This document shows positions 1 through 64,000 of a DNA stretch of 64,000 bases, one piece after another. The DNA lies in contig CP136066.1 of assembly GCA_032622095.1 (NCBI GenBank), forward strand, positions 143,373,559-143,437,558. The letters run 5' to 3'. Position numbers and translations under genes: made by a program. Position 1 is the first letter of the stretch. Every line of letters begins with the position of its first letter. The stretch comes from Siphonodentalium dalli (taxonomy: Eukaryota > Mollusca > Scaphopoda > Gadilida > Siphonodentaliidae). The notes below the pieces were generated by a model, which worked only from the letters and a program-made list of their open reading frames with translations, was not told the DNA's origin and searched no databases.

Positions 1-1354
1 ACCGCTGGCGTTAACTTTACAATTTCGGCATCTACGTGATTATATCGGTACGATTGAGTAAGGTACAAACAATCTCCAAGAATACATTCGCCCTGTACTC
101 CATGCGATATAAAAAAACCAAATGCTAGTAACACCACACTAGGTGGCGTAATAAAATCAACATGGTAATTATAATGAAAATGAATTTATGACTGGAGTCA
201 TAAATTCATTTTCATTATAATGACCATGTTGTTTGCATCGTTCTTATAGCACACGAGTGTATGTTTCACCGATCCATGGCTCAAATTCATTCTTTTGTTG
301 CATATATGCTGTTGAGTAGAAAAAGATATGTTCCCAAAAGTGGCATTTTAGTGAACCGTACCCCTTTAATTGTAATACATAGATAACTTATAGACCAAAT
401 TAACAAAAATATGGCTTGCAAAATGGCCACCAGAATTGTAAACTTGTCGATCAGTTTGAATATCGTTATATGCAGTATGGCCGTGGGAGTAGTTAACAGG
501 TGGAATCACAAGGATAAAATGCCCAAACTCCGTGGAAATGCGCTTTGGGGAAAACTCATCATACAAGATGGCATCTAACATGGCCGCTGGGAATAAAGAA
601 CAACATATGATAGTTATCAGAAATTCCCAGCAGCAAGGAAAGGAATTCGACGTCGATATATACATCACATATTGCAACCAATGTGTGTTGGAATGTGTGT
701 CACAAAGCACATTTCGCAATATAATTAGATGGCTACCAACAGTGACTCCCCATACGTGTCATGTTTGTCGCTAGTCTGAAACAATTGTGAGCGGACAATT
801 ATTTTCGACAATGTTTATGGTCTAGCTGGAACTAACTGTGGCCCGTTGTTTTCTTAAGACAAACCGTTCCGTAACTGGTTTCGTTTCATGCTCTTCCAAT
901 AAAACCACTTACTGCATGTCTTTTGTTACCATGTAGAGACTACTCTACCCCGATAAGCATCGATAAATAGTAGCTTTGTTTGAATAAATCAAATACGCCT
1001 CTGTACGACAAACCATTTTCATCGAGTGTGCACAAATCAAACCAGATGGAATGCTTAGTTTGTTAACTGACTCCCCTGTATATATGGCCATCAAAAGCTT
1101 GAAAGTTGCCGTTTTTTATCCCTTTATAAAAGGGCAATTAAGTCTTGTCAATATCAGTGTTATACCATACCGGCATGCCTCTCGTGTTCAGAAAAAAATG
1201 TAAATATCTGCCATACTGTCAGCACATTTGTGCAACATGGTGATTATTAGATTGGTAAACAACGGATGTTATCCAAGCTTTTAAATTGAGTACGTCTCTT
1301 CAAAGGAATCTGAGCGTTTTGCCCAAAGCTATTCCAGTTGGTTTTCATGACGTT
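1..1354. other. No gene seen
   Basis: Apart from the hairpin at 162-232, about 380-440 (agaccaaattaacaaaaata..atggcttgcaaaatgg) resembles the arm of FB1. Open frames at 366-774 on both strands are mirror images of each other and lack gene signals. Confidence 0.5.
162..232. repeat. Short perfect hairpin
   Basis: catggtaattataatgaaaa..aatttatgac and its complement meet at 196-200. Confidence 0.7.
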
Positions 1355-2739
1355 TAGTCGGGGAGCCAATAAGGTCCACCTGCACCCCCCCCCCCCGATG
1401 ATTACAAATAACCTTATTTGTATTGTTCCCTATGGTATCCAGATAAAGAATCCGGATTTCACCGAAAAATAAAGGTGGCCCTACTAGGTGCTAGAGCCAT
1501 TTGAATCCAAGATGGCCGCCATTTCCTCTAATTCCGACCAGCTGTATTTAATCGTTGTAATAGATCGGTTGTTAGCAAAAGACACAGACAAAAGGTATGC
1601 CATTTTGTTGGTATGATGTCCTTCTTCAAAATGACGGCAAATAATTTCGAAAAAAATTCAAAATGGCCGCCGAAAAATGACGTATATGCACGAAAATAGG
1701 AAATTTAATTAATATTTCACCATATCTTCCATTTTTCTTCACATTAATCATTAGTAAATGGCAATGTTTTTGAGACAGTCATCAAGTGTGATATTATAGC
1801 ATAATTTTAAGACATTTGCCATTGACGAGGGTTCCGTAATAGATACAGAAAGAGGATTTGAAAAAGAGGGGTAAAATTTTCGATTTTTTGCAAGACGATT
1901 TTGATAGTCATTTTATCGACAAACCACACAGGCTGTTAATAGAATGTCAACAACTATGTGCTTTATTTTATTGGACGGATGTTTTACTTCAATGGGAATG
2001 AAATTGGTGTAGAAAATTTCCAAAATGGCCGCCGAAAATATGAAAAATGGTAAATATTGCCCCAGGGTGTCCTGCAATGGCTTACAAGTTGTGGTTGATA
2101 TATAAAATTGGCTAATCTGTATTATATACATTGAATACTAACATGTCTGATGCACCATGGATCATTGTTTCTATTGTCACCACTGACATCACCAGAAATA
2201 TTGGATTTTTCTCTCACAAACTTGACATAAATTTCGGCAAAAATTAACTTTTCAGGGTTGGACAATTGTTTTAAGTAAAATGCAACTATCATTGGTATCA
2301 AAGGTATTTATTGTTTTGGTCTATCTTAAATGTGTCACACTACGGTGTTTATAGACCAAATTGCTCAAGATGGCTTCCAAAATGGCAACCAAATTTGTAA
2401 AAAGTTAATTTTTTACATATATCCCGAACATTATTATCTGTGTTATCCGACAAGGTAGCAAACTGTGACTCACTTGGTTATTATACGTGTTAGTTAATTA
2501 ACTGACAACTACGTTCTATTCTGTTTGTCCCAGTTCCGTATGGGGCATGACAAATTCATTTTAAAGTTGTAGTATGGAATTTTGCGGAGAACCTCTTTTG
2601 TGATTCTGGCCATATTATTGAAAGGAAATGGGCAGAACTTTGAGACGGAACTGAGATGAACCATAATATGTGGCTATTCTGGCCCATTATGATAAAAAGT
2701 GATCAACTGGATAAAAGATGGATGCCAAGATGGCAGCCA

Positions 2740-4880
2740 GGGAGTTACTGTATGATCATAGGTGGTGTGAATAGGTATACAGGGAGTTACTGTATGGTCA
2801 TGAATGTTGTGAATATGTATACAAGGAGTGACTATATGGTTATGAGTGGGGTGTCCATGGTGAGATGCATAGGAATATAAGGAGTGGCTGTATGGGCATG
2901 TGTGAGGTGAATCGGTATACATGTAGTGACTGTACGGTGTATTGTTGTGTGTGGCCGATGTGACCGTATGGGCATTGCTGTGGTGTGTATATATATAACG
3001 AGAGTAGCTACATGGCCATCTGTGAGTTGTTTATGTATATATGGAGTGACTGTAAGGTCGTGGTGGGATGTATATGTGTACCGTGTGTGGCTGTATTGTG
3101 ACATGTGGGTGTATATGTATATTTGTGCTGTCTGTATGATCATGGATGGAGTGCGTAGATAAATAGGGAGTGATTTTATGGTTATGGGTAATGTGTATAG
3201 GTGCACATGGTATGCTTGTACGGTCAAAATTGAAGTTATATGCATACCTATGGCTATATAGGGAGTTCCATTTTTGGTAACGGGTGGGTCGTATATTGAT
3301 ATATGTTGTGGATGTATTATCATCGGTGGTGTATATGGTGTAGATGAATGATCATGGATGGCGTGTATGAGTATACAGTGAGTTGCTGAATTGTCATGTG
3401 CGAGGTGTATATGCAAGTATGAAACTTATGAGTGGTCGTGTGTGCGGGTATTGGTATATTTGGAAGGGCTCACCATTGGTGAGGTGTATATGTATATCTG
3501 GATTGACTCTATGGTCATGGGTATGGCGAATATATATACATGTAGTGGCTGTATGGTCCACGGTGAGGTGAATAGGTATACAATCAGTGACTGTATGATC
3601 GTGAATGTGGTGAATATGTATACATAGAGTGACTATATGGTCAGGTGTGGGAGTATACCTGGTGTTCATGCATGGTGACTCATGGCTGTATCGTCATTTG
3701 TGGAATGTACCGGTATAACCAGATATGGCTGTATGGTCAGGTGTACGTGTATAGATTGGGTGACTATATTGTCATTTGTGTGGTGTTTATGTACATATGA
3801 GGTCATGGGTGGGTTGTACATGTGTAATTTGGGTGGCTATCGCTTTCCACAATAACTCAAGGATATGTTAATCAATAGAGAGGTCATGTCAAAGAGTTCT
3901 CCACCTTGATATTGTTTGTGTACATGGGGGAACTTTAAACGTGAAAAACGATAGCCACCCATTACCACACAGTCATTCCATATATACATAAACACCACAG
4001 ACATAACAATATAGTGACCAACTGTATAAACGTACACCTGACCCATGACCAGGGATGGCCATACAGCCATGAGTCACAATGCAGGCACACCGGTTATAAT
4101 CCTAAACATGACCCATAACCATAGAGTCACTCCTTGTATACCCATTCACCTCACCATTGGTCATACGGTCATCCCATGTATACCTATTCTCCACACACAC
4201 ATGGTCAAATAGACATTCAATATATACATCAACACCACAACAATGACCATAGAGTCACCCCGGGTATACATATCCACCTCACCAATGGTCATATAACCAC
4301 TCGCTTCATACACATACCCTCACCCATGGCACCTGGTATACTCCTTCATCTGACCTATGGCCATATAGTCACCCCGTGTGTACCTATTCAAAACATTCAT
4401 ACATGATCATACATTCATACATGATCATAGTCAATCGTTGTATATGTATTCACCTCACCCTTGGCCATGTCACTCCCTGTATCCCTATTTGTCACACCAT
4501 AGCAGAATAGCTACTCAAGATATACTGATACTCCCCAGCCATGTCAGTATATTCACTCCATGTATGCATATGCACATCATCCATGGCCATATAGCCGCTC
4601 GCTATATACACATACCCCTCGCCCATGACCATATAGCAACACATGTGTATACCCGTATAACCTACACATGACCATACCGCCACGAGTCACCAAGCAGGAA
4701 CACCGGGTATACTCATACACATGACACATGGCCATTTAGTCACTCCCTGTATAGCTATTCATTACATTTATGATCATACAGTCACTCATTGGATACATAC
4801 ATGTACTCATATCACCATTGACCATACTATAACTCCCTGTATACCTATTCACCTCACCTATGATCATATAGTAACTCCCT
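2740..4880. repeat. Inverted minisatellite core of FB1
   Basis: Units of roughly 40-48 bp built on gtatac..gtgactgtatggtcatg run on the + strand from about 2740 to 3825 and on the - strand from about 3965 to 4880. The 3830-3960 spacer separates them and contains ctatcgctttccacaataac. Long His/Ile/Thr-rich frames here are translations of the repeat. Confidence 0.85.
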
Positions 4881-5682
4881 GGCTACCATCTTGGCATCCA
4901 CCCTGTATCCAGTTGATATGTTTTATCATAATGGACTAGAATAGCCACATATTATGGTTCATCTCAGTTCCGTTTCAAAGTTCTGCCCATTTCCGTTCAA
5001 TAATATGGCAAGAAACACAAAAGAGGTTCTCCGCAAAATTCCATACTGCAACTTTAAAATGAATTTGTCATGCCCCATACAGAACTGGGACAAACATAAT
5101 AGAACGTAGTTGTCAGTTAATTAACTAACACGTATAATAACCAAGTGAGTCACAATTTACTACCTTGTCGGATAACGCAGAGAATAATGTTCGGGATATA
5201 TGTAAAAAATTAACTTTTTACAAATTTGGTTGCCATTTTGGAAGCCATCTTGAGCAATTTGGTCTATAAACACCGTAGTGTGACACATTTAAGATAGACC
5301 AAAACAATAAATACCTTTGATACCAATGATAGTTGCATTTTACTTAAAACAATTGTCCAACCCTGAAAAGTTATTGTTTGCCGAAATTTATGTCAAGTTT
5401 GTGAGAGAAAAATCCAATATTTCTGGTGATGTCAGTGGTGACAATAGAAACAATGATCCATGGTGCATCAGACATGTTAGTATTCAATGTATATAATACA
5501 GATTAGCCAATTTTATATATTAACCACAACTTGTAAGCCATTGCAGGACACCCTGGGGCAATATTTACCATTTTTCATATTTTCGGCGGCCATTTTGGAA
5601 ATTTTCTACACCAATTTCATTCCCATTGAAGTAAAACATCCGTCCAATAAAACAAAGCACATAGTTGTTTACATTCTATTAA

Positions 5683-6820
5683 CCCTTTGAACCCCAGCGG
5701 CCGGAATACCGGCCGCTGCGTGAACCTCCATATACCCTAGCGGCCGGTATACCGGCCGCTGATCCGGCCATTATAACGACCGCCACGTGTTTATAGTTTA
5801 TAGCTATGCGATTCAATAACAAATCGACGTCTAAACTCTAGTTATATATCTAATATAAAAAGCCTGTTCAAATTATATTTATATGGTGAAGGGCCTCGAT
5901 CGCGTATCAAGTTGATTTCTTCGCGCATGCGCAGAACAGCGATATGCGAAATAAATGGTTTATAGCGTACTTATGCACGACATACCCACTAATATATGTT
6001 TAAATGGCCCCATAGACATCGGCGGTGGTCAGGGTGTGTATATGGAATGTCTACCCGCTATAGTATCGGGTAGGAATATATGCGCATGCGCAGAACATAG
6101 GTTGTAAATGACAAAAACATGCGTTTTAAGCGAAATGTGGTGTTATATATAGGACATATAGCTGCATCATAATTGCAGTTTCTTGCTAATGTCGGGTAGT
6201 TGTCTGGTAACCGTTACTAAGGAGAGATTGGGTGGCAAAGTGTCCTTATATTTTAATGATCATAGAATGGTCCATGCATAACATACATATGTTTGCACAG
6301 TTTCAAACAGGTGCCACCATTGAACATATACAGCATTATGCGACTAGATATTGTATAAATTAAGGGAAGACTACCACGTAATGGTTAGTGCAGTGGTGTC
6401 ATCCGTTCATTTGTGGTACTTGATTAGCAACCGTTGCTACCTTAAATAATTAATTTCATTCGATCTCTCTTAAATTCTTGTCGGATATATCTCAAATTTC
6501 ACATTAGGGTATTATCGTCATCAAAAACGCAATCACTGGCATTGAGTTATGACATACCATGCTATAATTGCCTTTTCCAGTCAATTCGGGGTGGTTGCCT
6601 AGCAACCGTTACCACGACGCTGCCGCGTGGCAAAGTCTTCCGATTTTATAATGATCAGTGATCAATGGGGGGGGGGGGGGACCTGTAAAGTTTCATACCT
6701 GTGTCACAAATTAAACATAACCAACATCATCCAACAAGACACTATAAAATTTAAAGGAAAATCCCACGAGGAGCCCATGGTCAGGGTGTCGGCCGTGGTA
6801 GGGCGTCAGGGTTCAAAGGG
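5683..6820. mobile_element. piggyBac-like non-autonomous element in FB1
   Basis: 1138 bp with terminal CCCTTTGAACCC/GGGTTCAAAGGG and TTAA on both sides (5679-5682, 6821-6824). The matching point in the left arm of FB1 (near 1930) has a single TTAA and no insert, so it serves as an empty site. Near the left end are two GC-rich palindromes around agcggccggtataccggccg. No transposase frame is present. Confidence 0.85.
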
Positions 6821-7405
6821 TTAACAGCCTGTGTGGTTTGTCGTTAAAATGACTATCAAAATCGTCTTGCAACAAAAATCGAAAATTTCACCCTCTTTTT
6901 CAAATCCTCTTTCTGTATCTATTACGGAACCCTCGTCAATGGCAAATGTCTTAAAATGACATTATAATATCACGCTTGATGACTGTCTCAAAAACATTGC
7001 CATTTACTAATGATTAATGTGAAGAAAAATGGAAGATATGGTGAAATGTTAATTAAATTTCCTATTTTCGTGCATATGACATCATTTTTCGGCGGCCATT
7101 TTGATTATTTTTCGAAATTATTTGCCGTCATTTTGAAGAAGGACATCATACCAACAAAATGGCATACCTTTTGTCTGTGTCTTTTGCTAACAACCGATCT
7201 ATTACAACTATTAAATACAGCTGGTCGGAATTAGAGGAAATGGCGGCCATCTTGGATTCAAATGACTCTAGCACCTAGTAGGGCCACCTTTATTTTTCGG
7301 TGAAATCCGGATTCTTTATCTGGATACCATAGGGAACAATAAAAATACGGTTATTTGTAATCATCGGGGGGGGGGTGCAGGTGGACCTTATTGGCTCCCC
7401 GACTA

Positions 7406-8799
7406 GTTGTCTTTACACATAGATATACATGGGCTGGGCATTTTATACACAGACTGGGTAATTTTTATTTAGAACACTGTAAGAAAGTTATTGTCTTGAT
7501 ATTCCTTTGACCGTAATGTTGATGGTCAACACAATCAGGAGGAATTCCTATGCACTGAACAACCAATTCAACAAACTACATGGTTGATTACTACCACCCT
7601 GCGTGTCGATGGATAGTTGTTGTAATTATTGTGTAACATCGCTGGAGAAACGAACATGTTTACAATATAGTATGCCCTCACTCTTGCAGTTCGGAACTTC
7701 GGAGGGCGCATGTGGATAGACCGTATGCTTGAACATGGCTAATATATTCTTGTCTGCCCATTGCGCCACACAACTGAAGGCATGGCATATTCACATTTCT
7801 AATCAGAAGCACATATAAAGGCATGCGGGGCGTCAATATTTTCAAGTTGCAATTCGTTATAACGACTTCTAACAACTCGTTATAACGAGTTGCGTATTTG
7901 TATATGTGGGGGTGCGGTGGTGTTCCGGGTGGCCCTAATTCGCAGTCGTAATGATCTACTATAACCACCATAATAACCACAACCATATATCCACCCTTTT
8001 GATTGCCCACATACAGTCGGTGCAAGTCGGTGATCGAGCTGCTAGCCTCCCGATCACGTGGGGGGGGGGGGGGGGTGGGGTGCAAGCATGGCTGTGTTGA
8101 GTACTTTCGTTTTGATGGCCCGGCACATTATGCGCAAATATATAGCACCTGCATCGGCTGAGTCACCGTGTATATAGAAACACTTGTTTACTTTTCCATA
8201 TGTTGAAAATGAATTCATTTTGGGTGTATGGAATCTGGACAAAGATACCTTCTCTGAAGCATGTTTATATATACTTTAATTAAGGTTTCTTAGTCACACC
8301 CGGCGTCATAATTAAAGGAACAATTAACTTTAGACATGCATTTGTGTTTAGCCAACAATACAGTAACTCCGTCATGTGATAGAGTTAATTTAAAGGAAAC
8401 AATATTTTGACAGGTTAATGAGATAGTACCCACGTCGGGATGTATCGGAGGGCGGTAATAAGTGACGCCAGGTCTCGTGATGCTGAGTAAATGACGATAT
8501 AGCGGTACAAACAACTTCAAAGGGAATATATTATGCAACATTCGCCAGGTATATCCGCGTTCAAATGAGGACAATTATAAATATTTAGGCTGCGGAAATG
8601 GAAACCGAAACGTTGCGGTTGAGCTAGCTTCTTAAACGTAAATATACAACGCGCGTGACTGTGTGGGAAAGTAAAAGATACATATCCTCAAATGCTTATG
8701 AAACATGCAGCTATAGACTTTATGGATAGACATCAAGAATAGAGTCACACATGAATATGAGAGCTTTGCAGGTAAGTCTATATTTTTCTTTTACTGCGG
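7406..8799. other. No gene seen
   Basis: Holds a small hairpin at about 7872-7895 (caactcgttataacgagttg) and a G run at about 8060-8075. The frame at 7678-8085 depends on the G/C runs and is not convincing. Confidence 0.5.
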
Positions 8800-9058
8800 A
8801 ATACTATTTAGAGTTATTTAGAGTTGTTAGAGTTATTAGAATTATCCGCAATTTGGTCCGAGACCGACAAGTTTCTCTTCGACTGTTTGCTGTGCCACTT
8901 AAAATTATCGGTGGTGAAAAATAATAGATTTCAAACATCGATATCTGATCACTCTGAGCTTTGATGGGTGGGTTCCTCGACTCGAATCAAATATGTTTTA
9001 CCCCCGAAGCCAAGGAAATAGTAATTTGCGAGCGTTAATTCGTATTATGCATCTTTAA
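8800..9058. mobile_element. Partial MITE, same family
   Basis: Holds aagctcagagtgatcagata in reverse, gttcctcgactcgaatcaaa, and right end ttatgcatctttaa. The left end was not found. Confidence 0.6.
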
Positions 9059-9119
9059 AGAAACAAGCACAATAATAACTGAAACATTGTGAGTTGAACA
9101 TATCATATATCAGAACAAG

Positions 9120-9442
9120 GTTGATTGATTGGATTGATTGATTTGGGGTTTAATGTCGCCTTCAGCAACTAATACCATATGACGACATTGTCAGTTTTAG
9201 TGGTGGAGGATCGAAATCCCCACATGTACTTACGGCTACCACCGGCTATCCGCGAGTTAGTTTTTTTTAAACATTCAGTACATATGTTACTGGCGCTCAT
9301 ACCAGGCAACTCCACCAGATAACGATTTCGTGTAACAAAGTCCAGGATGGAAACATATGGATTTGAACCCTTATCGCCAGCGCTGAAGGGATAGACGTCT
9401 TGGAGTTGTATCCCTAACCGACTGAGTCAACGATACCACTAT
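9120..9442 (-). mobile_element. tRNA-derived SINE
   Basis: Read on the - strand it starts with a tRNA-like head: an A-box region TGACTCAGTCGGTTAG and B box GGTTCAAATCC. It ends in an aaatcaatcaatc-type tail. AGAACAAG occurs on both sides (9112-9119, 9443-9450), an 8-bp target duplication. Such tails are common in molluscan SINE/LINE pairs (recollection). Confidence 0.85.
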
Positions 9443-9783
9443 AGAACAAGCTTGAAAATGTTCGGATTCGAACCCACGATCTCCTCTTCTATAGTTACGT
9501 GCGCTCGCGCAACAGTGTGGCGATCAGACAGATTCGTAGGTTGGTGTCACCCTACTCCGTTTCACTCCATGACGTCACCAAAAACGACGTAAAACCTCGT
9601 GGCGTTCTGACATTTTTACTGTGCCGCGTTTTTGCTATGTTTATATTATGTTTTTTTTTCGATTATTTGTTTGTCGCCGATATCGCCATTTGTCGGGATT
9701 CCCTGTTTCTATATTTAAAACTGGCATGCTCGTAGTGAGCCTCGATTTCGATTTTTTCTCCCAGGTCAAAATACGTCAGAGTT

Positions 9784-9981
9784 ATGACAAAAATAGATCG
9801 ACCTACATTTTCTCCATCAGAACTCTACATCAAAGAGTCTATAGACTCCCTCGGGACCTACATAGACTCCTTCATTTGGGTATTTTTACTTATAATTGGG
9901 AAGTTTTATCATTTTTGGTTCGTGCGAAGACATCTTTTTATCGTGCGGGAAAAGAGAGACATTCAAAACGCGATTTCGTAA
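9784..9981 (+). CDS. Possible small membrane protein ORF, 65 aa
   Basis: The frame begins MTKIDRPTFSPSELYIKESI. A hydrophobic stretch (about residues 29-50, WVFLLIIGKFYHFWFV) is followed by Arg/Lys-rich VRRHLFIVREKR. The layout fits a single-pass membrane peptide with a cytosolic basic tail, and the codons are not repeat-derived. I do not recognise a family. No splice sites or polyA signal tie it to a transcript, so it may be chance. Confidence 0.2.
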   Translation: MTKIDRPTFSPSELYIKESIDSLGTYIDSFIWVFLLIIGKFYHFWFVRRHLFIVREKRDIQNAIS

Positions 9982-11554
9982 TTCGACGCAATAGGCTGAA
10001 TAGCCTAACCTTCAGCCGAGTTCCGGGTCAAATACGACGAATGACGTAACACAAAAACAAAACGCATTTGTTGACACAAACACCGTTTGAAGAGTTTATT
10101 ATTACATAAAATGATTGCTATTGATTAATTATTGATTAATTATTGATATTTATTGTTGCATATTGGCTGCTATCAATATTTACACAAATAGTATTAATTA
10201 TTTCTTATAATTGCTTCTTTGGTCAACTTTGACTATCGGAAAATGAAAATGAAAATATGCCGCTGAAAAAAATGTAATCGATATTAAAGTCTCATCCTTT
10301 CGGCAACATGGAATTGGTTTTAATTACTTAAATGATTAATATAGTAATTTGCCTTTTATCTGTGATGAAATGAGAAATGGTAATTGTCTTTTTTTGCTAA
10401 CATTAAATTAAATTAAATAAATTAAGTAAAATACAGTGAAATTATTTCTTAAATTATAGTTTATTACATTTTTGCGCACGTTGGCATCTCTCTGAGTGCA
10501 TTCTAGTTGAAACTGCGACCATCGTATATATCCACGACCAATCACGTACCTCACACGTGGAGGAAACCCACCCGGAAAAGTTTCTGTCAATTAATTTCAT
10601 TTTTATTTAGATTTATTATCACATATTTTTTAGAACATATACATCCGCAAGAAAACGTCCATGCAGAGCGTACGAATTCGAATAAGAAATATCTCGTTAG
10701 CAATCTCGATCAATCACGGAAAAAATGCGTTTCAACTTAGAAATATACGACAGCTAGCGTAGAACCACCACCTCAACTTATTTTACTATCTTGTTTAAAC
10801 AAATTAGTAAAAGAAGTGGAGGTGGGTGTACAACGCTACCATATAGATTACATCGCGAATTACTATTTAAAAAAACCACCACATGTATTATTCCTTTATA
10901 GAGAATAATATAGCCAATATCTGTAATTGTATATTTTTATTTTAATCACAAAATATTTATTTTTAGTCTTGCAATCGGGATTTATAAAAAAATAATAATA
11001 TATATGTATACAAGATGCATGGTGCCCAAAACGTTCCGGCTATTAAAACACTATCGGGGTCACTGCATGGTGTAGATTAATTAATTTAACGACTCGTATC
11101 GGGCAAAGGCAGAGTGCATGCATGTTGGTTCACCAACACCTGTTCCCTTTGGCAACATGTTTTTATTTTTGTCCAATTAGATCGGTAATAACTTCTGAAG
11201 GTGAGTAAAGGAAAAGCAACCATGGAAGTTTGGGAGTTTGTACATTTTTTGCTTTCGGTAATTCCGGTGTTTGACTAGCGGGTTTAACCCCGCACCATTC
11301 CAGCTGGTTGACCCTATACAGTTTTCCAACATGCTAATTTTTTTTAGACGGGCTTTCTTGGCTATTAAGTATTTAATCAGTAACGCTCTTATGCTGAATA
11401 TTTTTTTTCAAAGTAACATATATACCTATACAAATCAGTAGTGAAGCTATCCTGTATAATTATTAAATTTAGCCCCCCCCCCACCGTTTAGTGTGGGCAT
11501 ATCTATATGGAGGCTATGCAGTGATATATATATAAAATGTCTATAAAATTAAGG

Positions 11555-11560
<6 letters not shown>
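9982..11560. other. AT-rich intergenic, no gene seen
   Basis: Mostly A/T. A C run at about 11471-11482. The short frames on both strands have no protein-like features. Confidence 0.5.
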
Positions 11561-11599
<39 letters not shown>

Positions 11600-11600
<1 letters not shown>

Positions 11601-12085
11601 TGCGATTTAATTGTTATCACCTCTCCTTGTTCAACGGATTTAGGTTGTCTTTTGTTTATAAAATGATGGGATTGAAAAAATTGTTGAAAAGGGCATTTCC
11701 GCCCCGATAATTTTGAGACATGTATATTCGATCGATATACAGTTTCATCATTGTGCGGTCTTTTTTCAGTCCCGAAATTTGTACTCAATTTCGATGTATA
11801 CACCAGATTTTTCGATGTTTTAATGACATTTGACCTGTTATCTTCTTTTTTGCTGCATCCTATACATAAAAATGCAAAAACCAGAAAAGTTTATTTTTTC
11901 AAGACCGCTGTGGATGTTTCGACCGCACAATGATGAAATTATATATCGACAGAATATACATGTCTCAAAACTAACGGGGCTGAAATGCCTTTAACATTTT
12001 TTTTTTTTCAATTCCATCATTTTATAGACAAAAGACAACCTAAATCGGTTGAACAAGGAGAGGTGTTAACAATTAAAGCCCCAGA
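11600..12085. repeat. Foldback repeat next to a (TA)n tract
   Basis: Left arm 11600-11770 (ttgttatcacctctccttgt..tcattgtgcggtc) matches right arm 11920-12080 (gaccgcacaatgatgaaa..acaaggagaggtgtt) in reverse around a 150-bp loop. A (TA)n run of about 35 bp precedes it at 11562-11597. Confidence 0.75.
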
Positions 12086-13113
12086 TAACTAGTTGTGACT
12101 GACATGCAAAAAGTAAGATGACCGGATTTGGTCTGCATAATGTGACAGTCTGCCTAATGATGGTCAATGGTCCTCTTAGAATTAGGCAGACCTGAGAATT
12201 TGTATATTTAATATTACTGGAGGAATCACAAATTCCCATTGATCACACCTTGGTGGTCACATTTAGAACAAAACTAGAGAAAGAGTGTTTAAAATTGAGC
12301 GGTGACCCTATGTAGACACGCTTCTGCGTAGCAGACATACTGGCTTCAGTCTGCACGCAGTACAATAAGCGTTAATCTGTTCCATTATAAAACACTTTGA
12401 GGTGAAATTTTCTTGGAACAGACTTGATTATTGCAACGATAAACACATATCCAAACGAACCGTTTCTGATCTCATTCACCTGTATCATTCCACACGTTAA
12501 CAGTTTACAAAAATCACAACAGCCGCCGCAGTTCCAATCAATCAAGGTACTCTGAAGAGAGGCTGTGTTTTAAATCCCAACAGGAGGTTCATTCTTCAAT
12601 TAGCAGGAATCACACCACCACGCGTGGAATATATCTGTTTGGGATTAAATTATTCCCATGGTATGGTGGACGCCACTTACTTTCATGGTATACATTATAT
12701 TAGGATTCTTATTACAGGTGCTCTGATCAGGTGAGGTCACTTATATGTTATAGTTTTTCCACAATATCGCAAGACTTTGTTTATTTATTTATTAAATTTT
12801 GTTTGTGGGGGCAGGGAGGAGTTGGCGGACTTCGTATTTCCAACTTTACCTCTTCCAGCCTATATAATATATGGACCAAATGACCAACGCTGAAAATTGC
12901 AATTCATAAAAATAAAAAGGTTTTATGTTTCCAAACAGCCATGGTGTTGAAACAGCGAATTCTAGCTATTTCGAAGGATATTGCTTTTCGGCATAACACT
13001 GACACACTGCGAACTGTACGAGAAATCACTTCGCGTTTTTTTTTTGGTTATAGTATTTCGATGCTTGAAGTGCGAAGTTTGACGTAATGTAAAATTATTG
13101 TTAAAATTTTCAG

Positions 13114-13258
13114 TTCTGATAGAGTATGCCCCTTGACGAGACTCTGTGTGGAGCGTCATACAAAGTTTTGATTCTGGGCGAGGCCACAGTCGGTAAAACC
13201 GCCATTTTGAGAAGCCTAGTCGGACAGGAGTTCAGCGAACAGATTCGGGCTACTGTTG
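13114..13258 (+). CDS. Rab exon 1 (coding from 13126)
   Basis: A pyrimidine-rich acceptor ends at 13113 and the ATG is at 13126. The exon codes residues 1-44 with P-loop GEATVGKT and ends after the first base of Gly45 at donor g|gtaagt. Read-through past the donor gives a 71-codon open frame that is not the real protein end. Confidence 0.9.
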
Positions 13259-16200
13259 GTAAGTTTCCTGTAAGGTATATTATATGCGCGCCCCAGGAGG
13301 AGCAACAATTGTTTGTTTCTGTGTATAGGGATGCATGTTAAAGTGATGTGAAACACTCCGGCAGGGTGAACAAATAGAAATGGAGAATAATCTTGGTAAT
13401 TTTTTTAGTAGATATTTTTACAAATATTATATCCAAATAAAAGGCCGTCCGGCCACAGTGCCCCCGAAAAAGTGGCTTCATTGGGGGCATCAGCTTTTCT
13501 GAAGAAAAAAATAACAAGGACCCTAAATCCGAAGCAACCAGACAAAAATGGGTGGATCGTACCCATATTCGAACTTGACCTGTATTTCGAGCTGATAAAC
13601 GCACATTCCAAATTTGATTAAGATATGATCGCACAAACTAAAGCTATCATCCGGAAACCAGAAATTGACAGGATTCCAAGTCGAAAAAGGGCCACAACTC
13701 TCGCAAAAAATGGGCGGAGCAAACCCATATTCGAACTTGACCTGTATATAGGGCTGATAAACTCACATACCAAATTTGGTTCAGATATGATCACACAAAC
13801 TGAAGTTATCATCCGGAAACCAGGAAATTACAATATTCTAAGTAAAAAAAGGGCCATAACTCTCGCAAAAATGGGCGGAGCAAACCCATGTTCGAACTTG
13901 ACCTGTATTTTGGTCTGATAAACTCACCTATGAAAATTTGCTTTTGATCTAATAACCCGAAACTAAAGTTATCATCCGGAAACCATTTCCGACGCACACA
14001 CGCACGCACGGACACCGACTATTTTAACAGTCCCCCGAAAAACAAAAACGGGGGACAATTAACTACATACATCGTTATTCTTATATATTAATTAAGTAAA
14101 GTGTCTTTCGGTGGCGAAATCGTTTTCGTTACGTTATCGCCGATAGATGCGTTCCGAATCGAGATGTAAATATTTACATTTGAGCGTAATTCACACGATG
14201 TTTTCTATTGAGTGGTAGGCGATGTTTGTAGAATGCTGCGTCCCCTAGTTGGCGTAGCGCCTGCATGCCAACTTATAAGTTTCACGCACAATATGTCATT
14301 AACCTTATAATGTTACGAGTATAACAAACAACATGCGGCCATTTATTGAACTCATTTCGGCCAATTTGGCCGGTTACTTCATGTGACTTTTTCATCTGAC
14401 GTGTGTGTCGGATAATTGATCTGGAGGATTTATGTAAATGTTAGCCCAAACTACATTTCCAAGTAACGATGGTTTTGTTGTTTATTTTGAGGAATAATAC
14501 CGCGTCAGATGAATTCAGCCCAAATATGTTAACAGTTGTCGTGTCAAACATTCGGCAGTAGGTTAGCGTTATTTAGTATTTGTGGATGTCCTTTAACATG
14601 GGGAAAATAGACTACTGCGCTTGAACGAGCATGTGAATTTGTCGTTTTTAATGTACAGCAACTTGATAATCAATAACAGAGGCATTCTCTGTCAAATAAG
14701 GTCGCTCTATTTACGGTATTAATTGCGGAACTTTCTAAAGTAAACTACGCGTAAACGGATACATACGGTAAATTATAGAATGTGCCGGAATCGGCCTAAT
14801 CGCCCCATGGCCAACTCGCCCAGTCGACGTGTGTCAATTCGGTACCTACTATAACATGTACCCGAGTCCGATTCGGAATAAAAGATGTATACGGGTGTTA
14901 TATAGCGTTTGGTCCGTTGTTTCTCAATGAATATTATTGAAATTTGGTGTATATGTCCGGGCTGGGACATGGAATACAACAACGTTTGAATTGTTTTTAA
15001 ATTTACAAATTTGTTGATTTTATTCAATTTTTTTTCGTTCTGAAAACACACTATAAAGTGTATATAATATAATAACGAACACGAGACATACATAATTTAT
15101 AAACTGTTAACAAAAGATATCAAATTCAATACATGACAAAGATGACTCAGTGGAGTTTATAAAGTGAACATAAAAACATTGAGGTAAGAATCTTTTTAAG
15201 GAATGCAACTTTATTTAATGATAATAAACACATAAATTAAAATAACAAACATGAGACATACATGATTTATAAACTGTTAACAAAAGATATCAAACTCAAT
15301 ACATGACAAAGATGACTCAGTGAAGTTTATAAAGTGAACATAAAAATATTAAGGTAAGAATCTTTTTAAGCATTACTAAACCGTTTAGCACAGACCACAG
15401 TCCACTTCACTCATCCGATCATCACCAAACTTCATATTTATCTTGATATTGATCTATCAGATGAGAGCTATCAAATATTTTTTTAATTTCATAGGAAAAA
15501 ATGGTCGCCAGCGGCCATATTGCATTTACGTTATATTTTATCGCGTCATGTCGATATCTAGTATTACTTAGAAATTTCACCTTTCCAGATTCATAATTGC
15601 TCCATTGACTGTAACAGATGAAAATATTCCCCTCTTCGGATAGAGTGTCACTGAAACTTTATTTTGTCAGACTGTCTGTATAATCCATGATTATATATGG
15701 CAATAATCTGTAATAAGATGTAGCACTATTTTATTTTATATTTACACGCAGTGCTGTTTTTATACATCAATTCTAATCCCCCTAGATCATCATGTGATCG
15801 ATCATACATCGCGCGAGGACCTGGTTGAATTAAGGGGGGTTTTATGGATCACTTCTGTCCTCAAGCTAGATTATACTTATGACATTTAATGGCATGTTTC
15901 TAACGTGGAGGGTTAGATATGCTTGAGAAACCACCACTCTTTAATTCACACCAAGTTCTCAGCTGTCATGTTCGGATATTAGAACCCATAGCCATGATAT
16001 ATGGTTTATTTTGTGTATACTAGTAATATAGTTATTTTCAGTACCTTTATATACCAGTACTGTGTATAACAATGCATATAAATTAATCCATGTATACATG
16101 TATATTGATTCAACGGATTCAGTGGTTTTGTCCATCAGTCTATCAAATTTGCGGGGAAAACATGGCCACAAGCAGTACACCCTGCTAAATTTCGAATTTG

Positions 16201-19200
16201 AATCAATTGGCGCACCCTGCAGCCAGCTTTTATTGGAGAACTTTTTCTTATGTGGATATTTTGGGTCACCGCTAGATGTGAGCCATATTTTGTTCTCAAA
16301 CTGTCCTTGTGAAGACATCACTGCCAGCGGTGATCTTCAATTTTACTATTTTTATGGCTAAATAATTTGGTTGATCCTACAGACGACACCCTTGTCCGAT
16401 CGTCATCAGATTCCACAATTATCTTCTGGATAACCAGGGTGAGAGTAATCTAATTTTCCCGAATTTCGTTAAAAAACATTACCACAGGCAGCAATTTGGT
16501 ATCTTACTCTTTGATCCTCTTTTGCATGACTGAATTTTTTAGCAACTGTACAGACATATCCCTCATCTGGTTTTTTATATACATGTATATCTCTTCATGC
16601 GGATAGCCAGTATTACGTAGGTACTTCAACTTTCTGCATTCCTGTCATCATTTGAAATATAAAAATTTACCTGATACATGCACCCTTCAAAATTTGTTTC
16701 GTCGTATCTATTTTAATGACCCGTATGGTAATATTGATACAGATATATTTGTCAAACATTTCTTTGTACAATATACAGGTATTTAGTTTGTAACTAAATC
16801 TAGAAATATATAATAGTAGCTCGTGGACCCCACTTCGTCCGGGATGTTCCCCTCTGATTTTCGGAGAAATGCGCGATTTAACCTTGAATTGACTATTTTA
16901 AAGGTGAAGGTCATGTCGGGGTCACGATTTGACCCGTCCAAAACACTCCCCGGACAAAAGTCACGACAAAAGTACCCGTCGAAATCCGCCCGGCTTTATA
17001 CCCGATTTGACCTTGAATTGACAATTTTGAATGTCAAGATCAGGTCAGGGTCATGATTTGACCCACCCGAAACACTCCTGGGACAAAAGTAACAGTAGGT
17101 ATCAAATTTCGTTGAAATACTTCCGTTTTACCAGATTTGACCTTGAATTGATCTTTTTGAATGTCAAAGTCAGGTCGGGATCAAGATTTGACCCGTCCAA
17201 AATACTCCCTGGAAATAATTTCCCCTAGGTATCAAATTTCGTCAAATCTGTCCGGCAGTTTTCCCGGCCATAGCTAACAGACAAACAGACAGACAAATGT
17301 CCAAAATATATATTAAACTAGCTGATGTACTCGACTTCGTTCGGGCTAGTTAGGGATTTTTTTTGTGATCGCCTCCATCTGGACAGTACCCAGTATATAC
17401 AGCGTCTGACCAAACTATTGTTCAATTGGTCCAGAAACATGCCTATATCAGCACGTTCGAGAACATGGTCCCACGTGAAATTGGACCCGTCCATATTGCT
17501 CCCGGGATCGAAGTAGTCCTACACACAAATTTTTAGTCGGATCGGTCAAGGTCCAGAAACATGCCTATGAGCGAGGTCAAGTTGACACGTTAAATACCAA
17601 ATTCGAGCAGTGTTAGAGTCTATAACACATACACACATGCATTCACGCATACACACATACATACATACATACAGACAGGTGTTTCAAAATGTATAATCGA
17701 TAGCTACAACAATTCTATGGTAGATAGTTCACGGCCGACCTGATGCATGCATCTTAGTTTTCTTGTAGCATTATATCCGTCCAAAATCAATCACTGCGTG
17801 GGAGTCATTTGGATATATACTTATTAGCGAGTATTCAGTTATTAGGCGTTTAATGCTATAACTATACACACACTATTGATATATGTAGGCTTCTCGTTAT
17901 TTTGAGACATTAACTTTTCCCGCCACACATACGGCATATAATGAATATAGTCTGTGGAACCTGACTATTGTTTCACGCGATAGTTCAATGTCGTGTACAC
18001 AACCAGTAATCGGCATATACCTGTGATTTTGCGAACACCCTCTAATTATCATTGGCTGTGACATTGGTTTGTAGTTTTCGGGTGCAACCTTCACCAGGAA
18101 GTTCACATGATAATTGGCATGCTCTCCGATTTATGTCGCCTTTCATGAACATAAACACAGAAGGAATAGCACATTCCATCTATGACATCCATCTGGCACA
18201 GTCAGATACCTGATGCTGTTTCAAAGAATGCTATTAATATAACCACAAGTTAACAGTCATCGCTGCAATACTAGGTGCATTCATGCAATTTAACTCTTTG
18301 ATTACAAAGTATTAATTGACGAGTAGTTGCCTTGGGAAATGTTCAGATACAAAATATGCCCGTTGAACTTATTATTCCTGAATATTTACCACAAATGAAT
18401 AGGAATCCCTATTAACTGTATTTAGTAGAGGCTCTTATGTCCATTTTCTGGCTCCAAGGTTCAAGCTGTGCTGAAAATCTTTTGACCAATTGTTTGGCCA
18501 AATCTTTTTTGTTTGTTTGTTTTTCGTTTTAATTTTTTTGCCAAATTAAAATGACTTTGACCAAATTTAATCATAATTTTCTGGTCTCACAATTAAGGAT
18601 TATTTTTGTTATATCTAGCATCTAACATTCAATATAATTATGTCCATACCTTCAAATGACGTGTCTATACACATGTTGGGAACTTCAAGCCTGACACACT
18701 ATTAGCTTGAATGTGTCCCAGAAAACTGTTGTCTGATGATCTTCCTGCGGGTTGAAACTTGTCATCAGGTAGAACCCCCCAGGTACCAGTTGGAAAACAA
18801 AAACTTCCAAGTCATGAGAGGGTGCAATTAATATTTTATTTAGTTGGAATTTCGGTTAGGGTTCAATTGGGGGGAGATGAAGTTGGAAATCCAAAATTGG
18901 ACACAGACATGACAATTGGAACTTATTCCCTATTCCTTATTCCTTATTTTCAAAAATGTCGCTTTCGACCGATTTGACGGCATGGGTGGGTGGCCCGCCC
19001 CAAATACCACCTAGAAACACCCGACCCCCCACCCATCACCCCCGGGGGGTGCCACACCGAGGGGGTGAAAATGGGGTATGGACAATTTTCGAGAACGGTA
19101 AGGATTTCGACCGATTTGACGGCATGGGTGGGTGGCCTGCCCCAAATACCACCTAGAAACACCCCGACCCCCACCATCACCCCCGGGGTGCCACCCAGAG

Positions 19201-22200
19201 GGGGTGAAAATGGGGTATGGACCATTTTCGAGAACGGTAAGGATTTCGACCGATTTGACGGCATGGGTGGGTGGCCCGCCCCAAATACCACCTAGAAACA
19301 CCCCGACCCCCACCCATCACCCCCGGGGGGGGGTGCCACCCAGAGGGGGTGAAAATGGGGTATGGACCATTTTCGAGAACGGTAAGGATTTCGACCGATT
19401 TGACGGCATGGGTGGGTGGCCCGCCCCAAATACCAACTAGAAACACCCCGACCCCCCACCCATCACCCCCGGGGGTGCCACCCAGAGGGGGTGAAAATGG
19501 GGTATGGACCATTTTCGAGAACGGTAAGGATTTCGACCGATTTGACGGCATGGGTGGGTGGCCCGCCCCAAATACCACCTAGAAACACCCCGACCGCCCA
19601 CCCATCACCCCCGGGGGGTGCCACCCAGAGGGGGTGAAAATGGGGTATGGACCATTTTCGAGAACGGTAAGGATTTCGACCGATTTGACGGCATGGGTGG
19701 GTGGCCCGCTCCAAATACCACCTAGAAACACCCCGACCGCCCACCCATCACCCCCGGGGGTGCCACCCAGAGGGGGTGAAAATGGGGTATGGACCATTTT
19801 CGAGAACGGTAAGGATTTCGACCGATTTGACGGCATGGGTGGGTGGCCCGCCCCAAATACCACCTAGAAACACCCGACCCCCACCCATCACCCCCGGGGG
19901 TGCCACCCAGAGGGGGTGAAAATGGGGTATGGACCATTTTCGAGAACGGTAAGAATTTCGACCGGTCGGGGTGTTTCTAGGTGGTATTTGGGGCGGGCCA
20001 CCCACCCATGCCGTCAAATCGGTCGAAATTCTTACCGTTCTCGAAAATGGTCCATACCCCATTTTCACCCCCTCGGGGTGGCACTTCCCGGGGTGATGGG
20101 TGGGGGGGTCGGGGTGTTTCTATGTGGTATTTGGGGCGGGCCACCCACCCTTGCCGTCAAATCGGTCGAAATCCTTACCGTTCTCGAAAATGGTCCATAC
20201 CCCATTTTCACCCCCTCTGGGTGGCACCCCCCGGGGGTGATGGGTCGGGGTGTTTCTAGGTGGTATTTGGGGCGGGCCACCCACCCATGCCGTCAAATCG
20301 ATCGAAATCCTTACCGTTCTCGAAAATGGTCCATACCCCATTTTCACCCCCTCAGGGTGGCACCCCCCAGGGGTGATGGTGGGGTTCGGGGTGTTTCTAG
20401 GTGGTATTTGGGGCGGGCCACCCACCCATGCCGTCAAATCGGTCGAAATCCTTACCGTTCTCGAAAATGGTCCATACCCCATTTTCACCCCCTCTGGGTG
20501 GCACCCCCCGGGGGTGATGGGTGGGGGTCGGGGTTTTTCTAGGTGGTATTTGGGGCGGGCCACCCACCCATGCCGTCAAATCGGTCGAAATCCTTACCGT
20601 TCTCGAAAATGGTCCATACCCCATTTTCACCCCCTCGGAGTGGCACCCCCGGGGGTGATGGGTGGGGGTCGGGGTGTTTCTAGGTGGTATTTGGGGCGGG
20701 CCACACACCCATGCCGTCAAATCGGTCGAAATTCTTACCGTTCTCGAAAATGGTCCATACCCCATTTTCACCCCCTCGGGGTGGCACCCCCCGGGGGTGA
20801 TGGGTGGGGGGGGGGGGGTCGGGGTGTTTCTAAGTGGTATTTGGGGCGGGCCACCCACCCATGCCGTCAAATCGGTCGAAATCCTTACCGTTCTCGAAAA
20901 TGGTCCATACCCCATTTTCACCCCCTCGGGGTGGCACCCCCGGGGGTGATGGGTGGGGGTCGGGGTGTTTCTAGGTGGTATTTGGGGCGGGCCACCCACC
21001 CATGCCGTCAAATCGGTCGAAATCCTTACCGTTCTCGAAAATGGTCCATACCCCATTTTCACCCCCTCGGGGTGGCACCCCCCCCCCCGGGTGATGGGTG
21101 GGGGGTCGGGGTGTTTCTATGTGGTATTTGGGGCGGGCCACCCACCCATGCCGTCAAATCGGTCGAAATCCTTACCGTTCTCGAAAATGGTCCATACCCC
21201 ATTTTCACCCCCTCGGGGTGGCACCCCCCCCCCCGGGGTGATGGGTGGGGGGTCGGGGTGTTTCTATGTGGTAATTGGGGCGGGCCACCCACCCATGCCG
21301 TCAAATCGGTCGAAAGCGACATTTTTGAAAATAAGGAATAAGGAATAGGGAATAAGTTCCAATTGTCATGTCTGTAATTGGACACCTCCTCATGGACGGA
21401 GAGGAGAGCCTCTGACTTTTCGTCTCTGACGGTTAACGGATTAACTGTGTCGTTTGCTCAGATATTTATGTGACCATCAAATCAGTGTCCCCATATAAAT
21501 ATTTCAAATTATTTATTCGGACGTTTTGTTTCCGGAAATGTTAGTCTCGGCTGTGTTAAAAATTCCGGCAGTACTGGTGTTTTACTATATTTGCCTAAGG
21601 ACATGAGCTTGACTGATTAAATAGCTGATTACATCCACCCGAATAAGTCCATGATAATTATGTTTCTAAAATAGCTTTTACACTAATCAGAAAGTATGCA
21701 GGTGGTGTTGACATATCAGGCACCGGAGCCGCGAGTTCGCTTGAGGGATAATTCGGAGGTATGCTCTCCTGGAAAATCTTGATTATTAAAGGTACTCAAC
21801 CCGATCAGACGCTCCTAATTTACTATCTCTTTGATTCGAGTCGAGGAACCCACCCATGAAAGCTCAGATAACTATAAAAACAAGTGATAAAGCGGCCAAC
21901 TTTCGTGAATACTCAAGTGGCCGTATTACACTTGTTTTTAGAGTTATCCATCTTCATCCGCAATATTGACCGAGACCATCCTTTTGATGGCGTGTTTCTG
22001 GGCCACAAACAAATGAGATAATAAACTTCAAAAATCTTTATCTGATCACTCTGAGCTTTGATGGGTGGGTTCCTCAACTCGAATCAAATATTTGTTTACC
22101 CCCGAAGCCAAAGAAATAGTAATTTAGGTCAAATTTTAGGAGCGTCTGCTCGGATTGAGTACCTTTAACTACAATTTGATGCGTTCTGGTGGTTTATATG

Positions 22201-24275
22201 GGAGACCAACTTCACATTTATTAATCGCAATCCAAAGGAGCTGAAGCACAACTCAATTGCGCTGAAGCGGAATTTATCGTGTATATTTTAAAGGCCGGTC
22301 TATAGGTTGCTATTGCTTAGCGAGTTATTTAACTTACTTTAACACACATTACACCAGTATTTTGGGTATACTTCGTTATATTTTCCTATCTGAGACACCA
22401 AAAATCTAAATCCATATCAAGTGGGAATCGTAGCTAAAATGTCGGAGTAACGATGTGAGTATATAACGTGTTTTTGGCAATGAACCGTAGCGAAATTTAA
22501 TGTGACAAATTCAGGGTTTTATAATGATATTTATGCATATACATTCGTTCTGTCATATTGTTATGCCACATATGTGTACGGGCAGATCGAGGGGCATCAG
22601 TATATATAAAGTGACAAAACTAGTCTCTCAATCCCCTTAATATATATTGTAGGCCTATAATATGTATACAATAACAATACATTACTCTCTTATTGCAACC
22701 TCATCTTTATTGATAGTCTGGTCGATAAAAGGTTTGACCTAGAACCAATTTGGACTATGTTTGTTTGTATACCATTTTGAAGAGGAATATATTCTCTATA
22801 GCATATCCAAAATCCGCTTTGACCATTTTTTTTAAATTCAGGATGGCGTCCAAAATTAACGCCATTTCCCTATAAGTCAGTTTGATGCAATATAGTGAGA
22901 ACATATTGTTATGTTTACACATGTATACATTTTTGGGAAGCTCTATGACATAACGCCACGTTTTTGTGTCAAAATTGGAACTCCCCGTCCAAAATGGCCA
23001 CAAAATGGCGACCGGAAGTGGAAACTTTAACGTGTTTTACTAATATCTTTAAAATCAGTTTCTTCTTTTTGGGACTGGTTGAGAAGTGTGACTTTATTTT
23101 GTTCTGACCCTATGAGCAATGGAATATGACATTCATGGGGTCCCCACCCCCTCCGATCACTAAATAAAAAAAAAATCACCATTGGGATTCTACATCATTC
23201 TAGTCATAATTTCATCAATAGATTCGAAGAAATGTGCAATGTAAGCGACGCATTCTATTTCTTGTGGATGTTCCAACTGAATGATACCAAAATTGTCAAT
23301 TTAGTTCAAAATGGCGGCAAAAATATGAATATACAATTTGTGGGTGATGCACACAATTGATTATTCTGCCTTATATACATTGAATAATAACATTGTTGAT
23401 GCACCTTGGTTAATTGTTACTATTTTAACCACTGAAAATACAATAATTGTTTGAGGTTTCTGTCACAAAGTTGACATAAAAATCGGCAAACACTTCACTG
23501 TCCAGGTTTGACCATTTTTAAAAGTAAAATGGAACTATCTTCAGTATCACATTGTCTTGATATGTGTCACACTGAGGTGTTTTAGACAAAATTACTCAAG
23601 ATGGCTTGCAACATGGCAACAAAATTTGGTAAAAAGTTTATTTGTCACATATATTCCAAACATTGTTCTCTGCTGTTCCGAAAAGGTAGCAAATTGTTAA
23701 CTGACTTGGTTACTAAACATGCTACTTAATCAACTAAATGTTCTAGCCTGGTTGTCCCAGTATCTTATGAGCATGACAAGTTTAAGGGATGCAGTATGGA
23801 TTTTTGCCGAAAACTTGTTTTGGGATTCTGTACATGTTATGAACAGAAATGGGCAGAACGTTGAAACGGAACTGAGGGGGGTCGTATTATGTGGCTACTC
23901 TGGCCCATTAGTATCAACATTGATCAACTTAATTCAGTGTATACAAGGAGTGACTATATGATCACGAATTTGGCTTATAAGAAAACAGCGAGAGGCTGAA
24001 TTGTCTGGAATATAAGAATGGCCGTGTGCGAGGTGTGGGACATTGGTATATCTAGAAGGGCTGTAAGGCCATTAGTGAGGTATATGTGTATAACTAGAGT
24101 GATTCTATGGTTAAGGTTATGGGTTGGGTGTGTATGTTTATCTTTAGTGTCTTTATGGCCATTTGTGTCGCAAATATGAATAGAGGGAGTGTGGCGCATA
24201 GGTATACCAGGAGTGACTATATGGTCATGATGGGGTGTACATGTATACATCTAGTGGCTATATGGCATGCATGTG

Positions 24276-24325
<50 letters not shown>

Positions 24326-27300
24326 CATAGAGTGACTGTATGGCCAATGGTGTGGCGAATATGTTACTGCATGTTCATTAATGTAGTGAATATGTATACA
24401 GGTCGTGACTATATGGTCATGTCCGATGTGTAGGAGTATACCTGGTGCGTCTGCATGACTACTCACAGCTGTATGGTCATGTGTTGGGTGTATGTGTATA
24501 CCCAAGTGTGGCTTATGGTAATAGGTGAGGTGTATGTGCATAAAGCGAGTGACACATGGCCATTTATGTGGCGTTCATGTATATATGGAGTAACTGTATT
24601 GTCATAGGTGGGTTGTAATGGTGTACCGTTAGGTGACTATCACTTTCCACAATAACTCAACTTAGTGGCGTTTTATATGCAATGTGAAGAAAACGTTTTT
24701 TTTCTGACAATAGTTTATCAGCTACTCAATGTTGATGCTAATGCACCAGAGTATCCACATAAAATGACCCCCCCAGTACACACCGTGCCAACGTTCTGCC
24801 CATCTCCGTTCAAAAACATGGACAGAATCCCAAAAGAGGTTTTCGGCAAAATCCATACTGCATCCCTTAAACTTAATTTGTCATGCCTCATATGGTATTG
24901 GGACAACCAGCATATAACATTTAGTTGTCTGTTGATTAAATAGCATGTTTAATAAACAAGTGTGTCATTTTCGCTAACTTTTCGGAAAGCAGAGAAAATA
25001 TGTGACAAATCAACTTTTCGCCAAATTTGGTTGCCATCATGCAAACCATCTTGTCTAAAACACCACAGTGTGACAACTTTTAAGAAGATTAAAAAATATA
25101 AGCACCTTTGATACCAAAGATAGTTCCATATTACATGAAAAAATGGTCCAAACCTGAAAAGTTATTTTTTTTTGCCAAGTTTATTATAAAAAAATTCCCA
25201 TAATTCTGGTTATTTCAGTGGCTAAAATAGTAAAAATTAATCATGAAACATCATAACTGTATATTTCACAGAACAGTCAATTGTGGTCATAAATCACAAC
25301 TTATAATCGGTTGCCTAGCACGCTGGTGCAATAGTTACCATGTTTCAAAATTTAGCTGCCATTTTGACAGCCATTTTGAGCCAAAGTGACAGTTTTGGTA
25401 CCATTGAGTTGGATTATCCATAGGATATAGAATGCATCACTTAAATTGCACAGATCCCATTTCTTGATGAAATTATGACTAGAATCCCAATGGTGATTGT
25501 TTTGTGAAATTTTATACCGCGTTCCGTAAAATCGAAGTTTTGAGTGATCTGAGGGTTGGGGACCAAATGAATGTCATATTTCATTGATTCAATGGTCATT
25601 TAACATCTTAAATACAAAATAAGCTCACAATTCTCAACCAGTTCCAAACAGCGGAAACTGATCTTAAAGATATATGTAACAAATGTAACATTTCCACTTC
25701 CGGCCGCAATTTTTGGCGGCCAGCTTGAACAGGGAGTTCCAATTTTGGCATAAACAGGTGACGTTATGTGTTAGCTTCTCAAAAATGTATACATGTGTAT
25801 ACATATGAGAATTGTTTTTACTATAATTGCATCAAGCTGACTTAACGGAAAATGACAGCCATCTTGGATGCCATCTGGAATTACAAAACAAAATATCAAA
25901 GCGGATTTTGGATATGTTATAGAGGATATCGTCCTCTTCATAATGGTATAAAAACCAATTTAGTCCAAATTTGTTCTAGGTTGACCCTAAATTTGAGTTT
26001 ATCAATCAGACTATGAAGACACAGTATAGTCACGATCCTGACTCACACAGTCTTGGTTATCTATAGAAGATGACATACTTTTCTCTCGAGCAGATTTGGC
26101 AACTTTTAAATGTCAGCTTGCTTTCTGGCGAGACTTCAATTATTATGTAGTTACACCCGTATACCCCAGCGTTTATAAATTGATGTTGATGCGGCATATT
26201 GTTTCACGAAATTTTATAACATGTATGTCTTATCGTATGGATAATGGCGCCGGTGCAGGGGTGGTAGAGGCGGCAATTGCAACTATTGCCTTCCACACAA
26301 GGAACGGGTGGGCATAAAGTCTCATATATGTTCCATGCATAGAAATTAGTGCAAATTCCAACAAAATGGTCCACACAACTCTGGTGAAAATTGGCGGGCG
26401 GAACCCAAATTCATGCTTGGTCTGTATTTTTGGCCAGTAAACTCACATAGCAAATTTCATTCCATTCAGTTCAGACTTACTAATGTTACCATCCGTAAAC
26501 AAAACAAAAAGCGTACGGACGGACAGACGCGCGGACCGTCGGACGTCTCGGCCAACAACATAATAAGTCCGGTTTTTTTTCAAAACGGGCGAAAACAAAT
26601 GAAGCCCTTTCACTGAGAATTTGGAAGCGTATCAGTCTGAACATGGGTTCGAATATTGACATTACAGATCTGGTTTACCGTTATACTGGAACAGCATAAC
26701 GCACTTCCTCCGGGATTGTATCTGTAACAATGAAATCACTGGTACTGGCGTGTATCTTATTTATGGAGGCACGGTGGGCGCTCTTTATTGTTTTTCCATA
26801 TCAGGAATGTCTCAAGAAGAAATACCCTTTACTGTTCCGTGCATGCTGTCCATATATATCAAAATCCTATGAGTTTAATGATTCTTTCTATAAAGCATAT
26901 GCGAGTCCATATAGTATATAAGAGAATACAAAATCGAGCATAATAGTTTTGTATTTAAACCCGCAATGTGTACGTCACATGTCGACAAAGCATACAAATT
27001 TTCTTCCTATAGTCTTACCCAAAATCAAAATAGACTCACGATTTGTACACATACGCAATTACATATCTCCTTTTTATTTGGGAAGTCAAGACATTATATA
27101 ATCTCGACTCGTGAGTCTCTAGAAAACATGTGAAAGTTCCCTATAATAAATATAACCGCGTACATCGGGCTTTTAGCAATAAAAGATAAGGCAGAATCAA
27201 ATTATTTCGAATTTTTGTAAAATAAACAACATTTATCAGGACATAACTGGCCGTTTTGTTTAGAGCAATTTAGTTCAGTTTGATAAGACACGACTTGTAC

Positions 27301-30300
27301 ATTAAATGAGTGCATAGTTTTGAGACCGCCTTGGATTTATCAGTTAAGTCGCCGCTATAACGATAATATTCAATTATAGGGTTCGATTTCATAAAGAAAA
27401 CATTTGCAGTCGACGGCGCATTGGTACAGTTAGTAATCTGGTGAGTTTTATTGTGAATTATATGCAATCGCGCGACTGGGGCAGTTGATATGCAATGCAC
27501 AGGGGCGTGACGATATGGAGCAGTTGCCCCCCCCCCCCCACAAAGTGTCAATTTATAGTTAGAAATGTGACGCCTGATACAACATATAGGTTGGAAACGT
27601 TAGAACAGATATAAGCTAAGATATTCTCGTAGTTCGATTTCCCAACAAGTATTTGGTATGAAGTTTATTCTTTTTAGATCAAAAGCACGCAGAGACCCCA
27701 TAGCCTGCACGTCCCAGATATATAAGGCAATACAAAGTGAGAGCTTTCCGATGAATGTCAACAAGCCATATTTCCGACTAAATCTGGAAAAGTTACCCAT
27801 AATTCTGCTATGGTTGAGGAGTTGATTATTTAGGGCATTACTGTACATGACTACGAAGTATATGACATTTCTGAACTCAGTTATATAGCAGCCTATCGAT
27901 GGTCATTGATTAATTAGTTATATACTGTTAGTTCGATATTATTGGACCAAGTGTAATAGAAATGTTTAAAATAATTTCCTTTCGTCAGAACTATATAATT
28001 AAAATATATCTTCTGCTTTCATGCTGTATATTTTGTTGGTCTTTAAGTTCATAATACTGAGCGAAAAATAATATATATATACTGCGCGAATTTAAATACG
28101 AGTAAGGTATACAAAATGTAAAGAATTTCTTGATATTTCTGATACAGACAGAAGCAATTTCTTAGTTTTCACTTGAACTAATATCCCACAGTTAACAGTT
28201 AAATATTGAACATTATTAGTTGGAAGTACAAAAGTTAGGATATGGAAGTATACACATTTCCCATAGTAATTTGATTTATCACATAATTTGACCATAAAAG
28301 CAGTTTCATAATTATCGGTAATAGACACGTTTAATATCAGCGCGTGCGATGACGTCACGGCGTTCTTCAAATAACTTGCGATCGCTGTAGTTTGTGATTG
28401 TTGTTTTCGATGAATATTTCGCGTTTTTTCGGGTTTATTTGATCATGTGATAAAAGGTATCTCACACTCGTCCTATTTTATACGTAATTTATCAACCTCG
28501 TCCTCTAAATTCTATTTGAGCCTCGGTAAACCTCGGCTCAAATCGAATTTAGTGAACTCGGTTGATAAATTCCGTATAAAATAGAAACTCATGTGAGATC
28601 CTCTATATCTACTTCTGGTGAGTGGAAAATTGGTTTAGTAATTTGTATTAATTTGATGTCAAATTGGATTGAGCATCTTTAATTTCTTATATCTCTATCC
28701 AATGCATTGTGTTGACTTTCTAAAAACAGGGATACAGCTGGCCAAGAAAGATTTCGCTCACTGTCCAGGTTACAATACAGAGGTGTTCAGGTAATATCAA
28801 TGTTAACTATAGAACCAACATCAGGCAGGGTTGGTGTAATGGTAATGGTATATGGTCTATGCAATGGTAATGGGTAATGGCAATGCAATACACTGCATGG
28901 GATGCATGCATTACTTTTTCTCAAGTGATGAAAACTAATTTGTAGTGGGTCATTTTCTGCATAACATGTAATCCACAACATGCATTACATTCTCAAACCT
29001 GTTCCGATGGTCTTTCGTGAACAATGAGTGTTACAAATGGAAGTTTAAAACTTAATTCAAGACGTTGAACCAACATGTATGTTTTGAATTATGAATCCAT
29101 AGTGTTCTGATAAGTATATTGCTGATATCTATGACAAGGGAAATCACCTCTACCATAATAGTCTGGTCGATAAGCTGAAATTATAGGGTCAACCTAGAAT
29201 AAATTTGGACTAAGTTGTTTTATATATCATTTTGAAGAGGAAGATATCCTCTATAACATATCCAAAATCCGCTAAAATCCGCTTTGAGCAATTTTTATAA
29301 TTCAAGATGGCGTCCAATATGGCTGCCATTTTCCGTTAAGTCTGTTTGTTGTAATTTGATGCAATTATAGTGAGAATATCTTGTCATAGGTATACATATG
29401 TATACATTTTTGGGGAGCTAAGACATACCGCCACATTTTTATGCCAAAATTGGAACTACCCGCCCAAGATGGCAGCCAAAACGGTGACCGGAATTTGAAA
29501 ATGTTACGTTTTTTACTGATATCTTTAAGATAAGTTTCTGCTGTTTTGAACTGGTTGAGAATTGTGACTTTATTATGTATTTAGCATGTTAACTAACCAT
29601 CGGGGAAATAAAATATGCCATTATTGGAGTCTCCACACCTTCCAGTCATTCAAAAATTCGATTTTTACAGAACGCGGTATAACATATCACACAAAAAAAT
29701 CACCATTGGGATTATAGTCATATTTCATCAAGAAATTGGAAGGACTGTGCAACATAAGTGATGCATTCTATTTCTTATGGATATTCCAACTCAATGGTAC
29801 CAAAATTGTCACTTTGGCTCAAAATGGCTGCCAAAATATGAAAAATGGTAATTATTGCACCTGAATATAAGTTGTGGTTGATGAATAAAATTTACTATTC
29901 TGTCTTATATACATTGAATACTAACATTTCTGATGCACCTTGATTAAAGTTTACTATTTTAACCACTGAAATTACCAGAATTATGGAATTTTTTTTATCA
30001 CAAACTTGGCATCAAAATTGGCAAAAAATAACTTTTCTGATTTGCACCATTTTTTTTAATGTAAAATGGAACTATCTTTGGTATCAAATGTGCTTTTATT
30101 TTATCTATCTTAAATGTGACACTGATGTGTTTTAGACAAAATTACTCAAGATGTCTTGCAAAATGGCAACCAAATTTGGTAAAAAGTTGATTTGTCACAT
30201 TTATTCCGAACATTATTCTAAGCTGTTCCGAAAAGGTTGCAAATTGTGACTCACTTGGTAATTAAACATGCTACTTAAACAACTGATAACTAAATGTTAT

Positions 30301-33300
30301 ATTCTTGTTGTCCCAGTACATTTGAGGCATGACAAATCATTTTAAGGGAAGCATTATGGATTTTGCCGAAAACTTCTTTGGGATTCTGTCTATGTTTTTG
30401 AACGGAAATTGGCAGAACAGTGAAACGGAACTGAGAGGGATCATATTATTTGGCTACTCTGGCCCATAACATAAAAAGTTATTAACTTATAAACTATCGT
30501 CAGGAAAACCGTTTCCTTCGTATTGCATACCAAATGCCATTAAAATGGAGAAAACTCTGATATGATCCCTATATCATTTAACATATCCTTGAGTTATAGC
30601 GATAGGAAAGAGATAGTCACCCAAGGGCGCACCAGTGCAACCCACACATGACCATGCAGTCACTCCATATATACATAAACACCATATAAATGTCACTCGC
30701 TTTATGCACATACACCTCAACCACTACTATACAGCCACACATGTGTATACCCATACACCCAACACATGGCCATATAGTCGTGAGTAACCATGCAGGCCCA
30801 CCAGGTATACTCCTACACCTCACCCATGAACATATAGTCACGACATGTATACCTATTCACTACATTCATGAACATAGAGTAACCTTTACCTATTCGCCTC
30901 ACCATTGGTCATACAGTTACTCCATGTATATGTATATATTTGCCACATGCATGGTCATATAGGCACTCGATATATACATATACACCCCAATTATGAAAAT
31001 ATAGTCACTCCCGGTAGTCATTTTTGCCACATTCATGATCATACATCACTTCTTGTATACATATTTGCCTCACCAGGTCACTCCCTGTATATATATTTGT
31101 GACACCCATGGCCATATAGCCACTCAAGATATACATTTACACCCAACCCAAAACCATAGCGTCACTATAGGTATATGTATAGTATACATATAAACCTCAC
31201 CATTGACCTTACAGTCCCTCTAGATAGACCAATGTCCCGCACCGTGCACACAGCCATGCATACACTAAACGTGCATATACACCTCACCATCACAATTTAG
31301 CCTCTCGCTGTATACTCATAAACCACACTCGTGATCATACAATCACTCCTTGTATACCAATACATCTCACCATTAATTTTTCCACACGGCACTCCCTATA
31401 TACATATAGGCCACAGCATGGCCATATAGCCACTCGAGATACACAAGGGCTCGCGTCTTGCAGGTAATGAGTCGAAACATAATGTGACATGGCACATAGT
31501 CAGCGATCTGCAACTGATGATGATCCTATCCAAACATTTTGGCATCTTTACAACTCATTGGGAGTAATTTCCAAAAATGTCTAAACTCTACTTTTGGCAT
31601 AAAATAAAATCTTGTTTTTGTGGGGTACATTCTAAAACTATTTCAAAATTCCATTAAACCGCTCCAGGACCCAGGTTCCACCTCAACATTCATGTCATTA
31701 GAACGGGGATCAATTTGTCTGCGAGATATTGGGACCTTGGTTATCATATATTTAGCCTCGAATATTCTGTATTATGGCTAGCAAACATATTACCCTTTCT
31801 TTCGACATCCATACATGTATGTATCACCTTCATTGCGTGGGGAAATTATATGACGGATAGGATGTAGGCCATTTTTTCTTTCACTATACTTATGTTGACA
31901 AACGGAAAGGTCTTATGGTCCGTCAGACAGTGCTCCATTATGACTTGTTATTGTCATTCCGGAGGGCTAGGTGTGATTTTCGTTGCCCCGGACAGATGTG
32001 TCACCTTGTCAAACACCCACTTACATGTATTTGTTAGCCTATGCTTACCTGTATTGGTTGGTTGTCTGTATTGGTTAACCCATGACCGTAGAGTCACTCC
32101 AGGTGTATATATACCTCACCAATTACCATACAGTCCTTTGTGATATACCTGTACCACGCACACACGGCCATTCGTACACTTCAGACTTGCAAATACAGCT
32201 CAACCATGACAATTCAGCCACTCGCTTTATTCTTACACACCCCATCCATTCACTGTATACCGGTACACACCAATGGCAATACAGCCACGGCAGATAAACA
32301 TATACATCCCACCATGGCAATGATGTCACTATATATATATACACAAGTCCGCCAATGACCATCAAACTTTACTCCAGATATGCATATACACTTCAACAAC
32401 ATTGACCGTGCAGTCATTCCACGTACACATATACACATTGCCCATAACCATACCACAACTCCCTATTTATCCATACACCCCATCCATTGCCATACAGCTA
32501 ACGCGTGTATACATATACACCCACCCATGACAATACAGCCACCCAAGGTACACCAGTACATCCCACCCATGACCACACATTAACTCCATATATACATCCA
32601 CAACACAAAGATGGACAATGTAGCTAATATCGCTATACACATACACCATTTAAATGACTAGACAACCACTCCCTGTATACATGTTCACCTCACACATGAC
32701 CATAAGCTACTCCTTATATACATATACATCCCAACGTGGACACCACATACATGACCATATAGTCACACATTGTACAACTATTCACATAATGCATGGTACA
32801 CTGGGACAATATTTACCATTTTTCCTATATTGGTCGCCATTTTGAGAAGTGAAAATTTTGGTACAATTGAGTTGGAATATCCATCAAAAATAGAAAACAT
32901 CACTTACATTGGGCAGTTCTTCCAATTTCTTGATGACATATGACTAGATTCCCAATGGTGATTTTTTGTGATATGTTATATCGCATTCTGTAAAATCGAA
33001 TTTTTGAGTGATCGGAAGGGGTTGGGACCCCGTGAATGGCATATTTCATTGCTTCAAGTGTCAGTTAACATCCTAAATACAAAATAAAATCACAATTCTC
33101 AATCAGTTCCAAACAGCAGAAACTTATCTTAAAGATACTAGTAAAAAACGTTAAAAAAAATCACTTCCGGCCGCCATTTTTGCTGCCATCTTGGACGAGG
33201 TGTTCCAATTTTGGCACAGAAAGGTGGAGTTATGTCAGATTCACAAAAATGTATACATATGTATATATATGACAAGACTTTCTCACTATAATTGCATCAA

Positions 33301-36300
33301 ACTAACTGAACGGAAATGGCAGCCATCTTGGACGCCATCTTGAATTACAAAAAATGCTCAAAGCGGATTTTAGATATGTCATAGAGGATATATTCCTCTT
33401 CAAAATGGTATACATATCAAATTAGTCCAAATATCTTCAAGGTCAAACCTTTTATCGACCAGAATACCCCATTCACATGGGTACAACAAGAAATCTTAAT
33501 GTTTATTGCAACTTTCATTTATAAAAGAACATGGAATGGGGTAGAAATAGGGTTGTATGGCTTTCTATGGCAGGTAGAGAGACACCATAACATATTCTAT
33601 CATTTTAAAAACCTAATACTACTTAACGTACACGTACTGGCAATAGTAATTCATAAGCTTTGGAAGTAATGCTAATGTAGTACTACTCACTTTGAAAGTG
33701 GTGGTAATAGTAATTCTTGTTATATAAATGACAAGTTATGGTAATGCATTACTTAGCAGAGTATTGGACCCATCCCTGGTATTGGGCTGTGTAGACAAGA
33801 AGGGTTAATATATCAAATTATCATGGCCATATTGTAGTGCCGCAGTCCATTTACTGGTATAAATTTGACTATAGACTTCACTGCAATACACTGAAGATAA
33901 TAGGGAGGTTTATATCAAGAACTTCTGACTTCAAACGGCAGTAACTGCATGTTAGCAACGTACAGTCTGACTCCATCGTCAGACCAAGTCTTGTACAGAT
34001 AAATATTATCCATCTGAACCATTTCATGACGGGATGTGCGCTGGTGTAGCATTAAAGATCCTGTGCCAATGTATTCTCTTATATATGTGCATCTCCCATC
34101 CCATAGGGAGCCTCACATATATAAGAGAATGGACTGGCTTACATGGTCATGGTAAATATTGTTAGGCCAGTGTATTATCTTATATATGATATGCTCCCTA
34201 TGGGAGACTCGTATATATAAAGAGAATGCATTGGCACAGGGTTTTCACCAAATATCAGGAAGCTCCAGTCATGGAAGGGTTAAACCTAATACTACTGAAA
34301 GTACATGAATTGATAATAGTAATGCATTACTTTTGGAATTAATCTTAATGCAGTACTTCTCACTTTGAAAGTAATTGTGATAGTAATTATAATGCTAAAA
34401 TTGGCAAGTAATAGTAATGGTAATGCATTACTTTGCAAACTAATGGACCCATCCCTGGTATAGGCGCTATGTAGACAAGAAGGGTTAATATATCAAATTA
34501 TCATGGCCATATTGTAGTGCAGTAGTCCATTTACTGGTATAAATTTGACTTCACTATGCTGTTGTAGCATTAAAGATCCTGTGGCAGTGCATTCTCTTAT
34601 ACATGCGAGTCTCCCATAAGAAGCCTCGCATATATAAGAGAATGCGCTGGCTTACATGGTCAATGTAAATATTGTTAGGCTAATATATTCACTTATACAT
34701 GAGAGGCTCCCTATGGGAGATTCACATATATAAGAGAAGGCATTGGCAAAGTATTTTCACCAAATTGCAGGAAGCTCCAATCATGGAAGGGTTAACCTCT
34801 GACAATCACATGGCATCAACTAATGGTTGGTAGATGCCAGCGACTGAAGTTTAAAGTTAGAAGTACTCGAACTAAACCTCATTAATATTGTCATAATACT
34901 GATATGATGAAGGTTGAATGATAACCCATCCATGACTGGAGCTTCCTGAAATTTTGCGAAAACCATGTGCCAATGTATTCTCTTATATATGCAAGTTTCC
35001 CATAGAGACCCTCACATATATAAGATAATGCATTGGTCTTATATATATGCGAGAATGCACTGGTACAAGGATCTTTAATGCATCTCCTGTCATGAACCTC
35101 ATGCAAGGGTTAACAGTTTTCAAACTGACTAATCCATCACCAGCGACAAGACGGCCGCAACACACCTGTATGTCTCAGTTAGGGATTATGCTGATTAATT
35201 ATAGGCTAGCTGTAGGTTTTTTGTAGATAGTCTAATTTGTTTAATAGGGAGTCACATTATATATCATCCTTAATTTAGTGTAAAGGCTTCCCCACACACG
35301 GTAATACCCTAAATAATTGACACCTTAACCACAGCAGAATTATCGGTAACTTTTCAGGATTTAGTCGGAAATATGGCTCGTTGCCATTCATTGGAAAGCT
35401 CTCAGTGAGAGCTTTCCGATGAATGGCAACAAGCCATATTTCCGACTAAATCCTGAAAAGTTACCCATAATTCTGCTGTGGTTAAGGAGTCGATTATTTA
35501 TGGCATTACTGTATATTTTGATGGAAGAAATTGTTATTAGGATATATGATGGATGTTTAGTACATCCATTGATAACCATGGTTCAAAGATCAGTTTCCTG
35601 CACCAAAGAAAACACAGTCATATTTATGCAATTCATTTAGGAGGTTTAGTCACACAAAAGTGTGTAACTTGTAACATGTGGTATGGCAGCAATTAATTTG
35701 ATACGGAAGCCAAATGATACTCAGCCCAAAAAAGTCGAATGATACCTAATTTGAGTCAAACAATACTTTCCTGGGTCAAATGATACCTTTTCAATATAAA
35801 TTGTGTGATATTTTCTCGTGTTAAATGGAAGTGGGTTACATTATGTGTAACATACTATGCATGATATGGGTACAGATGAAACATTAATGGGCTATAAGAT
35901 ATCTTATTGAAATTTGACATTATCATTTCAGGGTATCATACTGGTGTTTGATATATCGAACAGATCCACATATGAACTCGTGTCATTTTGGATGCAGAAT
36001 ATTCGAGAGGTAATTATGGGCAATATTTGAAGGGATGTCCATGTTTGTCAAACTCATTATCATAACTCTTTCATGACTGGAGCTTCCTGAAATTTTCAAA
36101 ATCCCTGTGCCTATACATTCTGTGAGTGCCCATAGGGAGCCTCACATAATATAGAGAATGCAATGGCCTAATAATGTTTACCTTGACCTTATATTAGCCA
36201 GTGCATTCTCTTATATATGCAATGCTCCCTATGGAAGACTCGCATATATAAGAGAATGCACTGGTACAGGGTATTTAATGCTGCACCAGCTCCCCTCATG

Positions 36301-39300
36301 AAAGGGTTAAGTTGTAAGTTACAATGTTGTTTTGAAATGATATTTGGATGCAACATTTCCAAGTAGAGTTGTTCTCTGAGTTTTAAGTTCAATGATTCCC
36401 CTGTACAGTGAGATTATTTAGGGCATTACTGTAAGTTATCATTCTACACCTGTCAATTATTTCAACACAGAACCTTACATTTACTATTTTATATTTCAGG
36501 AGATAACATTTAGTCACAATCAGTATGAACCAATACCAGTGGTGGTCATCGGAAATAAGGCGGACCTGACAGAGCACCGTCAAGTGACTGCACGAAAGGC
36601 AAAGCAGGTAAGATTCATATTTATGGTGCATGGCAAATTAAAGAAAAAAACCTGGAATTATGCATCATATATCCAATTTTGCCAGTTCTTTTTATTTTAG
36701 AATTTATAAACTGATAATGAATTAAAAAAGATTCTCCATTTTCGTTTGTTCTCTTAACTCTTCCATGACTGGAGCTTCATGAAATTTTGCGAAAACCCTG
36801 TGCCAATGCATTCTCTTATATATGCGAGTCTCCCATAGGGTGCCTTGCATATATAAGAGAACACATTGGCCTAACAATATTTACCTTGACCTTGTAAGCT
36901 AGTGCATTCTCTTATATATGTGATGCTCCCTCGCATATATAGAAGAATGCACTGGTACAGGATCTTTAATACTGCACCAGCGCAGCTCCTGTCATGAAAG
37001 GGTTAATTACTGATATATCCGATTATATAAAGTTATTATACAATGTTGTGTACAGTATGTGTTTTTCTTGTACGAGTCCAGGTTGTGGTGAAAAGTCATA
37101 TTGGACGAGACACGCCAGTGTCGAGTCCAATATGACGTTTCACCACAACCTGGACGAGTACAAGAAAAACTCATACTGTACACAACATTGTATAATGACA
37201 TTTTTATTATCCATCTGTATGTTTATCCACATTTTGGGAATAAAACTTTTGTGGTTATTTTTTGTGTATTTGTCGGCACTTTATATAATAAATCTCTATA
37301 AAAGCGTGTATTTTGATCATCAGAAAGCATGATTTGGAAAAGTAAACTCAATGCTTCAAGTGAAACGTCTGCTAAAATCCATCAGTGTTGCGCGCGCATC
37401 ACAATTTCACCGATTCATTTCGCAATAGAGTTAATTCGTGACGTCACGGAGTCCCAATAAAAAGTTATATAATACAGTCGGGAGTCCAATATGACTTTTT
37501 CCAGGACTATCACGTGGCGGCTTTTGCCCAATCGGAAATGGTGTTTAGTTAAGGGATGGATAATAATTGTTATTATTGAATTGAGCAGTGTCCATCTTCA
37601 TATGAGAAATACCTGGTCAAGTAATGGTATGCCCATTTTTGACTTTGTTGAATATTTTGTTGTCAGGATGATAACTCAATTTATAGTTATCCCACAGCTT
37701 TTAAATTTAGTATGTGGATGAAAATACAGGTCAAGTGCAAACTCTGGTCTGGTCCAGCAACTTCTAATGAAGTTATGTTCCTTTAGATGTAGAATTTTCC
37801 GGTGAATTAATAACATGAAAATGCAGTTTGAATTTTGGCCCGGCCCAATAATTTCTAACAGTGATAAGCCCATTTTATACCTAGAATTTACTGACTATTT
37901 TGGCATCCTATCAGCTACAAGCAAGGCTTGATTGTTGTGAGAAATAAATTTTTATTGATTTTTATTTCTAAAGAAGCCCCCACCAAAATAAAAAATATTT
38001 ATTGGTGGACAGGCCTTTTATTTGCTAGTCATTGTTGTTCTGATCAAGCTCAGTGTGAATCTTGTACACTATAACACTAAGGGCTATATAAATATTTGTT
38101 ATTATAATAACTAGCATCATCTGATGGTTTTCATATAAATTAAAGACAATATTATTAACTATATGGATATATTCTTTACCCAGCTTGCAGAGAGAGAAAT
38201 GGCATTTACTTATATGGAATCTAGTGCAAAGACTGGAACAAATATATACAACGCATTCCAAAGGCTGGCCTACCACATCACAGACATATGTAATCCTCAA
38301 TTGGTAAGGCACATGCATATAATCACATACCCTCTACATTCACACAATTAGCACCCGTAATACTCAGTACAAATCACCATACGATTTAGACGAACGTTTT
38401 CGAGGTTTATCAAGCAACCACTGTATAAAAAGCGATGAACCACCTACAGTAATGCCCTAAGTAATCGACTTCTTAAACACAGCAGAATTATGGGTAACTT
38501 CTCCGGATTTAGTCGGAAATATGGCTTGTTGCCATTCATCGGAAAGCTCTCGGGGAGAGCTTTCCGATGAATGGCAACAAGCCATATTTCTGACTAAATC
38601 ATGAAAAGTTACCCATAATTCTGCTGTGTTTAAGGAGTCGATTACTTAGGCATTACTGTACATGGTCAAGCCGATCATGTGCATGCATTCGCTTCATTCT
38701 GTTATTGGGAACCTGTGTTGGAATTTGAACAATATGTTACCTACAATTGTTTTTGTATTTTTGAAAAGTAGTTCATTTTATGAATGTTCTATTAAAATGT
38801 ACTGCTATATGATTATAATGAATGACTGGAAGATCGACTGGGGTCATTGGTTTTGACCGGTAAAGTAATTCAACAAAGTTTGTGTGAATCCCTTACCCTG
38901 CCGGTCAAAATCCAATGATCCTCATTGATCTTCCAGTCATTTATTATTTAAAGATGTAACTTGACAGTCCTTGATATTAATGACTGAAACTCCATCTAGT
39001 TACTCTTTTAATCCTTTACCCAACAAACCGGCCAACACCGGCCAAATAAAGCTTCAACAGCCTAAAATATCTTCGGTCTGTCTCAATAGAACCATACAAA
39101 TATGGATATCATTGGAACCGGCTCCTTGAGCACCTTGTGATAGTTACAGTTATACCCTGTGCCAAAGCATTCTCTTATATATGCGAGTCGACCATAGGTC
39201 GCCTCGCATATATAAGAGAATACATTGGCCTAAAAAAAATCTTTTTTTAACACTTTTTACCATTTTTTCTTACATTCTTTAACAATTTTATAATTTTTAA

Positions 39301-40179
39301 TGTGTTAAGCCAATGCATTCTCTTATATATGCGAGGCGACCTATGGTCGACTCGCATATCTAAGAGAATGTATTGGCACAGGGCCCTTCTGTTGGGTAAA
39401 GGGTTAAAACAAGGACAAAGTTGTCTAGAAAAATAAAAAGTACTCACATACTGGGACATAATTTGAAGTGAAGTTAAGTGTTATTTAACCACTCTGCTGA
39501 AGTATTCCAATGCATATAGCAAATAAACTTGCACAACATAGGCATTTTACATAAATTGTATATCAAAATTGGCAGCACAAAAATAGGGCCCTGCAAATTT
39601 TCGACAGACGAAATGTATAATGTACCACAACACATGCAATGAAATTGCGTTATCACTTGTCACTGGCCAATCAAAACAATGAATTGATGCTCAATGCTAC
39701 TTGAGCAAACAACAATGAGAGATCTGATTGAGAGTTTATCGCTCATTTTACTTCTATAAATGTTGTTTTATCTGAAAGGGTACTACAACTGATGCCCGAA
39801 CATTTTGACAATGGCAGTTAAATGTTTAAAAAAAAATTCTAACTGTTATAGTGCCTCAATAGTAAAATATTGCTTCAAGTAGTGACATAAGTACATGTTG
39901 CATCTTCAATTGAACTGTTTCATGAATATTTGATTTCACATGATCCTAGCCACTGGAGTTGCACACAATATATGATTTCCATTCCAGCTGAAAAGTTACC
40001 ACCCAAGCATGATAAGAACCAAAGAAGACAAACTATCTCCCCTTAAAGACTGGGACCAAGGAGAAAAGTCAGTGCTTCTAAGCTCCAAGCAAGCCACAAT
40101 CAACTCAAAGAAAAACAATGTGAAATCTATCAAGTTAAAGGAGAAACATAAGAATTATAAGTGTTGTTTCATACTATGA
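13114..40179 (+). CDS. Rab-family small GTPase, complete, 7 coding exons
   Basis: Coding exons 13126-13258, 27380-27440, 28730-28790, 35932-36009, 36500-36607, 38184-38303 and 39988-40179 join in phase (753 nt, 250 aa plus TGA), all with AG/GT borders. Seen in the protein: P-loop GEATVGKT (18-25), switch I threonine T43, WDTAGQE (65-71) with the catalytic glutamine, NKAD (130-133), SAK (161-163), a lysine-rich tail of about 60 residues and a terminal CCFIL. Known for the family: Rabs are GTP switches that recruit effectors to membranes, and a CCXXX end is a Rab geranylgeranylation signal. Inferred: a membrane-trafficking Rab. It does not match a named subfamily well enough to assign: switch I reads ATVGFDF, the RabF4 position reads QYRGV, and the tail is long. 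An acceptor 12 nt before the ATG suggests an upstream non-coding exon. Intron 1 is 14.1 kb. Confidence 0.9.
13441..14055. repeat. Interspersed repeat with three ~163-bp units
   Basis: cccatattcgaacttgacct recurs at about 13561, 13723 and 13887, followed by agttatcatccggaaaccag. Bounded by cccccgaaaaa-type motifs and a gtcccccgaaaaac hairpin at 14030-14056. A related copy is at about 26380-26600. Confidence 0.72.
14057..16799. other. Rab intron 1, no exon seen
   Basis: Apart from the tandem duplication at 15062, nothing recognisable. Frames at 15959-16361 on both strands are complementary shadows. Confidence 0.5.
15062..15370. repeat. Tandem duplication, two ~135-bp copies
   Basis: acgagacatacataatttat..gaatctttttaag (from about 15078) recurs from about 15248 with a few changes. 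Confidence 0.75.
16800..17290. repeat. ~131-bp tandem repeat, three units
   Basis: tttgaccttgaattga at about 16877, 17008 and 17138, each followed by a gtcaggtcggggtc-type motif and ttgacccgtccaaaa. Short frames here are repeat translations. Confidence 0.72.
17291..18894. other. Rab intron 1, no exon seen
   Basis: A cata-rich simple repeat at about 17635-17680, a hairpin relative at about 18320-18400 and A/T-rich sequence. Confidence 0.5.
18903..21375. mobile_element. Satellite-bearing foldback element with 8-bp target duplication
   Basis: 2473 bp. The ends ACAGACATGACAATTGG are perfect inverted repeats for at least 75 bp. AATTGGAC is present on both sides (18895-18902, 21376-21383), an 8-bp target duplication as in hAT-type insertions. 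Inside is a roughly 142-bp satellite: 7 units on one strand (from 18969) and 10 on the other (to 21318), flipping at about 19964. No transposase frame is present. Confidence 0.88.
18969..21318. repeat. ~142-bp satellite, 7+10 units head to head
   Basis: Unit starts (ccgatttgacgg) fall at 18969, 19111, 19250, 19395, 19537, 19680 and 19822. The reversed motif lies at 20013, 20156, 20292, 20433, 20576, 20717, 20867, 21008, 21153 and 21300. Each unit has runs such as GGGGGTGATGGGTGGGGG, able to form a G-quadruplex. All frames stay open through the array because the unit lacks stops; these are not genes. Confidence 0.92.
21790..22164. mobile_element. TTAA MITE, AGGTACTCAACC ends
   Basis: 375 bp between TTAA (21786-21789) and TTAA (22165-22168). 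Ends AGGTACTCAACCCGA/CGGATTGAGTACCT. Both arms hold 'gagtcgaggaaccca..aaagctcag'. Confidence 0.82.
22726..26011. mobile_element. Foldback element FB2, 3.3 kb
   Basis: The ends GTCTGGTCGATAA and TTATCAATCAGAC are inverted and flanked by TA (22724-22725, 26012-26013). The arms (22726 to about 23935, and about 24715-26011) share the 'caagatggcttgcaacatgg' region with FB1. The core has a minisatellite only on the left half (about 23935-24640), then a unique segment. An embedded (TA)n run lies at about 24281-24320. Confidence 0.8.
23935..24640. repeat. Minisatellite of FB2
   Basis: About 40-48 bp units of the same family as FB1 (gagtgactatatggtcatg..ggtgtacatgtatac), all in one orientation, interrupted by a TA dinucleotide run. 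Confidence 0.75.
26380..26600. repeat. Single-unit copy of the 13441 repeat
   Basis: Holds gtctgtatttttggccagta, ttaccatccgtaaacaaaac and cggacggacag, in Rab intron 1. Confidence 0.6.
27380..27440 (+). CDS. Rab exon 2
   Basis: 61 nt between acceptor attatag and donor gtgagt. It completes Gly45 and codes FDFIKKTFAVDGALVQLVI plus two bases of Trp65. This is the inter-switch segment (beta2-beta3). It is too short to stand out as an open frame. It was placed by needing a phase-1 start and a phase-2 end, and both fit exactly. Confidence 0.9.
27736..27843. mobile_element. Half MITE, CAGTAATGCC family
   Basis: Only one arm (gagagctttccgatgaatg.. to GGCATTACTG|TA) is present, in Rab intron 2. Confidence 0.75.
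28440..28615. repeat. Hairpin repeat in Rab intron 2
   Basis: ggtatctcaca..attttatacg..gtttatcaac and its complement flank a gagcctcggtaaacctcggc centre. It ends about 115 bp before exon 3. Confidence 0.7.
28730..28790 (+). CDS. Rab exon 3 (switch II)
   Basis: 61 nt, acceptor aaaacag, donor gtaata. It completes Trp65 and codes DTAGQERFRSLSRLQYRGVQ, the switch II/RabF3 region with the catalytic glutamine (Q70). It ends in phase 0. Confidence 0.93.
29161..33464. mobile_element. Foldback element FB3, 4.3 kb
   Basis: It begins GTCTGGTCGATAA after TA (29159-29160) and ends TTATCGACCAGA(A) before TA (33465-33466). The arms (29161 to about 30490, and about 32790-33464) match FB2. The core is the mirror of FB2: a unique segment first (about 30490-30610), then minisatellite units on the - strand (30610-31445 and 32075-32785). 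A 0.6-kb non-repetitive piece at 31450-32070 interrupts the array. Confidence 0.78.
30610..32785. repeat. Minisatellite of FB3 with internal interruption
   Basis: Units of roughly 40-48 bp (catgaccatatagtcactcc..tatacatatacacc) in the orientation opposite to FB2. The interruption at about 31450-32070 has no recognisable gene. Confidence 0.72.
34017..34279. mobile_element. Double-hairpin MITE, reverse orientation
   Basis: Hairpins around 34074-34130 and 34165-34230. Right end gtcatggaaggg|TTAA. Orientation opposite to the 36758 copy. Confidence 0.75.
34565..34795. mobile_element. Double-hairpin MITE, left end truncated
   Basis: Two ctcttatacatgcgag-type hairpins. The right end atcatggaaggg|TTAA is intact, the left end lost. 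Confidence 0.7.
34923..35113. mobile_element. Double-hairpin MITE, degraded
   Basis: Starts ccatgactggagcttcctga and ends near gcaaggg|TTAA. Hairpins decayed. Confidence 0.65.
35300..35521. mobile_element. Palindromic MITE, CAGTAATGCC family
   Basis: Same palindrome as at 38447. The left end is diverged (GTAATACCC), the right end intact (GGCATTACTG|TA). The centre is gctctcagtgagagc. Confidence 0.8.
35932..36009 (+). CDS. Rab exon 4
   Basis: 78 nt, phase 0 at both ends. It begins GIILVFDISNRSTYELVSFW and ends in NIRE: the beta4 strand and alpha3 helix of the G domain. Confidence 0.93.
36069..36306. mobile_element. Double-hairpin MITE
   Basis: Same family. Right end TCATGAAAGGG|TTAA, left end decayed. 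The second hairpin (about 36205-36262) is nearly perfect. Confidence 0.75.
36500..36607 (+). CDS. Rab exon 5 (G4 motif)
   Basis: 108 nt, acceptor atttcag, donor gtaaga. It codes residues 112-147 including PVVVIGNKADL, where NKAD reads guanine. Phase 0 at both ends. Confidence 0.93.
36758..37002. mobile_element. TTAA-flanked double-hairpin MITE
   Basis: 245 bp between TTAA (36754-36757) and TTAA (37003-37006). Ends CTCTTCCATGA/TCATGAAAGGG. It contains two hairpins of ctcttatatatgcgag with a shared core. The best-preserved member of the family. Confidence 0.82.
37026..37195. repeat. Near-perfect 170-bp palindrome
   Basis: ttatacaatgttgtgtacag.. and its complement meet around 37112 (gacacgccagtgtc). 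It lies in Rab intron 5. A related end is at about 37440-37510. Likely a young MITE. Confidence 0.8.
38184..38303 (+). CDS. Rab exon 6 (G5 motif)
   Basis: 120 nt coding LAEREMAFTYMESSAKTG and the alpha5 helix. Two AGs lie close together. The first (38182-38183) was chosen because it keeps phase 0 and gives the expected LAER start, while the second breaks the frame. Confidence 0.92.
38447..38658. mobile_element. Palindromic MITE, TA-flanked (CAGTAATGCC family)
   Basis: 212 bp, almost a perfect palindrome. Ends CAGTAATGCCCTAA/TTAGGCATTACTG with TA on both sides. The centre is ctctcggggagag. Other copies: 35300-35521, 57894-58455 (with insert), a half copy at 27736-27843, and fragments at about 36408-36432 and 47625-47665. 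Confidence 0.85.
38815..38945. repeat. Palindromic MITE-like hairpin
   Basis: aatgactggaagatcgactg and its complement cattgatcttccagtcattt flank tttgaccggtaa/ccggtcaaaa. Lies in Rab intron 6. Confidence 0.7.
39012..39403. mobile_element. TTAA element with CCCTTTACCCAACA ends, copy A
   Basis: 392 bp between TTAA (39008-39011) and TTAA (39404-39407). Ends tCCTTTACCCAACA/TGTTGGGTAAAGGG. It holds two hairpins with ctcttatatatgcgag arms and gaccataggtcgcc-type loops. Confidence 0.85.
39988..40179 (+). CDS. Rab terminal exon with CCFIL end
   Basis: 192 nt, 63 codons plus TGA. It begins LKSYHPSMIRTKEDK, is rich in Lys and Ser, and ends NYKCCFIL. The CC pair three residues from the end fits a CCXXX double-prenylation signal. 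The stop region is the seed of the minisatellite that follows: copies of this exon's 3' part recur near 40828 and 41702, so the 3' UTR is repetitive. Confidence 0.88.
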   Translation: MKSYHPSMIRTKEDKLSPLKDWDQGEKSVLLSSKQATINSKKNNVKSIKLKEKHKNYKCCFIL

Positions 40180-41745
40180 CAGCTGTGGTACTATGGCCAA
40201 GTTGAGGGAGATCCATACAAATTATAAGTGCTTGTTCATACTATAACAGCTATGGTCAAGTTGAGGGAGATCCATACAAATTACAAGTGTTTGTTCATAA
40301 TGTGACGGCTGTAGTGCTATGGTCAAGTTGAGGGAAACCCATACAAATTATAAGTGTTTGTTTCATACTATGACAGCCATGGTGCTATGGTCAAGTTGAG
40401 GGAAACCCGTACAAATTATAAGTGGTTGTTTCATACTATGACAGCCATGGTGCTATGGTCAAGTTGAGGGAGACCCATACAAATTACAAGTGTTTGTTCA
40501 TAATGTGATGGCTGTGGTGCTATGGTCAAGTTGAGGGAAACCCATACAAATTATAAGTGTTTGTTTCATACTATGACAGCCATGGTGCTAAGGTCAAGTT
40601 GAGGGAGACCCATACAAATTATAAGTGGTTTTTTTTCATACTAAGACAGCTATGAAGCTAAGGTCAAGTTGAGGGAGACCCATACAAATTATAAGTGTTT
40701 GTTCATACTATGACAGCAATGGTGCTATGGTCAAGTTGAGGGATACCCATACAGATTATAAGAGATTGTTCATACTATGACAGCAATGGTGCTATGGTCA
40801 AGTTGAGGGAGACCCATACAGATTGTCAGTGCTTCTAAGCTCCAAGCAAGCCACAATCAACTCAAAGAAAAACAATGTGAAATCTATCAAGTTAAAGGAG
40901 AAACATAAGAATTATAAGTGTTGTTTCATACTATGACAGCTGTGGTACTATGGCCAAGTTGAGGGAGATCCATACAAATTATAAGTGCTTGTTCATACTA
41001 TAACAGCTATGGTCAAGTTGAGGGAGATCCATACAAATTACAAGTGTTTGTTCATAATGTGACGGCTGTAGTGCTATGGTCAAGTTGAGGGAAACCCATA
41101 CAAATTATAAGTGTTTGTTTCATACTATGACAGCCATGGTGCTATGGTCAAGTTGAGGGAAACCCGTACAAATTATAAGTGTTTGTTTCATACTATGACA
41201 GCCATGGTGCTATGGTCAAGTTGAGGGAGACCCATACAAATTACAAGTGTTTGTTCATAATGTGATGGCTGTGGTGCTATGGTCAAGTTGAGGGAAACCC
41301 ATACAAATTATAAGTGTTTGTTTCATACTATGACAGCCATGGTGCTAAGGTCAAGTTGAGGGAGACCCATACAAATTATAAGTGGTTTTTTTTCATACTA
41401 AGACAGCTATGAAGCTAAGGTCAAGTTGAGGGAGACCCATACAAATTATAAGTGTTTGTTCATACTATGACAGCAATGGTGCTATGGTCAAGTTGATGGA
41501 TACCCATACAGATTATAAGAGATTGTTCATACTATGACAGCAATGGTGCTATGGTCAAGTTGAGGGAGACCCATACAGATTATAAGTGTGTTTTTCATAC
41601 TACGACAGCTATGGTGCTATGGTCAAGTTGAGGGAGACCCATACAGATTATAAGTGTTTTTTTCATTCTATGACAGCCATGGTGCTATGGTCAAGTTGAG
41701 GGAGAAACATAAGAATTATAAGTGTTGTTTCATATTATGACAACT
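40180..41745 (+). repeat. 67-bp minisatellite derived from the Rab terminal exon
   Basis: About 23 units of 66-69 bp (tatggtcaagttgaggga..cccatacaaattataagtg). The unit includes the exon's last coding bases (attataagtgttgtttcata plus stop). A higher-order block of 757 bp (from 40069) repeats from 40826 and carries a copy of the exon's 3' part (40828-40936). A third exon-end copy is at 41702-41740. Confidence 0.9.
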
Positions 41746-43065
41746 ATAAACCAAGTCTTCTCGGACCAAAACAGCTCGGGATATCAGTTGGATTAATTCT
41801 GTTCTGGAATGAGTCCTGTCCTGTACTCTTCTATAATGGGCTTTCATTGAAAAGACGTACTACATTTACACGACGAGTCCAGGCATTCACATGAAATCCT
41901 GCATGTGATTAATCATCTGACATGTCCGCAATTAATCTGCCTTCACAATGATATATCATTTACTAACAGAAAAATGTAATGTGATGATACAATCTTTTAA
42001 TGTATTGTTTACATACATTTTCTGATAGTGTGACACATCAAAATTCTCTGGAAAACAAGGGTTTGTCTACTTATAAATCTTGTTGCTTTGACATTCTGGC
42101 CATAAATTCCGTTATAGAAGAGTAATAGGATGGGACTCAGTCCAACACAGCATCAACCCAACTGATATCCCAAGCTGTTATATGACAGACGTTTTGGTCT
42201 AACAGTTATGGTGTTATCAGCTTGGTGTCTGTAATTTCCAGCAATGACAAACAAGAATTTTTGTCAGGGTGGAAAAATATTGGCCATGTGAGCGCCACCT
42301 AAATATTTTCTTATTACCAGTGAGGCTTACTTGGTTAAGATTACAGTTTACTGTTGACTATATTCCAGCATCTCCAAAATGTTGATTTGGGTAAAATTTT
42401 CAATTCCGATGGCTGATTTTTTTCATTTGTTCAAACTTATTAGAAATCTTGAATGAATTGAATAAGTGGAGATTTACTCAACGTTTCAGAGGTCCTGGGT
42501 ACCCAATAATTTAACTTATAATTAAAAACAAAAATTCAGCATTTTGAATTCCTGGGAATTTTACCAAATCAGTGTCAGTGAGCCGAATCTCAAAATAACG
42601 GGTGTGATGACTCATGGCCAACATTTTAGTAAAGCTGCAAAATGAATTTTTTTTCATGTTCACCTGGTGAGCAAATCATTACCTCCTCTGCATCTGCGAA
42701 TATTCTCTGATTGCTAAATATAGATTGTGTTGCTGCTATGAAATTTTCAAAGATCACATTGTATTCGAAAGTTTTCACTTTTTGTCATTGATTCCGAGTG
42801 CATGCATAGTTTTGAGGAATATATTTGGAAATTTTGAGTAGGCCAGCAACTGAAAATGAATAAAAAATTTAACACAATATCACAACATGCCAGTTTATAT
42901 ACATCACTCTTCATTTCAATCCGTACTTTCATTACCAGTAATTTTTATTAGATTGAAGTTTTTTGTTAACTTGAAATTTTTAAAGATATATCGCTTTGCA
43001 AGGTTTTGTTATCAGTGGAGTATGAAATTTTAATAAAATACTGCCAACGATAATATCTCACAATA
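41746..43065. other. Rab-KTI12 intergenic, no gene seen
   Basis: A/T-rich sequence between the Rab minisatellite and a MITE cluster that separates the convergent Rab and KTI12 genes. No clear AATAAA for Rab was found. Confidence 0.5.
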
Positions 43066-43530
43066 TATTAAAGATGCATAATCCGAATTACACTCGCAAA
43101 ATATTATTTCTATGGCTTCAGAGGTAAAAAATATTTGATTCGAGTCAAGGAACCCATCAAAGCTCAGAGTGATCAGATATCAATTTTTGAAATCTATTAT
43201 TTTTCACCATCAGTACTTTTAGAGGCCTGGTAAAAAGTTGACAAGAGCAGATGGTCTCATGACCAAATTGCAGATGAAGATGGATAACTCTAAAATCAAG
43301 TGGCTTTTATGTGTCAGATATTTGACAAACGGGAAAAATTTTGTTGAACAAAATGTTGATAAATAACAGGTTTTGGGCCATTTTATACTATAGTTGACTG
43401 TGTTTAGCATTATTTTTGGGCAATTAATCGATTCTGATAACTGAAGTGGTAGTTAAATTTTTTTTATTTTTTTTGGAATCTGATATTATCATAATATGGG
43501 GACCGTCAAATCGATTGAGTACCTTTAAGT
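43066..43530. mobile_element. Related MITE with mixed ends
   Basis: Left end aaagatgcataatccgaatt, right end attgagtacctttaa. The middle shares 'gattcgagtcaaggaaccca' with the AGGTACTCAACC family. A similar partial copy is at 8800-9058. Confidence 0.6.
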
Positions 43531-43862
43531 TCAAGAGAGATCTGCTAAAATTGATTAACATGCATATATTATCTACGGAGTGTACTTTGTTGAAATTATG
43601 AGATTTTTGCTGAAAGTGATAGAATCCAGGCATGCTGTGATTTGTGTTGCACTTATACAGATGTTCAAATGCTTAGCACAGCTAAAAATTAATGTAGATA
43701 TCACTCTGATGTCTGCATTTAAACTAAATAATTAAAACTTATAACTTATGTGTGTGGTTCTTTAAAAGGGATGTCGTCTGTCAAAAAAAAAAAAAATTTA
43801 GCAACAAGAGAATAGTTGTAGGTTAAGAGAAGGCTGTTTGAATTACACAGTCTGATGTTTAA

Positions 43863-44342
43863 AGGTACTCAACCCGTAAAGAGGGTCCCCATCTCAACAG
43901 ATTCCAACAACAACAATCCGATCAGAGGGTCCTATATTACTATTTCTTTGGCTTTGGGGGTAAAAAATATTTGATTCGAGTCGAGGAACCCATCAAACAA
44001 AGCTCAGAGTTATTAGATATTGATTTTTGAAAATTCTTATGTTCTCGAGATGAGTACCAATAACTGCCGTCAATTTGGTAACCTGCTCGAGATATTACGC
44101 CAAAATTCTATTCAAACAGACAAGGATGGATAACTCTATAATCAAGTGGGTAAAAATAACGAATTTTTGACATTCTTCTGGGCCAGAAAGAATTCCCGAT
44201 AATGAAAAATAATAGATTTCTAAAATCGATATCTAACAAATCTGAGCTTTGATGGGTGACTTCCTCGACTCGAATCAAATATTTTTGACCCCCGAAGCCA
44301 TTGAAATAGTAATTGAGAGGAGTTTTATCGGGTTGAGTACCT
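43863..44342. mobile_element. TTAA MITE, AGGTACTCAACC ends
   Basis: 480 bp between TTAA (43859-43862) and TTAA (44343-44346). Ends AGGTACTCAACCCG/CGGGTTGAGTACCT. It sits 70 bp past the KTI12 stop and may lie just beyond its polyA site. Confidence 0.82.
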
Positions 44343-44412
44343 TTAACTGCAAATCGTGAACACATTTGGGAAGAATCTAAGAATAGAAACTTAAATTATT
44401 ATACATTATTTA

Positions 44413-44556
44413 TTACTTGAGACTGTTGTTCAAATACTGCACAAATATATTAGGTATTTTCGTTGTGTCTTCCACAGGGTGCGTCTTCGTGTAACTGATG
44501 AATTGCCGCCGATGGCGCTGTAGTTCAGCTGCTGTTATTGTTCTTGTTAAAATAAT
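44413..44556 (-). CDS. KTI12: KTI12 exon 9, after an AC acceptor
   Basis: 144 nt, 47 codons plus TAA. It begins IILTRTITAAELQRHRRQFI and ends FVQYLNNSLK. The exon follows ...TTCCTTAAC TATACAAC|, a U12 branch motif about 9 nt from the AC end. Ordinary AG acceptors at 44532-44533 and 44529-44530 would drop 'IILTRTITA', which aligns with the family. Confidence 0.9.
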   Translation of the reverse strand: MILTRTITAAELQRHRRQFISYTKTHPVEDTTKIPNIFVQYLNNSLK

Positions 44557-47500
44557 GTTGTATAGTTAAGGAAATATTAGAAGTATCTGCGAGGTTTATA
44601 GTGCAGAATGTCAATGTCACACTTTAAGCATTGATAGACTATACTATGGTGGGAAAAATGTTATTCAATAGTGTGACAGCTATGTTTTATTACCAAATTC
44701 GAAATGAAGTCCATCCGACAGTTCTCATCAAGCCTGAGTTTAGTGTGCCTGTCATTTGCAGAATGAGGTCCCCAGAGGGTGAATTTAGTGACGCTATCCC
44801 ACATATCGGGCTAGCATCACCAAATTCACCCTCTTGGGACCTCATTCTGCATGGTCTTATCTGCTATGGGAGACATAGACTCAGATTTGAAGTTCCTAAA
44901 TGGTGAACATTGTGATGTACACCCATTGGGAACCTCGATTATGCAATGTGTCGTCTGCCAATGTGGGGATACATGTATAGAGAAATTGAACTAAAAAAAA
45001 TAAAATCTATGTGAAGAAGTTTCCATAGAAATTTGAAAATAAAGAAACTTTCCAGAGAAGATGAGGGCTAAGCAGAACGAAGTCCCCAGAGGGTGAATTA
45101 GTGATGCTAGCCCGCTAAGCGGGATAGCGTCACCCTCTGGGGACGTCATTCTGCAAATGACAGGCACACTAAACTCAGGCTTGGTTCTCCTTGGTTTCCT
45201 TAGTGAGACAAGTGCGGTACTTTCTATTTCCATGTTATAGTTCTTAATGGTTCCATTTGTTGACAGTGATGCATACAACATACTATCATACAGCAACATG
45301 AGTTTAATGACAATTACATTTCAGCTACTATAGTCTGTCAATGCTTAAATTGCGACATTGACATTCTTCAATCTAAACCTCTCCATTGTTGATATATATT
45401 TTTCTGCTTGTTGCTCTTACACTGTAAACAGTAGACATCAACCTACCAGCAAACTTGGAAGAAACAGTCTAATTTCTTCAATGAACTTCTCCTAACTTCC
45501 TAGCAGTAAACAGGTCTAGCAAAAGTTAACCCTTTTATATACTAAATATTCATGAGTAGTTCTTTGGGAACTGTTCAGATAATAAATTCAACAAACGATG
45601 TATTTGAACTTATTATCTGAACATTTCCCTCCAATGAATATGAATTATTCTGTACTTGTATTATCTTTACGTCATACTCAGTGTTCGCGCTGTCGGTAGC
45701 CAAATTAGCCAATGGCTAATCTTTTTCGAATTTGGCTAATAAAAATTTCATTTGGCTAAACTTTTGGCTAAACTTTTTTTGAACCCAAATGGAAACTGAA
45801 AGCATGGAGCCAGAAAGCTAATTAATAAAAGCGCTCAATATATCGACATTCAAGACGAAGTTAGGTGACGAAAGTATTTTATTATTTTCGTACTTATGAA
45901 ATATCGTACAAAGGGAAACCCGATCGACAACTCTATCAACCAAGCGATCACAAAGTGATATGCAATCATCTTTAGTTTTCACAAGACGGACATTCAAAGA
46001 CGCATGGACATGAAACCGACCGTGGTTGAATTATGACAATGTGAAGAAAGCAATGTTTTGTAAAGTGCATTGACACCGGTATATAAGCAATTTGTTCGTA
46101 ACAGGCTGTTTTAATGTGGAGAAAGATTACGTCACGAAGCAGCAAAAGGTCATTATTAATTTTTACATTTAATCCCCTAATCCCCCATTCAGCCCATTGT
46201 CTGTCTGGTCACTCACGGCGCGCCTGCACAATGCATGTTTATGATGACATTGTATTTATGACGGTCGAGGTTTATGAGCACCAAGTGTAAGACAATAGCT
46301 TAATCAGCCAAATGTGAATCACGACAGATATTTTGTGGCTATTTGTCGTCAATACAAATACAGTCAAAATAATATGCATGCTTTTATGACAGATTGTAAT
46401 TTGATAATGGCGTAACAATATTAAGTTATTAGTTTCCAGATGTCACTTAGATATTTTCGCAAGGATAAATATTTAATGATTTAAAAAAAGATATTGATAT
46501 AAAACAAAAAAATAATGACATTAAGAAGGACAATCCCGGGTTACGCCCCCCCCCAAATCACTCTTTCACATAAAGATTAATAATTTTTTAATAAATGATA
46601 TATATAAAAATACTTCTAGTTCATCAAAATTATTTAAATTATTGTGTATTTTACCTGTGTCTGTTAGATTTTACGTTTTAGTCATTAATTGTGAACCGAC
46701 CAGAAAACGATGATTTAATTTGGCTAAAGTTTTTTTCATTTGGCTAATAAAATTTTCATTTGGCTAAACTTTTGGCTAAAAAAAATGTCGGTCCAGCGCG
46801 AACACTGGTCATACTGTCGTCAGCTCATTTTACCTGAACATGCCTCCAAATAAATAATGAACTATTCCAATGCATATTTTTATAACCGATGGGAGAATCC
46901 ATTCAGTATAGAAAGGGTTAATATTAGCTTTTATGACAACATAGATAGGCTTACTAGATTCTCACCAAATTCACTGTGCTGCAAAGGGGCACCAGAAGCA
47001 TCAAAGGGCAAGGGGGCAAACCAGGAGGGCACTTTTCAGGGTACCCACTGGACTCCCCTGGGTCAGGACAAGGGGGGGGCAATTGCCCCTGCATGCCCCA
47101 CTTCTCCGGCGTCCCTGGTGCTTCATCAATGAAAGGAAGAACAAGATCACTTGCCCGTGGAAATGAAAATAATTGTTGCCATATGTGAATTGTGTTTGTG
47201 ATCAGCAAGTGAATGTGTGAACCTAGCATTGTACTTTTGCCAGATATTACAGGAACCCAGATTAATTTATCTGTTTTCCCATTAAGTTTTGCAAGGCTTA
47301 TGACAACACCATGGAGATGTACACTGACATAGGACATGTGAATGATTTTTATGCTCAAGATAATCAGCCCACATTGACTAATTTAAATATTATAATCATA
47401 TTAAGCTTCAGGTTGTATGTTGTTCACATATTTTGTATCGCTGCATGTTTTGTTATATTTTTTACTAGATTTTATAGTTATATACACACACTTTTTCAGA

Positions 47501-50500
47501 CATATTATATGTGTCAGGCCACCGCTCTGAGTTCTTGTCTCTCCCAGTTCACCGATTATTATCAAACAATCTTCACCAGGTCTGGCATATCCTGAAGTCA
47601 GCTATTATAGTTAAATCTAACCCTGTTGTGGTTAAGGAGTCGATTATTTAGGGCATTACTGTAGCTGTCTAAATTGATGCCAGTTTATAGATTCTGCTGC
47701 CAAATGAACTTACAAGGGTGCCAAATCCAATCCAGCTAGAAATTTGACTAAGGATACCTCCACATATGCACTTGGGCTACAAAACAAAGTATCGTTTTCC
47801 AGTCAAAAATTCAATGCATCAATCGATTAGAAGTAAAGGATATTTTATCTTTGGCACCAGGAATTTTCAGTTCATCTCCGGGTATTGACATTTTCTGTGA
47901 TTCTAGTATACACTGAAAAACAACACAAAGGCATTATTAATAAAGTAGCAAAACTCTGTATTGAAAAAAACTTAATTGTCCAGAACACAGATGGCATCTA
48001 TGTAAAGGTCCATACGACGGGTTATGATTCCGGTGTCGGTTGTTGACATTGGTAAAGCTACATCTCATGATAAAGTTGTATTTCTGAAAATAATTTACCC
48101 ACACCTTGAAAAATAGCATTTGTAAGTGTAACAAGTGCACCACACATAGTATCCCTCAAAAAGGTGGCTTTTCGCTCAGGTTTATTAATTTTCTGATGTG
48201 GCTTAACCTCTTGGCTGCTATACTGAGTACGGACGTAAAATGTCACGCTGTGTGCTATACGTCCATACTGAGTACGGACCAACTTCAGCACACTAATAGT
48301 AGGTCAGTATTCATAACTACAACTCAGAGATTGGAACAACTGTATCTCGAAGTTTCAAACAGTGTATGATGTTCCACGATTGTGCATGATATTAGTCTTT
48401 CAATTGAGTCAGTTTTATGGTTTTCGTGATATTCCTGTTGTATGTTTCCACTGGAAAATGATCATAACATCAATGGCCCAGCACACAGCATCATAACATC
48501 ATTTTTAGCAGTGAAGAGGTTAATTCAGAAGATGTCTTAATCTGGACAGTTATGACTGATCAAAAATATGTAGCATGTAGATACCCTTCATCCCATTGTT
48601 AATATACATATCCCATCCCATCTAAGAAACAAAAAGACAGGGATATGAGCGCATTTCACACTCTAAGGACCATAACTTCGTAAAAGAAATCAATGGACAA
48701 AATCTCTTACACGTTACTAAAGATAATTCAAGCATGACCTATGATGACTGCGATAACAATCCAAAGTTGGCATAGATGAATTTTCACACTAAGTCCCATA
48801 AATCAACTAAAAATTAATGGACGAAACCTGTTTAATGTAATTATCCTTTTCCCCCATGGTAGTTCATCAGTATTCCAATGATCATTAAAATCCGACCACC
48901 AATGACTAATGAGACATATAGCTCCACAGTTTGGATGGACCGACTTACAGATGGACGGAACCCATTTCTATACAGTTTCATTTCATTTCTATACTTACAT
49001 TTCTATATATTTTCATTTCTATAATACATAGGGAAATGACGGTTATTTATAAAGTAATTTTATTTAGAAATGCCATAACTATAAGGAGCATCTAGTGTTG
49101 ACTTGTATCTGACATCGTCTGGCAAGTTTGGATATAGTCTGTCTGACATTTGCAAAATGAGGTCCCAGAGGACACTGTGGGCTAGCATCACCAATTTCAC
49201 CCTCTGGGGACCTCATTCTGCTTAGGCCTTAAGTATCTATAGTCTCAAATTGGCATTGTTTTTAGATACTTTTTGTTACCCTTCTGTTTAGTTTCTATAT
49301 CCCCTAATTTGCAGAAAATAAATTGCATAATCGAGGTGACCAATGGGTGAACATCACCAACTTCAACTGGAGGACTAAGCAGAATGAGGTCCTGTGGGGG
49401 AAAGAATCACTAAAATCTCCCACTGGAGACCTCATTCTGCAAATGTCAGACACACTATATCCTGGCTTGTCATCTGGAAATTAAGATGAGAAAACTTACC
49501 CTGACTGTCTCTTGTGTGATTCTGTCTAATTCATAGAGAAAATTTGTTGATGACAATGGTTGCTGGAAAGAAGAAATTTCAAAATGACATCGGTGGTAGA
49601 CAATGTATGATGAAAAATTAATTTTTAAAATCATAAAACTTCAATGAGCAGCTACCTGGCAGCAATGCATTCTATGTTAGCGTGTGACATTGGCTATCTA
49701 TCGGGTGTCAAGTGCTATCTGCATTAGCTCATCTGATATCTCCGATATAAGCTCCATTGGACGGAAACATGATCAAACAAGAAGTTGCACCCCGGATGCT
49801 GGCATACCCATGGTGCCAATTGATACATGTGCATAACGGAAACCAAATTAAAAAAGATATATAAGCAGAGGGACAAAAATTCAACATTCTGAAATGAAAA
49901 GAGGGATAACACTTGAGTGGAAAATGCAAACAACATAAATAAACCATCTTCTGAAAGCACTCTTGCTGCCAAACCTGCATATTTCAACATAATTCAATAA
50001 CCCATGGCTGATATAATATATATGAGCAGATGGATACACAGACAGACACTAAGATTGATGTAATTCAGTATACTCCCCATTCAAAATACCCCCCCCCCCC
50101 CCCATCTTTTGGATGGGGGTATAATTAGCCGTGATAAGCCATAAAAAAAAATGATTTGCCTCCTTATAAGCGCAGACTTGTAATCCACACAAAAGGAGGG
50201 TAACCTGTTTTATGTATGCGGGCAAGTTTGTCAGTTGCTTACAGGGGGTGTCTAGTTTCTACATGCTCTAAAACATTTTTCCAACTAAACACACGTACCA
50301 ACTGATATATTCCTCAAAGTGCACAGAGTACGTTACTTGTACTTGCTTGTATACATGACATAGAATGACGTCACATTGTAGGTTAAGGCTCAGGGCTATA
50401 TTGACTGTGTCATAAATAGATCAATGGCCTTCAGGAAGTTAACCACTTACCGATTGAGTGGAGAAATTAGGTGGTGGTGCTTTTGCCTCAAAGAGAGCAT

Positions 50501-53500
50501 CACAGATTTGCTGTAGAGGGAGAGTGTCTTCGACCTGAACACAAAAGAGGGGCTTATCCCATCGGTTCGTGGACACTGGTGGCTCAAATCGCATCACAAG
50601 GGCATCAAATCTGGAATAGAAATCAGGCCTGAAAATTTGAGGTGAACGACCATTCAGTTCACCTGGAGGTTATCTAAAATGAAAATTCCGCAAACAAAAA
50701 ACAGTTTTATAAATGCAGGTCTTGCGATAACTAATTCTCACCTTAATTTTTGCTCAATCAAGTCCCAAAATGAGACATTCAAATGTATTATGGTAGTTCA
50801 ATGAGTAGTTAATAATACCAGTTGTCGTGATTATAACTGTTTGTGTAACTCTCCTGTTAACCTATGGTATGGGTTACCTAAGCACAAACCAGGCGAATGA
50901 GAAATAGGTTACACATAATTTTGAAACCCGCAGGCCTGGAAATATTTAGTCCTATTAGAAACCATTTAAATAATCATGTTTCATTGTACATGTAGCTACA
51001 TTACTTTATTTATTTATTCCACTTTTATGCATTAACTTATTCGTTTAATCCATCCCAAAAGCTAAAGTAAATATGACAAAAATTCGAGGCGAGAGTTTTT
51101 GTTGATATGTCCTAAGATAGCAACATCGTGAGGTAAAAGGTCACGCTGCACATAGTCCTTTCTCATAATAATAATTTCTTATATAATACACATATGTTGG
51201 ATATAGTGAAAATTTAATACACATTATAAAATTAAACCGATATAAGATAAAATTTGTTTATTCTATGCCAGTTGACGTGAGTCATATGTATCCAACGTAA
51301 TCCCATTCATTGGATACACATTGTTGTATACTACAAGTGGAACACACAAGCCAGAACTACTTCGTGTTGACATTGTTGTGAAGTGAGATGATGCACAAAA
51401 CATCAACGACCTGCTCAGGGTAATGCACAGATAATTACCATTTTTCCATTGGACTTGCATCGCAATAAAGGTAGTTATAGTATCAATGGTGGCCAGTCAT
51501 GGATTACATTTATCCAGGGTTTCCACCAGGGGGAAATAAATGAGTCCGTATTGGAGAAACACATAACGCACTTAAAAGTAGCCATTTCCTTGCACCTGAG
51601 TGTCCCACAAAGCAATCCAAAGCTACATATATTATGCAAGTCGATCATTTCTGTGGGTGCATTAATTCTGTTGATGGTATACAAATAATTAATCATGTAA
51701 TTACGTACGTATAAGACTGCCGTCTGATTGAATACTCTATAAATAACGAACTACGAGTTACAGTGTTTACACATTTATAACTTACAATAAGATATCATGA
51801 ATATAAACACTAAAAAGCATCTACGCATTGACCAATAATACCAATTAAGGAGAATTGAATAAATTATTTTTTAGAATTTTAAGTAGCGTCCGTGGAAATT
51901 AAACTGACAGGATTATGTACATGTATTCTGTCAAACGTAAAACTCTTTGTGTGCTGTGACGTCATACTGCAGGGTTTGTCTGGAGTATTTTTTTATAGCG
52001 GCGAAATACGAATGGTAGCGAAGTCTTTCACACGTAACGCATAGCTTGTTCAATAGTCTGTTTAGGCCAACAACTGACGATCGACCGCAGCTATAGAACA
52101 GAGTTTTAGCCAACGTTTTATAAAATATAATTGAGTTTCGGCTGGAAATGTGAACATGTGCGTCGTTGATTGTGCTTGGGGACCCAGGCGGGACAACGAA
52201 ACTATTATTGACTGTACTTTGACTTTATCTCCATATTGGGGGGGGGGAGGGTATGTGTTTGTGTTTATCCTCCATGCGTGTAATATGGCTCAAATGAATG
52301 GTGTTGTCACTATGAATTCGCGCTATAAAGACAGGACAGGTTCCGTATTATTGTGAAATAAATCACTTTGGGATTTTGTTGAGTATGCATGGCAATATAC
52401 GCATAATAATCAACACACGTAGAGAATCGCATGTTTTTTACAGGAACTTCACTGACATCGAACTCAAAACAAATGATAATACAGCAATAAGATAAATGAT
52501 CAACATTGAGTAGTTTCATCCACGAAAATCCCGTGCATAAAAATGTCCCGACTCAGCAATTGGGTGTTCTTTGATCCAATTATGTAATTGTACGATAGGA
52601 CGGGGTCTTCGAGTCTGAGTAGTTTCATCCATGGAATCCCGTGCACAAAAACATCCGTACTCAACAGTCCGGCATTCTTTGATGTTACCGCAACATGTAT
52701 TACGCTGTATCTAATGTCGCTATTTGACCCGCTTTTTCACCAGTATTCTGTTTAACCCCCGAACTCCCGTTGCAGCCAAATTTATTTTACGACATATTGC
52801 TACTGACATTTGGTACATGCATGAATCAAACAGATCATCTGCGAGGGGAATGGGTCCGTGTGACGGACCCGCAGCCGGCCTGGCGGAAACCCTGATTTAT
52901 CCAACACAAGGTGTGGAATAAATACAAAACACAACTTACATCAAAATCTGGAATCTTTTCTTGATTAAGATGCGTGTTGTGTTCTGTCTATTAATACTTA
53001 CACTTCCTGATTATACCGCTCTTCTTCAGACCTTTGGCTGTTCCATTTAGAGCATGTTTCTGGGTTTGTATCACAGAGTATCTGAAGACAAGATTTATGT
53101 TAAAACATTCTGATTTTAATGCTGATTTTGATGCACCTCAAGGTGGTCTATAATTTGGCAGGCCCAGTTATTGTGCCATATCCAAACCACTCTACTGCTA
53201 CCATTGAGTTTAACCCTTTACCCAACAGAAGGGCCCTGTGCCAATGCATTCTCTTATATATGCGAGTCGACCATAGGTCGCCTCGCATATATAAGAGAAT
53301 GCATTGGCTTAACACATTAAACATTATAAAATTGTTAAAGAATGTAAGAAAAAATGGTAAAAAGTGTTTAAATTTTTTTTTTTTAGGCCAATGCATTCTC
53401 TTATATATGCGAGGCGACCTATGGTCGACTCGCATATATAAGAGAATGCATTGGCACAGGGCATAACTGTAACTATCACAATGTGGTCAAGGAGCCGGTT

Positions 53501-56500
53501 CCAATGATATCCATATTTGTATGGTTCTATTGAGACAGACCGAAGATATTTTAGGCTGTTGAAGCTTTATTTGGCCGGTTTTTGCCGTTTTGTTGGGTAA
53601 AGGGTTAAGAGGATATTTAATATGGTTAATATAGCAGGCTCAGTTTTAACATCTTTTATGGGCAAAAATTATTAAATTGTTTGACATCTTATTCAAAATA
53701 TATTTCATATGACCAAGAGTCCAAGAATCTGGGACAGAAGTTAACAGGTTGTTCAACAAGATGATAATAAACTTTACATATCTATATTTTAATTATAAAT
53801 ATAGATCAATATTTTATTCCATAAATTTGGATTTGTTTCATATTAAAACGGATTATTCCAATGAGGAGAGAGATTGCTTCTACTTCCTACCAACTGCTGG
53901 TATAGCCGATGCGGTCACTATCACTTAAAATGTGCTGACGGGTACACAGATTTTGAAAATGTGCTGAAGGATGCACATGGTTTGCTAAAATATGCTGAAA
54001 GGTACACAGGGCTTGCTAAAATGTGCAAAAGGGTACACAGGTTTTGAAATATTGGTGATTCTTAATCAAATCAAGAGGTTGCCACAGTGGTGCTGGGTTA
54101 TCTCCAAGTGCAAAATCAAACATGGACAGGTAGAAACCCAAATACTGATGGTAAAAGATAGGAGAAAATTGATGAACGAAGGGTGGTAACTCCAGCAAAA
54201 AAATGCAAACAATATCGTTGTGCAATCTTTTGAAATCATTCATGATGGTGAACCTCCATACCATTTCATTCAGATCCGATAACCCATCGTTAGATATCTG
54301 CGCGAAGACAAAAATAACATGATTTCCAGATAAACAAAGAAGGTTAACTTTGGAATGAAAAACGTGAATACAAGTAACAAAATACCAACAAACCTACATA
54401 CCAAATTTCATACAGATCCGATGACCCATGCTGATATATCTGCATCGATTGACAAAAAACCCACATTTCCAGATAAACAAAGAAGATAACTCTAGAATGG
54501 AAAACACAAACAATGCCATTTGCCCCTCTTTTGAAAGCAGTCATGATGGCGAACAGCCATCCCAAATTTCATTCAGATACGATAACCCAAGTCTGAGACA
54601 TATGCCCTGTCAACCGGACAAACGGGCAGAAGCAGTCAATCCAGTATACCACCATTCTCTTTATAATAACAAGGCGATTTGTCATTTTTATGGACAAAAA
54701 CAACAAGAAAATCAAGAATTGTCAACAGAAAAAGAGATACAGAAAATTAAAAAAAATATAAATGCTGTGTGCTGTTGTATCTAATCCCATACATTGCTCT
54801 ATGACTTCAATGGCACTTGAAAGTCGCTAACTGGATGTTTTGCTGAGTATATTTCTATCATTTGAAAACTAACTGACTTCACTGCATTATATAATTGTAA
54901 ATGCTTGTTTTTGGAAGACAAATATCAGTTATGTCAACCCTTTATTTTTTGTCTGCACCCATCAGCAATTTGTTTTCCTTTTATTCTAATTTTCATTGGA
55001 ACATAAACAATTATTCTATCAGAAATCACATCCCTGAGCACTTTTTTAGGTGAGATTGACCCATTCAAAGCTAGAATATCATAATAAAACAGGTACATAT
55101 AGCATGATATGAATGATCTATCTTTAACTGAAAGTTTGAGCATAGCGGTTACTGCTACTTGAAAATCTTAAGTGGCAGAAGCAAAGTGTCGCAACCAATT
55201 AAAATTGTATTACCACAGCCAATAAAATTTGCTCTTAATCTTTTCATGATGGGAGCTGCGCTGGTCAAGGTAAATATTGTTAGGCCAACGCATTCTCTTA
55301 TGTATGCGAGGCTCCCTTTCAGAGACTCGCATATATAAGAGTATGCAATTGCCCAGGGTTTTCGAAAAATTTCAGGAAGCTCCAGTCATGAAAGGTTAAG
55401 GCACGCTGTCATTAAAATGGCATTATAGTAAACTTTACCACGAATTGTCCTGCACATTTGAATTCTTCGTTAATTGAATAGAGATACATGTATTAATACT
55501 CACCACACAGTGAGGAGTGGAACAGGCTTTTGTAACACAGTAAAGTTCATATCTGTAGCCTGTCAATAAATAATAACAATAATTATTGAGGAGTGAAACA
55601 AGTTTCCATAACAGAGTAAAGCTCATATATCTAGCCTGTAATATAATAATAACCAGCGACAAGTCGACAGGCTTTCTGTAAAAGAAGAAATTATCAATTT
55701 TTTGACACATGACACTCAGCTTTCAAATTTCTGTCTATAAGTTAATTTTACAAGACATTTCTAGCATCATAATGTTTAAAATTTATTTCATTGTCTAGAC
55801 TCTTCAGTTTCCTGCTATCCAAATTTTCAGCTGCTACTGTGTTTGGTTTAAATTTGCTATCAGTTATAAATCTTGAATCGGAATATGGCGCTCGTCAAGT
55901 GTTTTTGCCTGAAAGAGTGGATCTGTTGCAAAAGAATTATTGAAATTAGTTGACAGCTCCTAACTAGAGGTGATTCAACAACAAGCCTGTAAATTTTCAA
56001 AACAATTCTCAATAAATGTGGGCTGCAGGGTGTGCTGATGAATTCACATTTGAAATCAAAATAGCTGCTGGTGGCCATGTTTTTTTTTCAACAATTTTTT
56101 GAAAAAAGGGAGGCTCCCATCTAGAGGTCACCCCGAAGATTCATATGAAGTTTGTTGATGATTGGATGATAAATCATACAAAGAGTAAAATCCAAGATGG
56201 TTGCTGGCAGTCATGTTTTTTAACAGAGTTAGGAAAAAATGATAAGTACCCATCTAGATGTCACCCCAGGGATCCATTTGAAGTTTGGTGATGATCGGAT
56301 GAGTGATATGCTCTGTAGAGTGTGCTTTCGGATTTAGTGAAGCAAAGAGTAAATATACTATATATAAAGTTGGATGAGTTATCGCGCTATTACTGTCGCG
56401 AATGACCAAATTGCTAAAAATAGACAAACTAAGTCCCATAACTTGGGTATAAAAGACTGGACAAACCTAGTTTTTGAACTCATTCGAGATATTGTTGCAA

Positions 56501-59500
56501 CAGACCCATAGACCAAATATGAATGAAATTGGTTTGAGTTATCGCGCTAATGGAGTCGCGCCTATCTGGACCCCCGGATGCCCGCCCATACATCCTTCCA
56601 TGACTGGAGCTTCCTGAAATTTTGCTAAATCCCTGTGCCAATCCATTCTCTTATATATGCGAGTCTCCCATAGGGAGCCTTGCATATATAACAGAATGCA
56701 TTGTCCTAACAATATTTACCTTGTAAGCCAGTGCATTTTCTTATATATGCGGGGCTCACAGAGAATGCACTGACACAGGATCTTTAATGCTGCACCAGTA
56801 CTCAGGGGTATTAACATTTGATTCACTTATTGACTCGTCTATAATTTAATTTTCCTTACCTTTAATATAATTTAAGGAGTCAAGTATCACAACATCATCT
56901 TTATTAAGTATCCTGAAAACAAATAACACAGGACTATTAAAATGTATTCATTGTTCTGGGTTATATTGCCTATATTGCTTTTGATTCAAGTTCCAATGTA
57001 ACATGATTGATTGTAGATCCTAACTCTCTCTGGTTGGTTCAGGAGAAACAAAGCAAACCATGATATGAAATTAGATTTTATAAAAGATAGTTGTTTGAGT
57101 TTTAAATAGATATCTGGAGTTACATGTATGATTAGATCTTCAACATTGGCTTCAACATTTAATTAAAGGTGTTTACAGAATTCCAAACTGCATGAATGAA
57201 ATTACTTTGATCAAACAATAAACAACACATATCATTCAAGAGACATCCTAAACTTATGTCTAGAGTGAAAAAATTAAGACATTTAACCCTTCCAGGACTG
57301 GAACTTTCTGAAATTTTGGAAAAATCCTGTGCCATAGGGAGCCTCGCAAATATAAGACATGGGACTGACAATATTTACATTGACCCTGTGAGCCAATGCA
57401 TTCTCTTATATGCTAGGCTCCCTATGGGAGACACACATATATAAGAAAAATGCACTGGCACAGGATCTTTAATGCTGCACCAGCACAGCTCCCATCATGA
57501 AAGGGTTACAATATTTATAAATAACATTGTGAATAGATACTGTAGTTCAATGATCAACTGACTCGTGTAGCTTGGTCACTATTTCTCAAAACTTGATTGC
57601 ATGAATTATATGCAAGCTTTACCTTTGTACACTTGATTTCAGATCTGCTCTTGTCCTGATTTCTTTTTTTGAATCTGACAAAAAATAAACAAAACTAATT
57701 ATGGTATTGGTCATTTTCTTTTTCTGACCCTACAGAATACAAGGTGAAAAGGTATTGATTTCTTCTACACCTTCCATTTATTTGCTGACCATTTATCTAT
57801 CAGGCACCTGTCACTTAGCTTCAAGCGCGACTGATCAGGAATTAAGGGCAGCTAGCATATTGAAGAGATTTAGATGGAAATTTCGAAGAAGTACAGCAAT
57901 GCCCTAAATAATCAACTCCTTAACCACAGCAGAATTATGGGTAACTTTTCAGGATTTAGTTGGTAATATGGCTTGTTGCCATTAATTGGAAAGCTCTCAC
58001 TGAGGCTGAAGGGGTCACTATCACCAAAAAAAGTGCTGAAGGGTACCGTACACAGCTAGGGTTTGAAAATTTGCTGAAGGGTACACAGGGTTTGTGATCG
58101 GGACTAACACCATTACTTAATCTGTGTTTCTGAAAGTCTGGCGCGCATTGGCAGTTTGTTTTCAGTTCATTTTAATGTTCATTGGAACGTAAACAATTAT
58201 TCTCTAACATAAATCATGGCAGATACGAAAACTAAACGTCATTTAGAATGACATTTCAAAACCTGTGTACCCTTCAGCACATTTTCAAAACCTGTGTACC
58301 CTTCAGCACTTTTTTTGGTGAGAGTGACCCCTTCAGCCTCACTGAGAGCTTTCCAATGAATGGCAACAAACCATATTTCCGACTAACTCCTGAAAAGTTA
58401 CCCATAATTATGCTGTGGTTAAGCCTTAAGGAGTCAATTATTTAGGGCATTACTGTACTTCAAAGTTATAAATATTACAAAGCATTTTGGAATGCACTAA
58501 AAGATTGAAACCATCTTTTTAAAGATAAAATGATAAAAAAAATATATATTATGACTACTTAGTGTTATTGTATAATTCTTGCCATTCACATACTACAAGT
58601 AACTCAATAGGTTATGGCAAGAAAATTAAATCCAATAACTTTTCTGGAGAAGGATATTACTGAAGCAAAATGAGTTTATGTCTGAACCAAATTGACCCAA
58701 TATGGGCCAAAGATGGAATTGTCAATCAATAATAAAATATAACATACAATATACAGCCCTCATAATTGGCTACGGCAATCAGCAATGCCGAAGCCATTTG
58801 CTGAAGCAAACTGGGCCACAGTAAAGGGTTGCCGTAGCAGATTGCCGAAGCCAAACAATCTGAATTAAAAGGACTGAATATACGCATCTAAGCCTTAACC
58901 CTTTCATGATGGGAGCTGTGCTGGGGCAGCATTAAAGATCCTGTGCCAGTGCATTCTCTTAGTGCATGCAAGTCTCCCATAGGGAGCCTCACATATATAA
59001 GAGAATGTACTGATTTACAAGGTGAAGGTAAATATTTTTAGGCCAATGTATTTTCTTATTAGGGAGACTCGCATATATAAAAGAATCCATTGGACCATGA
59101 TTGGACAGGATTTTTCAGGAAGCTCCAGCCATTGAAGGGTTGAAACAGCAACAATTAAAGGCCCACTTAATTTTTATGTGTCTCAGAAGGTGCCCTAAGA
59201 GTAATTAGAAAATAGCTGAAATCATAAAAACATCCCCCCCCCCCATTATGGCTCCCAAAATGCAACAGAATTCATCAAACTGTATTTATTTTCAATGGAA
59301 GGGGACTAACTCTATACCTATATATATAGAGTTATCCCCCCTTCCATTGAAAATAATCAACTTTGTGCATAAACTTTAGCACAGAACAGATGTCGATATC
59401 TCAGGTATAATTAATAAATGTTTTAGACTCGTTTGTCATATCGAAACTTTATTAGGTGGAACATTCCACCACATGATCCTAGCATTTTATATGCACAGCA

Positions 59501-59914
59501 ACTTGAGCAAGATTGCGTCACTTCCTATCAATGTATCATGGCTTGAGCGATGGTCATTGTTAGTTATTTTATGTGCACAATTATTAGAAGTTACAATTTT
59601 ACAGACAACATGGTTTGATGTTGATCGCATATTGTAATAACAAGCCAACGAAATTATATGCGAGTTACAGACTGTTGCATATTAACCGACACATAAAAGT
59701 TAAGTGTAAGTAGTTTGACAGCAATGACACTGCCGTAAACGGTAAAGACTAAAGTTGTACCTGCATATACATCATTTCTGTCAATCGCCATTTTGTGCTC
59801 GCTGATGACGTGAATATTTCTTCCCTCAAAATTCTTAGTAATGTGTAACTTTAATTCATCGGTTCGCTTCGATTTACCGCTCGACGGTAGGCCACAAAGT
59901 ACGACAAGAGGCAT
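44413..59914 (-). CDS. KTI12: KTI12 homolog (Elongator-associated P-loop ATPase), complete, 9 exons
   Basis: Exons on the minus strand: 59914-59761, 57674-57623, 56912-56860, 55559-55504, 53081-53002, 50610-50451, 49562-49500, 47912-47844 and 44556-44413 (831 nt, 276 aa plus TAA). Seen: start MPLVVLCGLPSSGKS with P-loop GLPSSGKS (8-15); VVILDSLNYIKGYRYELYC (76-94), the family's Walker-B-like signature; NRWDKPLF; and HRRQFISYTKTHP near the end. Known: KTI12 is a PSTK-related ATPase that binds tRNA and is needed for Elongator-dependent wobble-uridine modification. At 276 residues it is shorter than the human protein (about 350 by recollection), with a shorter middle. Eight introns; seven are GT-AG and the last is AT-AC with U12 signals. 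An AATAAA overlaps the stop codon (44409-44414). It is divergent from the dUTPase gene. Confidence 0.95.
44605..45368. mobile_element. Foldback element inside the AT-AC intron
   Basis: About 760 bp. Outer arms agaatgtcaatgtcacac.. and ..gacattgacattct. Inner arms carry gcagaatgaggtccccagag in both orientations. It starts only about 50 bp upstream of the AC acceptor of KTI12 exon 9. Confidence 0.72.
45541..45645. repeat. Hairpin repeat
   Basis: gttcagataataaattcaa and ttgaacttattatctgaaca face each other. A diverged relative is at about 18320-18400. Confidence 0.65.
45679..46807. mobile_element. hAT-like non-autonomous element, 1.1 kb
   Basis: The ends CAGTGTTCGCGCTG and CAGCGCGAACACTG are inverted. 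GTCATACT flanks both sides (45671-45678, 46808-46815), an 8-bp duplication typical of hAT. The subterminal regions repeat 'tttggctaa' many times, as hAT transposase-binding regions often do. No transposase is present. It lies inside the AT-AC intron of KTI12. Confidence 0.88.
47844..47912 (-). CDS. KTI12: KTI12 exon 8, ends at an AT-AC donor
   Basis: 69 nt, 23 codons, acceptor tttttcag. It codes CILESQKMSIPGDELKIPGA and then KDK. No usable GT follows. Instead the exon meets ATATCCTTTA (47843-47834), a perfect U12-type AT-AC donor. Joining here restores the family sequence in phase 0. Confidence 0.9.
47975..48195 (-). pseudogene. Broken coding-like stretch in KTI12 intron 7
   Basis: On the - strand a frame reads KATFLRDTMCGALVTLTNAI and on to LYHEM. 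After a one-base shift it continues as VALPMSTTDTGIITRRMDLY to VLDN and a stop. The composition looks protein-like but I cannot name the family. The shift and the intronic location suggest a decayed gene or transposon fragment. A TTAA-flanked MITE abuts it on the right (from 48207). Confidence 0.3.
48207..48519. mobile_element. TTAA-flanked MITE, CCTCTT ends
   Basis: 313 bp between TTAA (48203-48206) and TTAA (48520-48523). Ends CCTCTTGGCTGCTA/TAGCAGTGAAGAGG. Near the left end is a hairpin around atactgagtacggac. Confidence 0.7.
49125..49460. mobile_element. Relative of the 44605 foldback
   Basis: Holds gacatttgcaaaatgaggtc and caccctctggggacctcatt, then the reverse near 49380-49450 ending caaatgtcagacacactata. 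It lies in KTI12 intron 7. Confidence 0.65.
49500..49562 (-). CDS. KTI12: KTI12 exon 7
   Basis: 63 nt, phase 0 at both ends, acceptor tttccag, donor gtaagt. It codes QPLSSTNFLYELDRITQETV and R, the helix before the tRNA-binding C-terminal part. Confidence 0.9.
50451..50610 (-). CDS. KTI12: KTI12 exon 6
   Basis: 160 nt, acceptor tattccag, donor gtaagt. It codes FDALVMRFEPPVSTNRWDKP and on through APPPNFSTQS, which aligns with the 'L.RFE.P...NRWD.PLF' and 'APPP..STQ' blocks of animal KTI12. Confidence 0.95.
50611..53001. other. KTI12 intron 5, no exon seen
   Basis: Frames at 51449-51696 on both strands are shadows of each other. Direct repeat at 52510-52690. Confidence 0.5.
52510..52690. repeat. 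Direct repeat, two copies ~108 bp apart
   Basis: agtagtttcatcca..atcccgtgca.aaaaa.. to ttctttgat appears at 52511 and 52619. Confidence 0.65.
53002..53081 (-). CDS. KTI12: KTI12 exon 5
   Basis: 80 nt, acceptor gtcttcag, donor gtaagt. It codes ILCDTNPETCSKWNSQRSEE and then ERYNQE, with Val132 split. The 'WN..R' pattern is usual for the family. Confidence 0.9.
53214..53604. mobile_element. TTAA element with CCCTTTACCCAACA ends, copy B
   Basis: 391 bp between TTAA (53210-53213) and TTAA (53605-53608). Nearly identical to copy A but inverted. It lies in KTI12 intron 4, next to exon 5. Confidence 0.87.
53900..55070. mobile_element. Probable larger relative of the GCTGAAGGGGTCAC element
   Basis: The left end (gccgatgcggtcactatcac) and the gtgctgaagggtacacagg repeats match the 58005 element. 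The right end (gcactttttt.ggtgag.ttgaccc) matches its other end. The middle (54190-54640) holds other low-copy repeats. Borders are approximate and no duplication was confirmed. Confidence 0.5.
55239..55395. mobile_element. Short MITE of the hairpin family
   Basis: Lies between TTAA (55235-55238) and TTAA (55396-55399). One hairpin only. Confidence 0.7.
55504..55559 (-). CDS. KTI12: KTI12 exon 4
   Basis: 56 nt, acceptor ttgacag, donor gtgagt. It codes (G)YRYELYCVTKACSTPHCV. A decayed copy of this exon lies just upstream in the same intron (about 55589-55641). Confidence 0.93.
55589..55641 (-). pseudogene. Decayed duplicate of KTI12 exon 4
   Basis: The - strand reads attacag|gctagatatatgagcttt.., parallel to the real exon's acceptor and gctacagatatgaacttt... 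about 76 bp downstream. Many substitutions change the protein (ARYMSF for GYRYEL). The acceptor is kept but no clean donor is seen. Confidence 0.7.
56590..56815. mobile_element. Double-hairpin MITE, right end decayed
   Basis: Starts ccttccatgactggagcttc. The first hairpin (about 56644-56700) is intact, the second partly deleted. Confidence 0.65.
56860..56912 (-). CDS. KTI12: KTI12 exon 3 (ILDSLNYIKG)
   Basis: 53 nt, acceptor gttttcag, donor gtaagg. It codes ILNKDDVVILDSLNYIK, then splits the following Gly codon. The DSLNYIKG stretch is the most conserved KTI12 signature. Confidence 0.93.
57287..57505. mobile_element. Double-hairpin MITE
   Basis: Begins CCCTTCCAGGA after TTAA (57283-57286) and ends ATCATGAAAGGG before TTAC. 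The first hairpin is half deleted. Confidence 0.7.
57623..57674 (-). CDS. KTI12: KTI12 exon 2
   Basis: 52 nt, acceptor ttttgtcag, donor gtaaag. It codes (D)SKKEIRTRADLKSSVQ(R), the family's 'KEK..R..LKS.V.R' helix. Phase 1 in, phase 2 out, matching both neighbours. Confidence 0.88.
57894..58455. mobile_element. Palindromic MITE split by a nested element
   Basis: Left arm from CAGCAATGCCC after TA (57892-57893), right arm ending GGCATTACTG before TA (58456-58457). The palindrome centre is interrupted at 58005-58337. Confidence 0.82.
58005..58337. mobile_element. Nested foldback MITE with 9-bp target duplication
   Basis: 333 bp with ends GCTGAAGGGGTCAC/GTGACCCCTTCAGC and CTCACTGAG on both sides (57996-58004, 58338-58346). 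Sister MITEs show the uninterrupted centre. Subterminal repeats: gtgctgaagggtacacagg. 9-bp duplications are typical of Mutator-like elements. Confidence 0.8.
58899..59140. mobile_element. Double-hairpin MITE, reverse orientation
   Basis: Begins CCCTTTCATGATGGG after TTAA (58895-58898). The right end attgaaggg is followed by a decayed TTGA. Confidence 0.7.
59288..59352. repeat. Short hairpin in KTI12 intron 1
   Basis: ttttcaatggaaggggactaactctata and its complement surround tatatata. It lies in the intron between KTI12 exons 1 and 2. Confidence 0.7.
59761..59914 (-). CDS. KTI12: KTI12 exon 1 (P-loop)
   Basis: 154 nt from ATG at 59914: MPLVVLCGLPSSGKSKRTDE and on to NDVYA, ending one base into codon 52 at donor g|gtacaa. 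The nucleotide-binding loop is residues 8-15. Confidence 0.95.
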
Positions 59915-60397
59915 TATTTCTCGTTGAACGATCTTAAATCGAGCACGTGTAATTTGTTTACGGAAATGAACAAATTAAAAATACTAAATCTAGTTTGGCA
60001 TGTGGACGGAACGAAATATTCTTATTGTGTTTTTTGTTTGTTTGTTTTATAATAGAAATGTAAAAATGTAATTGTCCTCATTTGTCAATTGTTTATGTTG
60101 AATTTATGACTATCTATATATGTATATTGTTTGTGTTGTGCTTACCAATGAAGGTGAGAAATTATTTTGTTTCAAATTTCAGACTTGTGCTTCAAATTTA
60201 CATGACATGTAAAGATATTGGGCTGAAGTGATTAAACACAAATTAATAGGTTGAATACAATTGGGCTGAGATTGCAAACGAAAGTAGAATCTATAAATAC
60301 AGACCAATCAGAGCGAAATATGAACAGGTACTCATGCAGGAAGTTACTTCATTTTAGCGCTAAAATTGCGCGGGAAATACGAGTGAAACAACAACAG
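59915..60397. promoter_or_regulatory. Divergent KTI12-DUT promoter region
   Basis: 483 bp between the two ATGs. On the DUT side are CCAAT (60304-60308), the palindrome TTTTAGCGCTAAAA (60352-60365) and GCGCGGGAAA (60368-60377), whose complement is the E2F consensus TTTCCCGCGC. No TATA box is evident. Inferred: S-phase control of DUT, as is known for dUTPase genes, possibly shared with KTI12. Confidence 0.6.
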
Positions 60398-60561
60398 ATG
60401 CCGAGTGAAGTCGTGTCGGAGCCACCAACAAAGAAACTCTGCACAATGCCATCTACACATGAGCCCGTCGAAAAGCCGGCGTTGAAGTTCAAGAAATTGT
60501 CTGCAGATGCATTTGCTCCAACAAAAGGCTCCGATCTGTCTGCTGGTTTCGATTTATTCAG
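60398..60561 (+). CDS. DUT: dUTPase exon 1 (motif I)
   Basis: Start ATG at 60398. 54 codons end ...AGFDLF plus two bases of Ser55 at donor ag|gtatga. PPTKKL near the N-terminus could serve nuclear import (inference). Confidence 0.88.
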
Positions 60562-62990
60562 GTATGAAATTTCATATTTTCCTGATTTCAAATTCAAGAT
60601 AGATTTCGCAGAGTACTATTGTCAGTATTGAATTAGAAATGCAAGATTCTCGGTGAGGTGAGTTAAGAATCATTGTTTGATGGTGCTTCCTGCATCATAA
60701 CCTATGATGATTAGAAATAGAATACAACAATTATTCTTTGATTTTGTTTGTTCTGGAAAAATTTATAAGATCAAACCGTGACAAACGTAGTGTTCTCATA
60801 AATGAAACAACACAGGGCGGTTAAAAAATTTCCTCACTTCCAATCTATCTATAGGTTTCTCCTAACCTTCAATAAGGCTTCATCATGTTGAGAATGCATT
60901 GAATTTGAAAATGACATGAGTGAAAAAAGTAATTGACCCTTTGATCGAGTTTGATAACAGGGTGGAAAACAATTCTCCTGGATGATCTTGAACAATTTGG
61001 TCATTAAAACTTTTACCCTTTAATCTTTATTAAGAAAAAAGATATGTCACAAAACACCAAATTATTTTTAAAAAAAATTCCGAAACAGAATTATGTACCT
61101 TCTGTAGCAACATAACTTCATACGGGAGACAAGCTAGCATCTTTTCTTTGAATATGCAATCTCAAAATCTATCCTCTTTGAATTCTGTGACATTATTTTG
61201 AACAAGTGCAATATGTCCACAAAGATTACCCCAGAATAGATAATCCTTGGTTTAGGAACAGACAAATAAGACTTGGATATACTTGCAGGGTTTCCGCTAG
61301 GGGTTGGGGGAATGTGGCCGTATTTATGAAGCACATACTCGGTGTCCTGTCAGGAGAAAATTTAGATGTTTATCAATGAAATGTAACCGTTTCCTTGCAC
61401 TTGAGACAACAAGCAGGAGCATAGAAGCTTGGTATAGAAACTAAATTAAAACATTTCGTCTTTCTTTGTTCTCGAGTTAATGAACTAAAAGCATGTAAGC
61501 ACCACAACATACAGTGGATAGAATCGGTCCACAATGGAGTGAAATAATAAAAAATTTTAAGGTTAAATTGAGCAAGCAGTTAAATCTAAGAAAAAAAAAT
61601 ACAATAATAATCTGAATCACCACTCCCATATTACAATTTCTTTGGAATCGGGGGTAAAAATATTTTATTCAAGTTAAGGAGCCCACCCATCAAAGCTCAA
61701 GAGTGATCAGATATAGATTTTTGAAATCTATTATTTTTCACTTTGGCGGTTTGGCAAAAAGTCGACGAAGACGGTGTCAGACCAAATTGCAGTTGAAGAT
61801 GGATATTAAACTCTAAAATCAAGTGGCTTTGGGTGTTAAAATATTTCACAATCCGGGAAATGTTTCTATGACTTCAGTTATTTTCTATGACTGATTATTT
61901 ATTCATAACTCATTAGTGTTGAAACGATTAGCTATTTTAAGGAATTGACTAGTCGCCAGAGGTAATCGACGACTAGTCGGACCCCTTCTAAGAGTTCCCG
62001 TTTCTATGCCCATATGACGTATAAAATGGGCCATGTGGCATCGCAGTTTCGAGTATCCAACTCTTCCGTGTCAGAACGTTCAAACGGAAAGCACGTGAAC
62101 TATGTAATCTCCGTTTTGCCCGTGAGTCTCCCAATTTGATGTATTAAACCCATCTCTCCTGCAACCTCCATATAATCTCACGGTTGGGGAATGCAGGTAA
62201 TAAAAACAGTTTATGTAAAAAAAATTCTGTTGCATTCTGGGATCCACAGGGTGGGGGGGGGGGGGGGGGTCCTATGATTTTAGCAGTTTTCTATTTCTCT
62301 GTGGGCATCTTCTGAGAAACAGATGTTTCAATAGTGATGAATTATAGTATTTTAATCATATTTTATGGCATAGATTGTTATTAAAACCGTATATCAAGTC
62401 ACTATAAAAAAAATAATCGGCGACTCAAAAATTAATAAGTGGGCCTTTAAAACTGTCAGAGGTGGGATATATTTGTAATTCGGTGCATGTATTTATACTT
62501 TTTAGTGCTCATGACTGTGTTGTCCCAGCCAATGGTAAATTTTTGGTGAAAACAGACATCCAGATCGCTCTGCCTGATGGTTGCTATGGGCGTGTTGGTA
62601 AGTTCTGGTTAAGCTTTTCAAAACTTTTGTGCTTTCATTTTATGGTTGCAGTAAAAACTAGCGTTAACAAGACTGAAGGTGCATAGGAATATTCCACCAT
62701 CACAGACTGTCAGTTCATGTGTTCTTAGTATCTGTCCAAAAGAAAATTACATATTACAAATATGTTGTCTTATTAATTCAGAAAACTTTTCTCAACAAGA
62801 AAGAATTTAATATTTGGATTCAATTGCCAAATAATTTTTACCCTTCCCTTCTGTGGGTTTCACATTTGTATCTTAATCTTGAGTTTTTACATTTCTTTGA
62901 TAATGAATCAATGATATATTATTTTGTTTATGTTATTTATTTTAGCCCCCAGATCTGGCTTGGCTGTGAAGAACTTCATTGATGTTGGTG
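60398..62990 (+). CDS. DUT: dUTPase (dUTP diphosphatase), 5' three exons, runs off the right edge
   Basis: Exons 60398-60561, 62506-62597 and 62946-62990 code residues 1-100 in phase. Seen: a Lys/Pro-rich lead, then KFKKLSADAFAPTKGSDLSA GFDL (trimeric dUTPase motif I), VKTDIQIALPDGCYGRV, and APRSGLA (motif II), ending NFIDVG with a split Gly. Known: the homotrimer hydrolyses dUTP to dUMP and pyrophosphate, keeping uracil out of DNA. The exons for motifs III-V (YRGNVG, the end loop) are not in the last 1 kb and should lie beyond 64000. The frame is open upstream to an ATG at 60251. A Met at 60320 would add an Arg/Lys-rich 26-residue lead resembling a mitochondrial presequence, but that stretch overlaps CCAAT and E2F-like sites, so 60398 is the preferred start. 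Confidence 0.93.
60562..62505. other. DUT: DUT intron 1
   Basis: Holds the MITE fragment at 61620 and a G run at about 62253-62270. No coding exon seen. Confidence 0.6.
61620..61840. mobile_element. MITE fragment, AGGTACTCAACC family, in DUT intron 1
   Basis: Shares 'aaagctcaagagtgatcaga' and the following 100 bp with the copies at 43066 and 43863. The ends are missing. Confidence 0.6.
62506..62597 (+). CDS. DUT: dUTPase exon 2
   Basis: 92 nt, acceptor tttttag, donor gtaagt. It codes (S)AHDCVVPANGKFLVKTDIQI and on to GCYGRV, the beta-strand segment before motif II. Phase 2 in, phase 1 out. Confidence 0.94.
62946..62990 (+). CDS. DUT: dUTPase exon 3 (motif II)
   Basis: 45 nt, acceptor attttag, donor gtaagt. 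It codes (A)PRSGLAVKNFIDVG. The Arg-Ser-Gly of motif II contacts the nucleotide phosphates. It ends one base into the next Gly codon. Confidence 0.94.
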
Positions 62991-64000
62991 GTAAGTGCTA
63001 CATTACAAAAAAAATATTCTGTGGCAGGGAAATATCAAGGACTGTTTTGATACCTGTTAGCCGCCCTTCCCTGGAGACTGGAGCAGTTGTTAATTCATGG
63101 GTGCTAAAATGTCCACTCGTACCTCTCGTCAAAATGTTTAGAGCACTTGATCGTTTATTCAGTTTTGAACTGTTTGATGGTATATTTTAGTATATTTATA
63201 CCTATCCAATCTCAGTTCAATTATGAGCATGTGAAAGTGTAACTGGAGTTACTGGATATATGTCAGCAATTATGTCTATCCCACAATGTGACGATGACAT
63301 TTTGTTTAAAAAAAAACCCAACTTACGATTATATTAAGGGCACAATTACATCCATCTTCAGAATTGTGAGAGCAATCTATCTGTCACTGTATTTTCCTTG
63401 TGGAAAGGACTGTATAATTACACTTACAACTCGAGAAACCCAAATGTCTACAGTGTACAGGGTTGGGGCGATTACATACCAATGTAATCGATTACGATTA
63501 CAATTACTTTTGATTTACATGATTACGATTACTGATTACATTTTTTCCAATGTAATCGATTACAAATCTTTAGTAAATGTAATCGATTTCTTTTTGATTA
63601 TGATTACATCTGATTACAATAGTTGGTTTCCAACCATTTTGATGGCATAGGAATAAATAATGAAATAATTCAAAATAACATGTCTAATATGATTGAATAA
63701 AGACATCACTGCATAACATGGAAACAAGAAAAGACTGAAACAATAGAAAGATGCAAGCAAAAAACATAAAAACTTTTTTTTTACATTTACATGTATTGGA
63801 AAGGTTTCATCAGGCTATAATTAAAAAGGTATTTGTTTGTCCTCGCCCCGACCGACTCGATTTTAATGGCCGACTGGAAATTATTTTATTGAGATTGAGA
63901 ATTTTGTTTTTTAAAAACAACAACAATTTCAGTAGTGGTATGTTGTCTGAGAAGCTCATTTTCGGTCAGAAACTCCAGCAACTGTGACTGAACAGCATAA
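62991..64000. other. DUT: DUT intron 3, window edge
   Basis: No YRGNVG-type codons found, so the next dUTPase exon lies beyond the window. The frame at 63751-63987 shows no dUTPase similarity. Confidence 0.55.
63455..63620. repeat. Low-complexity 'gattac' repeat
   Basis: Many copies of aatcgattac/gattacgattac. No gene. It lies in DUT intron 3. Confidence 0.65.

What the first reader, a model, noticed from the sequence alone, without database searches (positions are those of the whole stretch)
18903..21375. Satellite array packaged inside an element with 75-bp inverted ends and an 8-bp target duplication
A 142-bp satellite (7 units one way, 10 the other) is bounded exactly by perfect inverted ends and AATTGGAC duplications. 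So the array moved as one transposon instead of arising in place. The head-to-head flip near the centre copies the FB1 design in an unrelated element type, hinting at a common mechanism for making inverted arrays (for example, template switching at a hairpin).
Basis: partly seen in the sequence, partly recalled or inferred. Interest (0 to 1): 0.8.

Follow-up and report, generated by a model that had tools for sequence, protein, structure and literature searches.

The report
Foldback transposon with satellite arms
This 2.5-kb block is one copy of a large family of jumping DNA elements whose two inverted arms are built of satellite repeats; nearly every copy examined has its own private join where the arms meet, so the inverted array seems to be remade again and again, probably by DNA-break repair and not by one ancestral flip.

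Summary
A 2,473-bp element (window 18903-21375) carries head-to-head 142-bp arrays, identical inverted ends and an 8-bp target duplication. Its genome (2.23 Gb) holds 368 exact copies of the 27-bp end; 356 could be listed and give 123 facing pairs, 290 bp to 27.4 kb. In 54 of 56 whole copies arms run inward from both ends; two have one arm. Perfect duplications are 9 bp in 23, and 8 bp in 12, of 51 independent insertions. Paralogous empty sites exist for the window copy and another. So the array moves as a transposon.

It is a non-autonomous foldback element like Tetris and Galileo 2-TIR copies, most likely Mutator-type; hAT does not fit. Hairpin template switching was tested and not supported as the general mechanism: 39 independent core-less insertions have 38 different junctions, at random repeat phase, with excess microhomology; mirror symmetry in 2 of 23. 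Copies keeping a core or decayed zinc-finger domain share ancestral borders. Best reading: repeated internal deletion by end joining between long arms. Transposase not found. A new member of a known kind.

The parts
18895..18902 (+). left target-site duplication AATTGGAC
   Evidence: one similar stretch in paralogous empty sites
18903..18962 (+). left unique terminal segment (about 60 bp) starting ACAGACATGACAATTGG
   Evidence: 368 exact 27-bp ends in the genome
18963..19963 (+). left arm: about 7 units of the 142-bp repeat, outer to inner
19963..19964 (.). head-to-head junction (repeat phase 8 on the left, 65 on the right, 1 bp microhomology)
19964..21315 (-). right arm: about 9.5 units of the same repeat in opposite orientation
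21316..21375 (-). right unique terminal segment, inverted copy of the left
21376..21383 (+). right target-site duplication AATTGGAC

Best explanation
It is a copy of a non-autonomous foldback DNA transposon family. SHOWN: about 60-bp conserved ends followed by satellite arms, 8-9 bp target duplications, empty sites, hundreds of ends, arms of differing length, and a core or zinc-finger inner domain in some copies. INFERRED: a transposase supplied in trans, probably Mutator-like, cuts at the ends and pastes the element. INFERRED from the junctions: the head-to-head centre is not an inversion event but what remains after the middle (core plus parts of both arms) is lost by end joining with short microhomology, during repair of breaks or of excision gaps. 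This has happened separately in nearly every core-less copy examined. Arms can also change in place (one same-site pair shows it for unit number).
For: Ends and pairs. Target duplications. Empty sites: 4 uninterrupted and 3 filled loci for L010, the filled halves overlapping by the 9-bp duplication plus one base that matches by chance; for the window, 5 of 6 other matches run across the insertion point, 3 of them fetched and aligned. Orientation: of 56 whole elements, 40 read end/+/-/end, 11 the same with one non-satellite segment between, 1 with two, 2 have extra switches (L027, L062), 2 one arm only. Junctions (first + to - switch): 38 distinct among 39 independent core-less insertions; phase difference uniform (Rayleigh p 0.39); microhomology mean 1.95 against 0.79 for random joins, 0 of 5,000 resamples as high. 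Mirror test: 2 of 23 elements at p<0.05. Deletion series: core borders sat|GTGGTATATCAACG and sat|ATCACC (or AGCACC) both present in L023, L030, L031, one of them within a few bases in L100/L101, and one seen in the pieces L034, L040, L080; zinc-finger border sat|GTTTAATTAGTCTG on one side in L007, L008, L013/L014, L018 and on both in L022. In-place change: L028/L033 share flanks but have 19/23 and 6/33 full units.
Against: No transposase found: Pfam on six frames of the 6.9-kb core gave nothing, 0 of 150 scored MULE hits (813 candidates) lie in the 123 pairs, nearest 31.9 kb from a listed end, and one multicopy MULE family has different ends. 16 of 51 insertions lack a perfect duplication, though several are near misses. 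Four of 38 junctions are within 3 bp of symmetric (1.9 expected), L027 has a double switch, and L022 and the 27-kb copy have inverted-duplicated inner parts (94.7% and 99.9% identical), so some fold-back copying probably occurs too. In three of four same-site groups unit numbers did not clearly differ (L010/L048/L049, L100/L101; L013/L014 differ by about 45 bp inside one unit). 'Core first, deletion later' is inferred from shared borders.
Confidence: 0.8

Rival explanations
1. The centre is made by replication template switching at a hairpin in the satellite, so one arm is a copied mirror image of the other.
For: 4 of 38 junctions are within 3 bp of equal phase against 1.9 expected, e.g. L010 at ATGGACCAT; the join shared by L026 and L028 sits on an 8-bp stem; L027 switches twice. 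L022 and the 27-kb copy carry inverted-duplicated inner domains.
Against: Phase differences are uniform (p 0.39) and mirrored units are no more alike than shuffled ones in 21 of 23 elements.
Confidence: 0.1
2. Two half elements, from sister chromatids or from neighbouring copies, are joined end to end after breakage, giving random-phase head-to-head junctions without an ancestral core.
For: Random phases and short microhomology fit any end joining; clustered one-sided ends exist, e.g. C7:15967191-15983006 with three forward ends; pooled over all unit pairs, arms of one element are no more alike than units of different elements (0.9585 against 0.9590).
Against: Element by element, the two arms are more alike than units of other elements in 24 of 29; copies with part of the core or zinc-finger domain and one ancestral border look like intermediates of internal deletion.
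Confidence: 0.15
3. An ordinary satellite array that arose in place and happens to lie between chance inverted repeats.
For: One 218-bp satellite fragment without ends was found.
Against: 368 exact ends, perfect target duplications in 35 of 51 insertions, empty sites.
Confidence: 0.01

Closest known systems
Tetris foldback transposon of Drosophila virilis (PMC4079207; abstract, section 10 and part 1 of section 16 read)
   Same: Flanking end domain, then tandem repeats (about 220 bp) in the inverted arms, variable middle, no ORF, 8-10 bp duplications, unit number differs between alleles, no autonomous copy found, assigned by inference to Mutator.
   Different: Sequences were not compared here. 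Over a hundred paired copies here against three structurally complete ones there; arms of up to about 33 full units; a zinc-finger repeat array as inner domain. Tetris repeats also form free kb-size arrays; here 16 of 17 arrays seen still have an end.
Galileo 2-TIR and recombinant-TIR copies, P superfamily (PMC3573991; abstract, section 7, five passages and part 1 of section 10 read; PMC3688188 abstract read)
   Same: Gradient of internal deletions down to two arms joined; tandem repeats in arms expand independently; inner sequence recruited into the inverted repeat. Galileo arm repeats hold extra transposase binding sites, which may be what the units do here (inference).
   Different: 7-bp duplications there, 8-9 bp here; P-type transposase known there, none found here; far longer repeat arrays here.
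Tm1 Mutator/Foldback elements of root-knot nematodes (PMC3169594; abstract and section 9 read)
   Same: Composite arms with a variable number of repeats, 9-bp duplications, cargo classes, Phantom/Mutator transposase in some copies.
   Different: Mostly 14-bp units, different end motifs, low copy number (section heading); transposase-bearing copies known.
FB of Drosophila and TU of sea urchin (recalled; the TU search found no held paper)
   Same: Foldback arms of short tandem repeats, 8-9 bp duplications, variable middle.
   Different: Short repeat units; sequence not compared here.
Helitron-borne satellites of oyster (PMC8268682, passages read)
   Same: Short satellite arrays dispersed by a mobile element.
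   Different: Helitrons lack this kind of inverted ends and target duplication (recalled); the arrays there were not described as head-to-head in the passages seen.

Membership tests
Foldback (structural class) | Long inverted arms made mostly of tandem repeats | tested here: met
   54 of 56 whole elements have both arms; 2 have one arm
Foldback (structural class) | Variable or absent middle segment | tested here: met
   12 of 56 with a non-satellite middle (zinc-finger or core), 44 without
Mutator superfamily | 8-11 bp, mostly 9-bp, target duplication | tested here: met
   23 of 51 with 9 bp, 12 of 51 with 8 bp, 16 of 51 without a perfect one
Mutator superfamily | Mutator-type transposase in an element with the same ends | tested here: inconclusive
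   none in the core; 0 of 150 scored MULE hits inside 123 pairs; one MULE family has other ends
hAT superfamily | 8-bp target duplication | tested here: not met
   9 bp outnumbers 8 bp, 23 to 12 of 51; empty sites bear out 9 bp at one locus
hAT superfamily | Short ends with A at position 2 and G at position 5 (motif recalled) | tested here: not met
   ends read ACAGA or ACGAA
hAT superfamily | hAT transposase | not tested
   no genome search made for it; no Pfam hit in the core
P superfamily (Galileo-like) | 7-8 bp duplication and THAP transposase | tested here: inconclusive
   duplication mostly 9 bp; THAP not searched in the genome
Helitron | No long inverted ends, no target duplication (recalled) | tested here: not met
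   inverted ends and duplications present

The most novel reading that the evidence does not exclude
The long satellite arms themselves provoke breakage (hairpin or cruciform), and the centre is rebuilt by end joining about as often as the element transposes, so each insertion carries a private junction. The family would then be a natural, countable record of how a cell joins broken inverted arrays, and a route by which a transposon manufactures and disperses head-to-head satellite arrays.
Probability: 0.4. Interest if true: 0.55.

Novelty: new member of a known kind. Interest (0 to 1): 0.4.

Why it matters
It shows that a dispersed satellite with head-to-head arrays can be almost wholly transposon-borne, and gives a large sample in which the origin of the inverted centre can be tested. 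The test favours repeated deletion with microhomology over one ancestral flip or hairpin copying, which bears on how foldback elements in general (FB, Galileo, Tetris) keep their shape while changing size.

Tried and rejected
hAT membership: rejected on duplication length. Template switching as general origin: rejected on phase and mirror tests. Search for an autonomous copy: Pfam on six read-through frames of the L031 core, MULE scan, ends followed by another base (only 2), interior of the 27-kb copy (one reverse transcriptase, no transposase), ends of one MULE family: all negative. The read-through frame of the L008 zinc-finger segment hit five unrelated Pfam families (best FokI_D3, E 2.3e-13, two above cut-off) with no single stretch passing; I disregard these as effects of a repetitive frame. 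Of 20 spot samples in 17 long copies, 13 hold L031-type core (some with further stretches shared among samples), 6 only satellite, 1 neither. Not done: the 110 unpaired ends were not followed except where they fell in C1 clusters; flanks of the pairs not fetched were not read. Literature: searches list no paper on this family in the held library; this does not show it is unpublished. The organism was not identified.

Rows dropped: 5 same-site duplicates (L014, L033, L048, L049, L101) before duplication counts; L033, L048, L049 and also L026 (same junction as L028) before the junction statistics; only the first + to - switch of L006, L027 and L062 was counted. The copies were found by exact ends, so similarity of ends is partly by selection.

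Full report
OBSERVATION. Window 18903-21375 is as described: AATTGGAC on both sides (18895-18902, 21376-21383), inverted ends ACAGACATGACAATTGG, and a 142-bp repeat, about 7 units one way and about 9.5 the other. The perfect inverted match is 101 bp, being about 60 bp of unique end plus the beginning of the outermost repeat unit.

COPIES. The host genome (unnamed, 2.23 Gb, 9 contigs) has 368 exact copies of the 27-bp end, 183 forward and 185 reverse, control 0. Splitting by the preceding base listed 356 of the 368. These form 123 facing pairs of 290 bp to 27,410 bp, median 4,128 bp, together 663 kb, and 110 unpaired ends; only 2 of 130 back-to-back gaps are under 40 kb. In the first 28 whole copies read, 12 (the window's among them) have both 75-bp ends identical to the window's, which suggests a young family, though exact ends were the search key. 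A variant end, ACGAACATGACAATTGG, has 78 exact copies, and one such element has the 9-bp duplication AATAACAAA.

ANATOMY. I read 56 whole elements of the 123 pairs, 50 under 5 kb and six of 5.9-8.3 kb. Of the 56, 40 read end, inward array, inward array, end; 11 the same with one non-satellite segment between the arms; one (L029) with two such segments; L027 has two extra switches; L062 has an extra short reversed piece at the left; L045 and L053 have one arm only and yet perfect duplications. Unit numbers of the two arms differ widely. After removing five same-site copies, 51 insertions remain: 23 have a perfect 9-bp duplication, 12 a perfect 8-bp one, 16 none perfect, several of these being near misses or separated from the end by a few bases. 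The duplicated bases are 71% A+T.

EMPTY SITES. A query of the joined flanks of L010 gave 10 matches: three filled loci, each in two halves that overlap by the 9-bp duplication plus one base matching the element end by chance, and four uninterrupted loci at 90-100% identity, three over all 111 bp and one over 107. For the window the two own halves overlap by the 8-bp duplication plus two chance bases; of six other matches, five run across the insertion point, and the three I fetched (79-81% identical) show one stretch like AATTGGAC, with one or two differences. So insertion with target duplication is shown, also for the window copy.

SATELLITE WITHOUT ENDS? A 49-bp stretch of the unit occurs 3,026 times exactly; only the first 100 were listed, in 17 clusters on contig 1. 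Ten clusters have an exact 27-bp end. Of the other seven, six have a recognisable end (three with variant ACGA ends, one with a single mismatch, two degenerate) and one, a 218-bp fragment at C1:91.69 Mb, has none. At C1:16.33 Mb and C1:63.91 Mb only one end was seen. The sample is small but the satellite looks transposon-bound.

CENTRE. The first head-to-head join was located in repeat phase for every copy without a core. Among 39 independent insertions there are 38 distinct joins; L026 and L028 share one, with different target duplications, so a join can be inherited through transposition. Phase difference between the two sides is uniform (Rayleigh p 0.39; 11 of 38 within 20 bp, 11.0 expected), which is not what copying back from a hairpin gives. 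Microhomology averages 1.95 bp against 0.79 for random joins, 0 of 5,000 resamples as high. If one arm were a copied mirror of the other, the nth units from the centre should match; they do not in 21 of 23 elements. Element by element, the two arms are slightly more alike than units of other elements in 24 of 29, but pooled over all unit pairs there is no difference (0.9585 between arms, 0.9590 between elements). Against the deletion reading: 4 of 38 joins are within 3 bp of symmetry (1.9 expected), and L027 switches twice.

CARGO AND DELETION SERIES. 12 of 56 copies have a middle. One kind is an 84-bp-periodic, decayed C2H2 zinc-finger array (zf-H2C2_2, E 3.3e-17 for a frame of L022) in L007, L008, L012, L013/L014, L018 and L022. 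In L022 it lies in both arms as a 713-bp inverted repeat, 94.7% identical, with the same border to the satellite on both sides; L007, L008, L013/L014 and L018 keep that border on one side only; L012 is a diverged version. The other kind is a core of up to 6.9 kb in the copies read, without long ORFs or Pfam hits; L030 and L031 are 97.9% identical over about 4.9 kb, L023, L029 and L100/L101 are shorter versions, and two borders recur. 13 of 20 spot samples from 17 long copies contain this core. In the 27-kb copy the core is itself in inverted duplication (2,408 bp, 99.9% identical) around about 9 kb with a reverse transcriptase (RVT_1, E 8.8e-30). Thus inner parts do become inverted-duplicated at times, but the usual state is loss of the middle.

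MECHANISM. Shown: insertion with 8-9 bp duplication, and a different join in nearly every core-less insertion. Inferred: a transposase acting in trans on the roughly 60-bp ends (one-armed copies still have duplications, so two arrays are not needed), and loss of the centre by end joining with short microhomology, as in deletion derivatives of other cut-and-paste elements. The units may serve as extra transposase binding sites, as reported for Galileo (PMC3688188, abstract); that is not tested here. Change in place: of four same-site groups, L028/L033 differ in unit number (19/23 against 6/33 full units), L013/L014 by about 45 bp inside one unit, and L010/L048/L049 and L100/L101 by a few bases.

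CLASS. Structure and duplication length agree with foldback elements that are placed in Mutator: Tetris, whose authors used the same argument (PMC4079207, sections 10 and 16 part 1), and Tm1 (PMC3169594, abstract and section 9). Galileo shows the same two-arm deletion derivatives with a P-type enzyme (PMC3573991, abstract, section 7, section 10 part 1). hAT is not supported. The genome has many MULE transposase matches, but 0 of the 150 scored (of 813 candidates) lie in the 123 pairs, and the one multicopy MULE family examined has other ends. The enzyme is unknown.

VERDICT. A real and abundant family, probably young; a new member of a known kind. Its value is the large set of private joins, which turns the question of how foldback centres arise into a count.

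Noticed in passing
window 57888-58461 and 53926-54058: A second, unrelated inverted-repeat element with arms 57919-58046 and 58296-58423 (94% complementary) containing a repeat near AAAATGTGCTGAAGGGTACACAGGTTTTG; more copies of that repeat lie at 53926-54058.
   Followed up: partly
L106-L108 (C1:114.92 Mb, C4:247.12 Mb, C8:3.69 Mb): A multicopy MULE-encoding element whose own ends carry short tandem CGTTTCGG repeats that differ in number between copies: a small foldback-like end in a MULE of the same genome.
   Followed up: partly
C1:152894993-152922402 (L104, L065, L105): The 27-kb copy has its core in a 99.9% identical inverted duplication around about 9 kb that holds a reverse transcriptase and a 203-aa frame; a 184-residue piece of that frame had no Pfam match.
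   Followed up: partly
L010, L048, L049; L100, L101; L088, L089; L086, L093: Same insertion with same flanks on different contigs or far apart on one, so filled host loci are themselves duplicated and dispersed.
   Followed up: partly
window 40130-41747: A 1.6-kb tandem array of a 67-bp unit, about 24 copies.
   Followed up: no
window 60251-60631: Frame with a stretch that looks by eye like the start of a dUTPase; Pfam gave no match, so only a guess.
   Followed up: partly
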